Below are positions 1 through 48,303 of a DNA stretch of 48,303 bases, in pieces. The position numbers were made by a program, and so were the translations under genes. The stretch lies in contig JAKFVC010000100.1 in assembly GCA_021732415.1 (NCBI GenBank), positions 1-48,303 on the forward strand. Reading direction: 5' to 3'. The notes beneath the pieces were generated by a model. It was not told the DNA's origin. It did not search any database and worked only from the letters and a program-made list of their open reading frames with translations. The stretch is from Planctomycetaceae bacterium (lineage in GTDB: Bacteria > Planctomycetota > Planctomycetia > Planctomycetales > Planctomycetaceae). The first letter of the stretch is position 1. Each line of letters begins with the position of its first letter.

Positions 1-2
1 CT

Positions 3-1709
3 GGTGGAGGAGGTGGCGCCACGTTTAATCGCACACCATCATTCAGCCGCCCTAATTTCACCCCCCGCGCAAACACAAATGTTGGCGGCAGTTCGCAGAT
101 TCGAACTGGCACCGGAGCTCGGGTGGTAACACCGAATCGCACTGCCACCAGCGCGAAACCGAACATCAATAACCGCACGACAACCAATCGGGTTACGACA
201 CCGAATACTATTCGTAACAACACAGCGGTTGGCGCCGGCGCCAATGTGAATGCTCCGAATCGGACAAATGCGGCTAATCGTGTGAATGCCAATACGAATG
301 CAAACATTACCAATCGCAATATCAATCGCGCGGCGGTCAACCAGACGAACCTGAATCGGAACGTCAACGTCAATCGTAATGCCAACGTAAACCGCAACTA
401 TGTCAACGTTGGCAATCGACGCGTTGGCTTGGGCCCAGTGGGCTACCGCCCTGCGTATTACGGCCATGGTCTTTATCATGGCTACTGGGGCGGTTATGGT
501 CCCTACGGGTATGGCCGCTACGGATACGGTGGCTTTGGCCGCGGATTTGGCTTGGGACTGGGTCTTGGATATGGGCTCGGTGGCATAGGCTATGGGGGAC
601 TGGGATATGGTTTTGGCGGCTACGGCTACGGCCTCGGTTATGGCTACGGATACCGTCCTCTGGGCTGGGGGTATGGCAGTTGGGGCTTAGGCTCAATGGC
701 CTACAACAGCGGTTACCTCGGTTATAACAACCCGTATTATGGCGGTGGCGGATCGTTTGGCGGATATAACTATTCGCAACCGATCCCGGTCAGCTATGCG
801 TCGACAGCGGTGGGTGGTGATCCCAACGCCGCGGCGAGCACCCCGCAATCTCAGATTCTGGATGATGCGGTTGCCGCGTTCAAACAGAACAATTACGACC
901 AGGCGCTCGACATCGTCAACAAGGGCATCACTCAGTACCCCAGTGACTCGGTGATGCACGAATTCCGTGGTCTGGTCCTGTTCGCGAAGGGCGATTACCA
1001 ACAATCTGCCGCCACGATCCACTCCGTGCTGGCCGTGGGGCCGGGCTGGGATTGGACGACGCTCAGCAGCCTGTATCCAGATGTAGCGATTTACACTCAA
1101 CAGTTGCGGGCCCTGGAAGCTGCCTCGCGGCAGAATCCCGACGATGGAGCCACTCGCTTCTTGCTCGCTTATCATTACATGACCGGTGGTCATCCCGACG
1201 CTGCGGCCAGTCAATTGCAACAGGTCGTCAGACTGGTGCCTAACGATAAAGTTGCCGCTGATGTCTTGAAGATGCTGACAACACCGCAGGGAAATCAGGC
1301 TGCCGGAGCTCCTGTGACGGCACAAGCCGGACAGGAACCGACACCTGCTCTGACGGAAACTCCCGATGCCACGGCGCAGACGACCCCGACTCCCAGAGAG
1401 GACACTGGACCTCCAGCCAAGCCTCTGAATGAAGCGGCGCTCATGGGCAGTTGGAAGGCGACTCGGGAAGACGGATCGCACTTCGAGTTGACCCTGTCTG
1501 AAGGGAAGAAATTCAACTGGAAGTTCGCTCCCAAGGGGCAAAAGCCCACAGAGTTCGGCGGAACGTATACGATCGACGGTGCGGTCCTCGCTTTGGAAAG
1601 CAAAGAAGGGGGATCGCTGATCGCCGGTGTCGTCCAGGATGACGGCAAGTTCAACTTCAAGTTGATCGGTGCTCCGAAGGAAGACCCTGGTCTGAACTTC
1701 ACCAAGTAG
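3..1709 (+). CDS. Asn-rich / Gly-Tyr-rich TPR protein, 5' end outside the window
   Basis: The frame is open from the first bases of the window, so the GTG at 123 is an internal codon and the true start lies upstream. Three parts are visible. Up to about nt 440 the protein is dominated by Asn, Thr, Arg and Ala, with repeating N-x-N-type steps. From about nt 440 to 720 it is almost pure Gly/Tyr/Leu (repeats such as YGYG, GLGLG). From about nt 840 to 1270 it has helical pairs of TPR type (AFKQNNYDQALDIVNKG, then two more units). The last 90 residues form a small beta-rich domain beginning MGSWKATREDG. The composition suggests an envelope or secreted protein, but no signal peptide can be seen because the start is missing. 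Function is unknown; TPR domains usually mediate protein contacts. A strong terminator follows at 1750. Confidence 0.8.
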   Translation, partial: GGGGGATFNRTPSFSRPNFTPRANTNVGGSSQIRTGTGARVVTPNRTATSAKPNINNRTTTNRVTTPNTIRNNTAVGAGANVNAPNRTNAANRVNANTNANITNRNINRAAVNQTNLNRNVNVNRNANVNRNYVNVGNRRVGLGPVGYRPAYYGHGLYHGYWGGYGPYGYGRYGYGGFGRGFGLGLGLGYGLGGIGYGGLGYGFGGYGYGLGYGYGYRPLGWGYGSWGLGSMAYNSGYLGYNNPYYGGGGSFGGYNYSQPIPVSYASTAVGGDPNAAASTPQSQILDDAVAAFKQNNYDQALDIVNKGITQYPSDSVMHEFRGLVLFAKGDYQQSAATIHSVLAVGPGWDWTTLSSLYPDVAIYTQQLRALEAASRQNPDDGATRFLLAYHYMTGGHPDAAASQLQQVVRLVPNDKVAADVLKMLTTPQGNQAAGAPVTAQAGQEPTPALTETPDATAQTTPTPREDTGPPAKPLNEAALMGSWKATREDGSHFELTLSEGKKFNWKFAPKGQKPTEFGGTYTIDGAVLALESKEGGSLIAGVVQDDGKFNFKLIGAPKEDPGLNFTK

Positions 1710-1749
1710 ATCGCTCGGAGATCACTGAACTCCAGCAAATGACGAAATC

Positions 1750-1793
1750 ACTCACGGTCGTCGAGGCAACTCGACGGCCGTGAGTTCGTTTTT
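1750..1793 (+). terminator. Rho-independent terminator after the TPR protein gene
   Basis: A 16-bp stem (1750-1765 pairing with 1770-1785, one G-T pair) closes a GCAA tetraloop and is followed by TTCGTTTTT. It lies 40 bp after the stop codon at 1709 and ends that transcript. Confidence 0.85.
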
Positions 1794-1917
1794 GCAGGGA
1801 AAAATCAACCGGCACATACGGCACGGCAATTGCAAACGTTATTGCCTGATTGAAATTAGGAAGGGTCGGCAGCGTTCATCGGTCGCAATGGTTCTCAGGT
1901 CAAAGGAGTAGCACGCC

Positions 1918-2109
1918 ATGTTGCGTTTGTCTTTCGCGTCACTGGTTTGCTCATTGAGTTCCGGAGTTTTTGGCTTCGGAGCCGGGGCCGCTCCCAACTG
2001 GGTTTGGGCGAGGGGATTTTTCTTCCTCTTCCTGATCGTATGGCTGGCCTGCTTGATTGGTGGCACCGTGGACCGTCCTACGCTGCGTCGTCGGCAATTT
2101 CAACATTAG
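1918..2109 (+). CDS. DUF1328-type small membrane protein
   Basis: This 63-residue protein begins MLRLSFASLVCSL and has two hydrophobic stretches (about residues 4-24 and 32-48), the second reading FFFLFLIVWLACLIGG. The layout and the MLR start match the DUF1328 (YtjA-like) family of small two-helix membrane proteins, whose function is unknown; members are often found among stress-response genes. AAAGGAG about 8 bp upstream of the ATG is a strong ribosome binding site and fixes the start. It precedes a ferritin-like gene by 46 bp in the same orientation, and a DUF3309 gene follows further on, so the three may form a stress-related set. The family call rests on overall resemblance only, because the residues between the helices (APNWVWAR) differ from typical members. 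Confidence 0.6.
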   Translation: MLRLSFASLVCSLSSGVFGFGAGAAPNWVWARGFFFLFLIVWLACLIGGTVDRPTLRRRQFQH

Positions 2110-2155
2110 GCAGAATCGCAGCAGATCGCTGTGGAAACCTCATCCCTGAGTAAAC

Positions 2156-2656
2156 ATGGCAGAATTGGAGAACGTCGTGGCAACGCCCCCATCGAATGCG
2201 GACTTTAAACCCGTCACCCGCGAAGAGCTGATCAAGTTGTTGAATCAAGATCTCTCACGCGAATATCAAGCTGTGATTTCCTACGTCGTTTATTCGCAAG
2301 TCCTCAAAGGCGCGCAATACATGAACATTGCGGGTGAGTTAGAAGTGCATGCTTCGGAAGAACTCGCCCATGCCATCACCTTGGCGAAGCAAATCGACTA
2401 CTTGGGCGGAATGCCGGCCACGGTCCCTGAAGTTGTCAAGACTTCAGAAAAAGCCGAGGACATGCTGAGGTTCGACCTCGAAGCCGAGAATGAAACGATT
2501 CGGAATTATCGAATTCGAGTCCGTCAGTGCGAAGCGCTGGGCGAGTATGCTCTCGCCGAGCAGATCCGGGAGATTCTCGTTCAAGAGCAGGACCACCAGA
2601 TCGCTCTGGCCACTGCGCTCGGGATCGACGTCCCTGACGCTTCATCAGGAAAATAG
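2156..2656 (+). CDS. Ferritin-like diiron protein (bacterioferritin/Dps type)
   Basis: The 166-residue protein is a four-helix ferritin-like domain. Candidate metal ligands sit where the family expects them: Glu36 in the first helix (LSREYQ), the E-x-x-H of EELAH (Glu69, His72) in the second, and a further Glu plus the E-x-D-H of VQEQDHQ in the last helix. Members store iron or detoxify iron and peroxide in the cytoplasm. No haem-binding Met typical of true bacterioferritin is evident, so the exact subfamily (bacterioferritin-like or Dps-like) is open. It lies between two genes for small membrane proteins in the same direction. A weak SD-like sequence precedes the ATG (CCTGAGTAAAC), which makes partial co-transcription with the upstream gene plausible. 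Confidence 0.8.
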   Translation: MAELENVVATPPSNADFKPVTREELIKLLNQDLSREYQAVISYVVYSQVLKGAQYMNIAGELEVHASEELAHAITLAKQIDYLGGMPATVPEVVKTSEKAEDMLRFDLEAENETIRNYRIRVRQCEALGEYALAEQIREILVQEQDHQIALATALGIDVPDASSGK

Positions 2657-2722
2657 CTGAGCCAAGCCTCCCGGACATTGCAATTCGCCACCAGCAAATT
2701 ACACATTTCGAATGCGTGACAG

Positions 2723-2761
2723 CGGTCCTCATTTCCACCAGTTGGATGAGGACCGATTTCT
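2723..2761 (+). terminator. Possible terminator after the ferritin-like gene
   Basis: A perfect 10-bp stem (CGGTCCTCAT at 2723-2732 with ATGAGGACCG at 2746-2755), a 13-nt loop and a short ATTTCT tail lie 66 bp after the ferritin stop. The T-run is weak. The rest of 2657-2957 shows nothing else recognisable. Confidence 0.4.
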
Positions 2762-2957
2762 CGCCCGTGACTCGCGGGCAAACCAATCTCATCGAACGTC
2801 CTTAAGGCTCCGATCTCGGTCGAAGACGGGGATCGTATCGTTTTGAGAGAGGTCAGACAGAGCGCCGCGCCGCTTCAGTATTGTTCTGAATCACCTTCGC
2901 CGGCCGACGTTAATCGGTAGAACCGCCATTCGGTTCGCACACAAAGGACAGTGTATT

Positions 2958-3110
2958 ATGGGAACAATTTTGCTGATCGTTTTGATTCTCCTCTTGCTGG
3001 GTGCCGCGCCCACCTGGCCGCACAGTCGCAATTGGGGTTACGGCCCTAGCGGTGGACTGGGGCTGATCGTTGTCATCCTGCTTATTCTGGTCCTGCTAGG
3101 ACGCATTTAA
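2958..3110 (+). CDS. DUF3309 small hydrophobic protein
   Basis: A 50-residue protein starting MGTILLIVLILLLLGAAPTW. It has two hydrophobic helices (residues 3-17 and 33-48) joined by a short polar turn containing WPHSRNWGYGPSGG. This turn, the length and the ending LVLLGRI match the DUF3309 family closely. The function of the family is unknown; it is a membrane peptide often found beside stress genes. AAAGGA about 9 bp before the ATG supports the start. The gene is too short for most ORF cut-offs and is easily missed. It stands in the same orientation after the DUF1328 and ferritin-like genes. Confidence 0.8.
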   Translation: MGTILLIVLILLLLGAAPTWPHSRNWGYGPSGGLGLIVVILLILVLLGRI

Positions 3111-3149
3111 GTCTCTTCACGAGCCTGCCTTCTTCTGGAAGAATACATT

Positions 3150-3200
3150 GGGTGGCTGACCGGCGGTGTTTTGCTAAAATCAACCGCCGCTCAGCCACCC
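3150..3200. repeat. Inverted repeat between the DUF3309 and amidase genes
   Basis: Arms of 18 bp (GGGTGGCTGACCGGCGGT at 3150-3167 and its complement at 3183-3200, one mismatch) enclose a 15-nt loop. It may end the DUF3309 transcript or form a leader hairpin for the amidase. Its presence argues against starting the amidase at 3152, since that start would translate through the stem. Confidence 0.7.
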
Positions 3201-3223
3201 ACCTTCATTTCAGGAGTTGCTTC

Positions 3224-4630
3224 ATGGCGCAGGACGATCTCGCTTATCTGTCCGCAGTGGAACTCGCGGCCGCGATTCGCATGAAAAAAGTCTCGCCGCG
3301 CGAGGTCATGCAGAGCCTCTTAACCAGGATTGAGCAACTTAATCCCAAGCTCAACGCCTTCGTCACCATCCCGTCTGAAGAAGCCCTGTGCGCCGCAGAT
3401 CGTGCCGAAAAAGCCGTCATGAGCGGCGAGAAGCTCGGGCCATTGCACGGTGTGCCGCTGCACGTCAAAGACAATCTCTTCGTGGCCGGTTCGCGCACGA
3501 CGTTTGGTTCGAAGCTCATGGAGCAGAACATCACCACCGAGGATTGCCCCGCGGTCAAGCGTTTGCGAGCCGCCGGGATGATTGTGATGGGGCGGACCAA
3601 CTCGCCCGAATTCGGCTGGAAGGGGGTCACCGACAATCGCGTCTTCGGCATTACGCGTAATCCGTGGAACACCAACCTGACACCCGGCGGTTCCAGCGGC
3701 GGCGCGGCCGCGGCGGTGGCGACCGGACTTGGTCCGATAGGCGTGGGAACTGACGGCGGCGGATCGTTACGCATCCCCGCCTCATTCTGCGGAGTCTTCG
3801 GCTTCAAGGCCAGCTTTGGCCGCGTCCCGAATTGGCCGGGCAGCGGCGGTGCCATGTTACGTCATATCGGTACCATCACGCGGACCGTCGCCGATATGGC
3901 AGCGTCGCTCGACGCGATGGCCGGCCCCGATCCCGGCGACCTCTTATCATTGCCGCGAAATCCGGTCAGCTACTCCGCGGAATTCGAAAATGGAATTCGC
4001 GGCAAGCGGATCGCCTACTGCCCCGACCTGGGCTATGCGACGGTCGAACCCGAGGTCGCTGCCATCTGCCAGCAAGCGGCCAAACGGTTCGCCGATGCCG
4101 GTGCAGTCGTGGAGGAAATCAAACTCGACTGGCGCGATCCCTACCCGGCCTGGAGCGTCTTTTTCTTTGGAACAGCGGCCGCGTCAGTCGAGAAGAAACT
4201 GCCGACGCAGGGCGAACTCCTCGATCCTGGATTCAAGCGTGTCGTGGAACGTGGCCTGCAACTCCGCGGAGTCGACTTCGCCAATGCGTTGGCAGCGCGA
4301 CACGAGTTCTGGGAACAAGTCCGAAAAGTCTACGAGCGTTTCGACCTGCTCCTGTCGCCCACCTTGGCGGTCCCCCCGTTCCCCGTCGGGCAGGACGACG
4401 CAGATCCGTTGAAGGGCGAAAAACTAGACTCTTTGCAATGGACCCGATTCACCTATCCATTCAACCTCACAGGTCAACCCGCGGCCAGTGTTCCGGCGGG
4501 ATGGACCAAATCGGGCTTGCCAGTCGGGTTGCAGATCATCGGCGACCGCTATGCCGATCTATTGGTCCTGCAAGCGTCACGAGCGTTCGAACAAGTCCAA
4601 CCGTGGACTCAACAACGGCCAAAAATTTAG
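3224..4630 (+). CDS. Amidase-signature family hydrolase
   Basis: This 468-residue protein has the complete Ser-cisSer-Lys triad of the amidase-signature family: Lys82 in GVPLHVKDN, cis-Ser157 in TPGGSSGG and nucleophile Ser181 in GTDGGGSLRIP. The spacing (75 and 24 residues) equals that of the well-studied enzyme FAAH. Members hydrolyse amide bonds of small amides or act as the GatA subunit of the tRNA amidotransferase. The C-terminus is shorter than, and not clearly like, GatA, and no gatB or gatC is nearby, so a stand-alone cytoplasmic amidase is more likely; the substrate cannot be read from the sequence. CAGGAG 8 bp before the ATG at 3224 decides the start over the in-frame ATG at 3152, which lies in a hairpin. 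A palindromic element begins 1 bp after the stop. Confidence 0.9.
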   Translation: MAQDDLAYLSAVELAAAIRMKKVSPREVMQSLLTRIEQLNPKLNAFVTIPSEEALCAADRAEKAVMSGEKLGPLHGVPLHVKDNLFVAGSRTTFGSKLMEQNITTEDCPAVKRLRAAGMIVMGRTNSPEFGWKGVTDNRVFGITRNPWNTNLTPGGSSGGAAAAVATGLGPIGVGTDGGGSLRIPASFCGVFGFKASFGRVPNWPGSGGAMLRHIGTITRTVADMAASLDAMAGPDPGDLLSLPRNPVSYSAEFENGIRGKRIAYCPDLGYATVEPEVAAICQQAAKRFADAGAVVEEIKLDWRDPYPAWSVFFFGTAAASVEKKLPTQGELLDPGFKRVVERGLQLRGVDFANALAARHEFWEQVRKVYERFDLLLSPTLAVPPFPVGQDDADPLKGEKLDSLQWTRFTYPFNLTGQPAASVPAGWTKSGLPVGLQIIGDRYADLLVLQASRAFEQVQPWTQQRPKI

Positions 4631-4765
4631 TCTGAATCAGGCGAGCGTCCGGCGTGAGCCGGATGGTTGTTAGCGACTCCCAAGCAACAACACCACGTCT
4701 ACTCCAAGGACAATCAGGCGAGCCGGGCGGCGTCAGCCCCCGGATTCTTCTTCATTCAGATTTGG

Positions 4766-4830
4766 AAACACAGAGGCACAGAGAACACAGAGAAATGCAA
4801 CGACTCTGTTTCCTCTGTGCCTCTGTGTTT
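4766..4830. repeat. Innermost CACAGAGG-type palindrome
   Basis: Perfect 18-bp arms AAACACAGAGGCACAGAG (4766-4783) and complement (4813-4830) enclose a 29-nt loop. Related in style to the CACAGAAGGACAC elements at 9049 and 31899. Confidence 0.85.
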
Positions 4831-4890
4831 TGATTTCTTCGCGGCCAAACCGACGTTGAAACAGAAGGAACGAAGAATCCCGGGGCTTAC

Positions 4891-5039
4891 CGGCTAGTTG
4901 ATTTAATCAAGTCCCAATCGCGTATTTTCGTTTTCGCGGCTGCTACCCGTTGAACATAGGTTTGAACGCTTAAACCGGATCACCGTTCACATTAAGTATA
5001 CTGCACGGCGGTTTATGTGCCGATTAAATCAACAGCCCG
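4891..5039. mobile_element. 149-bp MITE-like insertion with 4-bp target duplication
   Basis: The ends are inverted copies (CGGCTAGTTGATTTAATC at the left; the right end reads GATTAAATCAACAGCCCG), imperfect by single-base offsets. TTAC occurs directly on both sides (4887-4890 and 5040-5043). The insert splits the right arm of the surrounding palindrome, and removing it with one TTAC restores that arm. No ORF is present inside, so it would need a transposase supplied elsewhere. Confidence 0.7.
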
Positions 5040-5173
5040 TTACGCCGCCGGGCTCGCCTGGGTCCATATTGAAAACGGTCGATTCTCAATAGTTTGTAAC
5101 TTGCAAGACAACCATCCGCCCCGTAATTATTTAACGGCGCCGAACGCTCGCCTGATTCAGTGAACTGAATCTC

Positions 5174-5932
5174 TCACAACCCCGCCACCGCATGCAAATT
5201 CTGCAGCATGTGCTGCAAATTCAGCGTCCCCACGACCACACTGGAAACCCCGGGATTTCCCAGCACAAATCGCAATCCTTCATCAGCGGGGAGCTTTCCC
5301 GACGCCAGCGCCTTCTTCACCACCACACCGATCCCGGCCGCGTGCGCGGCAGCAATGACCGCTTCGTGCGACCGATCTTCCAAATGATATTCGACCATCA
5401 ACACGTCCGCCCAAGCCAGTGCCGCATGGGCTCCGGCAACCGTCTTGGCAGATAAACCAATCTGCGACACCTGCTTCTTGTCACGGAAACGTTGCAACGT
5501 CGAAACCGCGTCGGTGTCGTTCTGAATTGCCAAATCGTCCGCATTCGAGTGAATGAACACGACATCCAACACGTCTGTTTTCAGTCGCCGCAAACTGCGT
5601 TCGACACTCCGTTCAATCGCCGCGCGAGAGAAATCATAGGTCGAGATGCCATTCTCAAACGTCTCGCCGATCTTGGTCGATAGAACATACTCGGCACGGC
5701 GATGAGCGATCGCCGCTCCAATCCGTTCTTCACTCAGGCCGTACGCTGGAGCTGTGTCGACGTAATTCACGCCTCGATCGAGCAAACCGTTGAGCAGGCG
5801 CGAGACTTCCGCGTCGTCGGGGAGCGGATACTCCGTCCCGTACTTGGTCTGCAAGTTGCGTCCGATTTTGAACGCGCCGAAGCCGATGGTACTGACCCAC
5901 GGGCCCTGGCTCCCTAGTTGCCGCTGATCCAT
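5174..5932 (-). CDS. Aldo/keto reductase family protein
   Basis: A (beta/alpha)8 NAD(P)H-dependent reductase. Numbered from the upstream ATG at 5950, the catalytic tetrad is intact: Asp65 and Tyr70 in VDTAPAYG, Lys93 in STKIG and His134 in FIHSN. The C-terminal NADP-binding strand (SSVVVGT) is also present. It is shorter than the usual 280-330 residues but complete. The start is placed at the ATG at 5932 (MDQRQLGSQG), the usual beginning of this family; the ATG at 5950 would add six residues. In either case the start lies inside the 3' end of the upstream FAD oxidoreductase gene, so the two are translationally coupled and probably act in one redox pathway. The substrate is unknown. Confidence 0.85.
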   Translation of the reverse strand: MDQRQLGSQGPWVSTIGFGAFKIGRNLQTKYGTEYPLPDDAEVSRLLNGLLDRGVNYVDTAPAYGLSEERIGAAIAHRRAEYVLSTKIGETFENGISTYDFSRAAIERSVERSLRRLKTDVLDVVFIHSNADDLAIQNDTDAVSTLQRFRDKKQVSQIGLSAKTVAGAHAALAWADVLMVEYHLEDRSHEAVIAAAHAAGIGVVVKKALASGKLPADEGLRFVLGNPGVSSVVVGTLNLQHMLQNLHAVAGL

Positions 5933-7161
5933 GTTGACTGCAGTTCCCAAGGTGGCAATGCCAGGACCGGTGCCGGCCAGTTGAGTGTACTCAGCGCCGC
6001 ACGAAACTCCGCCAATCCGGACGAATGATCCAGGACTCCCAAATGTTCCATCGCCTGCTGAGCCATCCGCGGAGCCAGCACGAGTTTCGTCGGCCAGATG
6101 GTCAGGACATTGTGCTCGTGCAGCAATTGGACATCGTTCGGCCGCGATCCATCTGCCGTCCGCGCCTCCGCTCGATCAATACGGTACGTAGCCCATTCTA
6201 GTCCGGCAGACTTCCAACCCGGCAATACGGCGGCCAACTCGCGCTGTGCGTGGGCGATGAGGGCCCCGGGCTCCAATCGCACTCCATCCTCAGCCAACTG
6301 TCCTCCAATCTGCCAGACGCCACGCCCGGTCGAGTCCACGTCCGCCGTAATCGTCACCCGCGTCTTCGCACCGTCGATACAGTGCCCGTTGAACTGCGGC
6401 AGATCTCCGCGTACCAGCACCATATGTAACGGCCGCCGCTGCATGGCATTCGCAGTCAACCCCATCTGCGTTCGCAACTGGTCGTTCCCGGCACCAGCCG
6501 CGAGTACCACCCGATCGACTTGCACCGACAGTTCCCGCGCCCCACCGGGTTCACGAATCAGCACGGACGTCACGCGTCCGTCCGCATTGACTTGAAACTC
6601 CAGTCCCTGTGCCGCATCAATCTGAAAAATCAGCCCCCGATTGCGCTCCGCCAGCACGCGAGCGAAACTCGTCGTATCAATCACTTCCTCATCGAGCCGG
6701 AACACTTGCCCCGGGCACTTGGCCAGCAGGGCAGGTCGCTCAGCATCGGGTAACGGAACCGGCTTCACCTGCAAGAAGGCCTGCGCTCCAACCATTCCGA
6801 GATACGATTGCCACGAATCGCTGCGCCACAAATAGCAATGCCGGCTGCGAAACCGAGTCTGCGAAAGATCGGGCTCGACAGCACCAGCGAGAGATTCTCT
6901 CCAACGGGCGGGCATATCGCGGACGGACCCCGCAGAGGCCGAAAAAATCCCCTGCAACACGTACTTGGTGCCGCCATGCAGGATGCCCTGCGAACCGGTC
7001 GTCTGAGTGCCGCCGACTGCCCCCGACTCGAGCAACAACGCGCGCACGCCTTTCCGGCGCAGCTCATCGAGCAGCCACAATCCGGCGCACCCGCCGCCGA
7101 AGATCAAAACATCCGTGTCGATATTCACATCCCGATTCCCACTGTGCCGCGAACATGCCAA
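5914..7161 (-). CDS. FAD-dependent oxidoreductase (DAO / glycerol-3-phosphate dehydrogenase-like)
   Basis: A protein of about 415 residues. The N-terminal dinucleotide-binding motif is VLIFGGGCAGLWLLDEL (residues 18-34), followed by the acidic strand end LLLESG. A typical DAO-fold second glycine patch (VVLAAGAGN) lies mid-protein. These features place it with flavoenzymes that oxidise amino acids, glycerol phosphate or similar small substrates; the substrate is not evident. The reading frame opens with TTG at 7161. A GTG at 7128, just before the FAD motif, is an equally credible start. The 3' end overlaps the aldo/keto reductase start by 19 bp, giving a two-gene redox operon. There is no signal peptide, so it is probably cytoplasmic. 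Confidence 0.8.
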   Translation of the reverse strand: MACSRHSGNRDVNIDTDVLIFGGGCAGLWLLDELRRKGVRALLLESGAVGGTQTTGSQGILHGGTKYVLQGIFSASAGSVRDMPARWRESLAGAVEPDLSQTRFRSRHCYLWRSDSWQSYLGMVGAQAFLQVKPVPLPDAERPALLAKCPGQVFRLDEEVIDTTSFARVLAERNRGLIFQIDAAQGLEFQVNADGRVTSVLIREPGGARELSVQVDRVVLAAGAGNDQLRTQMGLTANAMQRRPLHMVLVRGDLPQFNGHCIDGAKTRVTITADVDSTGRGVWQIGGQLAEDGVRLEPGALIAHAQRELAAVLPGWKSAGLEWATYRIDRAEARTADGSRPNDVQLLHEHNVLTIWPTKLVLAPRMAQQAMEHLGVLDHSSGLAEFRAALSTLNWPAPVLALPPWELQSTWISGN

Positions 7162-7227
7162 CCGCGAGTATAGCGATAGCTCAAAGCGACAGCGATAGCC
7201 GCGCGAATCTCCATCAGACTAGCGAGA

Positions 7228-7321
7228 GGGGTCGGGTGTTCAAACTTCAAAATTGGCCAGGTTGTCGGCTAACCGACATATCAATCGATCGGCCAATTTT
7301 GAAATTTGAACGCCCGACCCC
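7228..7321. repeat. GGGGTCGGG-type palindromic element, copy 1
   Basis: Arms of 31 bp (7228-7258 and 7291-7321) differ at two positions; the arm begins GGGGTCGGGTGTTCAAAC and ends AAAATTGGCC. The loop is 32 nt. A second copy of the same arms is at 42713-42808 with an unrelated loop. Both are followed by CAAACT or AAACT. Confidence 0.9.
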
Positions 7322-7406
7322 AAACTGAGAACGCCGCTTTCAAATTCAATGAAACGCCGAAAGGCTCGAGGACATTTCAAATCTCCGAGGTCAAAACAAC
7401 CTCGCC

Positions 7407-7484
7407 GGGTGCCACTGGCTATGCCAGTGCTCGGTGTCTTTTGACTCCCTGTCCGGCAAAGCACTGGCACAGCCAGTGGCACCC
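7407..7484. repeat. GGGTGCCACTGGCT palindrome
   Basis: Arms of 24 bp (7407-7430 and 7461-7484, beginning GGGTGCCACTGGCT) with one mismatch and a 30-nt loop, in the gap between the FAD oxidoreductase and kinase genes. Confidence 0.9.
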
Positions 7485-7593
7485 AAATGCAGGTTTTTCC
7501 ACTGATTCCAGGCCGTATTGATCCCTGTTGGCCGTGCGCTGCGCGAAGCTCGCGAGGGACGGAATGTGTGCCACGTTGGCTGCTACAGGCTCG

Positions 7594-7618
7594 GACGGGC
7601 CAGGAGACCCGTCCTACG
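7594..7618. repeat. Solo arm of the GGGACGGGTCTCC family
   Basis: This 25-bp sequence (GACGGGCCAGGAGACCCG then TCCTACG) differs at two positions from the right arms at 26889 and 44407. No left arm is found nearby, so it is a remnant. It lies 13 bp beyond the kinase stop codon. Confidence 0.75.
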
Positions 7619-7631
7619 AAATTCATCGAAA

Positions 7632-8780
7632 TCACTTCACAAACCGCCGCAAATCGTCCCCCAAGGCCTTCGCCGAGGGATACCGGACATCCGGGTCGCG
7701 TGCCAACGCCTTCATGATGATGCGTTCGAATTCCGCGGGAATCTCTTTGCACAACTTCCGGGGAGGCGGCAGATCGGGGTTCAGAATCAATTCCGCCAAC
7801 TGCCTGCGGTCGGTGACATCAAATGCCGAGCGCTGCGTCACCAACTCGTACAACGTCACACCGATCGAATACACGTCGCTCCGCTGGTCGGATTGTCCCT
7901 CCAAACGCTCGGGAGCCATATAACGCAGGGTTCCTGTGTGAAACTCCGTCACCGGCGAGACGGTCGAATTGGACAGATAGCTGCCGCCGAAATCGGTGAT
8001 GACGACGCGTCCCTCCAGATTGAGCAGCAGATTCGCCGGCTTGATATCCTGATGCAGCACGCCGTGTTCATGGGCATGCGCGATCCCCGCAGTGACTTGA
8101 ATGCCAATCTTCGCAAACACAGTCCACGAGTGCCGGGTCAACTTGCGATTGGGAGGAGCCACGGCCGCGCGCAGTGTATCCGCCACGCTGACATCACCTA
8201 CCGCCGCCCGCTGAATCATGTCCGTGCAAATCGGTGTCGTCGAGGAACGCAGTTGGCGAATCACCCAATCCAGGCTGACCCCACGGACCAGTTGCATCAC
8301 ATAGAAGTAGTAGCCGTCATGCTCGCCAAATGAGTAGATCGGCACAATATTCTGGTGCTTCAAGCGAGCAATCGTGACCGCTTCGCGCTGAAAACGCTCC
8401 TTGGATTTCAGCCCATCAGCGAAGAAGCGGGTCGGCAACAACTTGATGGCCACCGAGCGTTCCATGGAAGCTTGAATAGCCTCGAAGACCAGCCCCATCC
8501 CGCCTCGTCCGATCTCGCGGACCAGGGTGCATTCGCCAAGCTGTCGCAACGGAAATTCGGCGGGAAAATTCTGTCGCACGAAATCCGCATCCTGCGCGAC
8601 TTTGCACTTTTCCAACCCCTGAATGATCGGAAAGAGTTCTTCGATCTCCTCGGCCAGATGCGGATAGCGTTTGGCGTATTTCGCAATCTCGGGCGCGCCC
8701 CCCCCACGGACTTCATTCGTGAAACGTTCTAACAGAACATCCAACGTCATGCGCTGAGGTGAACTGGGGGGGGTATCCAT
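7632..8780 (-). CDS. Soluble Ser/Thr protein kinase (non-RD type)
   Basis: A 382-residue Hanks-type kinase. Residues 11-60 form an N-terminal helical segment (KRYPHLAEEIEELFP) of a kind common in planctomycete kinases. The kinase domain spans about 84-380: glycine loop IGRGGMG (90-96), Lys113 in VAIK, catalytic Asp245 in HQDIKPAN, Asn250, Asp263 of DFG and APE in APERL. The Arg before the catalytic Asp is Gln (HQD), so it is a non-RD kinase. A 40-residue insert (about 175-215) lies between the lobes. No transmembrane helix or sensor domain follows, so it acts in the cytoplasm. Start ATG 8780 is preferred over the frame opening at 8828. It lies downstream of an ECF sigma factor gene on the same strand, a pairing known in Planctomycetota; the sigma factor or its partners may be substrates. 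Confidence 0.9.
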   Translation of the reverse strand: MDTPPSSPQRMTLDVLLERFTNEVRGGGAPEIAKYAKRYPHLAEEIEELFPIIQGLEKCKVAQDADFVRQNFPAEFPLRQLGECTLVREIGRGGMGLVFEAIQASMERSVAIKLLPTRFFADGLKSKERFQREAVTIARLKHQNIVPIYSFGEHDGYYFYVMQLVRGVSLDWVIRQLRSSTTPICTDMIQRAAVGDVSVADTLRAAVAPPNRKLTRHSWTVFAKIGIQVTAGIAHAHEHGVLHQDIKPANLLLNLEGRVVITDFGGSYLSNSTVSPVTEFHTGTLRYMAPERLEGQSDQRSDVYSIGVTLYELVTQRSAFDVTDRRQLAELILNPDLPPPRKLCKEIPAEFERIIMKALARDPDVRYPSAKALGDDLRRFVK

Positions 8781-8836
8781 GAGCGTTACAGAAAATTCAA
8801 TGTCAACGTAATTAAGCCCGCAAAACAACTGGTACT

Positions 8837-8908
8837 GGTGAGCCGGGTGCCGTAAGGCCCCGGACCGAGTGTTGGGCGGAAACGCAAATTGTCCAGGGAG
8901 CTACGGGA
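8837..8908. repeat. Decayed copy of the GGTGAGCCGGG palindrome
   Basis: The 29 bp at 8837-8865 (beginning GGTGAGCCGGGTGCCGTAAG) are identical to the left arm at 18534-18562. Only the start of a right arm is recognisable (AATTGTCCAGGG near 8887), and the remainder is lost. Confidence 0.7.
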
Positions 8909-8956
8909 AAGTGGTACTTACTGCAAGTGATTTAGGTCGCATTTGGCTCAGCACCA

Positions 8957-9301
8957 AATCAGCCGGCACGCGTTAGCCCGTTTGGTGAATCATCTACGAG
9001 GAGATTTCACCACGGAGACATGGAGACACGGAGATTTAGAAGAGAGAGTTTTAGCCACAGAAGGACACAGAAGAAACACAGAAATTTGGAATAGAATTCG
9101 TCTTCTGATTCTGTGTTTCTTCCGTGTCCTTCTGTGGCTAAAAAATCTCCTATGAAATCTATTCTCCGTATTTTGTGCGGTAAATGATCTCCTGGTTCAA
9201 ATCCGTATTTGATTCACCAAACACAACCTAGCGCCCTGTTCGCCTACTCAAGTTGAGTCGATTGTTGCCCCGAACCGGGGGCTAGCGCCCTGCGGCTGAT
9301 T
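8957..9301. repeat. GCTAGC-type palindromic element with nested elements
   Basis: The outer arms are imperfect: AATCAGCCGGCACGCGTTAG at 8957 against the complement of 9273-9301 (CTAGCGCCCTGCGGCTGATT). Inside is a perfect 13-bp inverted repeat (GTTTGGTGAATCA at 8980-8992, complement at 9210-9222), and inside that the CACAGAAGG palindrome at 9049-9143. Related outer arms occur at 19977 and 26375. Confidence 0.7.
9049..9143. repeat. CACAGAAGGACAC palindrome, copy 1
   Basis: Arms of 35 bp (9049-9083 and 9109-9143, containing GCCACAGAAGGACAC) with one mismatch. Beyond the arms, a degraded CACGGAGACATGGAGACACGG stretch (9010-9032) weakly matches the complement of 9143-9175. A relative is at 31899-31981. 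Confidence 0.9.
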
Positions 9302-9327
9302 GACCGACTGCCAAATGAGATTTCAAA

Positions 9328-10032
9328 TCACTTCTTGTGAAGCAACTGATTCTGCAATCCGGGAATGAGTTCCAAGACCCCTTTGAGTCGTTGCAATGCT
9401 CGAATATAGCGTTTACTCGCCGCCGCCACCGACAAGTTCAAGGCCATCGCGGTTTCGGCGTTCGATAACTCTTCAAAGTGCCGCAGCGCCAGGACTTCGC
9501 GGTCGATATCGTCCAGTTCCTGCAACGCCACTTCCAATTGCCGGGCCAGTTCCGCCTGCATGAACGCCGCACTGGGAGTGGTGCATTGCCCCGAAAGCTG
9601 GAAGACCAGCGAGGACGTGGTCGAATCGGGACTCCAGCCCCCATTGAGCGACCGTTCCTTGCCCGCACTTCTCTTTTCCGCTCCCAGATGCCGCCGCTGC
9701 AGTTCGATCAGAGTTTGCGTGAGAATCATGCGAAACCAGATGAAACCGGCCGGTGACGCCGTGTCCGGAAAATAATCCATCCGCGCGACCGCGCGCAGCC
9801 AGAAGTCCTGCAGCACATCGTCGGGATCGACTCGTCCCCGCAGTTGAGGATGCAAACGCAGGTTGATAAACCGCCACAGCCGGGGACGAAACAATAAGAA
9901 TAGGTCGGCAAACGCCTGCTGATCGCCGGTTTTGATCCGACGCACCAGCTCGTTTGCCGTATCGGGGGGCACAAATTCGGTCGAGTCTTCTTTTACGGCC
10001 ATACACGGATTCACAACGGAAATAGAACTCAC
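9328..10032 (-). CDS. ECF-type RNA polymerase sigma factor
   Basis: A 234-residue sigma-70 family protein with only regions 2 and 4. Region 2 (about 28-110) includes GRVDPDDVLQDFWLRA, the core-binding helix. Region 4 (about 170-218) reads DIDREVLALRHFEELSNAE and a helix-turn-helix ending ASKRYIRALQRLK. It directs RNA polymerase to a specific promoter set. No anti-sigma factor gene is adjacent; instead a Ser/Thr kinase gene follows downstream, so control by phosphorylation is a reasonable inference. The GTG start at 10032 is supported by GAGG 8 bp upstream; an ATG at residue 11 is the alternative. The 547-bp gap before the kinase is filled with palindromic elements, so tight co-transcription is not certain. 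Confidence 0.9.
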   Translation of the reverse strand: MSSISVVNPCMAVKEDSTEFVPPDTANELVRRIKTGDQQAFADLFLLFRPRLWRFINLRLHPQLRGRVDPDDVLQDFWLRAVARMDYFPDTASPAGFIWFRMILTQTLIELQRRHLGAEKRSAGKERSLNGGWSPDSTTSSLVFQLSGQCTTPSAAFMQAELARQLEVALQELDDIDREVLALRHFEELSNAETAMALNLSVAAASKRYIRALQRLKGVLELIPGLQNQLLHKK

Positions 10033-10076
10033 GACAAGGACCTCACATCATATATCCGAATGGAGTCAATTCCCAA

Positions 10077-11309
10077 TCACTGCTGAACGCGAAGAATCTC
10101 GTTCGCCTTCAGGACGGTGATGTCGTGACGAGCACCCGGTGTCTTGAATTCAATATGGCAATCATACGGGACGCCCACAGCGGCGTCTTCAGGAATTCTG
10201 ATTTCCGCCGTAATCAAATTGCCTTTTCGCGAGACTTTGTGAGCCTCAAACGGCCCAATCTGCACCCAATCGGGGTCTCCTGCGGGAAGTCCATTCCGCG
10301 CTCCGGACGGATTCAACTCGATGCGAAACGTCAGCGACTGCCCCGCTTTTGCGGTCGCCGGTTTCACCGAGGCAATGCCGTCACCAATGCGACTGACCCC
10401 CGAGGCATTGTTCCGAATGGCCCCAGTTCCCGCGCGTGCCAATCCGCGGTTGTTGGACGTCTCCACCACTCCCGCGTAACCGCCCAGAATGTAGGGAAAA
10501 CGGCCGGGCGTCACATGGTAATGGTAACCTCGTTCGGAATCGGAGTGCCCGTTGCAATCATCCAGGACCGACTTTCCCTTGAGATCCTTCGCCAGGACTT
10601 TGCCCGATTCATAGGGACCGTAGAGCGGAAACCCGTCGAACGCGAACCCAATGATCGGCGAATGCTCCTGCCCGCTATCCTTGAAGGGGGACTTCACGCA
10701 ACTCGGATACTTGTGATAGTGGTAAACTCCGCGCTGCTCAGGATGCCCGCAGCAGGAATCGAGCCAGACTTCCGAGTATCCCTCGACGGCATTCATCCCC
10801 CCCATTTCAAACGGGTTGAAGAACACGACGCCATTCAAAGCCATGCCAATGGGCCCCATGGGAACCCGGGTCACTGCTGAACTCAACTTCGGTTCCAGCG
10901 GATAGCGAAACCGAAAGGACTGGACGCGGATCGTATTGGGGTTGCCGCTGTTGGGAAAATTGGCGGTCGGATGATTAGGAAATCCCTGGCTCTCGACAAT
11001 CAGGAATTTCTCATCGTGACTGACCCGGACTTCATCGATTCCGTCTTTGTTCGAATCGCTCATGTGATAGGAAAACAGGTCGACGAATCGCTGACCATCC
11101 CGATAGAAGTAGACGGGACGTTTTCCAGCTTTCAGATACCACCGACCACCAATCGGCTTGAGATCCGCGGGGACGGTAGGCTCTGCCGGATGAGTTTTGG
11201 CAGGAGTGTCAGCGAGATTGGATGCGACGGCGATCAAGCACAACGCGACGCCATAAATCAGGCTATTCCAGCAGCGACGCCAAGACCGGCTGATGCAAAC
11301 AAGGGGCAT
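10077..11309 (-). CDS. Secreted YHYH-domain protein
   Basis: A 410-residue exported protein. Residues 12-32 form the hydrophobic core of a signal peptide (SLIYGVALCLIAVASNLAD). The YHYH domain is defined by two copies of its name-giving motif (GVYHYHKYPSC and GYHYHVTPGRFPY), with FDGFPLYGP between them. An about 110-residue beta-rich C-terminal region follows. The biochemical role of YHYH proteins is not established; the clustered His and Cys suggest metal binding. ATG 11309 is chosen because the longer frame to 11429 would translate the palindromic repeat at 11335-11373. It lies 10 bp... to be exact 44 bp beyond the sigma factor start region on the same strand, and downstream of the EF-hand gene. 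Confidence 0.8.
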   Translation of the reverse strand: MPLVCISRSWRRCWNSLIYGVALCLIAVASNLADTPAKTHPAEPTVPADLKPIGGRWYLKAGKRPVYFYRDGQRFVDLFSYHMSDSNKDGIDEVRVSHDEKFLIVESQGFPNHPTANFPNSGNPNTIRVQSFRFRYPLEPKLSSAVTRVPMGPIGMALNGVVFFNPFEMGGMNAVEGYSEVWLDSCCGHPEQRGVYHYHKYPSCVKSPFKDSGQEHSPIIGFAFDGFPLYGPYESGKVLAKDLKGKSVLDDCNGHSDSERGYHYHVTPGRFPYILGGYAGVVETSNNRGLARAGTGAIRNNASGVSRIGDGIASVKPATAKAGQSLTFRIELNPSGARNGLPAGDPDWVQIGPFEAHKVSRKGNLITAEIRIPEDAAVGVPYDCHIEFKTPGARHDITVLKANEILRVQQ

Positions 11310-11334
11310 AGAATCACGACTCCAATTTGGCGAG

Positions 11335-11373
11335 TGGGAGGGCGAGGGACCCAGAGGGTACCCCGCCCTCCCA
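11335..11373. repeat. Compact GAGGGACCC hairpin
   Basis: Arms TGGGAGGGCGAGGGACCC (11335-11352) and 11356-11373 pair at 16 of 18 positions around a 3-nt loop. The sequence is a compact relative of the 42-bp arms at 15966-16075. It lies just upstream of the YHYH start codon and 78 bp beyond the EF-hand stop. Confidence 0.75.
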
Positions 11374-11450
11374 TCACCTACATAAAACCGTCCCCTGCCA
11401 GAATCGCGTGAAAGAGGACGGTTGATCAAACTGATTGTCTCACAAACTGC

Positions 11451-12248
11451 CTATTCACCCTGCGGTCGTCCTTCGCCATCCGGACGACGCGGACGCGGCG
11501 GACGGTCACCGTCATCACCTCCGCGGCCTCCCGGTCCTTCGCCACGACCGCCTGGTCCCCGCGGCGGGGGCCCACCCGGGCCGCGCTCCATCAGCTTCTC
11601 ACATTGCGTCTTCTGCTCGGCGGTGAGAATCTTCGTTAACTTGGATTTCACATCCGCTTCGAGCTCAGCAATCTGCTTCTTCTGGTCTTCAGTCAGCGAA
11701 ATATCATCCCGCACGAACGGCGGCAGCACGTGCCCGAGTTCCGGCGGCTTACCATGATGCGGAGGAGGGGGCCCTCGGTCATCACCAGGCCCTCCGGGAC
11801 CACGTTCTCCCCGCGGCCCGTCATCAGGACCACGCCCTTGGCCACGTCCAGGCCCTCGAGGGGGACCACGTTCTTCGCCACCCGGTCCACCGGGACCACG
11901 GCCACGACCTCCAGGACCCTCATCACCCGGAGGAGGTGCGGGACGAGTTTCGTCGCGTGATAGTTTTCCATCCTTGTCTTTGTCGAGCTTCAGCAGGTTC
12001 TCCGATGCGGCTTTGATCTCGTCAGCGGAGAGGTCTCCGTCCTTGTCCAAGTCCAAAGCCTGGATGATGGGGGGAGGGGGAGGCCGAACACCGTGTGGTC
12101 CGCCACCGGGGGGCCCGCCGCCATCCCGATGATCGCCGCGTGGCGGACGACCATCTTCGCGCGGCCCCGGTGGCTGTGACCTAACGTGATCCACCAGCAG
12201 CACTCCAGCCGCCAGTACGAGCAATCCAGCAATGACTACGCCTCGCAT
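11451..12248 (-). CDS. Secreted EF-hand protein, Gly/Pro/Arg-rich
   Basis: A 265-residue exported protein. It has a signal peptide (residues 1-24, VVIAGLLVLAAGVLLVDHV). Two EF-hand calcium loops follow within residues 62-100: DLDKDGDLSADE and DKDKDGKLSRDE, each with the expected Asp, Gly and Glu positions. A long low-complexity linker of Gly, Pro, Arg, Asp and Glu follows. A short helical segment (DISLTEDQKKQIAELEADV, ending in EQKTQCEKLME) lies near residues 178-220, and then another Gly/Pro/Arg tail. Such proteins are frequent in planctomycetes and are assumed to bind calcium at the cell surface; function is unknown. AGAGGAAC before the ATG supports the start. Confidence 0.85.
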   Translation of the reverse strand: MRGVVIAGLLVLAAGVLLVDHVRSQPPGPREDGRPPRGDHRDGGGPPGGGPHGVRPPPPPIIQALDLDKDGDLSADEIKAASENLLKLDKDKDGKLSRDETRPAPPPGDEGPGGRGRGPGGPGGEERGPPRGPGRGQGRGPDDGPRGERGPGGPGDDRGPPPPHHGKPPELGHVLPPFVRDDISLTEDQKKQIAELEADVKSKLTKILTAEQKTQCEKLMERGPGGPPPRGPGGRGEGPGGRGGDDGDRPPRPRRPDGEGRPQGE

Positions 12249-12547
12249 CGTATTGTTCCTCTGTGTTGTTGCTCCGTATTCTTACTCGGGGAGCAGAGAT
12301 GTCGCACATTGAAGCCGCGAACGCCGTGCTTCAACATCACCTCGCCGGCTGACTCGGCCCAGTGCAGTCAGCCTGCAGATTGGTTTGAGCGAGGGATGTG
12401 AATGCAGTTTAGGAAGGGCAACCTGAAGACAGGATTAAGAAAATGGATTCTGTGTGATGTTGCGGAAATTTTCCCGAAACACCCAGATCTGCGTCCCATA
12501 AGTCCCATCCGTCCCATTGGTCCGATAAGGACCATCAAGAGATGGAA
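12249..12547. other. Intergenic stretch without a recognisable gene
   Basis: Upstream region of the EF-hand gene, expected to hold its promoter. No convincing coding sequence or repeat was recognised. Small frames here lack ribosome binding sites and family resemblance. Confidence 0.5.
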
Positions 12548-12597
12548 CACATAAAAAACGCAAAAAGCCTGCGTCGAACTGTGTTCGACGCAGGCTT
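12548..12597 (-). terminator. Rho-independent terminator for the haem-binding propeller gene
   Basis: A perfect 15-bp stem (12565-12579 with 12583-12597, core GCCTGCGTCGAAC) with a 3-nt loop is followed on the minus strand by TTTTTGCGTTTTTT. It lies about 80 bp after the stop of the minus-strand gene ending at 12679. Confidence 0.85.
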
Positions 12598-12599
12598 GT

Positions 12600-12665
12600 C
12601 GTAGCCCGACTCTCTGAGTCGGGAGTCTTCAATTCAAATCACCCGACTCAGAGAGTCGGGCTACG
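12600..12665. repeat. CGTAGCCCGACTC palindrome
   Basis: Perfect 24-bp arms (12600-12623 and 12642-12665, core CCCGACTCTCTGAGTCGGG, itself partly palindromic) with an 18-nt loop, 13 bp from the stop codon at 12679 and immediately before the terminator. Confidence 0.9.
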
Positions 12666-12678
12666 GGTCTGCTACGTC

Positions 12679-15600
12679 TTACTTCTTGAACAGCGGATGA
12701 TTCGCATCTCCGCGAGACAGCAAATAGGCCAGCAAATCGTAGACTTCGTTCTCGTTCAGTTCCTTCAACAGATCCTTGGGCATGACCGAAACCAGCGAAG
12801 GAACGGTTTCTTCAATGTCCGTTTTCTTCACGATTTCGACCTTCGTCGAATCCTCCGGACTGACGAGGATCGTGATGTCGTCCTTCGTTTCCGAGACGAT
12901 CTTGCCGCTGAAGACTTTCCCGGCTGTGGTCGTCACGACGGACGCACGATATTGGTCCGAGACCACTTTGCTGGGATCGACAATCGCCTCAGTCAGATCC
13001 TTCAACTGGAAGCGGCCCGCAGCCTGAGACAGATCGGGCCCCGTGGCACCGCCATCTCCGAAGAAGCGGTGACACACAACGCAACGGGCGGCCCCAAACA
13101 TCTTCTGGCCATTCTTGAAATCACGATCCTTCAACTTTTCTGCCGCACCGGCCACGATCTCATCCAGCGTATACTCCTTACCGGGACCGGTCGCCTTCGG
13201 CAATTCCTTCGGGACGAACGGCTTCCGCAGCCCCAAGGCTTCAATCGCCAGTCGCTCGCCATCGGTCGCGTTGTCGAAGGCATCGCGTTCCAGGTTGTTG
13301 ATAAAGCCCTGGAAACTCGCGCCACCACTCTTGGTGCGGCAATCGTTCAAGAACGTGAAGTACGCCTTCCGCAAATCCATCGTCCAGCCGGCCTTGGCAT
13401 TCCGCAGCACAAACGCGTAGTGAAATTTCTGCGGGTCGGCCGAGTTCTTCAACACGCTGGCGACGGTGCCACCATAACCCTTATTGCGTGCGAGCAGATC
13501 CGACATTTCTTCCGGAGTACGCTCGGGCGACGGCTGTTCGATCAACTTGATCGTCTTGGCCACGACCGTCGGCGATTGAAGATAGATCAGCATCGAACTC
13601 AATTCACGATTGACGTTCGGGAGCTCAGACGGGAAGAACCCATCCAGCTTGCTCACGAACTTCGCGGCAATCTCCGGGGTCGGCTCACCCATTCGCAAGA
13701 AGACCAGCGACAACGCTCGCAAGTATCCCAGTTGCTGGAATTCCGGGAGCGCCTTGAAATCCACCTTCTCCAAGGCACCCAACAGTTGCGGTTGCAGCGA
13801 CTTGTCTCCCTGACGAGCTAGAGCCACGCTGCCTTCAATTAGCGCTACCGGATTGCTCTCGGTGAGCACGCGGTTTTGCCACAGTTCAGGCTTCTGATTT
13901 TCGAGCGCGACACGGGCGGCATACCGGATGAAACGATCGGCATGCGACAAATTCGGATAGACCAATTCCACCGCCAGAGAACCGTCAGCAGCGGGCTTGT
14001 GGTATTGCTCAAGTTGTTGTCGCAGTGCACGCTGGTCAGCAAACTGAGCATCGTGAGCATCCACCGGATCTGTCGACTCTTTGCCAACGTAGGTCACGCG
14101 GAACAATTCCGACTGAGCACCACGGCCGCCGACTGTGAAGTACATGGCTCCATCGGGACCAATCGCGTTATCCGTGAGGGGCAGGGGAGTCCGCGAGACA
14201 AATTCCTCTTTCACAGCTTTGTACGTGGCACCGTTCGGTTCGAAATGAATCGCGTACATCGTGCCGAAGGTCCAGTCGCAGATGAACAGGGCCTTCTGAT
14301 ACTTGGCCGGGAACTTGGCCCCGTAACCAAACACCACCCCGACCGGCGACCCCGGCCCGATATCCACGGCCGCGGGCAAGCTGTCGATGTAGTACGCCGG
14401 CCATTTGCCAGTGCCGCTGCGCCAGCCCAGTTCGCTGCCACTCGTGGCATGATTCACACGCGTCGGACGATACCAGGGCGTCCCATAATCCCATTCCATG
14501 TCGGCGTCGTAGACGAACATTTCGCCATCCGCATTGAACGCGAAGTCGAACTGATTGCGGTAGCCACTGCTGACGATCTCCCATGTCTTGCCATCAGGAT
14601 CGGTCTTCGCGACCCAACCGCCAGGAGCCAGAATTCCACGAGCATGCCCATTCGCGTCCCACTGGCGCGGCAGCAAATGGTCTTCGTTCCAATTGGACGG
14701 CAGACGGCTGGCATCGATCTTTTCTGGCGGACGAGTGTGATTGCCACACACGACATAGAGGGATGTCCCATCGGGCGACAACCTCAACGAGTGCGGGCCA
14801 TGCTCACCGCCGCCGTTGAATTTCGCCAGCTGGACGAGTTCATCATATTGATCGTCACCGTTCGTATCCTTGGCGCGATACAGGCCGCTCCCTTGGCCGC
14901 CATTGACCGAAATGTATAACGCGTCAAACGCATACAACATCCCCTGCGCGGCAGAGATCTTCACATCCAGACGTTCGACCTTCACCGGATCCTGGCTGCC
15001 AATTGCAGGCGGCGTAATGCGGCACAGCCCCTTGTCACCCTGATCGCTGGCAATCAGCCGGCCCTTGTTATCGAACGTAATACAAACCCACGAACCCAGG
15101 ATGTCCTTAGGAACTGCGAAGAGTCGTTCGACCTGAAATCCAGGCTGCAGGTTGAATAGGTCCGTGGGTCCCTTGATCCCGTCGGCGACCGATTTTGCGA
15201 GGGGATCGTCATAGGGCTTTTCTCCCAGTTTGCCCACCACGCGGACATCGGCCAGTTCCGTCGAATCACGTTTGGCCGACGACTTCCAGCTTGTATCCGT
15301 GACGACATACTGCGTCTTGCCGTCTTCGCCCGTCAGCGCCAGCTTCAAGATAAACGCCGCTGGACCACCTGAGTTTGTCGCCTCGGCCTGAATAATGTTC
15401 TCGCCAGCTTGGATGTGCTTGGTGATGTCGACTTCAGTCGCAGCTGACCAGTCCTCGTTGCTGAGAACCTTGGTGCCGTTGATCCAGACGGTGCAGGCAT
15501 TGTCGGCAGCGGCCTTGAGGCGGGTCGCCTTGGCCGGGCCGGTAAACTTTGTTTGCAGCACATAGTTCTGGTCGTTGCTGGCCCCCCAGATCCATTGCGG

Positions 15601-15819
15601 AACAGGGCCTTGATCGAATACCTCATTCGTGATGCCGGGCTTGGCAGCGGCGGGCACAGGGGCGTCTTCCTGTCCCTGGCGTGCCGGCAGCACTTCCGGC
15701 TGCTGAGTCAAAATCACCTTTTCCGTGTCAGCACTCCAGGCAACTGACGCCATCAACAGCAGTGCCGCGCCGCCGGTCACTCGGACCCGGCGAGTCAACC
15801 AGTCAAAACTACAACTCAT
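12679..15819 (-). CDS. Large secreted propeller protein with C-terminal c-type haem domain
   Basis: A 1046-residue exported protein of the planctomycete putative membrane-bound dehydrogenase / haem-binding type. A signal peptide occupies residues 1-29 (ALLLMASVAWSA). A beta-sandwich region resembling a carbohydrate-binding module spans about 75-200. A six-bladed-type beta-propeller covers roughly 220-590 (FDNKGRLIASDQGDKG, GPHSLRLSPDGTSLYVVCG). A helical HEAT-like segment (about 620-870) follows. The C-terminal domain carries one haem-c site, CVVCH at residues 913-917, followed by the GPDLS and DPSKVVSDQY motifs of this family. The protein probably oxidises a sugar or alcohol in the periplasm and passes electrons to the haem; the substrate is unknown. 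ATG 15819 with AAGG 7 bp upstream is preferred over 15840. Confidence 0.85.
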   Translation of the reverse strand: MSCSFDWLTRRVRVTGGAALLLMASVAWSADTEKVILTQQPEVLPARQGQEDAPVPAAAKPGITNEVFDQGPVPQWIWGASNDQNYVLQTKFTGPAKATRLKAAADNACTVWINGTKVLSNEDWSAATEVDITKHIQAGENIIQAEATNSGGPAAFILKLALTGEDGKTQYVVTDTSWKSSAKRDSTELADVRVVGKLGEKPYDDPLAKSVADGIKGPTDLFNLQPGFQVERLFAVPKDILGSWVCITFDNKGRLIASDQGDKGLCRITPPAIGSQDPVKVERLDVKISAAQGMLYAFDALYISVNGGQGSGLYRAKDTNGDDQYDELVQLAKFNGGGEHGPHSLRLSPDGTSLYVVCGNHTRPPEKIDASRLPSNWNEDHLLPRQWDANGHARGILAPGGWVAKTDPDGKTWEIVSSGYRNQFDFAFNADGEMFVYDADMEWDYGTPWYRPTRVNHATSGSELGWRSGTGKWPAYYIDSLPAAVDIGPGSPVGVVFGYGAKFPAKYQKALFICDWTFGTMYAIHFEPNGATYKAVKEEFVSRTPLPLTDNAIGPDGAMYFTVGGRGAQSELFRVTYVGKESTDPVDAHDAQFADQRALRQQLEQYHKPAADGSLAVELVYPNLSHADRFIRYAARVALENQKPELWQNRVLTESNPVALIEGSVALARQGDKSLQPQLLGALEKVDFKALPEFQQLGYLRALSLVFLRMGEPTPEIAAKFVSKLDGFFPSELPNVNRELSSMLIYLQSPTVVAKTIKLIEQPSPERTPEEMSDLLARNKGYGGTVASVLKNSADPQKFHYAFVLRNAKAGWTMDLRKAYFTFLNDCRTKSGGASFQGFINNLERDAFDNATDGERLAIEALGLRKPFVPKELPKATGPGKEYTLDEIVAGAAEKLKDRDFKNGQKMFGAARCVVCHRFFGDGGATGPDLSQAAGRFQLKDLTEAIVDPSKVVSDQYRASVVTTTAGKVFSGKIVSETKDDITILVSPEDSTKVEIVKKTDIEETVPSLVSVMPKDLLKELNENEVYDLLAYLLSRGDANHPLFKK

Positions 15820-15907
15820 AGCAAACCTTATTTCCATCAAAGAAAGTCACGATCAGCAGAGAGACGACATTGAATGCCCAATGATTGTAATCAAGGCGAG
15901 CCCGGCG

Positions 15908-16126
15908 CTGTAGGATGGCCGCCCCGGCCGTCGCCTTTTCTAGATGAGTTGAACCATTCGAGTCGATGGGAGGGTGAGGGACCCAGGGGGTACCCCGCCG
16001 AACCGCATAGTCTGGCGCGGGCCGACAAACGCTTGCGGTTCGGCGGGGTACCCCCTGGGTCCCTCACCCTCCCATGACGTCGAACTATCCGGCACGAAGA
16101 AGACGGCCGGGGCGGCCATCCTACAG
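15908..16126. repeat. CTGTAGGATGGCC palindrome, copy 1, with another element in its loop
   Basis: Perfect 25-bp arms (15908-15932 and 16102-16126, beginning CTGTAGGATGGCCGCCCCGG). Identical arms occur at 24746-24825 with only a 30-nt loop. Here the loop carries the 15966-16075 palindrome. The right arm contains the stop codon of the minus-strand gene ending at 16121. Confidence 0.9.
15966..16075. repeat. GAGGGACCC palindrome nested in the previous element
   Basis: Perfect 42-bp arms (15966-16007 and 16034-16075, containing GTGAGGGACCCAGGGGG), the longest perfect arms in the window, with a 26-nt loop. GTCG occurs at 15962-15965 and again at 16079-16082, a possible target duplication. Related to the hairpin at 11335. 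Confidence 0.9.
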
Positions 16127-17125
16127 GGCCGCAACGTTCCGCGAGCCGGCCGGCGGCGATTTCGTCGCGATCACCGGGCGGGCCTTGCTATCCGCAACTC
16201 GGGGCGCAACGACTTGCTCCAGGGCCTGCAAAACCTCAGGCGGATGGCTTCCATGGAGCCCCGACTTCAGCTCATTCAAGACCGTCAAGGAACCCTTAAT
16301 CGCAACCGCATTCTGACCAAACGCCAACCGATCGTAGGCGCGAGCCGTCCGAATGATATAAGCGCCAATCGGCGGGCTCGAATTGCCAGCCACGGCTGGA
16401 ATTTCGTCTGTCCCCAGGACGGTCTCGTCAAACCGACGCAACAACGGCAAGGCGCCGCTGATCACGCCTCCCAGCGACTGGACCAGGTCCGCACCATTGA
16501 AGGTACACTCGATCGACTTGGCGTTCTCTCCATCCAGATTGCCGATCGCCTTCCGCACCACACGCGCCGTAATCTCGATGTGATCCATCTCCTGGAGCAT
16601 CGCGGCCACCCGGATGTCGTCGATCTCGCGCGATGTCAAACGCAACTGCTCGCCCATGTGCTGGCTGAGTTCCGCGATACGTGCCGGGCGGTCCTGGAGT
16701 TGCGGATGCACGCTGTGCAGATACTTCGACAGGACCTCAATCACACCGATATAGGCTTCGTGCAATTCGGTCATCTGTGTCGATCGCTCGTCGCTGAGCG
16801 TCCCGGCCAGAATCGTGGTGAGGCCCAATACTCCGCCCCAGATCGTAATAGCAAGAGCGCTCGTGAGCGGCGATCGGAATGCCGCAAACTGCGAAAAATC
16901 CTGAGCGGCGATGATCGTCACCATGACAACGCTCAACAATGCCAGCACTCCCGCGCGATAGCGACCGAGAAAAAATGCCCCCAGCACCACCGGCAGGAAG
17001 AAGAGGTTCAAGACCACCATCTTGACGCCCGGCACCTGATACATCAGGCTCGCCAATCCCACGATCACAATGATCAGGGACAGTTCCAACGCGAGGTCAT
17101 TTTTTTGCTTGATGTTCACAATCAC
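16121..17125 (-). CDS. Membrane protein with degenerate HD-GYP-like domain
   Basis: A 334-residue protein. Four hydrophobic helices fill residues 11-110 (about 12-30, 35-54, 58-74, 87-110). The cytoplasmic part from about 118 follows the helical pattern of HD-GYP phosphodiesterases (AYIGVIEVLSKYLH, RIAELSQHMGEQL, IDDIRVAAMLQEMDHIEI). Where active enzymes read LHDIGK, this one has LQEMDH (177-182), and the HHERxDGxGYP motif is absent, so it cannot bind the diiron centre and is probably not catalytic. Its start overlaps the stop of the upstream intact HD-GYP gene by ATGA (4 bp), so it is translationally coupled and probably forms a complex with it. The last codon and stop (Leu-TAG) lie within the palindromic arm at 16102-16126, suggesting the 3' end was remodelled by that element. 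Confidence 0.65.
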   Translation of the reverse strand: MIVNIKQKNDLALELSLIIVIVGLASLMYQVPGVKMVVLNLFFLPVVLGAFFLGRYRAGVLALLSVVMVTIIAAQDFSQFAAFRSPLTSALAITIWGGVLGLTTILAGTLSDERSTQMTELHEAYIGVIEVLSKYLHSVHPQLQDRPARIAELSQHMGEQLRLTSREIDDIRVAAMLQEMDHIEITARVVRKAIGNLDGENAKSIECTFNGADLVQSLGGVISGALPLLRRFDETVLGTDEIPAVAGNSSPPIGAYIIRTARAYDRLAFGQNAVAIKGSLTVLNELKSGLHGSHPPEVLQALEQVVAPRVADSKARPVIATKSPPAGSRNVAAL

Positions 17126-18324
17126 GCCCCGTTGTCAGTGTCTCGAAAGGCCGGATCGCGCGTCGCGGTTGCCGTCACAAGATCCGCACTCGGACGACCG
17201 AATTCCTCACTGGAAGTGACTCGAGTCAGGATCTGTTCCTGCTCAGAAGTCATGACAGGCACGTCCTGAGTCTCGGGCTGATCCGCACCGGCGTAGCAGT
17301 CCGACATCTCCCGCGCCCACTGCTGGAACTCAGCCTCGATTTCGAGGAAGACTTCGACGATATGCGGATCAAACTGGCTCCCCGCACCCTCGCGAATGAT
17401 CCGGACACATTTTTCGTGTCGGAACGGCTCTTTATAGACCCGTCGGACCGACAGCGCGTCATACACGTCCGCCACCGCAATGATGCGGGCCGCTAGTGGG
17501 ATCCGTTCGCCGGCCAAACCATTGGGATAGCCGGTTCCATCCCATCGTTCGTGATGACACAACGCAATTTCACGTGCCATTTCCAGGAAATTCGACGTTC
17601 CCAGGCGGCTTTCGATCTGTTCAATGCAATCGCCTCCCAGCAGAGTATGCTGTTGAATCTTCTCGCGTTCGGCGTCAGTCAACCGCCCCGGTTTCAGTAA
17701 TACAGAATCTTCAACACCGACTTTGCCAATATCGTGCAGAGCCGAACTGATCCCCAGCGATTTCAGGAACGTCGGCGTAATCTGCGACGCAAACTGAGGA
17801 TGACGCCGCATGGCTTCGGCCAGCCGGGTCGAATAGAGGGCGATGCGTTCCAAGTGATGGCCCGTCTCAGGATCACGCGATTCGGCCAGCTTGGCCAGTC
17901 CAAAAATCACGGCGTCACGGGTGCGAACGAGGTCGTGATTCTGCCGGGCAAACGCGTTGGCATCCGCCGCACGCTGCCGTTCGCGAATCGTATTCCAGCG
18001 CGACACGACCAGAAACGCAATCAACGCTTGAGAGCAAAAGATCCAGACAAACGCGATCACCTTGACCGTCAGCACGGGAGAAATCTCAGCCAGCAGCGCG
18101 TCCGCGGTGGCATCGGCCACTTCTTCTTCCGTGACCGGGGCCTCTTTACCGCTGACCACGGTCGAGTGCGAGCGGGTCCAATGGACGGCAGAATCGAGTA
18201 GTTTTTGCTCCAACCACAGTCCAACGGCCAGCGCAAGAGCCTGCCCCGCCACCGCCGCCAGGAACAGCAGGTGCAGGTCAGTCTTTCGTCGATCCGAGCC
18301 AAACCATCCCGACAAGTAACGCAT
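17122..18324 (-). CDS. HD-GYP domain protein (cyclic-di-GMP phosphodiesterase-type)
   Basis: A 400-residue membrane protein. Two helices (about 17-38 and 84-107) bracket a roughly 45-residue external segment, and a short coiled linker (about 110-136) leads to an HD-GYP domain (140-330). All key motifs are present: GHHLER (His156), LHDIGK (His197, Asp198, Lys201), His226, HHERWDGTGYPNG (His257/258, GYP 265-267) and DVYDAL. Such enzymes hydrolyse cyclic di-GMP or related dinucleotides. The C-terminal 70 residues are acidic and low-complexity. The gene heads a two-gene unit with the degenerate HD-GYP-like gene (ATGA overlap). Its external loop may sense an envelope signal, an inference from the topology. 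It is divergently transcribed from the MFS gene. Confidence 0.9.
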   Translation of the reverse strand: MRYLSGWFGSDRRKTDLHLLFLAAVAGQALALAVGLWLEQKLLDSAVHWTRSHSTVVSGKEAPVTEEEVADATADALLAEISPVLTVKVIAFVWIFCSQALIAFLVVSRWNTIRERQRAADANAFARQNHDLVRTRDAVIFGLAKLAESRDPETGHHLERIALYSTRLAEAMRRHPQFASQITPTFLKSLGISSALHDIGKVGVEDSVLLKPGRLTDAEREKIQQHTLLGGDCIEQIESRLGTSNFLEMAREIALCHHERWDGTGYPNGLAGERIPLAARIIAVADVYDALSVRRVYKEPFRHEKCVRIIREGAGSQFDPHIVEVFLEIEAEFQQWAREMSDCYAGADQPETQDVPVMTSEQEQILTRVTSSEEFGRPSADLVTATATRDPAFRDTDNGA

Positions 18325-18464
18325 TTTGACCTATATCGTGAACGCAGGACACATCATTGAATTTAGTCCGCGATTCCCTTCAGGTCGGGATGATTCCAAA
18401 AAAATACATGAATCCGATACGTCCGGTTATATCGTCTTTGCTGGTTATCGGAGTTGTTTCGAAT

Positions 18465-18659
18465 CGTGGGACGGGTCTCCAGGCCCGTCAGTCCCCATCG
18501 AAGGCCAATGATTCTCTCCCATTACAAAGGACAGGTGAGCCGGGTGCCGTAAGGCCCCGGACCGGAAGTTGGATCGCTTCTCGAATTGTCCGGGGCCTCA
18601 CGGCACCCGGCTCACCTAGTCGAAATACAGGACGGACGGGCCTGGAGACCCATCCCACG
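18465..18659. repeat. GGGACGGGTCTCC palindrome, copy 1, with nested element
   Basis: Arms of 25 bp (18465-18489, CGTGGGACGGGTCTCCAGG then CCCGTC, and 18635-18659) with one mismatch. The loop contains the 18533-18617 palindrome. Unlike most elements here it lies between divergent genes (HD-GYP and MFS), so any promoter of either gene must sit inside or beside it. Confidence 0.9.
18533..18617. repeat. GGTGAGCCGGG palindrome nested in the previous element
   Basis: Arms of 30 bp (18533-18562 and 18588-18617, beginning AGGTGAGCCGGGTGCCGT) with one mismatch and a 25-nt loop. A decayed relative is at 8837. Confidence 0.9.
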
Positions 18660-18729
18660 ATGGCCCACCAACTGGAATCCCAACAGCCCTTTGACATAAG
18701 ATTGAGGAGACCCGCACGGAGCCCACCGC

Positions 18730-19995
18730 TTGACTGCCCTCGACGTAGAGTCCCCCAATCCTGCCACACCTCAGGTCAGCCCCACTTTGGCTCCCTCCGA
18801 GTTTCACGGCTACGACCGGACATTCTGGCTCGCCTACTTGTCGAACGGCCTCCTCACGATGGCCAATGCCGCCATGGTGCGGTATGCCGACTTCGTCAGC
18901 GTCGTCGGGGGCGAGGAACGCCAGCTCGGGTTGATCGTCGGATTCGGGATGATCGGCAGCATCATCATCCGCCTGGCGCAGGGCGAGGCCATCGACCGTT
19001 ACGGAGCCGCGCGGGTCTGGCTGTGGTCCAGCCTGCTCTATTCGATCGCGATGATGCTGCATCTGACGGTGACGACCGCCTACGGTGTTGAAATCTTCGT
19101 GATCCGCCTGATGTTGCAGGCGAGTCTCGCGGGATTTTCCGGCTCTTCAATTACCTTCGTTGCCCTACGTGTCCCGCCAATGCGCATGGCCGAAATGGTC
19201 GGGGCCCTGGGAACCTCTGGCTTCGTCGGCATCATGCTGGGCCCGTTGCTGGGAGATTGGCTGGCCAGTGGGGGAGCGAGCCGTGAGACCGTCGTCGACC
19301 AGTTGTTTCTGATCGCCTCGACGCTGGCCATTCTGTCGACCGCCGTCACCTGGTTTGTGACCAGCGATGCCCAGCCCGCAGTCCATCGCCGCCGGCCGAA
19401 TCTCTGGCACGTCGTCACCCGTTATCATCCGCTGGTGATTTCCATTACGGCAGCGGCGATGGGCGCCGGGCTGTCGATTCCCATGACATTCCTGCGGCCG
19501 TTCGCGGTGGAAGCCCATCTCAACAATGTGGGATTGTTCTTCGTCGTCTACTCGTGCGTCGCGTTTGTGGCACGAGTGGCCACGGCTTCCCACTTTTCCC
19601 GACTGGGCAACCGGCTGTGGATCATCGTGGGCCTGTCGCTGATGACGCTCAGCTTTCTCTGCTACATCCCCGTCACACGCACCTGGCACCTGATTTTTCC
19701 CGGTGCCATTGCCGGCGTCGCCCACGCCTTATTATTCCCCGCAGTGATGGCCGCCGGAACCGCCGCATTCCCACGACGCTATCTGGGCGTGGCGACATCG
19801 CTGATTCTGGCGACATTTGATATCGGCGTATTCCTGGGAGCCCCGATCATCGGGGCCTTCATCCGGGAAGCCAAACATCACACGGACGCTGCCTATCCCA
19901 TCACCTTCGCGGCAACTGCCGCAGCAATCGGCTGCGTCACGGTGATCTTCTGGTGCAGTTCGGTTGGGAAGGTCAAATCAGCCGCTGGGCGCTAG
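18730..19995 (+). CDS. Major facilitator superfamily transporter
   Basis: A 421-residue protein with about 12 transmembrane helices in two six-helix halves separated by a cytoplasmic loop near residues 215-235 (SDAQPAVHRRRPN). The loop between helices 2 and 3 carries the MFS signature in the form RLAQGEAIDRYGAARVW. It is an inner-membrane secondary transporter; nothing in the sequence or neighbourhood identifies the substrate. The start is TTG at 18730 with GGAG about 10 bp upstream. The last residues (SAAGR) and stop lie inside the palindromic element at 19977-20071, so the C-terminus was supplied or altered by that element. It converges with the DUF1501 gene. Confidence 0.85.
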   Translation: MTALDVESPNPATPQVSPTLAPSEFHGYDRTFWLAYLSNGLLTMANAAMVRYADFVSVVGGEERQLGLIVGFGMIGSIIIRLAQGEAIDRYGAARVWLWSSLLYSIAMMLHLTVTTAYGVEIFVIRLMLQASLAGFSGSSITFVALRVPPMRMAEMVGALGTSGFVGIMLGPLLGDWLASGGASRETVVDQLFLIASTLAILSTAVTWFVTSDAQPAVHRRRPNLWHVVTRYHPLVISITAAAMGAGLSIPMTFLRPFAVEAHLNNVGLFFVVYSCVAFVARVATASHFSRLGNRLWIIVGLSLMTLSFLCYIPVTRTWHLIFPGAIAGVAHALLFPAVMAAGTAAFPRRYLGVATSLILATFDIGVFLGAPIIGAFIREAKHHTDAAYPITFAATAAAIGCVTVIFWCSSVGKVKSAAGR

Positions 19996-20071
19996 CCCAC
20001 GGTTCCGAATCACAATCAGGTTCGATACCTATCCCACGACAAGAACCGGACGCTAGCGCGTGCCGGCTGAT
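19977..20071. repeat. GCTAGC-type palindrome, copy 2, overlapping the MFS stop
   Basis: Imperfect 28-bp arms: 19977-20004 (ATCAGCCGCTGGGCGCTAGC) and the complement of 20044-20071 (ATCAGCCGGCACGCGCTAGC). It lies between convergent genes: the left arm contains the MFS stop codon and the right arm ends 14 bp from the DUF1501 stop. Confidence 0.8.
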
Positions 20072-20085
20072 GACGCAACACGACA

Positions 20086-21558
20086 TCAAATGATTTCCTT
20101 GATCGGTTCGACGTGTTCCACGCCAACCAGCTTCTGATCTAATCCGCCATAGAAATACGCCAACCGATTGGGGTCCAAGCCCATCTGATTCAAAATCGTC
20201 GCGTGCAGGCGTTTCACGTGTGTGGGATGTTCCACGGCGGCCGCCCCCAGTTCATCGGTGGTGCCATAACTTTGGCCACCTTTGATTCCGCCTCCGGCCA
20301 TCCACATGGTGAAGCCGTAGGCGTTGTGATCGCGACCGGTCCCTTCCGCATATTCCGCCGTCGGCTGGCGACCGAATTCACCACCCCACACGATCAGGGT
20401 CTGGTCCAGTAACCCGCGCTGCTTGAGATCCTGAATCAGCCCGGCAATCGGCTTGTCGGTATTGCCCGCGTGGTAGCTGTGATTCTTAAACAAATCACCA
20501 TGAGCATCCCAGTTGGCGTCATTGTGATTCCCGCCCGAGTAAAGCTGAATGAACCGCACGCCACGCTCGACCAGTCGCCGGGCCAGCAGGCACCGCTTGC
20601 CGAAATCCTGGGTCCGGGGTTCATTGAGACCGTAAAGATTCTGAGTCGCCTCGCTCTCCTGGTTCAAATCAACCGCCTCGGGGGCCGACTGCTGCATCTT
20701 ATAGGCAAGCTCATAGCTCGCGACGCGTGCCGCCAGTTCGCTGTTTTCACTGCGCGCCGCGAGATGCTGTTGATTCTCAATCTGTAGTGAATCCAGCAAT
20801 TCCCGCTGCATTTCACGAGTCATCCCCGCGGGCAGATTGAGGTCAATGACCGCGGCCCCCTTGGACCGCATGATCGTTCCCTGATACGTGGCTGGCATAT
20901 ATCCGCTCGACCAGTTCTTGGCGCCGCTGATCGGACCGCCCGTGGGATCAAGCATCACCACGAAGCCCGGCAGGTTCTCGTTTTCACTACCTAATCCGTA
21001 ATTCACCCACGAACCCAGCGCCGGACTTCCGCTGAGGATTTTCCCGGAATTCATCTGCAGCATTGCCGAACCGTGAATCGGCGAATCAGCCGTCATCGAC
21101 TTGAGAAATGCGATGTCATCGACACAGTTCGATAGATGTGGAAAAAGTTCCGAGACCCACTGACCTGATTTGCCATACTGCTTGAACTTCCACTTCGGCC
21201 CGACCACCCTGCCTTCATTCTTCTCACCGCCACGCCCCTTCGTTTTCACGGGGATTGTCTTGCCATCAAGCTCATACAGTTTCGGCTTGTAGTCAAACGT
21301 ATCAACCTGGCTGGGGCCGCCGTACATGAAAAGAAAGATGACGCTCTTGGCCTTACCAGGAAAGTGCGAGGGCTTCGGCGCCAGGGGATTCGCAAACTTC
21401 CGTTCGGCTTCAGCGGCCATCGCTTGTGAGCGGAAAAATCCATCTGAAGAGAGCATTCCCGTCAACGCAACCGAAGTAAATCCCGCACCGGCCTCCCACA
21501 GGAATTCACGTCGCGTACGACCGCAGAAAGATCCTGAACCGAAGTTGAAGTTTGACAT
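20086..21558 (-). CDS. DUF1501 family protein, Tat-exported
   Basis: A 490-residue protein beginning MSNFNFGSGSFCGRTRREFLWEAG. The R-R-x-F-L motif with a following hydrophobic stretch marks Tat export in folded form. DUF1501 belongs to the alkaline phosphatase/sulfatase-like superfamily; typical signatures are IFLFMYGGPSQVDTFD near the N-terminus, HSNADDL-like... more exactly RFIQLYSGGNHNDANWDAH mid-protein, and VWGGEFGRQPTAE with GRDHNAYGFTMWMAGGG towards the C-terminus. The enzymatic activity is unproven. It lies downstream of a PSCyt1/DUF1549/DUF1553 gene, a pairing repeated many times in planctomycete genomes. ATG 21558 with AAGGGTAG upstream is preferred over 21582. Confidence 0.9.
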   Translation of the reverse strand: MSNFNFGSGSFCGRTRREFLWEAGAGFTSVALTGMLSSDGFFRSQAMAAEAERKFANPLAPKPSHFPGKAKSVIFLFMYGGPSQVDTFDYKPKLYELDGKTIPVKTKGRGGEKNEGRVVGPKWKFKQYGKSGQWVSELFPHLSNCVDDIAFLKSMTADSPIHGSAMLQMNSGKILSGSPALGSWVNYGLGSENENLPGFVVMLDPTGGPISGAKNWSSGYMPATYQGTIMRSKGAAVIDLNLPAGMTREMQRELLDSLQIENQQHLAARSENSELAARVASYELAYKMQQSAPEAVDLNQESEATQNLYGLNEPRTQDFGKRCLLARRLVERGVRFIQLYSGGNHNDANWDAHGDLFKNHSYHAGNTDKPIAGLIQDLKQRGLLDQTLIVWGGEFGRQPTAEYAEGTGRDHNAYGFTMWMAGGGIKGGQSYGTTDELGAAAVEHPTHVKRLHATILNQMGLDPNRLAYFYGGLDQKLVGVEHVEPIKEII

Positions 21559-21619
21559 ATGAACTACCCTTATTAATTCCAACCAGCAAAATCAACCGAT
21601 CGTTGATCGCCAGGCATTT

Positions 21620-21707
21620 GATTAGTGAAGATTAGCGGAGATTAGTGTTCCAAAAAAAGAATTACGAAGATTTTTAGAACACTAATCTTCGCTAATCCAC
21701 ACTAATC
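21620..21707. repeat. GATTAGTG palindrome inside the DUF1549-DUF1501 operon
   Basis: Arms of 31 bp (21620-21650 and 21677-21707) with three mismatches; each arm is itself built from three GATTAG units. The loop is A-rich (AAAAAAAGAATTACG). It lies 46 bp after the DUF1549 stop and 61 bp before the DUF1501 start, so it may adjust the relative expression of the pair. Confidence 0.85.
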
Positions 21708-21753
21708 TCATTCAACGTTGCCTTTCGCAAACTTCGGGGAGCAAGCCAGATCC

Positions 21754-24648
21754 TCAGTCAACGTACACAAACTCGTTCAAGTTATAGACCAGCAAACAGT
21801 AATACTTGAGTGCCTGATCGACGTCCAACTGATGCTTCTCACGTAACGATTTCAGCAGCTTCAATCCGCGTTCTACGCTGGCCATTTCGGGTTCACGGCT
21901 CAATGCCAACTTCAAGGCCAGGCGCACTTGTTTCTCGGCGTCATCCGCCGCATCCTGTTTCACTCGGCGAGCAAACTCAGTCGCCTGCGTATTCAGGAAG
22001 TCTCCATTCAACATCGCCAACGCCTGGGTCGGTTGCGTAGTCGCGAATCGTGCAGCACAACTGCTGTCGGTATCAGCGAAATCAAAGTCCGCCAGCAATG
22101 GTGTAATCAGCGATCGTTTCACATGAATATAAACACTACGCCGCGCCTGCTCTTCGGGAGACGATTTCCCCCAGCCAGAACCTGGTGCAGATTGTCCCGC
22201 CAGCACTTCCGCCGAGATCTCCGGATAGATCCCCGGACCATACATCTTCAGATTCAAGCGTCCATTGACGGCATGAATTGTGTCTCGCAGCTCCTCAGCA
22301 CTGAGCCGGCGCATTTCGAAGCGTGAGAACAAATCGTTAACGGGATCTTTCTCCAACGCCAACTTGCTGGGACGAGAAGACATTCGATAAGTACTCGACA
22401 GCATGATCGTCTTGTGGAGCGCCTTCATGTGCCAGCCCTGATTGATGAACTCGGCAGCCAGCCAATCCAGCAGTTCGGGATGAGTTGGCAGGTCCCCCAA
22501 TTGACCAAAGTTGTTCGGTGAACGCACCAAGCCTCGACCAAAATGATGCTGCCAGATTCGATTGACCATCACTCGGGAGGTCATCCGGTTTTCTGGAGAC
22601 GCCACCCAGTTCGCCAATGCCAGGCGACGGCCCGATGACTTGGCGTCGGGAGCAGGAGTCGGCACGACAGCAGTCCCGCCACCTAAGATCGATAGGAATC
22701 CGGGCTCGACCTTATCGCGAGGGGAGGTCGGATTACCACGATACAGGACGAAGGTCTCGGGCGGCTGCGATCCGAATTCTGACACGCTGAGAGCAAAGTC
22801 ACTCGACACGCGCTCGTTCTTCAGTTTCTCCATTTCCGCAAACAATCGCTGATATTCGCGGTGCTTCTCATCACCCAACAGCTTCACGCCGAGAGTCTTG
22901 ATTTGTTCCGTCAGATTTCGCACCGGCCCATTCTTGCGGACGGGCGTCAGCGGACGTCCTTCAAATCCCGGCCCCGACCACGCGACAGTCAGACCCAATC
23001 CATTGCTGCGTTGAAAATAATCCAGGCGTACCGGAACGCGCCCCTGCCTCAACCGCACGGTCGCCAGTTTTGGACTTCCTTCGCCGTGAATCCCGTCGTA
23101 CTCGACAATCTTCTTGCCGTCGATCGTGAGCCGCGACCCGTCATCGGAATCGAGCGAGAATGTGTACTCACCATCTGCCGGGACTTTCAAGATACCCGTA
23201 AAAACGAACCCAAAGTCCGTTTCCCGCGAAGCCGGCGAAATGTCGAATTTGCCCAACGGCAGCTTGGCGACCGTCTCGGCCTTCAAGTTGTCGAAGTCGG
23301 GCAGACGGTCCCAGTGGTCGCGATAAAAGCGGTATTCCAGTTCATCCAAATCGACCTGACCAGCCGGCCCACCGACGTTGGCCAACTGATCGTACTTGGT
23401 GCGGAACTCGGACTCGATCGCCGAGAGCGCCACCTGCGTTTGATTGCGTCGAGCTTCCAGAGTTCGCTGTTTCTCTGCGTACTGTCCGCGGGCCGCATCG
23501 TTCTCGAAAATCTGGCGTTCGACATGCGGGCCGTTCGTCCCGTTGGGCGTAATTCCGTGGAAAAACGCCAATAGACTGTAATAGTCCTTCTGCGGAATCG
23601 GATCGATCTTATGATCGTGACACCGGGCGCAATTCACCGTCAAACCGAGGAACACCTGGCCGGTCGTCGCCACCATGTCATCCAGGACATCAAACTTCGC
23701 CAGCAGCCGGTCCGCCGGTTCGTCGTCCCATAGTCCCAGTCGATAGTAGCCGGTCGCGATGATCGAATCGTTCGTCACCTGAGGTAACTCGTCGCCGGCC
23801 AGTTGCTCGCGGACAAACTGGTCGTACGGTTTGTCGTCGTTGAAGGCGCGAATCACATAGTCTCGATAACGCCAGGAATGCGGCTTATTGCCGTCGCGTT
23901 CAAAACTGTTCGTGTCGGCATAGCGGACGACATCCAGCCAATGTCGCCCCCAGCGTTCTCCATAACGCGGCGATTTCAGCAAGTTGTCGACGACCGTCTC
24001 GAACGCCCTCGGAGAGGCATCTTGCACGAACGCAGTCACCTCCGCGACCGTCGGCGGCAGACCTGTCAAATCGAAGTAAGCTCGACGGATCAGCGCGGCC
24101 TTGTCGGCGGGATCTTCCGGACTGAGACCGCGTTCCTCCAACTTGGCGAGAACGAAAGAATCAATCGGATTGGTGATCCAAGCGGCATTCTTAACGGCCG
24201 GCGGAGTTTGCTTTTTAGGAGCCTGAAACGCCCAGTATTCTTCCCACTTCGCCCCCTCTGCGACCCAGCGACGTAGAACGTCAACTTGCTCTGCAGTCAG
24301 CGGCTTCCCCTCTGGGGGCATACGTTCCCCCTCTTCAGTCGACGCCACGCGATTCAGCAACTCGCTCTTGCCGAGGTCTCCCGGAATGACGGCATGTTCT
24401 CCGGACGGCAATTCAGCCAGTGCGGATTCGCGCTTGTTCAAGCGCAAACCGGCTTCCGACTTGTCGGGACCATGACAGGAAAAGCAGCGCTTCGCGAAGA
24501 TCGGTTGCACTTCTCGAGCGAAATCCACCTTCGGCAGAGCAGGGCGGGTCTCAGCCTGTTGAGCCAACACCACGGTCGGCATCAACATCACGAGGGCCAT
24601 TCCCCAGACCAGTAGAATTCGGAATTTCGCAGGGACAGACTGCAGCAT
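21754..24648 (-). CDS. PSCyt1 / DUF1549 / PA14 / DUF1553 protein
   Basis: A 964-residue exported protein. The signal peptide covers residues 1-29. A cytochrome-like PSCyt1 domain with CFSCH (55-59) spans about 40-125. DUF1549 follows (about 150-360), with FDLTGLPPT, YGERWGRHWLDVVRYADT and a second C-x-x-C-H (CARCH, 340-344). A PA14-like beta-sandwich is inserted at about 435-565 (YTFSLDSDDGSRLTIDGKKI), a fold often used to bind glycans. DUF1553 forms the C-terminus (MVNRIWQHHFGRGLV, MLNGDFLN, LNEFVYVD). The role is unknown; the haem sites and PA14 domain suggest periplasmic handling of a polymeric or sugar substrate. It is followed by a DUF1501 gene. ATG 24648, preceded by GAGGAAATG, is chosen over 24675. 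Confidence 0.9.
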   Translation of the reverse strand: MLQSVPAKFRILLVWGMALVMLMPTVVLAQQAETRPALPKVDFAREVQPIFAKRCFSCHGPDKSEAGLRLNKRESALAELPSGEHAVIPGDLGKSELLNRVASTEEGERMPPEGKPLTAEQVDVLRRWVAEGAKWEEYWAFQAPKKQTPPAVKNAAWITNPIDSFVLAKLEERGLSPEDPADKAALIRRAYFDLTGLPPTVAEVTAFVQDASPRAFETVVDNLLKSPRYGERWGRHWLDVVRYADTNSFERDGNKPHSWRYRDYVIRAFNDDKPYDQFVREQLAGDELPQVTNDSIIATGYYRLGLWDDEPADRLLAKFDVLDDMVATTGQVFLGLTVNCARCHDHKIDPIPQKDYYSLLAFFHGITPNGTNGPHVERQIFENDAARGQYAEKQRTLEARRNQTQVALSAIESEFRTKYDQLANVGGPAGQVDLDELEYRFYRDHWDRLPDFDNLKAETVAKLPLGKFDISPASRETDFGFVFTGILKVPADGEYTFSLDSDDGSRLTIDGKKIVEYDGIHGEGSPKLATVRLRQGRVPVRLDYFQRSNGLGLTVAWSGPGFEGRPLTPVRKNGPVRNLTEQIKTLGVKLLGDEKHREYQRLFAEMEKLKNERVSSDFALSVSEFGSQPPETFVLYRGNPTSPRDKVEPGFLSILGGGTAVVPTPAPDAKSSGRRLALANWVASPENRMTSRVMVNRIWQHHFGRGLVRSPNNFGQLGDLPTHPELLDWLAAEFINQGWHMKALHKTIMLSSTYRMSSRPSKLALEKDPVNDLFSRFEMRRLSAEELRDTIHAVNGRLNLKMYGPGIYPEISAEVLAGQSAPGSGWGKSSPEEQARRSVYIHVKRSLITPLLADFDFADTDSSCAARFATTQPTQALAMLNGDFLNTQATEFARRVKQDAADDAEKQVRLALKLALSREPEMASVERGLKLLKSLREKHQLDVDQALKYYCLLVYNLNEFVYVD

Positions 24649-24745
24649 AGCGCATTTCCTCAGGTTCGCCGCCAACTCGCACCATCGACCCGTCGAGCAG
24701 GCGAACCTGTGATTATATCACCGATGACGAGCGGGCTCCAATCCG

Positions 24746-24825
24746 CTGTAGGATGGCCGCCCCGGCCGTCTTCTTTTTCCGCAGGATGAGTACAAAATTC
24801 GACGGCCGGGGCGGCCATCCTACAG
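24746..24825. repeat. CTGTAGGATGGCC palindrome, copy 2
   Basis: Perfect 25-bp arms (24746-24770 and 24801-24825), identical to those at 15908 and 16102, with a 30-nt loop. It ends 8 bp from the stop of the sigma-kinase gene. Confidence 0.95.
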
Positions 24826-24833
24826 GCAACGTC

Positions 24834-26282
24834 TCACACCATCCTCGAAAGTTCTTCCAACTCCCGATGAACGGCCGCCATATCCGGCCAGCGATCCGCC
24901 ACTTTCTTCGCGAGCAAGCGATCGCCAAATACCCGCCAAGCATCTGGAACGTCACATTCCACGCGAGACGGCCAAGCCACGGGCGTCGCACTGACTGCCT
25001 GTCGCAAGACCGTTTCCAGATTAGCGCCGTCATGCGGCGGCCGGCCGGTCAGTAAGTTGAAGAGGATGGCTCCCACGCCAAAAACATCGGTCGCGGGACC
25101 AATTTCGCCCCATTGGGGATCAACCAATTCTGGAGCAATATACGCGGGCGTCCCTCCGTCACTCAGCCTGCTTTCGGACGGGTTCAATGACCGGCGAGCG
25201 AAGCCAAAGTCACTCAGGAGCAACTGCCCCTGAGCACCGATCAAGACATTACCCGGCTTCAAATCACAGTGAATGACGCCGTGCTGATGAGCATGCTGCA
25301 AGGCGGCTGTGAGTTCCAGCATCCACCGGCAGATCTGTGTCAGTGGAGCTCGCTTGGCCGTTGCGTAGCGATTCAGATCCCCTTCCGGTGCCCACTCCAT
25401 CACCAGAAAAAACCCCCGATTGGGAGTCTTTCCCAACCCATGAATGGAGATGATTCCCGGATGCTGCAGGCGGGAGACCATCTGCACTTCTCGCAGAAAT
25501 GAATCCACCCACCGCGGTTGAAACAGAAACTGCTTCTTGAGAAATTTCACCGCCACCGTTCGCCCAGTGGCCTTTTCCGAGGCTCGATAAACATTGCCAC
25601 TGGCTCCGTCGCCGATCCATTGATGCAATCGGTAGTCCGCAAAATCCAGGGAGGTTAAAGACGGATGGGCCGCAGCCGTGGCATGTTTGATGTCGACCGT
25701 CGTCGGCTCAAGATCTAGCAGCCTCTGCAAAAGTTCTTTGGCCAGGACCAATTGCCGCCGCACTGTCCGTTCGGAGATCTGCTGGTGCTCGGCAATTTCG
25801 AGGATCTCATGCCCCTGCAAGCGAAGCAGAAACGCCTCCCGCGACTTGGGATCCAGATCGAGTTGCACACGTTCCACGATCTCGGTCAGGCTGGCGGCAT
25901 CATCGGGGCCGTCTCCGGGAACGGCGAGAATTTCATCCGGATGGCGATCCGCCCGCACATCGCGGCGCTGGGCTTGATGTCGACGGATCTGCTGAGCCAG
26001 CTTACGAACGGCGATTTCCGCAAGCAGCGGCCATAAATCCGTTTCTTTTGACAGAGCCGAAACGGCAGGCGTGGGTCGGAGAAAGAAACTGCGAAAGGCG
26101 GACTGCACGACATCGTCCGCATCGAACCGCGACCGAAATCGAGGTGCCAATCGCCCCCGGATCAATGCTTCCAAACGCGGGGCATGCTCCCGGAAAAATG
26201 CGGAATGAGTCCAGTCGCCCGACTTCAAAATCTCCTGCGGCAGGGCGGCTTGAGCATTCAGATTGTCCGCAGGATCAGTCAT
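24834..26282 (-). CDS. ECF sigma factor fused to a Ser/Thr protein kinase
   Basis: One 482-residue chain carries two regulatory modules. Residues 25-190 are an ECF sigma factor: region 2 with RFDADDVVQSAFRSFFL (53-68), and region 4 with DLDPKSREAFLLRLQG and a helix-turn-helix (EIAEHQQISERTVRRQLVLA, 162-181). Residues 215-478 are a Hanks-type kinase: glycine loop IGDGASGNVY (223-232), Lys246 in VAVK, catalytic Asp340 in HCDLKPGN, Asn345, Asp358 of DFG, and APE in IAPEL. Like the kinase at 7632 it lacks the Arg before the catalytic Asp (HCD), hence non-RD. There is no membrane segment, so it is cytoplasmic. The frame is continuous without a stop or frameshift between modules. The fusion suggests that kinase activity directly controls promoter recognition (autophosphorylation in cis), an inference. 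It is divergent from the ferredoxin gene and lies between two DUF1549/DUF1501 pairs. Confidence 0.9.
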   Translation of the reverse strand: MTDPADNLNAQAALPQEILKSGDWTHSAFFREHAPRLEALIRGRLAPRFRSRFDADDVVQSAFRSFFLRPTPAVSALSKETDLWPLLAEIAVRKLAQQIRRHQAQRRDVRADRHPDEILAVPGDGPDDAASLTEIVERVQLDLDPKSREAFLLRLQGHEILEIAEHQQISERTVRRQLVLAKELLQRLLDLEPTTVDIKHATAAAHPSLTSLDFADYRLHQWIGDGASGNVYRASEKATGRTVAVKFLKKQFLFQPRWVDSFLREVQMVSRLQHPGIISIHGLGKTPNRGFFLVMEWAPEGDLNRYATAKRAPLTQICRWMLELTAALQHAHQHGVIHCDLKPGNVLIGAQGQLLLSDFGFARRSLNPSESRLSDGGTPAYIAPELVDPQWGEIGPATDVFGVGAILFNLLTGRPPHDGANLETVLRQAVSATPVAWPSRVECDVPDAWRVFGDRLLAKKVADRWPDMAAVHRELEELSRMV

Positions 26283-26374
26283 GGCTGAATTTTCGGCAAA
26301 TATTTTGGCCGGTCAACCCGCCGGATGGCAATCCCCTCAATTGAGTCCCCTGTTTCGCCTGAAGTACTTGGTTT

Positions 26375-26452
26375 GTGAGCGGACTGGCGCTAGCCACCGG
26401 TCTGATGTGTCAATTCGATTGAAAAACCAGCGGCTAGCGTCGTACCGCTCAC
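26375..26452. repeat. GCTAGC-type palindrome, copy 3, upstream of the ferredoxin gene
   Basis: Imperfect 27-bp arms (26375-26401 and 26426-26452): GTGAGCGG, CGCTAGCC and GGT blocks match. It ends 15 bp before the ferredoxin ATG, just ahead of its AAGGAG site, so it would form a 5'-UTR hairpin if transcription starts upstream. Confidence 0.75.
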
Positions 26453-26467
26453 TTTAAGGAGATCGTC

Positions 26468-26737
26468 ATGGCTTTTGTCGTCACCGAGCCCTGTTTTGGC
26501 TGCAAACACACGGAATGTGCGGCGGTCTGCCCCTGCGACTGCTTTCACGAGGGCGAGCACATGCTGTTTATCGATCCAATACCCTGCATCGACTGCGAAG
26601 CTTGCCAGAACGCCTGCCCAACGCAGGCCATCTTTCACGAGGACAGTGTTCCCGAACAATGGCGGGATTTTATCGCCCTAAATGCGGAAATGGCGGAGAT
26701 TTGCCCCTCCATTACCGAACGGAAGACACCGCGTTGA
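26468..26737 (+). CDS. fdxA: FdxA-type ferredoxin with two iron-sulfur clusters
   Basis: An 89-residue cytoplasmic electron carrier. The Cys pattern CFGCKHTECAAVCPCDC and CIDCEACQNACP provides ligands for two Fe-S clusters. The first half has the split spacing typical of 7Fe-8S ferredoxins, and the ending SVPEQWRDFIALNAEMAE matches the FdxA group closely. It passes electrons between unidentified redox partners; no partner enzyme is adjacent. A strong AAGGAG lies 7 bp before the ATG. The gene stands alone on the plus strand. A palindromic element begins 2 bp after its stop, and another ends just before its ribosome binding site. Confidence 0.9.
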   Translation: MAFVVTEPCFGCKHTECAAVCPCDCFHEGEHMLFIDPIPCIDCEACQNACPTQAIFHEDSVPEQWRDFIALNAEMAEICPSITERKTPR

Positions 26738-26739
26738 AT

Positions 26740-26913
26740 CGTGGGACGGGTCTCCAGGCCCGTCCGTCCAGTTTTTTGAAGAATTGCGATTTTCCCCGCC
26801 ATCGCCTCCCATCGCCAATGAGACCGGCTTTCAACAATAACCGACCGCTGGAGTGCCGCCCGACTCTTAAGAATCAGACTGCGGGACGGACGGGCCTGGA
26901 GACCCGTCCCACG
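26740..26913. repeat. GGGACGGGTCTCC palindrome, copy 2
   Basis: Perfect 25-bp arms (26740-26764 and 26889-26913) with a 124-nt loop that has no obvious inner palindrome. It starts 2 bp after the ferredoxin stop. Confidence 0.95.
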
Positions 26914-27246
26914 GTTTCATCATCGCACATCCCGCCTCAACCGCAATTTGGAGTTGACAACACGACGTATCTAGACTGTGCTATAGGTCATGCTAGAGTA
27001 TTGATCGATTTGGTCAGTGATACTGGCAAGTGGTGACAATACATCGTTACATTGGTGATCGTGACGATATGCTTGGGATTGTCACGCCTGCCAGCCTGCC
27101 CCGCCGTTTTCGGTCCTGCCAGAACGTCGTGATTCGTAGTTGCCTCCGAATCGCTTCCGCCTGCACGTGAATGTCACGTCGGCGAACCTGATCCTGCCCC
27201 ACGTTTTGGTGAGTTCGCTCACACATTCCACCAAAGACGATTTTCC
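26914..27246. other. Upstream region of the second DUF1549 gene
   Basis: No gene or repeat is recognised here. A TTGACA at 26954-26959 and a TGCTATAGG at 26979-26987 resemble promoter parts, but their spacing (22 bp) is too long for a standard sigma-70 promoter. The promoter of the DUF1549/DUF1501 operon is expected in this stretch. Confidence 0.35.
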
Positions 27247-30200
27247 ATGCCTGACTCACGCTGCGGTCGACGAGGACTTTTTTTGGTCTCCCAGAGTTGC
27301 TCGACACTCTTGTTGCTGGTGCTTATGCAGGGCTCGGTCTCTGCCCAGGCTCCGGGGAGTGAAGAATTCTTTGAGCAGAAGATCCGACCGGTTCTGGTCC
27401 AGCACTGTTATTCTTGCCATTCCGCAGAGGCGAAGGAAAAGAAGAAACTGAAGGGCGGACTCTATCTGGATGTCGCCGAAGGCTTGCTGACCGGGGGCGA
27501 TACCGGCGCAGCCATCGTGAAGGGTAAGGCGGCCGAAAGTCTGCTGATCAAGGCCCTGAAGTATGACGGCGTAGAAATGCCCCCCAGTGGCAAGCTGCCC
27601 GACACCGTTATTGCTGACTTCACCGCCTGGATTGATGCGGGCGCCATTGACCCTCGTAAGGGAGACCAGCCGGTTAAGCCGGTGCGTGTCATCGACCTGG
27701 TGGAAGGCCGCAAGTTCTGGTCGTTCCAGCCACTGCAGGCTGCCGTCCCGCCGGAAGTGAAAAATACCGCCTGGGCCCGGACTCCGCTCGATCGGTTCCT
27801 GAGTGCCAAGCAAGAGGAACGCGGCCTGGGCCCGAATGCTCCCGTCAGCCGAGAAAAGCTGATTCGCCGAGCCTATTTCGATCTGATCGGGCTCCCTCCG
27901 ACACCGGAGCAAGTCGATGCGTTTCTGAAGGATGAGACTCCTCAAGCGTTCGAAAAGGTCGTCGACAGTCTGCTGGACAGCCAGCATTACGGAGAACGGT
28001 GGGCTCGGCACTGGCTGGATGTGGTCCGGTTCGCCGAGAGTGGCGGGTACGAATTTGACGGTTTCCGTCCTGGTGCTTATCACTACCGCGACTGGGTTAT
28101 CAAGTCATTCAACGCCGACTTGCCCTACAACGAATTCATCCGGATGAATCTGGCCGGAGACAAGCTGCAACCGGGTTACGTCGGCGCGGCGGCATCAGGC
28201 TTTCTGGTGGCCGGCCCCTATCCGGGGCAGATCACGGCCAAGACCGTCGAACGCATCCGCTACGATCAACTGGACGACATGCTGATGACCGTCGGCGGGT
28301 CGATGCTCGGCCTGACGCTGGGTTGTGTGCGATGTCACGATCACAAGTACGATCCGCTCCCTCAGCAGGATTACTACGCCCTGGCCGCGACGCTCGCCCA
28401 GACCTCACATGGGCCGATCACGCTCGATCCCGATCCAGCGGCGACGCAGGCGGCCATCGAACAGCACGCCCGAGATCACGAGGTTCAACTGGCGGCCTGG
28501 CGCGACTTCGCCGCGAAGGAACTGCCCGCTCGGTTCACCAAATGGCAGCAGGAATCGCTCCCGAAAATTGATGTCGATCCCCGTTGGCAGATTCTCGATG
28601 CTTTGACCGTGACCACGGAGGACACTTGGCTGAACACGGCCGAAGACGGCCTGGTCGTCTTCGCCGGACCGCGGCGGAAGGACGGCGACAAGTACATCGT
28701 CACAGCCCAGACCTGGCAGCAAAAACTGACCGCGCTGCGTCTGGATGCACTCACTTACAAATCCTTGCCGAGCAAAGGCCCCGGCCTGAGCGGCAACGGC
28801 AGCTTCGCGCTGGGTGACTTTAAGGTCATTGCGAAACCGCTCGACCCGCAAAGTAAGGAAGCGCATATCACCCTCAAACTCCGACCGGTGCTGGCGGCCT
28901 TCGAAGAGATGTCTCAGCCGCTGAAGAATGCGGTTGATGATAACCCCGGTACGTTCTGGCGCGCCAACGCTGATGGTGGCAAGGACAACGCGGGGGTCTT
29001 TGAAATTGAAGGTGGCTTGCCGGGATTTGCGGGCGGGACGTCTTTGACGTTCGAATTGAAACTTGCGGACGCGGGTCTCGGACGATTCCGCATCGCAATT
29101 ACCAAGGAGCCGGGAACGCCCACCTGGGCCGGCGAGATCGGTACTCAGCATCTGGGTGAGATCAAGGCGATCCTGGCCGCGAACAACAACACTCTGCCGG
29201 AGGCCTTGCGTGACCCGACCGTGCGTTGGTTCAGCAAGTTCGACGACGTCGCCCAAAAGGTCCGTCTCGCCGTCGACACCCATGCCCGCGCGAAACCGCG
29301 TCCGCCGCAGGTCGAGGTCTATACGACGGTCGCCGGTGGTCAGGATGTCTTCCTGTTACGTCGAGGTGAAGTCGACAACAAAGCCGGGAAAGCCACTCCA
29401 GGAGTTCTGCAGGTTCTCAGTCGGACCGGCGAGCCGCCCGCAGCGACGGCCGCGGCCACTCCCCAACCAGCGCCTGTCGATCCTCGCGTGTCGTTGGCCA
29501 ATTGGATGACCGACGTCGATCACGGGGCAGGGCCCCTCCTCGCGCGCATCATTGTTAATCGTCTCTGGCAGCATCACTTTGGGGAAGGTCTCGTCAGCAC
29601 GCCGAATGACTTTGGAGCCCAAGGCGATCGTCCGTCGCACCCCGAGTTGCTCGACTGGCTGGCCGGCGAATTGATCAAAGGTGGCTGGAAGCTGAAGCCT
29701 ATTCATCGCTTGATGATGCAGAGTGCCGCGTATCAGCAGGCGAATGTCGTCACTCCGGAAAACACCAAGCTGGATCCCGCCAATCGGTTATTGTGGCACT
29801 TCAATCCACAACGGATGGAAGCCGAGATCATCCGGGACTCGCTGCTCGCCGTTGGCGGATCGCTCGATCGCAGCATGTATGGTCCCAGCATACTGGATAA
29901 CATCCCGCGTCGCAGCGTCTATCTGCGAGTCAAACGGAGCGAATTGATCCCGTTCATGACGGTGTTTGATGCGCCCGAACCCACCCAAAGCATTGGCGAA
30001 CGGATTGGTACGACTGTGCCCACGCAGGCGCTGACGATGCTGAACTCGCCGTTCGTGCGGCAACAGGCAGAAAAGCTGGCGGCGCGGATCAAGCCGGCGG
30101 CGGATAAACCGCTCGCGGAAGCCATCGATAATGGATACCGCATTGCATTTGGACGGATGCCGATCGAGTCTGAACGTCAACGCATGCTGGCGTTCGTTGA

Positions 30201-30306
30201 AGCACAGAAGACGTTGCTGGGAGCGGCTCCGAATGCTGTCGATCTGGCACTGACGGAGTTCTGCCATGTGTTGTTGTGCTTGAACGAATTTGTGTACGTG
30301 GATTGA
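27247..30306 (+). CDS. PSCyt1 / DUF1549 / DUF1553 protein
   Basis: A 1019-residue exported protein, paralogous to the one at 21754 but in the opposite orientation. Signal peptide residues 1-33. The PSCyt1 domain carries CYSCH (54-58). DUF1549 contains FDLIGLPPT, YGERWARHWLDVVRFAE and CVRCH (360-364). The central part (about 440-690) differs from the other copy: no PA14 signature is visible, but a beta-rich stretch (LRLDALTYKSLPSKGPGLSG) suggests a different binding module. DUF1553 closes the protein (IVNRLWQHHFGEGLV, MLNSPF, LNEFVYVD). It is the first gene of a pair with the DUF1501 gene 100 bp downstream. Function is unknown. The different insert suggests that the two copies recognise different substrates. 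Confidence 0.9.
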   Translation: MPDSRCGRRGLFLVSQSCSTLLLLVLMQGSVSAQAPGSEEFFEQKIRPVLVQHCYSCHSAEAKEKKKLKGGLYLDVAEGLLTGGDTGAAIVKGKAAESLLIKALKYDGVEMPPSGKLPDTVIADFTAWIDAGAIDPRKGDQPVKPVRVIDLVEGRKFWSFQPLQAAVPPEVKNTAWARTPLDRFLSAKQEERGLGPNAPVSREKLIRRAYFDLIGLPPTPEQVDAFLKDETPQAFEKVVDSLLDSQHYGERWARHWLDVVRFAESGGYEFDGFRPGAYHYRDWVIKSFNADLPYNEFIRMNLAGDKLQPGYVGAAASGFLVAGPYPGQITAKTVERIRYDQLDDMLMTVGGSMLGLTLGCVRCHDHKYDPLPQQDYYALAATLAQTSHGPITLDPDPAATQAAIEQHARDHEVQLAAWRDFAAKELPARFTKWQQESLPKIDVDPRWQILDALTVTTEDTWLNTAEDGLVVFAGPRRKDGDKYIVTAQTWQQKLTALRLDALTYKSLPSKGPGLSGNGSFALGDFKVIAKPLDPQSKEAHITLKLRPVLAAFEEMSQPLKNAVDDNPGTFWRANADGGKDNAGVFEIEGGLPGFAGGTSLTFELKLADAGLGRFRIAITKEPGTPTWAGEIGTQHLGEIKAILAANNNTLPEALRDPTVRWFSKFDDVAQKVRLAVDTHARAKPRPPQVEVYTTVAGGQDVFLLRRGEVDNKAGKATPGVLQVLSRTGEPPAATAAATPQPAPVDPRVSLANWMTDVDHGAGPLLARIIVNRLWQHHFGEGLVSTPNDFGAQGDRPSHPELLDWLAGELIKGGWKLKPIHRLMMQSAAYQQANVVTPENTKLDPANRLLWHFNPQRMEAEIIRDSLLAVGGSLDRSMYGPSILDNIPRRSVYLRVKRSELIPFMTVFDAPEPTQSIGERIGTTVPTQALTMLNSPFVRQQAEKLAARIKPAADKPLAEAIDNGYRIAFGRMPIESERQRMLAFVEAQKTLLGAAPNAVDLALTEFCHVLLCLNEFVYVD

Positions 30307-30326
30307 AGATACAGACTGAATCCTGA

Positions 30327-30360
30327 CTCCCCTCGCCCTGGTACTCCGGGGAGAGGGGAG
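30327..30360. repeat. CTCCCCTCGCCC hairpin, copy 1
   Basis: CTCCCCTC (30327-30334) pairs with GAGGGGAG (30353-30360); the loop contains a second small stem (CCC/GGG). The first 32 bases are identical to those at 48266-48297. It lies between the DUF1549 and DUF1501 genes, 20 bp after the first stop. Confidence 0.85.
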
Positions 30361-30406
30361 ATAAGACCAAGATTTTTCACACTGCCTGAACAAAAAAAGG
30401 CCGCTC

Positions 30407-31849
30407 ATGTTCAACTTCAACTTGCCCTCTCGACGTCAATTCCTGCAGGATGCTGGCCTGGGTTTCGGATCGCTGGCGCTCGCGAACATGCTGCATCAGC
30501 AGTCTCGTGCGGATACGCCCGTCGCGGCTGCCAACGATCCGCTCGCGTTGAAGACGCCGCACTTTCCCTCGAAGGTCAAGTCGATCATCTGGCTCTTTAT
30601 GACCGGCGGTCCCTCGCAAGTTGACACGTGGGACTACAAACCCGAGTTGCAAAAACGAGACGGCCAGGAACTCGCGGGGGCCGATCCGAAGACCGGATTC
30701 TTCAGCACCAGTGGCAAGTGTTTGAAGTCGCCGTTTGAGTGGAAGCAGCACGGCCAGTCGGGCAGTTGGGTCTCGGACTTGTTTCCGCACTTGTCGCAGC
30801 ACGTCGACAAGATGACGTTTCTGCACTCGATGTATCTGAAGCAGAATAACCACGCCCCAGCCTCGATCGAGCTGATGTGCGGTACAAACCGTCCCGGCCT
30901 GCCGGCATTGGGAGCCTGGCAGACGTACGGGCTCGGTTCGGCCAATCAGGATCTGCCGTCGTATGTCGTCATGCACGAAACGCGGCCGCGCGGCGACGAT
31001 CAAATCTGGTCGGCGGGATTCCTCCCCAAGTCCTACCAGGCGCTCGCGCTGGATGCACGTCGCAATGAAGCGATCGACAATCTGGCCCGAGATGCCAAGC
31101 ACACTGACGTCCAGCAACGAGCCCAACTGGATTTGATCCGCCAACTGAATCAAGAACACGCCGCAGGTCGCCCCACCCAGGGCGATCTTGCGGCCCGGAT
31201 CAACTCGTTTGAGCTGGCCTACCGCATGCAGATGGCAGCCCCTGAAGCCATCGACCTGACCAAGGAATCCGAAGCCACGCACAAGATGTACGGCATGGAC
31301 CAGCCGCATTGTGCGACCTTCGGCCGCCAGTGTTTGATTGCCCGCAGGTTGGTCGAACGGGGCGTCCGTTTCGTGCAGATCTTCGCGGGCAAAGGTGTCG
31401 GTGGAGACGGCAGCGTGAACGACGTTCCGTGGGACTGTCACTCGGACGTCCAAACGAATCACCGGTCGTGCGGCCTGTACGTCGATCAACCCGCAGCGGC
31501 ATTGCTGGGGGACCTGGCCTCGAAGGGCCTGCTGGAATCCACGCTAGTTATCTGGGGCGGTGAGTTCGGTCGCACATCCGATTCGCAGGGCTCAAAGGGG
31601 CGCGATCACAATCCGAACGGCTTCACAATTTGGATGGCCGGTGCCGGGGTGAAGGGCGGCTTCCACTACGGGGCCACCGACGAGTTCGGCTACAAGGCTC
31701 AGCAGAACAAGGTGCATGTCAACGATCTGCACGCGACCCTGTTGCATCTTCTGGGATTGGAGCACACGAAGCTCACGTACCGATTTAACGGCCGCGACTT
31801 CCGGCTGACTGATGTCGCTGGTGAAGTCATCACCGATATCCTGGCATAA
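30407..31849 (+). CDS. DUF1501 family protein, Tat-exported
   Basis: A 480-residue partner of the DUF1549 protein encoded just upstream. The Tat motif SRRQFLQDAG opens the protein. Family signatures are present in order: IIWLFMTGGPSQVDTWD, RRLVERGVRFVQIFAG, WDCHSDVQTNH, VIWGGEFGRTSDSQG and GRDHNPNGFTIWMAGAG. AAAGG 6 bp before the ATG supports the start. It differs from the other DUF1501 protein (20086) in the insert around KTGFFSTSGKCLKSPFEWK. It presumably acts in the periplasm together with the PSCyt1 protein; its superfamily relatives are metal-dependent sulfatases and phosphatases, but the activity of DUF1501 is unproven. Confidence 0.9.
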   Translation: MFNFNLPSRRQFLQDAGLGFGSLALANMLHQQSRADTPVAAANDPLALKTPHFPSKVKSIIWLFMTGGPSQVDTWDYKPELQKRDGQELAGADPKTGFFSTSGKCLKSPFEWKQHGQSGSWVSDLFPHLSQHVDKMTFLHSMYLKQNNHAPASIELMCGTNRPGLPALGAWQTYGLGSANQDLPSYVVMHETRPRGDDQIWSAGFLPKSYQALALDARRNEAIDNLARDAKHTDVQQRAQLDLIRQLNQEHAAGRPTQGDLAARINSFELAYRMQMAAPEAIDLTKESEATHKMYGMDQPHCATFGRQCLIARRLVERGVRFVQIFAGKGVGGDGSVNDVPWDCHSDVQTNHRSCGLYVDQPAAALLGDLASKGLLESTLVIWGGEFGRTSDSQGSKGRDHNPNGFTIWMAGAGVKGGFHYGATDEFGYKAQQNKVHVNDLHATLLHLLGLEHTKLTYRFNGRDFRLTDVAGEVITDILA

Positions 31850-31898
31850 TTGCTGAGCGATTTCGAACTGTCGTCTCACGAGCGCAGAAGCACTTTTT

Positions 31899-31981
31899 GC
31901 CACAGAAGGACACGGAAGAAACACAGAAAAAGGTTGGACTACTATTTCAATTTCTGTGTTTCGTCTGTGTCCTTCTGTGGC
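31899..31981. repeat. CACAGAAGGACAC palindrome, copy 2
   Basis: Arms of 31 bp (31899-31929 and 31951-31981, beginning GCCACAGAAGGACAC) with two mismatches and a 21-nt loop. It lies between convergent genes. The arms resemble those at 9049. Confidence 0.9.
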
Positions 31982-32042
31982 TACTTCTTTTTAGACTCGC
32001 AATACGACCATCCGGCTGACACCGGACTCACGCCTCCGAATA

Positions 32043-33014
32043 TCATTCTTTCGGCTTCTTTTCCGAGTCGGGTTTGGGCTTCTCTTCCCAGGAGAGCCCC
32101 TTCGACATGATCGTGACCTTGCTGCCCGCTCCGTCTGTTTTGACAAAGATCGTCAGTTCCGCCCCTTCTTTTTCGCGGTGCAAAATTGCAGTTTTCGGAT
32201 TCTTCAGGTCCGAGGCATCGGACGTCCATCCCCCTCCTGAGAGTTCCTTGACCAGGAATTCCGTAACCTTGGTGACGGAAGAAGGGCTCTTGTAGACCAG
32301 ATTCTCGGTCAACTTCGTGTATTTCAAATCGGTCACATCTTCGGGCAGTGGCAGGTCGTAGATATTCAGTTCACCACCTGCCGCCGGCTTGGCCTTCTCA
32401 CCATCTTTCTTCTTCGATTTTCGTGACTTGGACTTGGGCTTCTCCGAATCGTCCGATTTCGATTCTGGCTTGGGCTCAGCCTTGGGGATAGTCACAGCCA
32501 GCAAGGCGACATCGAACCGGATGTCGAAACTCTTCTTGTCCTCGGGCTTGTCACCGGTCGTCATCGTGGCCTGGCCAATGGCGCGACCATCCTTCACGAC
32601 GAGCTCCCCTTTCAAGCCGCCTCCCGAAACACTGATCGAGTTATTGTCCGCCCACGAATTGCTGAAACTGGGTTCGCCGGCCTTGTTGAAGTTGACCTTC
32701 ACCTGCGGTTCGAACAAGTTGAAGCTGTCATCACTCCCCTTGTCTTTGATCAATGCCGCTTTCAGTTTCTCGACGGGAATTTCCTTCTCGCAGAACAGAA
32801 CGGCGATGCCCTCCTCATCGAAGACCTTCACCGGGTAGGCGACGACATGCGGAAGCTTGTGAGTTTTCCCCCCGATCGTGATCGACCCAACCGAGGTCTT
32901 CGCCTCAACCTTAGCCGGGATCTTCGTGGGCTTGGGATCCTCGGCCCGCAACTCATACGCTGCTCCGGCGACCAGCAAAGTCGCTAATAACAAATTCGAG
33001 TATCTTCGCTGCAT
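32043..33014 (-). CDS. Secreted hypothetical protein with Lys/Ser-rich linker
   Basis: A 323-residue exported protein that I do not recognise. A signal peptide occupies residues 1-24 (LLLATLLVAGAAYELRA). Residues 30-175 look beta-rich (VGSITIGGKTHKLPHVVAY, SISVSGGGLKGELVV). A highly charged linker of Lys, Ser, Glu and Pro spans about 178-215. A compact C-terminal domain (about 215-305) follows, with YDLPLPEDVTDLKYTKLTEN and VTKVTEFLVKELSGGGW. The tail is again Lys/Glu/Pro-rich. GGAG precedes the ATG. It converges with the DUF1501 gene and is divergent from the Gfo/Idh/MocA gene. No function is proposed. Confidence 0.75.
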   Translation of the reverse strand: MQRRYSNLLLATLLVAGAAYELRAEDPKPTKIPAKVEAKTSVGSITIGGKTHKLPHVVAYPVKVFDEEGIAVLFCEKEIPVEKLKAALIKDKGSDDSFNLFEPQVKVNFNKAGEPSFSNSWADNNSISVSGGGLKGELVVKDGRAIGQATMTTGDKPEDKKSFDIRFDVALLAVTIPKAEPKPESKSDDSEKPKSKSRKSKKKDGEKAKPAAGGELNIYDLPLPEDVTDLKYTKLTENLVYKSPSSVTKVTEFLVKELSGGGWTSDASDLKNPKTAILHREKEGAELTIFVKTDGAGSKVTIMSKGLSWEEKPKPDSEKKPKE

Positions 33015-33255
33015 GACTCGGCTCCAGAAGAATGGTGGATTCGTTGTGCGTGCGAACGGGGAATCCGCGACCCGGGCCCACTGGAATTCTATCCGAGATA
33101 CCCTTCACATGGGATGGAGGGATTCGACCCTTAACGCATCGACTTGTGTTTATAATTCTGTGTGGTTAGTTTGACGGCTACTTCAGGCTGGCCAGTGACG
33201 TTAGCGTCATAGTTTGAGCCCGCCGTTGAAATTTCATCGACAGAGGATTTAGCGC

Positions 33256-34425
33256 ATGACTGAGAATCGGCGTGAATGGATCTTGCGATCGGCAGCTCAA
33301 TTAGCCGCCTTGGGTACAGGAGCAGCCGGAGCCACCGCGGCTCAGGCACAACAGCCGGCGGCGGTGTCCGCTGCCCCTGCGGCTCCGCCCGACGGTAAGG
33401 CTTGGCGTGTCGGCGTGATCTCCGCGCGAATTCGCGGCAAACCGCAGCGGATCAACGGCCATACCTGGCACTTCGCACAATATCTGCATCCCACCATCGA
33501 TATGAAGATGGCCCAGACTTATCTCGATCCGGGCAACCAGAAATACTTTGAGCGGATCGTTCGGAATCCTGCCTGCAACTTCCACGTGCTGCCCTTTCCC
33601 GATGTGCGGATCACTCACTATTACGAACAAGATCCCGCTCTGGCCAAGTTGTTTACTGAAGCCTTTCCCGGTGTCGAAGTCTGCACTTCGCTGGAAAAGA
33701 TGGCCCAGGAAGTCGACGCCATCTGGTTGGGCGATGCTTCGGGATACGGTGAGGACCATTTCGATTTGATCGCGCCGGGTCTAGCCAAGGGCCTGCCGAC
33801 GTTCTGCGATAAACCGATCGGCGAAACGGTTGCCGGGGTCAAGAAAATCCTCGCGTTCGCCAAGGAGAAAAAAGCCCCGCTGATGTCGGGCAGCATCTTC
33901 CGATACGAATGGGGCATTGAGGAAGTCAAACGGCTGAAAGAAGAAGGGACTCTCGGCGACATCCAGTACATCATTGCCAGCATGGGTGGCGGCTATTCCC
34001 CCGACGGCTGGTTCGTTTATGGGCATCATCCTTGCTGGACCATCATGACCCTGCTGGGTGCCGGTGTGGAATCGGTCAGCCTGTATGCCCGAGACGCTTC
34101 GGCGCATGGACTGGTCGTTTATCCCGATCGTCCGCCCGCAGAAATCTGGTACGGCCGGCCAGATTTGGTCGGCAAGTACAACGAGACCAGTGTACACTTC
34201 GTCAAAGACGTGTATCGCTTCTCACCGGCGATCGAGGGCAGTTTCGCGATGGGACATCACTACGAGATGTTCAACATGGCCCGCGTCTTCCGCGAAATGA
34301 TCAAGACGCGGGTCGAACCTGTTCCGCACCAGGAAATCCTGGAAGTGACTGCCATGTTGTATGCGGGGGCGAAATCTCTGAAGGAGAAGAATCGCCAAGT
34401 GGCGCTGGCGGAAGTGATGGGATAG
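33256..34425 (+). CDS. Gfo/Idh/MocA family oxidoreductase, Tat-type N-terminus
   Basis: A 389-residue protein. The N-terminus (NRREWILRSAAQLAALGTG) resembles a twin-arginine export signal, as in many planctomycete members of this family. The nucleotide-binding strand is unusual, reading WRVGVISARIRG instead of a clear GxGxxG. The family marker C-D-K-P occurs in PTFCDKPIGE at about residue 185, and a catalytic-region His pair follows (GHHPCWT). Members oxidise or reduce sugars and sugar derivatives with NAD(P). AGAGGA 8 bp before the ATG fixes the start. A TATAAT box at 33151-33156 could serve as its -10 element, though no good -35 matches it. It is transcribed alone; a likely terminator follows at 34535. 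Confidence 0.85.
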   Translation: MTENRREWILRSAAQLAALGTGAAGATAAQAQQPAAVSAAPAAPPDGKAWRVGVISARIRGKPQRINGHTWHFAQYLHPTIDMKMAQTYLDPGNQKYFERIVRNPACNFHVLPFPDVRITHYYEQDPALAKLFTEAFPGVEVCTSLEKMAQEVDAIWLGDASGYGEDHFDLIAPGLAKGLPTFCDKPIGETVAGVKKILAFAKEKKAPLMSGSIFRYEWGIEEVKRLKEEGTLGDIQYIIASMGGGYSPDGWFVYGHHPCWTIMTLLGAGVESVSLYARDASAHGLVVYPDRPPAEIWYGRPDLVGKYNETSVHFVKDVYRFSPAIEGSFAMGHHYEMFNMARVFREMIKTRVEPVPHQEILEVTAMLYAGAKSLKEKNRQVALAEVMG

Positions 34426-34534
34426 TGCCTGGCACACCGACGCTGGCAGCGTCGGCCGCGGGTGTCTATTAAAAATTGTTTAGCAGCTGTTTGCTGACAA
34501 TCGGTTCAATTGCAGCATTTCAGACTCCCTATGT
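34426..34534. other. Spacer with a short hairpin after the oxidoreductase gene
   Basis: A perfect 8-bp stem with a 3-nt loop (CCGACGCT at 34437-34444, AGCGTCGG at 34448-34455) lies 11 bp after the stop. It has no T-run directly behind it. It may protect the mRNA 3' end. Confidence 0.4.
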
Positions 34535-34583
34535 ACGGGCTGTCGCAGTCACCTCTGCGGCAGCCCGTTCGTTCTGGGTTTTT
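34535..34583 (+). terminator. Probable terminator after the oxidoreductase gene
   Basis: A 13-bp stem (34535-34547 with 34556-34568, ACGGGCTGTCGCA, one G-T pair), an 8-nt loop and a T-rich tail (TTCGTTCTGGGTTTTT), about 110 bp after the stop. The tail pattern resembles that of the terminator at 1750. Confidence 0.6.
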
Positions 34584-34765
34584 GATAAAATCCCTGTAAA
34601 ACAGCGACGATGCACGCTGTATTGGGGATTGCTGAAAGCTACCCTGGTACTCGCTTGGGCTCTCCAGATCTCAACAATCCGGCACGTATGCAGTTCGGCC
34701 GATGGGGGGAGATTTGCGGAGATACACCCCAATACTGGGCTATATGTCGGTGCCCAACCACCATA

Positions 34766-34822
34766 GACTCCGCGCAACGCGGGTCAAAATCATGGGATTT
34801 CCACCGACTGCCGCGCGGAGTC
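34766..34822 (+). promoter_or_regulatory. Inverted repeat that can hide the GT-C gene's ribosome binding site
   Basis: A perfect 10-bp inverted repeat, GACTCCGCGC (34766-34775) and GCGCGGAGTC (34813-34822), flanks a 37-nt loop. The right arm contains GGAG (34817-34820), the only ribosome binding site for the ATG at 34827. Pairing would block it. The interval 34584-34765 shows nothing else. Confidence 0.5.
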
Positions 34823-34826
34823 ACGC

Positions 34827-36713
34827 ATGGATGTTCGCTCTTCCGATCCCCTCAACAATGCCCCGGCGGCGGTGCTGCGCCATCCACGCTGGGGACACTA
34901 CATCGTCCTGGTTGCCGTGGGACTGTTCGTGTTCGTCACGAATCTCGGCGGGACGCGGTTGTGGGATGTGGATGAAGCGATCTTCTCCGAAGCGGCCGTC
35001 GAGATGATGCAGCGCGGTGACTGGATCACTCCGTATTACAACGGACATCTGTTTGCCCATAAACCGCCTCTGATGTACTGGTGCCAGATTGCCGCCTTTC
35101 AGGTATTCGGCACGACCGAATTCGCCGCTCGATTGTTCTCGGCGCTCTTCTGTATTGGCACGTTACTCGTCACGTATGAGTTGGGCAGAACCCTGTTCAA
35201 TCCACGGACAGGATTCTGGGCGGGCATCGTGCTCGCGGGGTGCATCAACTTTGTGGTGATCGCGCGCGCCGCGACGCCTGATGCGCATCTGACCTTCTTC
35301 TGTACGCTGGCCTTGTTGATTCTCGTTCGCGGTACTCGCAGCACATCAGGAGGATCAGCCGGCGCGGACCAAAACGCCGGCCCCTGGCTGCCGGTACTGC
35401 CCCCCAGTTGGTCGACGTACGCCCTGTCCTATGCCGTCATGGCAGTCGCGACGCTGGTGAAAGGCCCGGTCGGAATCATCCTGCCGATGGCGGTGTGGGG
35501 CATGTTCCTGCTGATTGAGCAACAGGCTGCGGACCGTCGCCTGCTCGGTCTGCCGCTGAATTCCGATCGCACTATTCCAGCGGCTGGCCGGACTTTCCTG
35601 CAGACCACGTGGGAATCGTGCAAATGGTTCCTGCAACTGTTTTGGCCCACATACTTCTTGCGCACCGTCTGGCGGATGCGACCGCTGACCGCGATCGTGG
35701 CAGTCGTCCTGATTGCCGGTCCGTGGTATGTGTTGGTCGGCCAGCGGACAAACGGCGAGTTTCTGCGTGAATTCTTCTTCGTCCAGAATGTCGGACGAGC
35801 CTCCTACGCGATGGACAGCCATCAAGGTCCCTTCTTCTACTACTTGCTGGCGGTCTGCGTCGGGACCTTCCCCTGGTGCATCCTCGTCTGGCCCAGCATC
35901 GTCCATCTTGCCCGAAGTCTGCGGAACAACGATCCGGCACGTGCCGGGTTCCTGCTGGTCTGCTGCTGGACCTGTGTCTGGATCGGCTGTTTTTCGCTGG
36001 TCGCAACAAAACTCGCCAGCTACATCGTTCCCGCGTATCCCGCCATCGCGATCGGGTTCGCGGCGCTGGTGGATAGCTGGCTGCGCGACACTTCCACCGT
36101 CCCCTATCGACCGTGGCTGCGACGCGGCTGGGTGACGTTCGCCGTTGTCGCCGTGGCCGCCTTCATCGGTGTCCCCATTACCACGCGAATTCTCTTTTAC
36201 GGAGAACTCGGCCCGGCATTTCTCGGACTGATCCCGCTGGTGGGTGCCATCATCGGCTGGCAATTTTCGGAGCGGGGCCAGATTCGAGGAGCCATATCGA
36301 CTCTCGCCGTCGTGTCCGTCCTCTTCGGTCCCGCGACCTTGGGACTCGCAGTGCTGCCGATCGATGCCCACAAGAACACACACCTGTTGGGTGAATCAAT
36401 TCACCAGCACGCCAAGGGTACCGCCCACGTGGCGACCTACAAGTATTCGCCTCCCAGCCTCGTCTTTTATTCGCAGATTCCGTTTGATCGACTGCGAAAC
36501 CGAGACTCCGTCGCCGAGCATTTCCGCAATCATCCGCACGATGCCTTCCTGGTGACCTCCGACAAACATCTGGAGAGCCTGAAGCCCTATTTACCCAAAG
36601 ACATCACCACGCTGCGTCAGGAACGACTGTTCTTGAAGCTGGAAAACGTCGTGCTGTTGGGACGGGCTAGCTCACAGCAGACGAAGGCCGGCGGTGACAC
36701 GCGGCGCCACTAA
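34827..36713 (+). CDS. GT-C glycosyltransferase, ArnT / PMT-like (GT39 family type)
   Basis: A 628-residue membrane protein with about 12 helices. The first external loop holds the acidic catalytic motif WDVDEAIFSE (Asp49-Glu50) and HKPPLMYW (His78), both typical of the ArnT-like enzymes that transfer a sugar from a polyprenyl-phosphate carrier to lipid or protein outside the membrane. The C-terminal 150 residues are largely soluble (HVATYKYSPPSLVFYSQIPF), as in ArnT. The following GT2 gene probably makes the polyprenyl-phosphate sugar donor, so the two would form a glycosylation module. The acceptor is unknown. The ribosome binding site lies in a hairpin (34766-34822), suggesting translational control. 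Confidence 0.9.
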   Translation: MDVRSSDPLNNAPAAVLRHPRWGHYIVLVAVGLFVFVTNLGGTRLWDVDEAIFSEAAVEMMQRGDWITPYYNGHLFAHKPPLMYWCQIAAFQVFGTTEFAARLFSALFCIGTLLVTYELGRTLFNPRTGFWAGIVLAGCINFVVIARAATPDAHLTFFCTLALLILVRGTRSTSGGSAGADQNAGPWLPVLPPSWSTYALSYAVMAVATLVKGPVGIILPMAVWGMFLLIEQQAADRRLLGLPLNSDRTIPAAGRTFLQTTWESCKWFLQLFWPTYFLRTVWRMRPLTAIVAVVLIAGPWYVLVGQRTNGEFLREFFFVQNVGRASYAMDSHQGPFFYYLLAVCVGTFPWCILVWPSIVHLARSLRNNDPARAGFLLVCCWTCVWIGCFSLVATKLASYIVPAYPAIAIGFAALVDSWLRDTSTVPYRPWLRRGWVTFAVVAVAAFIGVPITTRILFYGELGPAFLGLIPLVGAIIGWQFSERGQIRGAISTLAVVSVLFGPATLGLAVLPIDAHKNTHLLGESIHQHAKGTAHVATYKYSPPSLVFYSQIPFDRLRNRDSVAEHFRNHPHDAFLVTSDKHLESLKPYLPKDITTLRQERLFLKLENVVLLGRASSQQTKAGGDTRRH

Positions 36714-36919
36714 CCCTATTCGAGAAGCCGATCTTGTGTAGCGGAACGTCGTAAGACTTCCGCCGCCTACGAACAAACTCAAGAATTCTTACGAATTCTT
36801 CTACGAGAGGGCGAACGTGGCGACCCAGCATAAAGAATTCTTCATCGAACCCCGTATTGCTGGAAAACGGCAATTGGCATAGAGTTCCGCACCCACTGGC
36901 TTCTCTTCATCGCGATGGC

Positions 36920-37762
36920 ATGATCATGTCACCAACTATCATTGTCGTTCCTTGCTTCAACGAGGAACTTCGTTTGCCGGTGGAGAGCTTTCGGCGGTTC
37001 ATCGCGCTCCACCCGGAAGTCCGTTTTCTGATGGTGAACGATGGCAGCCAGGATCAGACACTCCAAGTCTTGAAGTGGCTGAAGACGATTGCCCCTGAGA
37101 ATTTTTTGATTCTGCATCTGCCCGTCAACCAGGGCAAAGCCGAGGCCGTGCGACAAGGTTGTCGAGCCGCATTTGAACTGGATCCCGAATACGTCGGTTA
37201 CTGGGATGCAGACCTCGCGGCGCCGTTGGAGGCTGTTCCGCAGTATCTCGAGATTCTCGAGCGTCGCCCCGATATCGATCTGGTGATCGGCTCGCGACTT
37301 CCCTTGCTCGGACACACCGTTGAACGCGGTTTGATTCGCTACTGCCTCGGCCGCCTGTTCGCCTGGTCGGCCGCCGCGGTTCTGGGACTGCGAATCTACG
37401 ACACGCAATGCGGTCACAAGCTCTTTCGAAATAGCCCAAAATTGCGTCAGGTTTTCGCATCGACATTTCACGCACGGTGGATATTTGATGTAGAACTGTT
37501 CGCCCGCTGGATTGGCCGCCGCAACAAGGCCTGCCTGCAACAGGCGCAGGGTTCAATCTATGAACTCCCCCTCGAATCGTGGCATGATGTCGCGGGCTCA
37601 AAACTGAAGCCGTTCGATTTCTTCCGAGCCTTCTTCGAACTGGCCAACATCGCCTGGGTCTATGCCTGGGCACCGCATCCGACCCCCGAGCCGGTGGTTG
37701 CAGATACGATTCCGTTCCCGCGGACAGCCGAGCCAGTCGCCAGCCACCGCAAGGCTGCATAG
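36920..37762 (+). CDS. GT2 glycosyltransferase, polyprenyl-phosphate sugar synthase-like
   Basis: A 280-residue GT-A enzyme starting MIMSPTIIVVPCFNEE. The nucleotide-sugar motif VNDGSQD and the metal-binding motif DAD (YWDADLAAP, about residues 96-98) are intact. IYDTQCGHKLFR is characteristic of dolichyl/polyprenyl-phosphate glucose or mannose synthases. It lacks the two C-terminal membrane helices of GtrB-type proteins; a weakly hydrophobic stretch (FFELANIAWVYAWA) near the end may touch the membrane. It follows the GT-C gene by about 200 bp in the same direction and would supply its lipid-linked donor. The frame is open from 36857, but ATG 36920 directly precedes the conserved first strand; ATG 36926 is also possible. 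The spacer repeats GAATTCTT three times (36784-36841), of unknown meaning. Confidence 0.85.
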   Translation: MIMSPTIIVVPCFNEELRLPVESFRRFIALHPEVRFLMVNDGSQDQTLQVLKWLKTIAPENFLILHLPVNQGKAEAVRQGCRAAFELDPEYVGYWDADLAAPLEAVPQYLEILERRPDIDLVIGSRLPLLGHTVERGLIRYCLGRLFAWSAAAVLGLRIYDTQCGHKLFRNSPKLRQVFASTFHARWIFDVELFARWIGRRNKACLQQAQGSIYELPLESWHDVAGSKLKPFDFFRAFFELANIAWVYAWAPHPTPEPVVADTIPFPRTAEPVASHRKAA

Positions 37763-37805
37763 CCTCGAGCGCATTTGCGCCGTGTCGGCGGTTTCAAGGG
37801 GAATT

Positions 37806-37891
37806 ATCTCACGCAAAGGCGCCAAGGCGCAAAGAAATCATCCCTTCGTTCTTTGCGCTTTGGCGCCTTTGCGTGAGATTTTCTCTTTTTA
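37806..37891 (+). repeat. ATCTCACGCAAAGGCGCC palindrome with T-rich tail
   Basis: Arms of 29 bp (37806-37834 and 37851-37879) with one mismatch and a 16-nt loop, followed on the plus strand by TTTCTCTTTTT. It lies 43 bp after the GT2 stop and can serve as terminator of the glycosylation genes. Confidence 0.85.
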
Positions 37892-38190
37892 AATTTTGGC
37901 TGAATTGCCGGAATTAGCGATCGGATCGTGTGGATCTAGATTCCTAGTTCTAAGATTGCTATGCCTCAGCCGTGTTTCATTTGGAGAACTCGTCTCAACA
38001 ACACGTGTTGATTCGCCGTTCTCAAGCAGTCGGTTAACTCTGGTACTGTCTTTCCGGTTCTCATTGAGCTATGTTGCGGTATGCACTCCCCATCGCGCGC
38101 CATTGGAAGTGCGGATGACCCACGCTGCAGTACCGCAACGTATCCACAGCGGCCAGCCTCGTTTGTCGAGGAGGCCAGGAGTTGCCCTCA
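37892..38190 (+). promoter_or_regulatory. Structured leader region of the bd-like oxidase operon
   Basis: There is no gene here. An inverted repeat pairs GTTGCGGTA (38073-38081) with TACCGCAAC (38131-38139). A second hairpin (GGCCAGCCTC at 38151 with GAGGAGGCC at 38168) ends beside the AGGAG ribosome binding site at 38177-38181. The promoter could not be placed with confidence. Confidence 0.4.
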
Positions 38191-39612
38191 ATGCTCGACG
38201 TTTTCCCCGTAAACGACTATGGCCCGATCATGCCGGGACTGGTCATGGCGGCAGTCGCGATCGTCCATGTCTTCCTGGCGCAGTTCGCGGTCGGTGGCGG
38301 AATCTTGCTGTGCTATCTGCAATGGCTCGGCATGACCGGCCGCAATCCGCATGCCCGGCAGTTTGTCGCCGGTTACTTCAAGGTTCTAGTGTTGATCAGC
38401 TTTGTGCTGGGAGCATTGACCGGCGTGGGGATCTGGTTTACCGCGATCCAGGTCAGCCCGCACACGATCGGCTCCATGGTGCAAAACTTCCATTGGCTGT
38501 GGGCGACCGAGTGGCTCTTCTTTTCTCTGGAAATCGTCTCCGGTTATTGCTTCTACCGCTACCATTCACGCCTTAGCGATAACGCCTCCATGGTGCTGCT
38601 GGTTATCTATGCCGTGGCTTCCTGGATGAGTCTCTACCTGATCAATGGCATTCTCTCATGGCAATTGACCCCGGGGCGCTGGCTGGAAACTCACACTCTA
38701 TTCGACGGATTTTATAATCCCAGCTTCTGGCCCAGCCTGCTGTTCCGCACCGTTGTGGCGATGACGCTGGCCTCATTGGCGGCGTGCGTGGTCATTAACC
38801 TGATGACGTCGGTCGATCGAGAAGCCAAAACATCCCTCATGAATCGCGTCGCCGAGTTACTTATCCCCATGGTGATCATGCCCGGGCTGGGACTCTGGTT
38901 TCTGGCCGTCATGCCCGCCGATAGTCGAAGCTGGGTGCTCGGCGGCAGTCCGGCGATGATGTTGTTTCTGAACATCTCCATTGGCTCATCCCTGGCCATC
39001 GGCGCTTATGCACTGCTGGGCCTGGTGCTTCAACGATTGTTCATCAATACGGCCACGGCGGGACTCTTGTTGCTGTTGGCGTTTGGTGCAACGGCCGGGG
39101 GCGAGTTCGTCCGCGAAGGATCTCGCAAGCCGTACTCCGTCCGCCACGTGTTGTATTCGAATTCGATTCGACCACAGGATGTTGCCCAGATGCGCGTCGT
39201 CGGCTGCACGGCGAACGATCCCTATCCGCTGCGCAACGACTCAATCTATCCCAACGATCAAGTGCGGCTGGGAGGGAAAGTGTTTCGTCGGCAATGCAGT
39301 GTGTGCCACACCGTCGAAGGGACGAACGGAGTCACCGAACTCACCGGTGCCTGGGACACGAATCAGTGTCGCCTCAATATCGCCAAACTGCAGCACACGA
39401 AACCCTTCATGCCGCCGTTCGCCGGGACGCCGCAAGAACTGGAGGCGCTCGTGCAATTCATCAACTGGTCCAGTGCCGAGCGACCGGAAGCCTGGCGGGA
39501 AAACACGGATCCGACGGACTTCGCGCAGATCAAAACCTGGCTGGAGGAGGCGGGGACGGCCCCGGGAGACTTCAAACAAAACAACAAGCGTCGCCAGGAG
39601 CTCATCCGATGA
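38191..39612 (+). CDS. Cytochrome bd-like oxidase subunit I fused to a c-type haem domain
   Basis: A 473-residue membrane protein. Eight transmembrane helices (about 14-46, 64-87, 100-122 and five more up to residue 320) carry marks of CydA: His26 in the first helix at the place of the haem ligand His19, an acidic pair Glu107/Glu114 in helix 3 (WATEWLFFSLEI), and GEFVREGSRKPY after helix 8, resembling the conserved ExGRQPW segment. The long quinol-binding Q-loop between helices 6 and 7 is replaced by a short turn. The C-terminal domain (about 345-450) binds haem c: CSVCH (369-373) with a probable Met ligand in KPFMPPF. It may therefore take electrons from a c-type carrier rather than quinol, an inference. 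ATG 38191 with AGGAG 9 bp upstream is chosen over TTG 38182. It overlaps the next gene by ATGA. Confidence 0.6.
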   Translation: MLDVFPVNDYGPIMPGLVMAAVAIVHVFLAQFAVGGGILLCYLQWLGMTGRNPHARQFVAGYFKVLVLISFVLGALTGVGIWFTAIQVSPHTIGSMVQNFHWLWATEWLFFSLEIVSGYCFYRYHSRLSDNASMVLLVIYAVASWMSLYLINGILSWQLTPGRWLETHTLFDGFYNPSFWPSLLFRTVVAMTLASLAACVVINLMTSVDREAKTSLMNRVAELLIPMVIMPGLGLWFLAVMPADSRSWVLGGSPAMMLFLNISIGSSLAIGAYALLGLVLQRLFINTATAGLLLLLAFGATAGGEFVREGSRKPYSVRHVLYSNSIRPQDVAQMRVVGCTANDPYPLRNDSIYPNDQVRLGGKVFRRQCSVCHTVEGTNGVTELTGAWDTNQCRLNIAKLQHTKPFMPPFAGTPQELEALVQFINWSSAERPEAWRENTDPTDFAQIKTWLEEAGTAPGDFKQNNKRRQELIR

Positions 39613-40712
39613 ATCTGCCATTTCCCTTGGGTTTTCCCGCTCCGACTGCGTTCTATTTGACGCTCTACATTTTGACTTTTGCCCTGCACCAGGCCTTCAT
39701 GCACTACGTCCTGGCGGGCAGCTTGTACGTCGCCTGGACGACATCCTTTCCGGGCCGTGACAGCGTCTCTCGCAACGATCAACCGATCGCCGCCACGTTG
39801 CGTGATTGGCTGCCGTTCCTATTGAGCGCTGCGATCACGGCGGGAGTCGCGCCGTTATTGTTCATTCAGATTGTCTATCAGAAGCAGTTCTACACGGCCA
39901 ATCTGTTGCTGTGGTGGCGCTGGATGCTGGTCGTGCCGATTTTGATCATCGCCTTCTATCTGCTGTATCTGCTGAAGAGCAAGATTATGGCCCATTGGCC
40001 GCACATCGCGCGGTCGCTGGTTGCCATCAGCACCGCCGCGTGCTTCGTCTTCGTGGGTTTCTGCTGGACCGCCAACCACTTGCTGTCAGTCAGCGAAGCA
40101 CGCTGGCCTGAAGTCTACGTTACGGGCCAGTTGCCATTCACCCCGTTCGAGGTTCTGGCCCGCATGGGCATCTGGATCAGCGACTCATTCGCGACATTGG
40201 CCGCAATCCTGGCGTGGCAACTCTATCGGAGACAATCCGACCGAAGTGCAGATATCGTCGGCCCAGCCACTCGCAACCTGGCGGTGATGGCACTGGGCGG
40301 ACTCGGACTGTTGACGCTGGCCGGTCTCACCTACATCCTGACCGCGGCAGATAAGACGCGAGATTCGCTGTTTGATAGCGGCACACTGCCGTATCTGATC
40401 ATCTCGGTCGTAGGCGTCGCAATGCAGGTCGCGGGCTGGTTTCAACAATGGCGATTCGGCCGATTGACGGGCTTATGGTCCACGGTGGTTTCGACAGGCT
40501 CGGTCCTCACGCTGCTGGCGATGTCCTTCGCCCGCGAGGCCATTCGAGCTGGCGTGCTCGACATGCCGCAGTTATTCCAGCGACACGCCGACGCCGCGAA
40601 AGTCGGCGGATTCACCGTCTTCTTGATCTTCACCGTCTTGGTCTCGGCGGCGATAGCGTGGTGCTTCGTGACGGTCCACCGCGGCCTTAAGGTCCAGCCC
40701 CCCGTCGCCTGA
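39609..40712 (+). CDS. Membrane subunit of the bd-like oxidase complex
   Basis: A 367-residue protein with about nine transmembrane helices. The start ATG overlaps the previous stop (ATGA at 39609-39612), so it is translationally coupled and almost certainly part of the same complex. It occupies the position of CydB. Helix 1 contains two His (LHQAFMHYVLAG, His27 and His32). The segment AITAGVAPLLFIQIVYQKQF recalls the second helix of CydA-type proteins (G-x-x-T-G pattern), so it may be a CydA-like paralogue rather than a CydB. No cofactor-binding site is proven. The longer frame back to 39294 is a shadow of the upstream gene. A separate transporter-type function cannot be excluded. Confidence 0.55.
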   Translation: MNLPFPLGFPAPTAFYLTLYILTFALHQAFMHYVLAGSLYVAWTTSFPGRDSVSRNDQPIAATLRDWLPFLLSAAITAGVAPLLFIQIVYQKQFYTANLLLWWRWMLVVPILIIAFYLLYLLKSKIMAHWPHIARSLVAISTAACFVFVGFCWTANHLLSVSEARWPEVYVTGQLPFTPFEVLARMGIWISDSFATLAAILAWQLYRRQSDRSADIVGPATRNLAVMALGGLGLLTLAGLTYILTAADKTRDSLFDSGTLPYLIISVVGVAMQVAGWFQQWRFGRLTGLWSTVVSTGSVLTLLAMSFAREAIRAGVLDMPQLFQRHADAAKVGGFTVFLIFTVLVSAAIAWCFVTVHRGLKVQPPVA

Positions 40713-40854
40713 CTCTCCAGAGTATCACGAATTTCTGCTGCGTGAATTGGATTATTTCCTACCCCGCGCGGTACCCTAAGACCCATCAACAAGCACCGAG
40801 CTACCTGCTCTGACCACTGCCGCTATCCACAATCCGATCCGATGGAGCCTTCGC

Positions 40855-41688
40855 ATGAGCCTGCATTCCCTGCGTGCCCTCACCATCCTGTTCTGCATTA
40901 CGGCGTTCTCTCTTCTCACCCCGTCGACCACGCAGGCTGAGCACGAAGGCAAACTCCAGATCCTGCTGCTGGGTGATAGCACCACCATCGGCAGTGTTTG
41001 CCGTCAGACGAATCCTGCTGGTCCGCATCTTGAAGACGTGATCCGTCTCCTTCTGGCAACCGACAAGGATCTACCGCCGACCAATGTCCTTAACCACGGA
41101 CGGGACGGCGAATACATCCAGGGCCTGTTGACCGGCGGACGCTATGACAAAGAGATTTCCAAGCTGCCGGGAATCGACTACGTCTTCATTCGTTATGGCT
41201 TGAACGACCGTGGCAAGCGCGCGGAATTCGCAACCAATTTTCCGAAAGATTTTCTCGAATTGATCGCCCGAGTCCAGAAGGACCATCCGCAGGCCACGAT
41301 CATTCCGACGACGATCATCCCCTATATGACGCCCGAAGTGGATGCCGAGATCAACGCCTTGATCACCAAGGCCGCCGCCGAGGCCAAGTTGCCGTTGTTT
41401 GATGTCTACACGCGGTACAAGGCGGAACTCGGCCACGGGGAGAATATGCTGAACTACCGTCGCTATGCACTGGCCAATATCCCCGAACAACATCGCATGT
41501 GGGTCCAGCCGTTTGTTCGCGGCAACAGTGTGGTCACGATGGACAATACTCTCGACGCCCATTTCCGAGACCTGCCCGGCTGGTTCGGCGATCGCCATCC
41601 GAATCTGGCCGGGTATCATGTGATTGGTGACGAAACGGCCAAGTACTTGTCGAAGCTGATTAAGGACAAGAAAGCGGCTGCGAAGTAA
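40855..41688 (+). CDS. Secreted SGNH/GDSL hydrolase
   Basis: A 277-residue exported protein. Signal peptide residues 1-28. All SGNH blocks are visible: GDSTT with nucleophile Ser42 (block I), the N-containing block III RYGLND near residue 115, and GDRHPN with Asp246/His248 (block V). Such enzymes deacylate or deacetylate esters, often on carbohydrates. GGAG precedes the ATG. A second SGNH gene follows 49 bp downstream in the same direction and a PQQ-type propeller gene after that, which suggests a secreted polysaccharide-modifying set. Confidence 0.85.
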   Translation: MSLHSLRALTILFCITAFSLLTPSTTQAEHEGKLQILLLGDSTTIGSVCRQTNPAGPHLEDVIRLLLATDKDLPPTNVLNHGRDGEYIQGLLTGGRYDKEISKLPGIDYVFIRYGLNDRGKRAEFATNFPKDFLELIARVQKDHPQATIIPTTIIPYMTPEVDAEINALITKAAAEAKLPLFDVYTRYKAELGHGENMLNYRRYALANIPEQHRMWVQPFVRGNSVVTMDNTLDAHFRDLPGWFGDRHPNLAGYHVIGDETAKYLSKLIKDKKAAAK

Positions 41689-41737
41689 CCACGCGCTTCA
41701 CGACACTCATCAATCAACCTCAGGATCAAACGCGCTC

Positions 41738-42700
41738 ATGTCTCCGAAATTCTGCCTCGCACTGTTGGTATTACTGCTCGCACCATTGGAAACAGCATCC
41801 GCTCAAGCTCCAGGCGCGAATCCCACGCCGCTAGAACTTCTCAAGCAATCGAAACGCATCGTTTTCCTGGGCGATAGCATCACGGCTGCTGGTGAGTATG
41901 TGGCGTATTTCGATACGTGGCTCCTCACACAAGGCCTGGAAAAAATCCCCGCGGTCATCGACGCCGGACTCCCCAGTGAAACCGTTTCGGGACTAAGTGA
42001 AGACGGCCACGCGGGCGGAGCCTTCCCGCGTCCCGATCTTGCCGAACGTCTGGACCGGGTCTTGAAGGCGACCAAGCCTGACTTGGTCGTGGCCTGTTAT
42101 GGGATGAACTGCGGCATCTATCTGCCATTTGATGAGGCGCGCTTCAAGAAGTATCAGGACGGAATCAAAAGTCTGAAATCCGCTGTCGAAAAAGCGGGGG
42201 CCAAGCTGATCATCGTCACGCCACCGTTCTATGACGATCTGCGTTCCCCCCGTGCTTTCTCGTATAACGGCGTTCTCGACCGTTACGGCCAATGGTTGGT
42301 TGAACAGCGCAAGGCGGGCTGGATGGTCGCCGATCTGCACGAGCCCATGACGAAGGAAGTCGCGAAACGTCGTGAAGCCGATCCCAAGTTCACGTTCCAG
42401 CCCGACGGCGTGCATCCGAATTCCGCCGGACATTGGTTTGTCGCTCAACAGTTGATTGCCTGGTTCGGTGACGAATCGGCCACGACCGCCGCAACTCCCG
42501 AGGAATTCTTCAAGGCGAAGAAACTGCCGCCGGAGGTCCTACCTCTCGTCAAACAACGAGTCGGTGTATTACGAGATTCCTACGTCGGTACCGCGGGTCA
42601 TAAACGTCCGGGCGTCGCCAAGGGTTTGCCCATTCCCGAAGCCGAACAGAAGGCAGCGGAACTGACCGAGAAGATTACGAAGACTCTCACTACGAAGTAG
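41738..42700 (+). CDS. Secreted SGNH/GDSL hydrolase
   Basis: A 320-residue exported protein, only distantly similar to its upstream neighbour. Signal peptide residues 1-22 (LALLVLLLAPLETASA). Block I is FLGDSITAAG (Ser47). Block III reads YGMNCG instead of the usual GxND: the Asn that helps the oxyanion hole remains. Block V is DGVHPNSAGH (Asp223, His226). The final 80 residues (about 240-320) form a charged helical tail after the hydrolase core. It is probably an esterase acting on acetylated or otherwise esterified sugars. AGGA upstream of the ATG supports the start. A palindromic element begins 12 bp after the stop. Confidence 0.85.
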   Translation: MSPKFCLALLVLLLAPLETASAQAPGANPTPLELLKQSKRIVFLGDSITAAGEYVAYFDTWLLTQGLEKIPAVIDAGLPSETVSGLSEDGHAGGAFPRPDLAERLDRVLKATKPDLVVACYGMNCGIYLPFDEARFKKYQDGIKSLKSAVEKAGAKLIIVTPPFYDDLRSPRAFSYNGVLDRYGQWLVEQRKAGWMVADLHEPMTKEVAKRREADPKFTFQPDGVHPNSAGHWFVAQQLIAWFGDESATTAATPEEFFKAKKLPPEVLPLVKQRVGVLRDSYVGTAGHKRPGVAKGLPIPEAEQKAAELTEKITKTLTTK

Positions 42701-42712
42701 GCGGTGCAAACG

Positions 42713-42808
42713 GGGGTCGGGCGTTCAAACTTCAAAATTGGCCAGTCGTGAGATCTTCAAAATTCTGGTAGGCGTATGGCCAATTTTGAAATTTGAAGGC
42801 TCGACCCC
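42713..42808. repeat. GGGGTCGGG-type palindromic element, copy 2
   Basis: Arms of 31 bp (42713-42743 and 42778-42808). The left arm differs from the one at 7228 at a single position, while the 34-nt loop is unrelated to the loop there. It is followed by AAACT, as in copy 1. Confidence 0.9.
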
Positions 42809-42851
42809 AAACTCTCACGCTCCCATAGGCATTTACGATCAGGATCCCAAT

Positions 42852-44114
42852 ATGAAGGCTGCAACATCCACCATCTTATTGCTCGCCTGCATCACAACGT
42901 GCTGGTCGGCTGAACCAACCGGAGAACGTCAATGGCCGCGTTGGCGAGGTCCTCGAGACAACGGGAGCGCCCTGGGTGGAGTCTATCCCACAGGCTGGAA
43001 AGATCCGAAACAGATCGAGTGGAAAACGAAACTCCCCGGCATCGGCTGCTCGACGCCGGCCGTCTGGAACGATCAGATTTTCTTGACGTGTCCGATCGAT
43101 GGTCACAATGCCGTCATGGCCTTCGACTGGCAGGGCAAGGTCACCTGGAAAACCGCCTTCGGACCAGAGATCGCCGGCAAGCACCGCAACGGTTCGGGCT
43201 GCAATCCCTCGCCAGTGACGGATGGCAAACAGGTTTTCGTCTATTTCAAGAATGGCGAACTGGCCGGCCTGGATCTCAGTGGTAAGGTCCTGTGGAAGAC
43301 CAACCTGCAAGAGCGATTTGCGAAAGACACGCTGTATTGGGACTTGGGAACATCTCCCGTGCTCACCGACAAATCGGTCATCATGGCCGTGATGCACACC
43401 GGCCAGTCGTACCTCGCCGCGTTCGATAAAGCGACGGGCGATCTGCAATGGAAGATTGCTCGTAATTATACGACGCCGCCCGAAGGGGACCAAAGTTACT
43501 CGACCCCGATCATCATCGAACGAGACGGCAAGCAAGTCATCGTGGTCTGGGGCGCCGAACATCTGACGGCACACGCCGCCGATGACGGCCGCATGTTGTG
43601 GACCTGCGGCGGCTTCAACCCCGAGGAAAATCGCAATTGGGTCTCGGTGGCCTCGGCGGTCATTGATGGCAACATCGCCATTGTCCCGTATGGCCGGGGC
43701 AGCCGCGTGACGGCGGTGAAACTGGATGGCACAGGGGACGTCACTGAAACGCATCGCCTGTGGACTCGCAACGATACCGGATCTTTCGTTCCGACCCCGG
43801 TCGTCGACAAGGGCCGGATCTACTTTGTGCGCGACGGTGGAGAAGTCGAGTGCCTTGACCGCGACACCGGTAAGACGCTGTGGAGCGACCAGTTCCCCAA
43901 GAATCGCAATAAATACTATGCGTCGCCGGTGATCGCTGGCGGCAAGCTCTATGCGCCGCGCGAAGACGGTGTCGTGTTCGTCGCCGATATCTCTGAGAAA
44001 TTTCAACTCCTCTCGGAGAACGACATGGGCGAACGGGTGATTGCATCGCCAGTGCCCGTCGCCGGGAAGCTGCTAATTCGGGGCGAAGAGAATTTCTATT
44101 GCATCACTCCATAG
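42852..44114 (+). CDS. Secreted PQQ-like beta-propeller repeat protein
   Basis: A 420-residue exported protein. Signal peptide residues 1-20. Repeated propeller blades end in the W-containing docking motif: GKVTWKTAFG, GKVLWKTNL, TGDLQWKIA, DGRMLWTCG and TGKTLWSDQF, spread over about 70-390. The fold matches PQQ dehydrogenase-like or BamB-like propellers. Catalytic residues of PQQ alcohol dehydrogenases are not evident, so a binding or scaffold role is as likely as an oxidoreductase role. ATG 42852 with AGGA 7 bp upstream is chosen; the longer frame from 42738 would translate the palindrome at 42713-42808. It is the third gene after two SGNH hydrolase genes. Confidence 0.85.
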   Translation: MKAATSTILLLACITTCWSAEPTGERQWPRWRGPRDNGSALGGVYPTGWKDPKQIEWKTKLPGIGCSTPAVWNDQIFLTCPIDGHNAVMAFDWQGKVTWKTAFGPEIAGKHRNGSGCNPSPVTDGKQVFVYFKNGELAGLDLSGKVLWKTNLQERFAKDTLYWDLGTSPVLTDKSVIMAVMHTGQSYLAAFDKATGDLQWKIARNYTTPPEGDQSYSTPIIIERDGKQVIVVWGAEHLTAHAADDGRMLWTCGGFNPEENRNWVSVASAVIDGNIAIVPYGRGSRVTAVKLDGTGDVTETHRLWTRNDTGSFVPTPVVDKGRIYFVRDGGEVECLDRDTGKTLWSDQFPKNRNKYYASPVIAGGKLYAPREDGVVFVADISEKFQLLSENDMGERVIASPVPVAGKLLIRGEENFYCITP

Positions 44115-44134
44115 GAGCGATCGTGGATTGGGTC

Positions 44135-44431
44135 CGTAGGACGGGTCTCCAGGCCCGTCTGTCGCTGCATTTGAATTTGAATATGAGGGTGTCAGGTGAG
44201 CCCGTCCCGTCAGCGGTGGGATTGATCGCACCGGAGCATCGACCTCGTCCTCTCTTCGAATTCCTTCGTGTCCTTTGTGACCTTCTGTAAAGAAAGAAAT
44301 TGAACAGAAGGTCACAAAGGACACGAAGAGTTGGGAAGGCGATTCAAGTGAAAATGAATTGGCTGCAGTTCGCTGAATTGATGATGAGACTCAACGAACA
44401 GGGACGGACGGGCCTGGAGACCCGTCCCACG
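44135..44431. repeat. GGGACGGGTCTCC palindrome, copy 3, with nested element
   Basis: Arms of 25 bp (44135-44159 and 44407-44431) with one mismatch, the same family as 18465 and 26740. It lies between the convergent propeller and livF genes, 20 bp and 15 bp from their stops. The loop contains the 44264-44328 palindrome. Confidence 0.9.
44264..44328. repeat. CTTCGTGTCCTTTGTGACC palindrome
   Basis: Perfect 25-bp arms (44264-44288 and 44304-44328) with a 15-nt loop, nested in the previous element. It is related in style to the CACAGAAGGACAC elements. Confidence 0.95.
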
Positions 44432-44446
44432 ACACGCCGCACCGGA

Positions 44447-45160
44447 TCAATGTGCCCCGAGGTACGCCTTGCGGACTTCGTCACTGGCTGCCAGTTCGGC
44501 CGCGGGGCCATCCATGATCATCTCGCCGACTTCGATGACGTAGGCTCGGTGGGCCACCTGCAGGGCCATGCTGGCGTTTTGCTCGACTAAGAGAATTGTC
44601 GTTCCTTCGCGATTGATCTCGCGGATGACCTGAAAAATCGTCTGCACGATTTGCGGGGCCAGCCCCAGCGAGGGTTCATCCAGCATGAGCAATTTCGGCC
44701 GCGCCAGCAGAGCTCGAGCGATCGCCAGCATTTGCTGTTCGCCCCCCGAGAGCGTTCCCGCGAGTTGTTTCAAGCGTTCTCGGACTCGCGGAAACAACTC
44801 CAGAGCCCGTTCGCGATCCTTCCGAATGGCAACTCGATCGGAGCGCGTGAACGCTCCGAGCTGCAGGTTTTCATCAACGGTCAGGTTCGCGAAAATCCCG
44901 CGTCCCTCTGGAACCTGAATCAGACCGCTGGTCACAATGTGGTGCGGAGCCCGCCCTTGAATCGCCTGCCCCTGGAACTGAATCTCTCCACTCCGCGGCT
45001 GCAGCAATCCAGAAATGGTCCGGAGCGTCGTCGATTTCCCGGCCCCGTTGCCACCGATCAGCGTGACAATCTCGCCCGGTTCCACGCGCAGCGAGATCCC
45101 CCGCAGCGCCTGAATGGCCCCGTAAGAAACCCACAAATCATTCACAGACAACAATGACAT
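44447..45160 (-). CDS. livF: Branched-chain amino-acid ABC transporter ATP-binding protein LivF
   Basis: A 237-residue ABC ATPase. Walker A is GGNGAGKST, the signature is LSGGEQQ and Walker B is LLMLDEPSLGL, followed by the His-switch region (ILLVEQN, with the family's usual Gln). LivF length and the ending VRKAYLGAH are typical. It powers uptake of branched-chain amino acids (or related compounds such as urea or amides) through LivH/LivM at the inner membrane. It is the last gene of the livH-livM-livG-livF operon on the minus strand. A palindrome separates it from livG. Confidence 0.9.
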   Translation of the reverse strand: MSLLSVNDLWVSYGAIQALRGISLRVEPGEIVTLIGGNGAGKSTTLRTISGLLQPRSGEIQFQGQAIQGRAPHHIVTSGLIQVPEGRGIFANLTVDENLQLGAFTRSDRVAIRKDRERALELFPRVRERLKQLAGTLSGGEQQMLAIARALLARPKLLMLDEPSLGLAPQIVQTIFQVIREINREGTTILLVEQNASMALQVAHRAYVIEVGEMIMDGPAAELAASDEVRKAYLGAH

Positions 45161-45186
45161 GGATCAGTTCTGATTCTTAAAAACAC

Positions 45187-45267
45187 GTAGGTCAGGCTGT
45201 GCCTGACGATACACGCCTAGATCAATGAATTGGCATCAACACGATTGTCAGGCACAGCCTGACCTAC
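45187..45267. repeat. GTAGGTCAGGCTG palindrome between livG and livF
   Basis: Perfect 21-bp arms (45187-45207 and 45247-45267) with a 39-nt loop. The arm is itself partly palindromic (GTCAGGCTGTGCCTGAC). It lies inside the operon, 8 bp after the livG stop and 26 bp before the livF start, so it may reduce read-through into livF. Confidence 0.9.
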
Positions 45268-45275
45268 ATCGCCAA

Positions 45276-46106
45276 TCACGCAGCCTCTACGCCACCTCCC
45301 AGATAAGCCGCAATCACCTTCGGGTCATTCTGAATCATCGCCGGCGTCCCTTCCGAGATGATGACACCGTGATCGAGCACCACGATTCGTTCGCAGATTT
45401 CCATCACCAATCCCATGTCATGTTCAATCAACAGGATCGAGACCTGGAACTGATCGCGGATCTTGCGAATTGCCTGGGCCAGTTCGACTTTCTCCTGCGA
45501 ATTCATGCCGGCCGCAGGTTCATCCAGCAACAACACCTTGGGACCGGTCGCCAGGGCTCGGACGATCTCCAGATGACGTTGATGCCCATAGCACAAGCTG
45601 TCCGCGGGTTCGTTGGCTCGGTCTTGCAAGTCGAAGATCGCCAGTAGGTCAAAGGCCTGCTTGCGAATCGCGGCTTCCTCGGCCTGGTGTGCCGGGGTGC
45701 GCAGCAGCGTGGCGAGGAGCCCGTGAGAGCTTCTCAACTGACCTGCAAGCCGAACATTATCGAGGACACTCAGGCCGGGAAACAACCGAATATTTTGAAA
45801 CGTCCGAGCGATCCCGGCGGCGGCGATCCGATGCGGCTTACTGCCCATCAGATTCTGGGAATCAAGCAACATCTGCCCGCTGTCTGCTTGATACACACCC
45901 GTCAGCAGGTTGAAGACAGTGGTCTTACCCGCACCATTCGGACCGATCAGACCGTACAGCGCTCCGGTCGGCAGATTGAGCGAAAATCCCTGGACCGCTT
46001 TCAATCCGCCGAACGCGATCCCAATTTGATCGACATGCAGCAACGGCTTCCCCGTCTCTTTGGATGAGGGGACTGCGGCGTTCGGTGGTGCAGGATTCGC
46101 GGTCAT
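45276..46106 (-). CDS. livG: Branched-chain amino-acid ABC transporter ATP-binding protein LivG
   Basis: A 276-residue ABC ATPase. Walker A is GPNGAGKTT. The signature takes the LivG form LCYGHQRHLEI, Walker B is VLLLDEPAAGMN, and the switch His is in ILLIEHDM. It is the partner ATPase of LivF. Its ATG shares one base with the livM stop (TGATG), giving translational coupling. Confidence 0.9.
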   Translation of the reverse strand: MTANPAPPNAAVPSSKETGKPLLHVDQIGIAFGGLKAVQGFSLNLPTGALYGLIGPNGAGKTTVFNLLTGVYQADSGQMLLDSQNLMGSKPHRIAAAGIARTFQNIRLFPGLSVLDNVRLAGQLRSSHGLLATLLRTPAHQAEEAAIRKQAFDLLAIFDLQDRANEPADSLCYGHQRHLEIVRALATGPKVLLLDEPAAGMNSQEKVELAQAIRKIRDQFQVSILLIEHDMGLVMEICERIVVLDHGVIISEGTPAMIQNDPKVIAAYLGGGVEAA

Positions 46107-47233
46107 CAGGCCTTCTTCTGGACGGTTCGAGTTCCCTTACCGGGCCACAATTGCCAAATCTCGTGGATACCAAACAATCCCTGGGGCCGCACCAGCATCA
46201 TGATGATCAGCAGCAGGGCGTACATGATCAGGCGGTATTGTTCGAAGTCACGCAGCATTTCAGGCAGGGCAGTCAGGATCGAAGCGGCCAGCATCACGCC
46301 GGTAATGGAGCCTCGTCCCCCCAGCACGGTCATAATGACATAGTCGAAGGAACGCTGAAAACCCGCGTCTTTCGGACTGATGATGACGCCCGACTCGTGG
46401 GCAAACAATCCACCTGCCGTCCCGGCAAAAAACGCAGCCAGCACAAAGGCCAGGACTTTATTCCGAGCGATGTTCACGCCCATCGCCTGCGAGGCAATTT
46501 CGTCCTCGCGGATGGAGATCATGGCTCGGCCCAGGCTGGAATTTTTCAAGCGATACGCCACAACCACCGTAATGGTCACGAAAGTGTAGACCCAAAAGAG
46601 ATTCGTATATTTCGGGACATCGGCGAAGCCAATGGCGCCTCCCACGGGGGGCGGAAATAGCTGCGACCATTTGGCAGCTTTTAGAGCGGCCGGATCTTCG
46701 ATCACCTTACTTGTTTGTTGCAGGACGACTCGCAGGATTTCGCCAAAACCCAATGTCACAATTGCCAGGTAGTCACCACGCAACCGCAACGAGGGCAAAC
46801 CAACCACATAACCCGCACCCGCGGCGACCAGCCCTCCAACAATACAGGCTCCAGCCATCATCCATTCCCCGGCTCCCAGGAAATGACCATGTGCCGGCGG
46901 CGCCCCCCACATGTATAACGATCCGTAATAGGTCAGCATGGCGGCCGTATAGCCGCCCAGCGTCATGAACCCGGCGTGGCCAATTGAAAACTGCCCCGTC
47001 ATGCCGTTCACGATGTTCAACGACACGGCCATGATCATCGCAATGCCGATATCCATCACGATCCGCGAATTGTATTGCCCGACAATCGCCGGCAGTACAA
47101 ATTGGAGTGCCAAAGCCAGGACCATCCCCAGCGCTAGCGGCAGAAGTCCTCGCCAAATCGAATCGTGCGAGCGACGAGTCTCGGCAGACTGCATCGTCAC
47201 CTTGGCAGGCGTCTCTGGTGCGGAGTGTGCCAC
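46106..47233 (-). CDS. livM: Branched-chain amino-acid ABC transporter permease LivM
   Basis: A 375-residue permease with about ten transmembrane helices. The LivM family signature region reads NGMTGQFSIGHAGFMTLGGYTAA, and the cytoplasmic coupling loop SLGRAMISIREDEIASQAMGVN is typical of LivM. It pairs with LivH to form the channel. The start is GTG at 47233, 2 bp after the livH stop, so it is translationally coupled. Confidence 0.9.
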   Translation of the reverse strand: MAHSAPETPAKVTMQSAETRRSHDSIWRGLLPLALGMVLALALQFVLPAIVGQYNSRIVMDIGIAMIMAVSLNIVNGMTGQFSIGHAGFMTLGGYTAAMLTYYGSLYMWGAPPAHGHFLGAGEWMMAGACIVGGLVAAGAGYVVGLPSLRLRGDYLAIVTLGFGEILRVVLQQTSKVIEDPAALKAAKWSQLFPPPVGGAIGFADVPKYTNLFWVYTFVTITVVVAYRLKNSSLGRAMISIREDEIASQAMGVNIARNKVLAFVLAAFFAGTAGGLFAHESGVIISPKDAGFQRSFDYVIMTVLGGRGSITGVMLAASILTALPEMLRDFEQYRLIMYALLLIIMMLVRPQGLFGIHEIWQLWPGKGTRTVQKKA

Positions 47234-47235
47234 GA

Positions 47236-48204
47236 TTACACCTTCTCCCGCACTGGAGAACCCAGCAAACCGGTCGGCCGCACCAGCAGAATGATGATCA
47301 ATAACGCGAAAACGTAGACGTCGCGATAGTTCGACGAAATGTAGAAGGCACCAAACTGTTCCACGAAGGCGATGACAAAGCCTCCCAGAACGGCACCGCG
47401 GACATTCCCGATCCCGCCGATCACCGCAGCCACAAATGCCTTCAATCCCAATAAGACCCAGATCGAATGGGCCGGCTGATTCAGACCGGGATACTTCATG
47501 ACGTACAAGAACCCGGCAGCCGCAGCCAGCGATGAGCCCAGCACAAACGTGAATGAGACGACTCGATCAACGGGAATCCCCATCAGCGAGGCATTGTCTG
47601 TGCTGAACGAGACAGCTCGCATCGCCGTCCCCAGCTTGGTCCGAAAGACCAGGTATTCGAGCACCAGCATCAACACGGCGGAGGTCGCGAAGATCATGAC
47701 GTCGACGAGGCCGATGACCACGTCGCGATATCCGTCACCGCTGGGCAGCGATAACCTCAGCAAGTCGATATTCGGCATCAGGGCCGGCATCTTCTGGGGA
47801 CTGGCACCGAACACATAATTCAGTTGCCCGATATTCTGCAGCAGCAGCGAAACGCCGATGGCCGTGATCAGCACATTCAGCCGCGGAGCTCGCCGCAGCG
47901 GTTTATAAGCCAGTCGTTCAATGGCGAATCCCAACAATCCGCAGGCCACCATCGCCGAAAGCAAAATCAACGCCCCCACCCACAGCGGGGGCGCTGTCTC
48001 GGGATTGTGCGGATTCAGTCCGAGCATCGGCAGGATCTTGTTCGCCAGCGTGTAGCTGACCCAGGCACCAAGGACGACGATGTCGCTATGCGCGAAGTTG
48101 ATGAACTTCAGAATGCCATAGACCATGGTGTAGCCCAGGGCGATCAGCGCATACAGGCTGCCAATTGCCAGAGCCGTCATCAAGGTTTGAGCGAAGTCAG
48201 CCAT
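47236..48204 (-). CDS. livH: Branched-chain amino-acid ABC transporter permease LivH
   Basis: A 322-residue permease with about eight helices. Typical LivH segments are GYTMVYGILKFINFAHSD near the N-terminus, the coupling loop TKLGTAMRAVSFSTDNASLMGI and GGIGNVRGAVLGGFVIAFVE. It is the first visible gene of the operon; the periplasmic binding protein gene (livJ type) is not in the window and may lie beyond 48303. No clear ribosome binding site precedes the ATG. A hairpin repeat lies about 60 bp upstream. Confidence 0.9.
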   Translation of the reverse strand: MADFAQTLMTALAIGSLYALIALGYTMVYGILKFINFAHSDIVVLGAWVSYTLANKILPMLGLNPHNPETAPPLWVGALILLSAMVACGLLGFAIERLAYKPLRRAPRLNVLITAIGVSLLLQNIGQLNYVFGASPQKMPALMPNIDLLRLSLPSGDGYRDVVIGLVDVMIFATSAVLMLVLEYLVFRTKLGTAMRAVSFSTDNASLMGIPVDRVVSFTFVLGSSLAAAAGFLYVMKYPGLNQPAHSIWVLLGLKAFVAAVIGGIGNVRGAVLGGFVIAFVEQFGAFYISSNYRDVYVFALLIIILLVRPTGLLGSPVREKV

Positions 48205-48265
48205 GAGGGGATGCAGACACCAGATCGGTCAGAGCAGTATTGGGGACACTGAGTGTAATTCTACG

Positions 48266-48297
48266 CTCCCCTCGCCCTGGTACTCCGGGGAGAGGGG
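48266..48297. repeat. CTCCCCTCGCCC hairpin, copy 2
   Basis: Identical over 32 bases to 30327-30358. It lies upstream of livH, and thus probably at the 3' end of a gene outside the window. Confidence 0.85.
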
Positions 48298-48303
48298 TCG
48301 GGG

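Follow-up and report, generated by a model that had tools for sequence, protein, structure and literature searches.

A cytochrome bd-type gene pair with a fused cytochrome c domain and a putative CydA paralogue as partner in Planctomycetaceae

Can an enzyme of the cytochrome bd type dispense with quinol and draw its electrons from a haem c that it carries itself? Two overlapping genes in a planctomycete (Planctomycetaceae bacterium, contig JAKFVC010000100.1) raise this question. They lie in the window, by which we mean the whole stretch of 48,303 nucleotides analysed. The original prediction had read them as a divergent CydA relative with a fused c-type haem site, an observation that our analysis confirms as a whole. 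The coordinates assigned earlier to both genes and to their overlap were correct:

38191..39612, + strand: subunit I gene (ATG start, 473 aa), with an eight-helix CydA-type membrane core and a C-terminal cytochrome c
39609..40712, + strand: subunit II gene (ATG start, 367 aa), a predicted nine-helix CydA paralogue where CydB would be
39609..39612, + strand: ATGA overlap of the subunit II start with the subunit I stop, read from the sequence

The overlap makes translational coupling of the two subunits likely. The pair is more than a chance arrangement: the two-gene unit was found repeatedly across Planctomycetota and on plasmids from other phyla (five records make up the spread outside Planctomycetota), and subunit I compared with a 93% identical homologue gave dN 0.04 and dS 0.73 in one pairwise comparison. 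Of the 120 genomes examined from the window's family, both genes occur in 31, subunit II alone in one and subunit I alone in none; in 29 of the 31 the genes are adjacent. The subunit I profile (A1) comprises every one of the 21 distinct sequences of subunit I, the window's own among them as L007. It matched 36 of the genomes; five of these were left out of the count, their weak matches (45–57 bits) falling on CydA genes. For two of the 21 homologues, L006 and L017, no subunit II could be recognised in the DNA examined. In L006, subunit I carries a fused multihaem tail, and efflux genes come after it. For L017, a naturally occurring subunit fusion was considered and rejected, since nothing in the long frame upstream of its subunit I matches subunit II.

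Evidence on the nature of subunit I centred on the following features:

38233..39120, + strand: membrane core, TM1–TM8, residues 15–310 (AlphaFold helices; structural alignment to 7oy2_C)
38266..38268, + strand: His26, aligned with CydA His19 (homologue and CydA alignments)
38509..38532, + strand: Glu107 and Glu114, aligned with CydA Glu99 and Glu107 (homologue and CydA alignments)
39115..39135, + strand: E309-G-S-R312-K-P-Y315, aligned with CydA Glu445 and GRQPW (E309 in 24/24 family members)
39259..39462, + strand: cytochrome c domain, PF13442, residues 357–424 (E 1.7e-7, over cut-off)
39295..39309, + strand: C369-S-V-C372-H373, haem c attachment site (invariant in 21/21)
39409..39411, + strand: Met407 (MPPF), probable sixth ligand of haem c (invariant in 21/21)

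Searched as a single sequence, subunit I of the window returned only cytochrome c matches in Pfam, falling below the threshold of PF01654; NCBIfam yielded no E below 0.02 and the PDB none below 0.2. The membrane part is invisible to such searches, so profiles were needed. The subunit I family profile matched CydA of Geobacillus (5doq_A) at E 9.2e-15 and of M. smegmatis at E 6.7e-8, and hhalign related the family to CydA at 4.3e-18. PF01654 itself matched 6 of the 21 homologues at E up to 1 (best 1.6e-16), and its cut-off was exceeded by 4 of 31 members from the window's family. In the AlphaFold model (pLDDT 88.9), residues 9–326 superposed on CydA of E. coli bd-II (7oy2_C) with Z 32.5 and rmsd 2.9 over 316 residues. 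The range was Z 29.1–32.5 across ten bd structure entries and 30.2–32.5 for the canonical enzymes E. coli bd-I, E. coli bd-II and Geobacillus bd; Foldseek gave E 1.3e-7 against CydA. The next-best folds were chains C and F of alternative complex III and chain C of polysulfide reductase (Z 14.7–21.1). Profile and fold comparison thus both link subunit I to CydA, the relation on which the original prediction hinged.

A tree located this relation further. It held 24 family rows (the 21 sequences plus 3 of 4 plasmid matches, a second Thermus plasmid being left out), 26 CydA rows and 8 of 9 long bd-like relatives (L055, with a long insert, was omitted). One branch split the 24 family rows from the 26 CydA rows (100/99); the long proteins formed a separate clade (100/98), as did the window family (100/99). 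By profile, fold and tree, subunit I is a member of the cytochrome bd superfamily. A rough helix count gave 12 for subunit I against 8 in its model and is unreliable for the long bd-like proteins.

The residues of the bd active site are largely kept. The CydA-like marks proposed earlier, His26 and Glu107/Glu114, align with H19, E99 and E107 of E. coli CydA, and each is at least 90% conserved among the 21 homologues. We take CydA His19 to be the axial ligand of an active-site haem; its counterpart is retained in all 22 family rows with a letter in that column. Counterparts of E99, E107 and E445 (E309 in the window) occur in 23, 22 and 24 of 24 rows, respectively. Only part of the claimed 'GRQPW-like' segment stands: E309 and R312 of REGSRKPY align with CydA E445 and R448, whereas the letters read SRKPY and the position of Trp441 is Glu. 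This last replacement (E305 in the window) recurs in 23 of 24 family members, so electron routing must differ from that in CydA. Among individual members, L015 lacks counterparts of E99, E107 and R448, and the Thermus plasmid protein has Asp at the E107 position.

The quinol side of CydA, in contrast, is gone. The absence of a quinol loop, as first proposed, is borne out by the short link that connects TM6 (210–240) and TM7 (254–280) in the AlphaFold model and by the E257 column, where 22 of 24 family members have a gap and one has Glu, against Glu in 26 of 26 CydA. K252 is also missing from the family; it is Lys in just 18 of 26 CydA. Both b558 ligand positions are altered: H186 is found in 0 of 24 rows and M393 in 2 of 24, with F185 and S263 in their places in the window.

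Where CydA continues into TM9, the membrane part of subunit I stops after eight helices and gives way to a class-I cytochrome c. The predicted C-terminal CSVCH domain proved a constant of the family: C369, C372, H373 and M407 are invariant in all 21 homologues, each of which matched PF13442 at E up to 1. The loops before this domain contain seven Lys/Arg in the four odd ones and two in the four even ones. Six Lys/Arg fall within the first 34 residues after TM8, and the subunit II loops are uninformative, with 10 in the odd and 8 in the even ones, so the assigned topology draws on subunit I and on the requirement that haem c be attached on the outer side; the c domain would accordingly face the outside of the membrane.

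What, then, is the partner? Single-sequence searches with subunit II gave nothing significant in Pfam, NCBIfam or the PDB, its profile alone (A2, 18 of 19 sequences, a partial one on L001 being left out) matched no bd chain in the PDB, and PF01654 matched one of the 18 members, at E 0.47. In comparisons between profiles, its E value was 2.4e-12 against subunit I, 3.1e-4 against CydA and 0.075 against CydB. For every one of the ten bd entries, VIA-align ranked the CydA chain first. Foldseek was less clear: E was lower for the CydA chain than for CydB in seven entries and higher in two (7oy2, 6rko), and in the tenth, 7ose, the two were not comparable among the matches listed. These comparisons favour the original description of subunit II as CydA-like rather than CydB-like, and we read it as a remote CydA paralogue with nine predicted helices. 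One residue stands out:

39687..39689, + strand: subunit II His27, which lines up with subunit I His26 (invariant in 18/18)

In addition, 4 of 18 subunit II proteins have a CxxCH motif of their own. The locus therefore shows a CydAA' arrangement, with two CydA paralogues encoded together (paralogy 2.4e-12; 29 of 31 adjacent).

Such an arrangement invites comparison with known systems. Relative to canonical CydA/CydB, subunit I keeps the H19, E99, E107, E445 and R448 positions, lacks the Q-loop and b558 ligands, has cytochrome c in place of TM9 and Glu in place of W441, and is paired with a CydA paralogue where the canonical enzyme has CydB. In archaeal CydAA', as in the window pair, two CydA paralogues are partners. 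OR-C members carry cytochrome c domains, and the OR-C family of the bd superfamily was reportedly described by Murali, Gennis and Hemp in 2021. The window pair likewise lacks a quinol site and bears a c domain on its CydA, and it probably belongs to this published branch. Excerpts of PMC13189123 and PMC10839748 name the families OR-C and OR-N, in agreement with the earlier remark that non-quinol, haem-c-bearing branches have been proposed. With the OR-N or 'bd-like' proteins of Nitrospira, Nitrospina and anammox bacteria, subunit I shares a CydA-like N-terminal half without a quinol site; for the proteins of nitrite oxidisers and anammox bacteria, a CydA' partner has been proposed (excerpts of PMC10839748, PMC12342949 and PMC3578206). 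The eight long bd-like rows of our tree would be OR-N, judging by the description in the PMC3578206 excerpt. Unlike the window family, they have His at 186, Tyr at 99 and Ser at 445 (8/8 each), span 608–792 aa and lack CxxCH. In aggregate, profile, fold and tree support placing subunit I outside quinol-type CydA, with a fused haem c site and a CydA-like partner.

Its genomic setting bears on what the pair may do. It is the only bd-superfamily member detected in its own genome, where PF01654 and PF02322 found no match; cytochrome b (PF00033) occurs at three places and PF00115 has two matches. PF03916 (NrfD) found no match there either, a result with which an alternative complex III is still compatible. 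In the window, the neighbours include a glycosyltransferase and GDSL hydrolases, and a Pfam scan of 20 window proteins recognised no respiratory gene beside the pair. At two of the three plasmid loci, the genes for subunits I and II are followed by a two-component pair; its best NCBIfam matches are the redox regulators ActS/PrrB/RegB and ActR/PrrA/RegA, both below the model cut-offs. RegBA systems regulate respiratory genes. Canonical CydA is present in 33 of the 120 family genomes (matches of at least 209 bits, one partial; four weaker above-cut-off matches, from the window's own protein family, and three below cut-off were left out). Only 2 genomes have both CydA and the pair, against 8.5 expected (Fisher p 0.002, kinship uncorrected), which we count in favour of the pair replacing CydAB.

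We consider it reasonably likely, from sequence and modelled structure, that the pair forms a CydAA'-type bd-superfamily complex in which a periplasmic cytochrome c supplies the electrons for O2 reduction; we found no experiment on any family member in the literature. A soluble cytochrome c, reduced by the genome's cytochrome b complexes, or another periplasmic donor would reduce the attached haem c, which would replace b558 in function and relay electrons to two active-site haems, where O2 would be converted to water. Glu107/Glu114 and subunit II may assist proton transfer; subunit II would stand in for CydB and may bind a further haem at His27. The pair might work alongside haem-copper oxidases, perhaps in low-O2 or stress respiration. 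Both the haem content and the electron donor are inferred here.

The haem c-fed two-haem site might instead reduce NO or peroxide in a non-respiratory, detoxifying role. The altered active-site surroundings (W441 to E305), the patchy spread (31 of 120 genomes) and the detoxification by canonical bd enzymes mentioned in excerpts of PMC10839748 and PMC12342949 speak for this, but the conserved ligand set is that of O2-reducing CydA, and the anti-association with CydAB points to oxidase replacement. No denitrification annotation appears in the three plasmid stretches or the 20 scanned window proteins, and one of the two PF00115 matches could itself be an NO reductase; on balance, we hold a detoxifying role to be unlikely. 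Electrons could also run in reverse, the membrane part oxidising quinol and haem c exporting electrons in the manner of alternative complex III, a role that the PMC3578206 excerpt weighs for bd-like proteins from nitrite oxidisers. Alternative complex III and polysulfide reductase do supply the next-best folds, and the role of subunit II leaves room for this. The missing Q-loop and K252, the single Glu at E257, the retention of both bd active-site ligands and the PF00033 cytochrome b already in the genome make it quite unlikely.

A quinol site could alternatively lie in subunit II or at the interface. This would make the pair a quinol oxidase, as archaeal CydAA' is said to be (Murali et al. 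2021 reportedly describe it as quinol-fed), yet a subunit I without H186/M393 ligands or Q-loop, an invariant haem c site and the CxxCH of some subunit II proteins render this improbable. Finally, the RegB/RegA-like genes at two plasmid loci might suggest a membrane sensor of redox state or O2 and not a respiratory enzyme. No such regulators adjoin the pair on the third plasmid or among the scanned window neighbours, and RegBA control of respiratory genes (described in an excerpt of PMC5435760) is equally compatible with an oxidase; a sensor seems highly improbable.

The preferred reading, a cytochrome c-fed O2 reductase, could be taken a step further. The pair might represent a fourth main bd branch outside the published qOR, OR-C and OR-N: a cytochrome c:O2 reductase with covalent haem c replacing b558 at the TM9 site, and a CydA-paralogue partner with its own haem c site in some lineages, permitting two-sided electron entry. 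We regard this as doubtful. The solved bd structures matched here are, we presume, quinol oxidases, in keeping with entry titles where given. If the pair is active and fed by cytochrome c, the two-haem bd active site would be a module that, like that of haem-copper oxidases, can be connected to more than one kind of donor. It would also add an oxidase overlooked by routine annotation, because Pfam misses the membrane part of the window protein and the plasmid relatives are named 'cytochrome c' or 'c-type cytochrome' (subunit I) and 'hypothetical protein' or 'cytochrome C' (partners). The pair makes a bd enzyme working without b558 a directly testable question.

The pair consists of two genes that adjoin with an ATGA overlap:

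38191-39612, + strand: subunit I, a CydA-like protein with a fused cytochrome c, 473 aa
39609-40712, + strand: subunit II, its partner, 367 aa

Searched singly, both proteins are nearly invisible to family libraries: in Pfam, subunit I gave solely a cytochrome c match (PF13442, residues 357-424) and subunit II gave no significant match. A genome scan recovered subunit I relatives from five Planctomycetaceae (74-93% identity) and one Desulfobacteraceae (31%), and a survey placed subunit I in 15 of 199 Planctomycetota genomes, the window's own counted. Four plasmid records also carry it (Methylosinus, two Thermus and Agrobacterium). We aligned all 21 distinct subunit I sequences from the scan and survey, together with subunit II from 18 loci. 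Subunit II adjoins subunit I at 19 of the 21 loci, one cut by a contig end included, and likewise at the three plasmid loci inspected; none turned up next to subunit I at L006 (the Desulfobacteraceae locus) or L017.

Subunit I is related to CydA. Its alignment matched that of 26 CydA proteins at 4.3e-18 in hhalign, compared with 0.067 for 21 CydB proteins. Against solved CydA chains (Geobacillus, 9.2e-15; M. smegmatis, 6.7e-8), the profile match spans helices one to five; in the final segment, which holds the GRQPW-like motif, similarity to these chains was weak (9.2 and 3.6 bits). With E values up to 1 admitted, six of the 21 members matched the CydA family PF01654 (best 1.6e-16), and when 120 genomes were searched, four subunit I family genes exceeded the PF01654 cut-off. 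Structural alignment of the AlphaFold model (mean pLDDT 88.9) to CydA chains gave Z 29.1-32.5, with 307-318 residues aligned; subunits of alternative complex III and polysulfide reductase came next, at Z 16.9-18.9.

In bd structures, H19 and E445 (E. coli CydA numbering) ligate the two active-site haems, and H186 and M393 ligate haem b558. We read these columns from a joint alignment of 24 family members and 26 CydA. His occupies the H19 column in all 22 members having a letter there, and Glu (E99, 23/24; E107, 22/24; E445, 24/24) and Arg (R448, 23/24) are similarly kept. His is absent from the H186 column (0/24), Met occurs at M393 in 2 of 24 and Glu at E257 in 1 of 24; the W441 column holds Glu in 23 of 24 and Trp in none. 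All nine positions are kept in 26 of 26 CydA, of which 18 have Lys at K252. These residues therefore indicate that the active site is kept and that the low-spin haem and quinol sites are gone. Within the family, the exceptions at E99, E107 and R448 are those of L015, whose branch is very long, together with an Asp at E107 in the Thermus protein. The L015 gene itself (1489-2748) encodes a divergent subunit I that keeps CxxCH and has lost the counterparts of E99, E107 and R448; it is perhaps a degenerate or repurposed paralogue.

A class-I cytochrome c domain follows TM8 of subunit I, with C369, C372, H373 and M407 invariant in 21 rows. Eight helices and an outside N-terminus would put this domain outside, in agreement with the Lys/Arg counts in the preceding loops (odd 7, even 2); six Lys/Arg in the stretch directly after TM8 run counter to that signal, and the subunit II loops (10 and 8) do not discriminate between topologies. 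CydA has its ninth helix at this position. Haem c would thus lie at the start of the would-be TM9, on the cytochrome c maturation side. L013 and L016 have two CxxCH each, and L006 has a multihaem tail. At L006, the product of gene 217-2865 joins a bd-type subunit and its cytochrome c domain to a tail with matches to the MtrC/MtrF and cytochrome c7 families; the gene adjoins efflux genes, has no subunit II beside it and is possibly linked to extracellular electron transfer.

The profile of subunit II matched that of subunit I at 2.4e-12 over most of its length; its match to CydA was 3.1e-4 (hhalign probability just 40%) and to CydB 0.075. Its model (pLDDT 90.3, nine long helices) aligned with CydA at Z 26.8-29.7, and in 10 of 10 bd entries the CydA chain scored best. 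Foldseek gave a lower E for CydA in seven of ten entries and for CydB in two, with margins that are small because the two folds are alike. His27, invariant in 18 of 18, aligns with His26 of subunit I; counterparts of Glu107 and Glu114 are missing from the profile alignment of the two subunits. CxxCH occurs in 4 of 18 (L018-L021).

Within the window's family we surveyed 120 genomes, of which 31 hold subunit I and 32 hold subunit II: both occur in 31, subunit I alone in none and subunit II alone in one (G276). In 29 of the 31 pairs the genes share a strand with 8-152 bases between their matched portions; the other two pairs, in G219 and G248, are split between contigs. CydA genes occur in 33 of the 120, and coincide with the pair in 2 genomes against 8.5 expected (Fisher p 0.002, kinship uncorrected). 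The window's genome (98% complete) has one copy of each subunit gene, no PF01654 or PF02322 match, two PF00115 (haem-copper oxidase family) matches and PF00033 cytochrome b at three places.

In the window, the pair's neighbours (a glycosyltransferase, a PMT-like transferase and GDSL hydrolases) show no evident link to it. Elsewhere in the window, 20086-31849 holds two planctomycete-type gene pairs flanking another gene:

21754-24675 with 20086-21582, - strand: first PSCyt1/DUF1549/DUF1553 and DUF1501 pair
24834-26282, - strand: ECF sigma factor match (residues 20-188) and protein kinase domain (217-465) in one frame
27247-30306 with 30407-31849, + strand: second PSCyt1/DUF1549/DUF1553 and DUF1501 pair

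The sigma factor-then-kinase order strikes us as uncommon. Next after the pair, Methylosinus has genes for a small cytochrome c, a histidine kinase and a response regulator, and Agrobacterium has a small-protein gene and a similar regulator pair. For the kinases, the best NCBIfam match was the redox kinase ActS/PrrB/RegB (213 and 228 bits, below the cut-off of 350); for the response regulators, it was the regulator ActR/PrrA/RegA (156 and 160 bits, below 250). No such two-component genes adjoin the Thermus pair; at ten other loci, neighbours were listed as open frames only. On the Methylosinus sp. C49 plasmid (L047, 11944-22360), the oxidase pair and RegBA-like system lie beside a cluster for methanobactin, a copper chelator, a suggestive placement of a copper-free oxidase beside copper acquisition genes.

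In a tree of the first five helices (24 family rows, 26 CydA and 8 long bd-like proteins), each group fell on one side of a branch (support 100/99, 100/99 and 100/98, respectively). The long proteins look like the bd-like protein that PMC3578206 describes from Nitrospina, Nitrospira and Kuenenia, and by that description would correspond to OR-N. A relative of these long proteins at L055 (2626-5796, - strand, 1057 aa) has a long insert inside its CydA-like part. Branches of the superfamily are named qOR, OR-C and OR-N, with quinol-site enzymes as qOR, in PMC13189123; related accounts are PMC10839748 and PMC12342949. Among the titles and abstract openings surveyed, which take in few subscription journals, we found no characterised haem c-bearing bd oxidase.

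The original prediction of a bd-superfamily layout with a built-in c-type haem proves real and well conserved. The simplest interpretation is an oxygen reductase fed by cytochrome c, in which electrons would pass from a donor to haem c, on to the two active-site haems and then to O2. Computation backs this interpretation through the fold, the residues, the haem c site, the paralogy of the partner and the gene linkage; haem occupancy, donor, product and direction we infer. The pair is most likely a member of an already proposed bd branch, with OR-C as the candidate, which makes its novelty modest.
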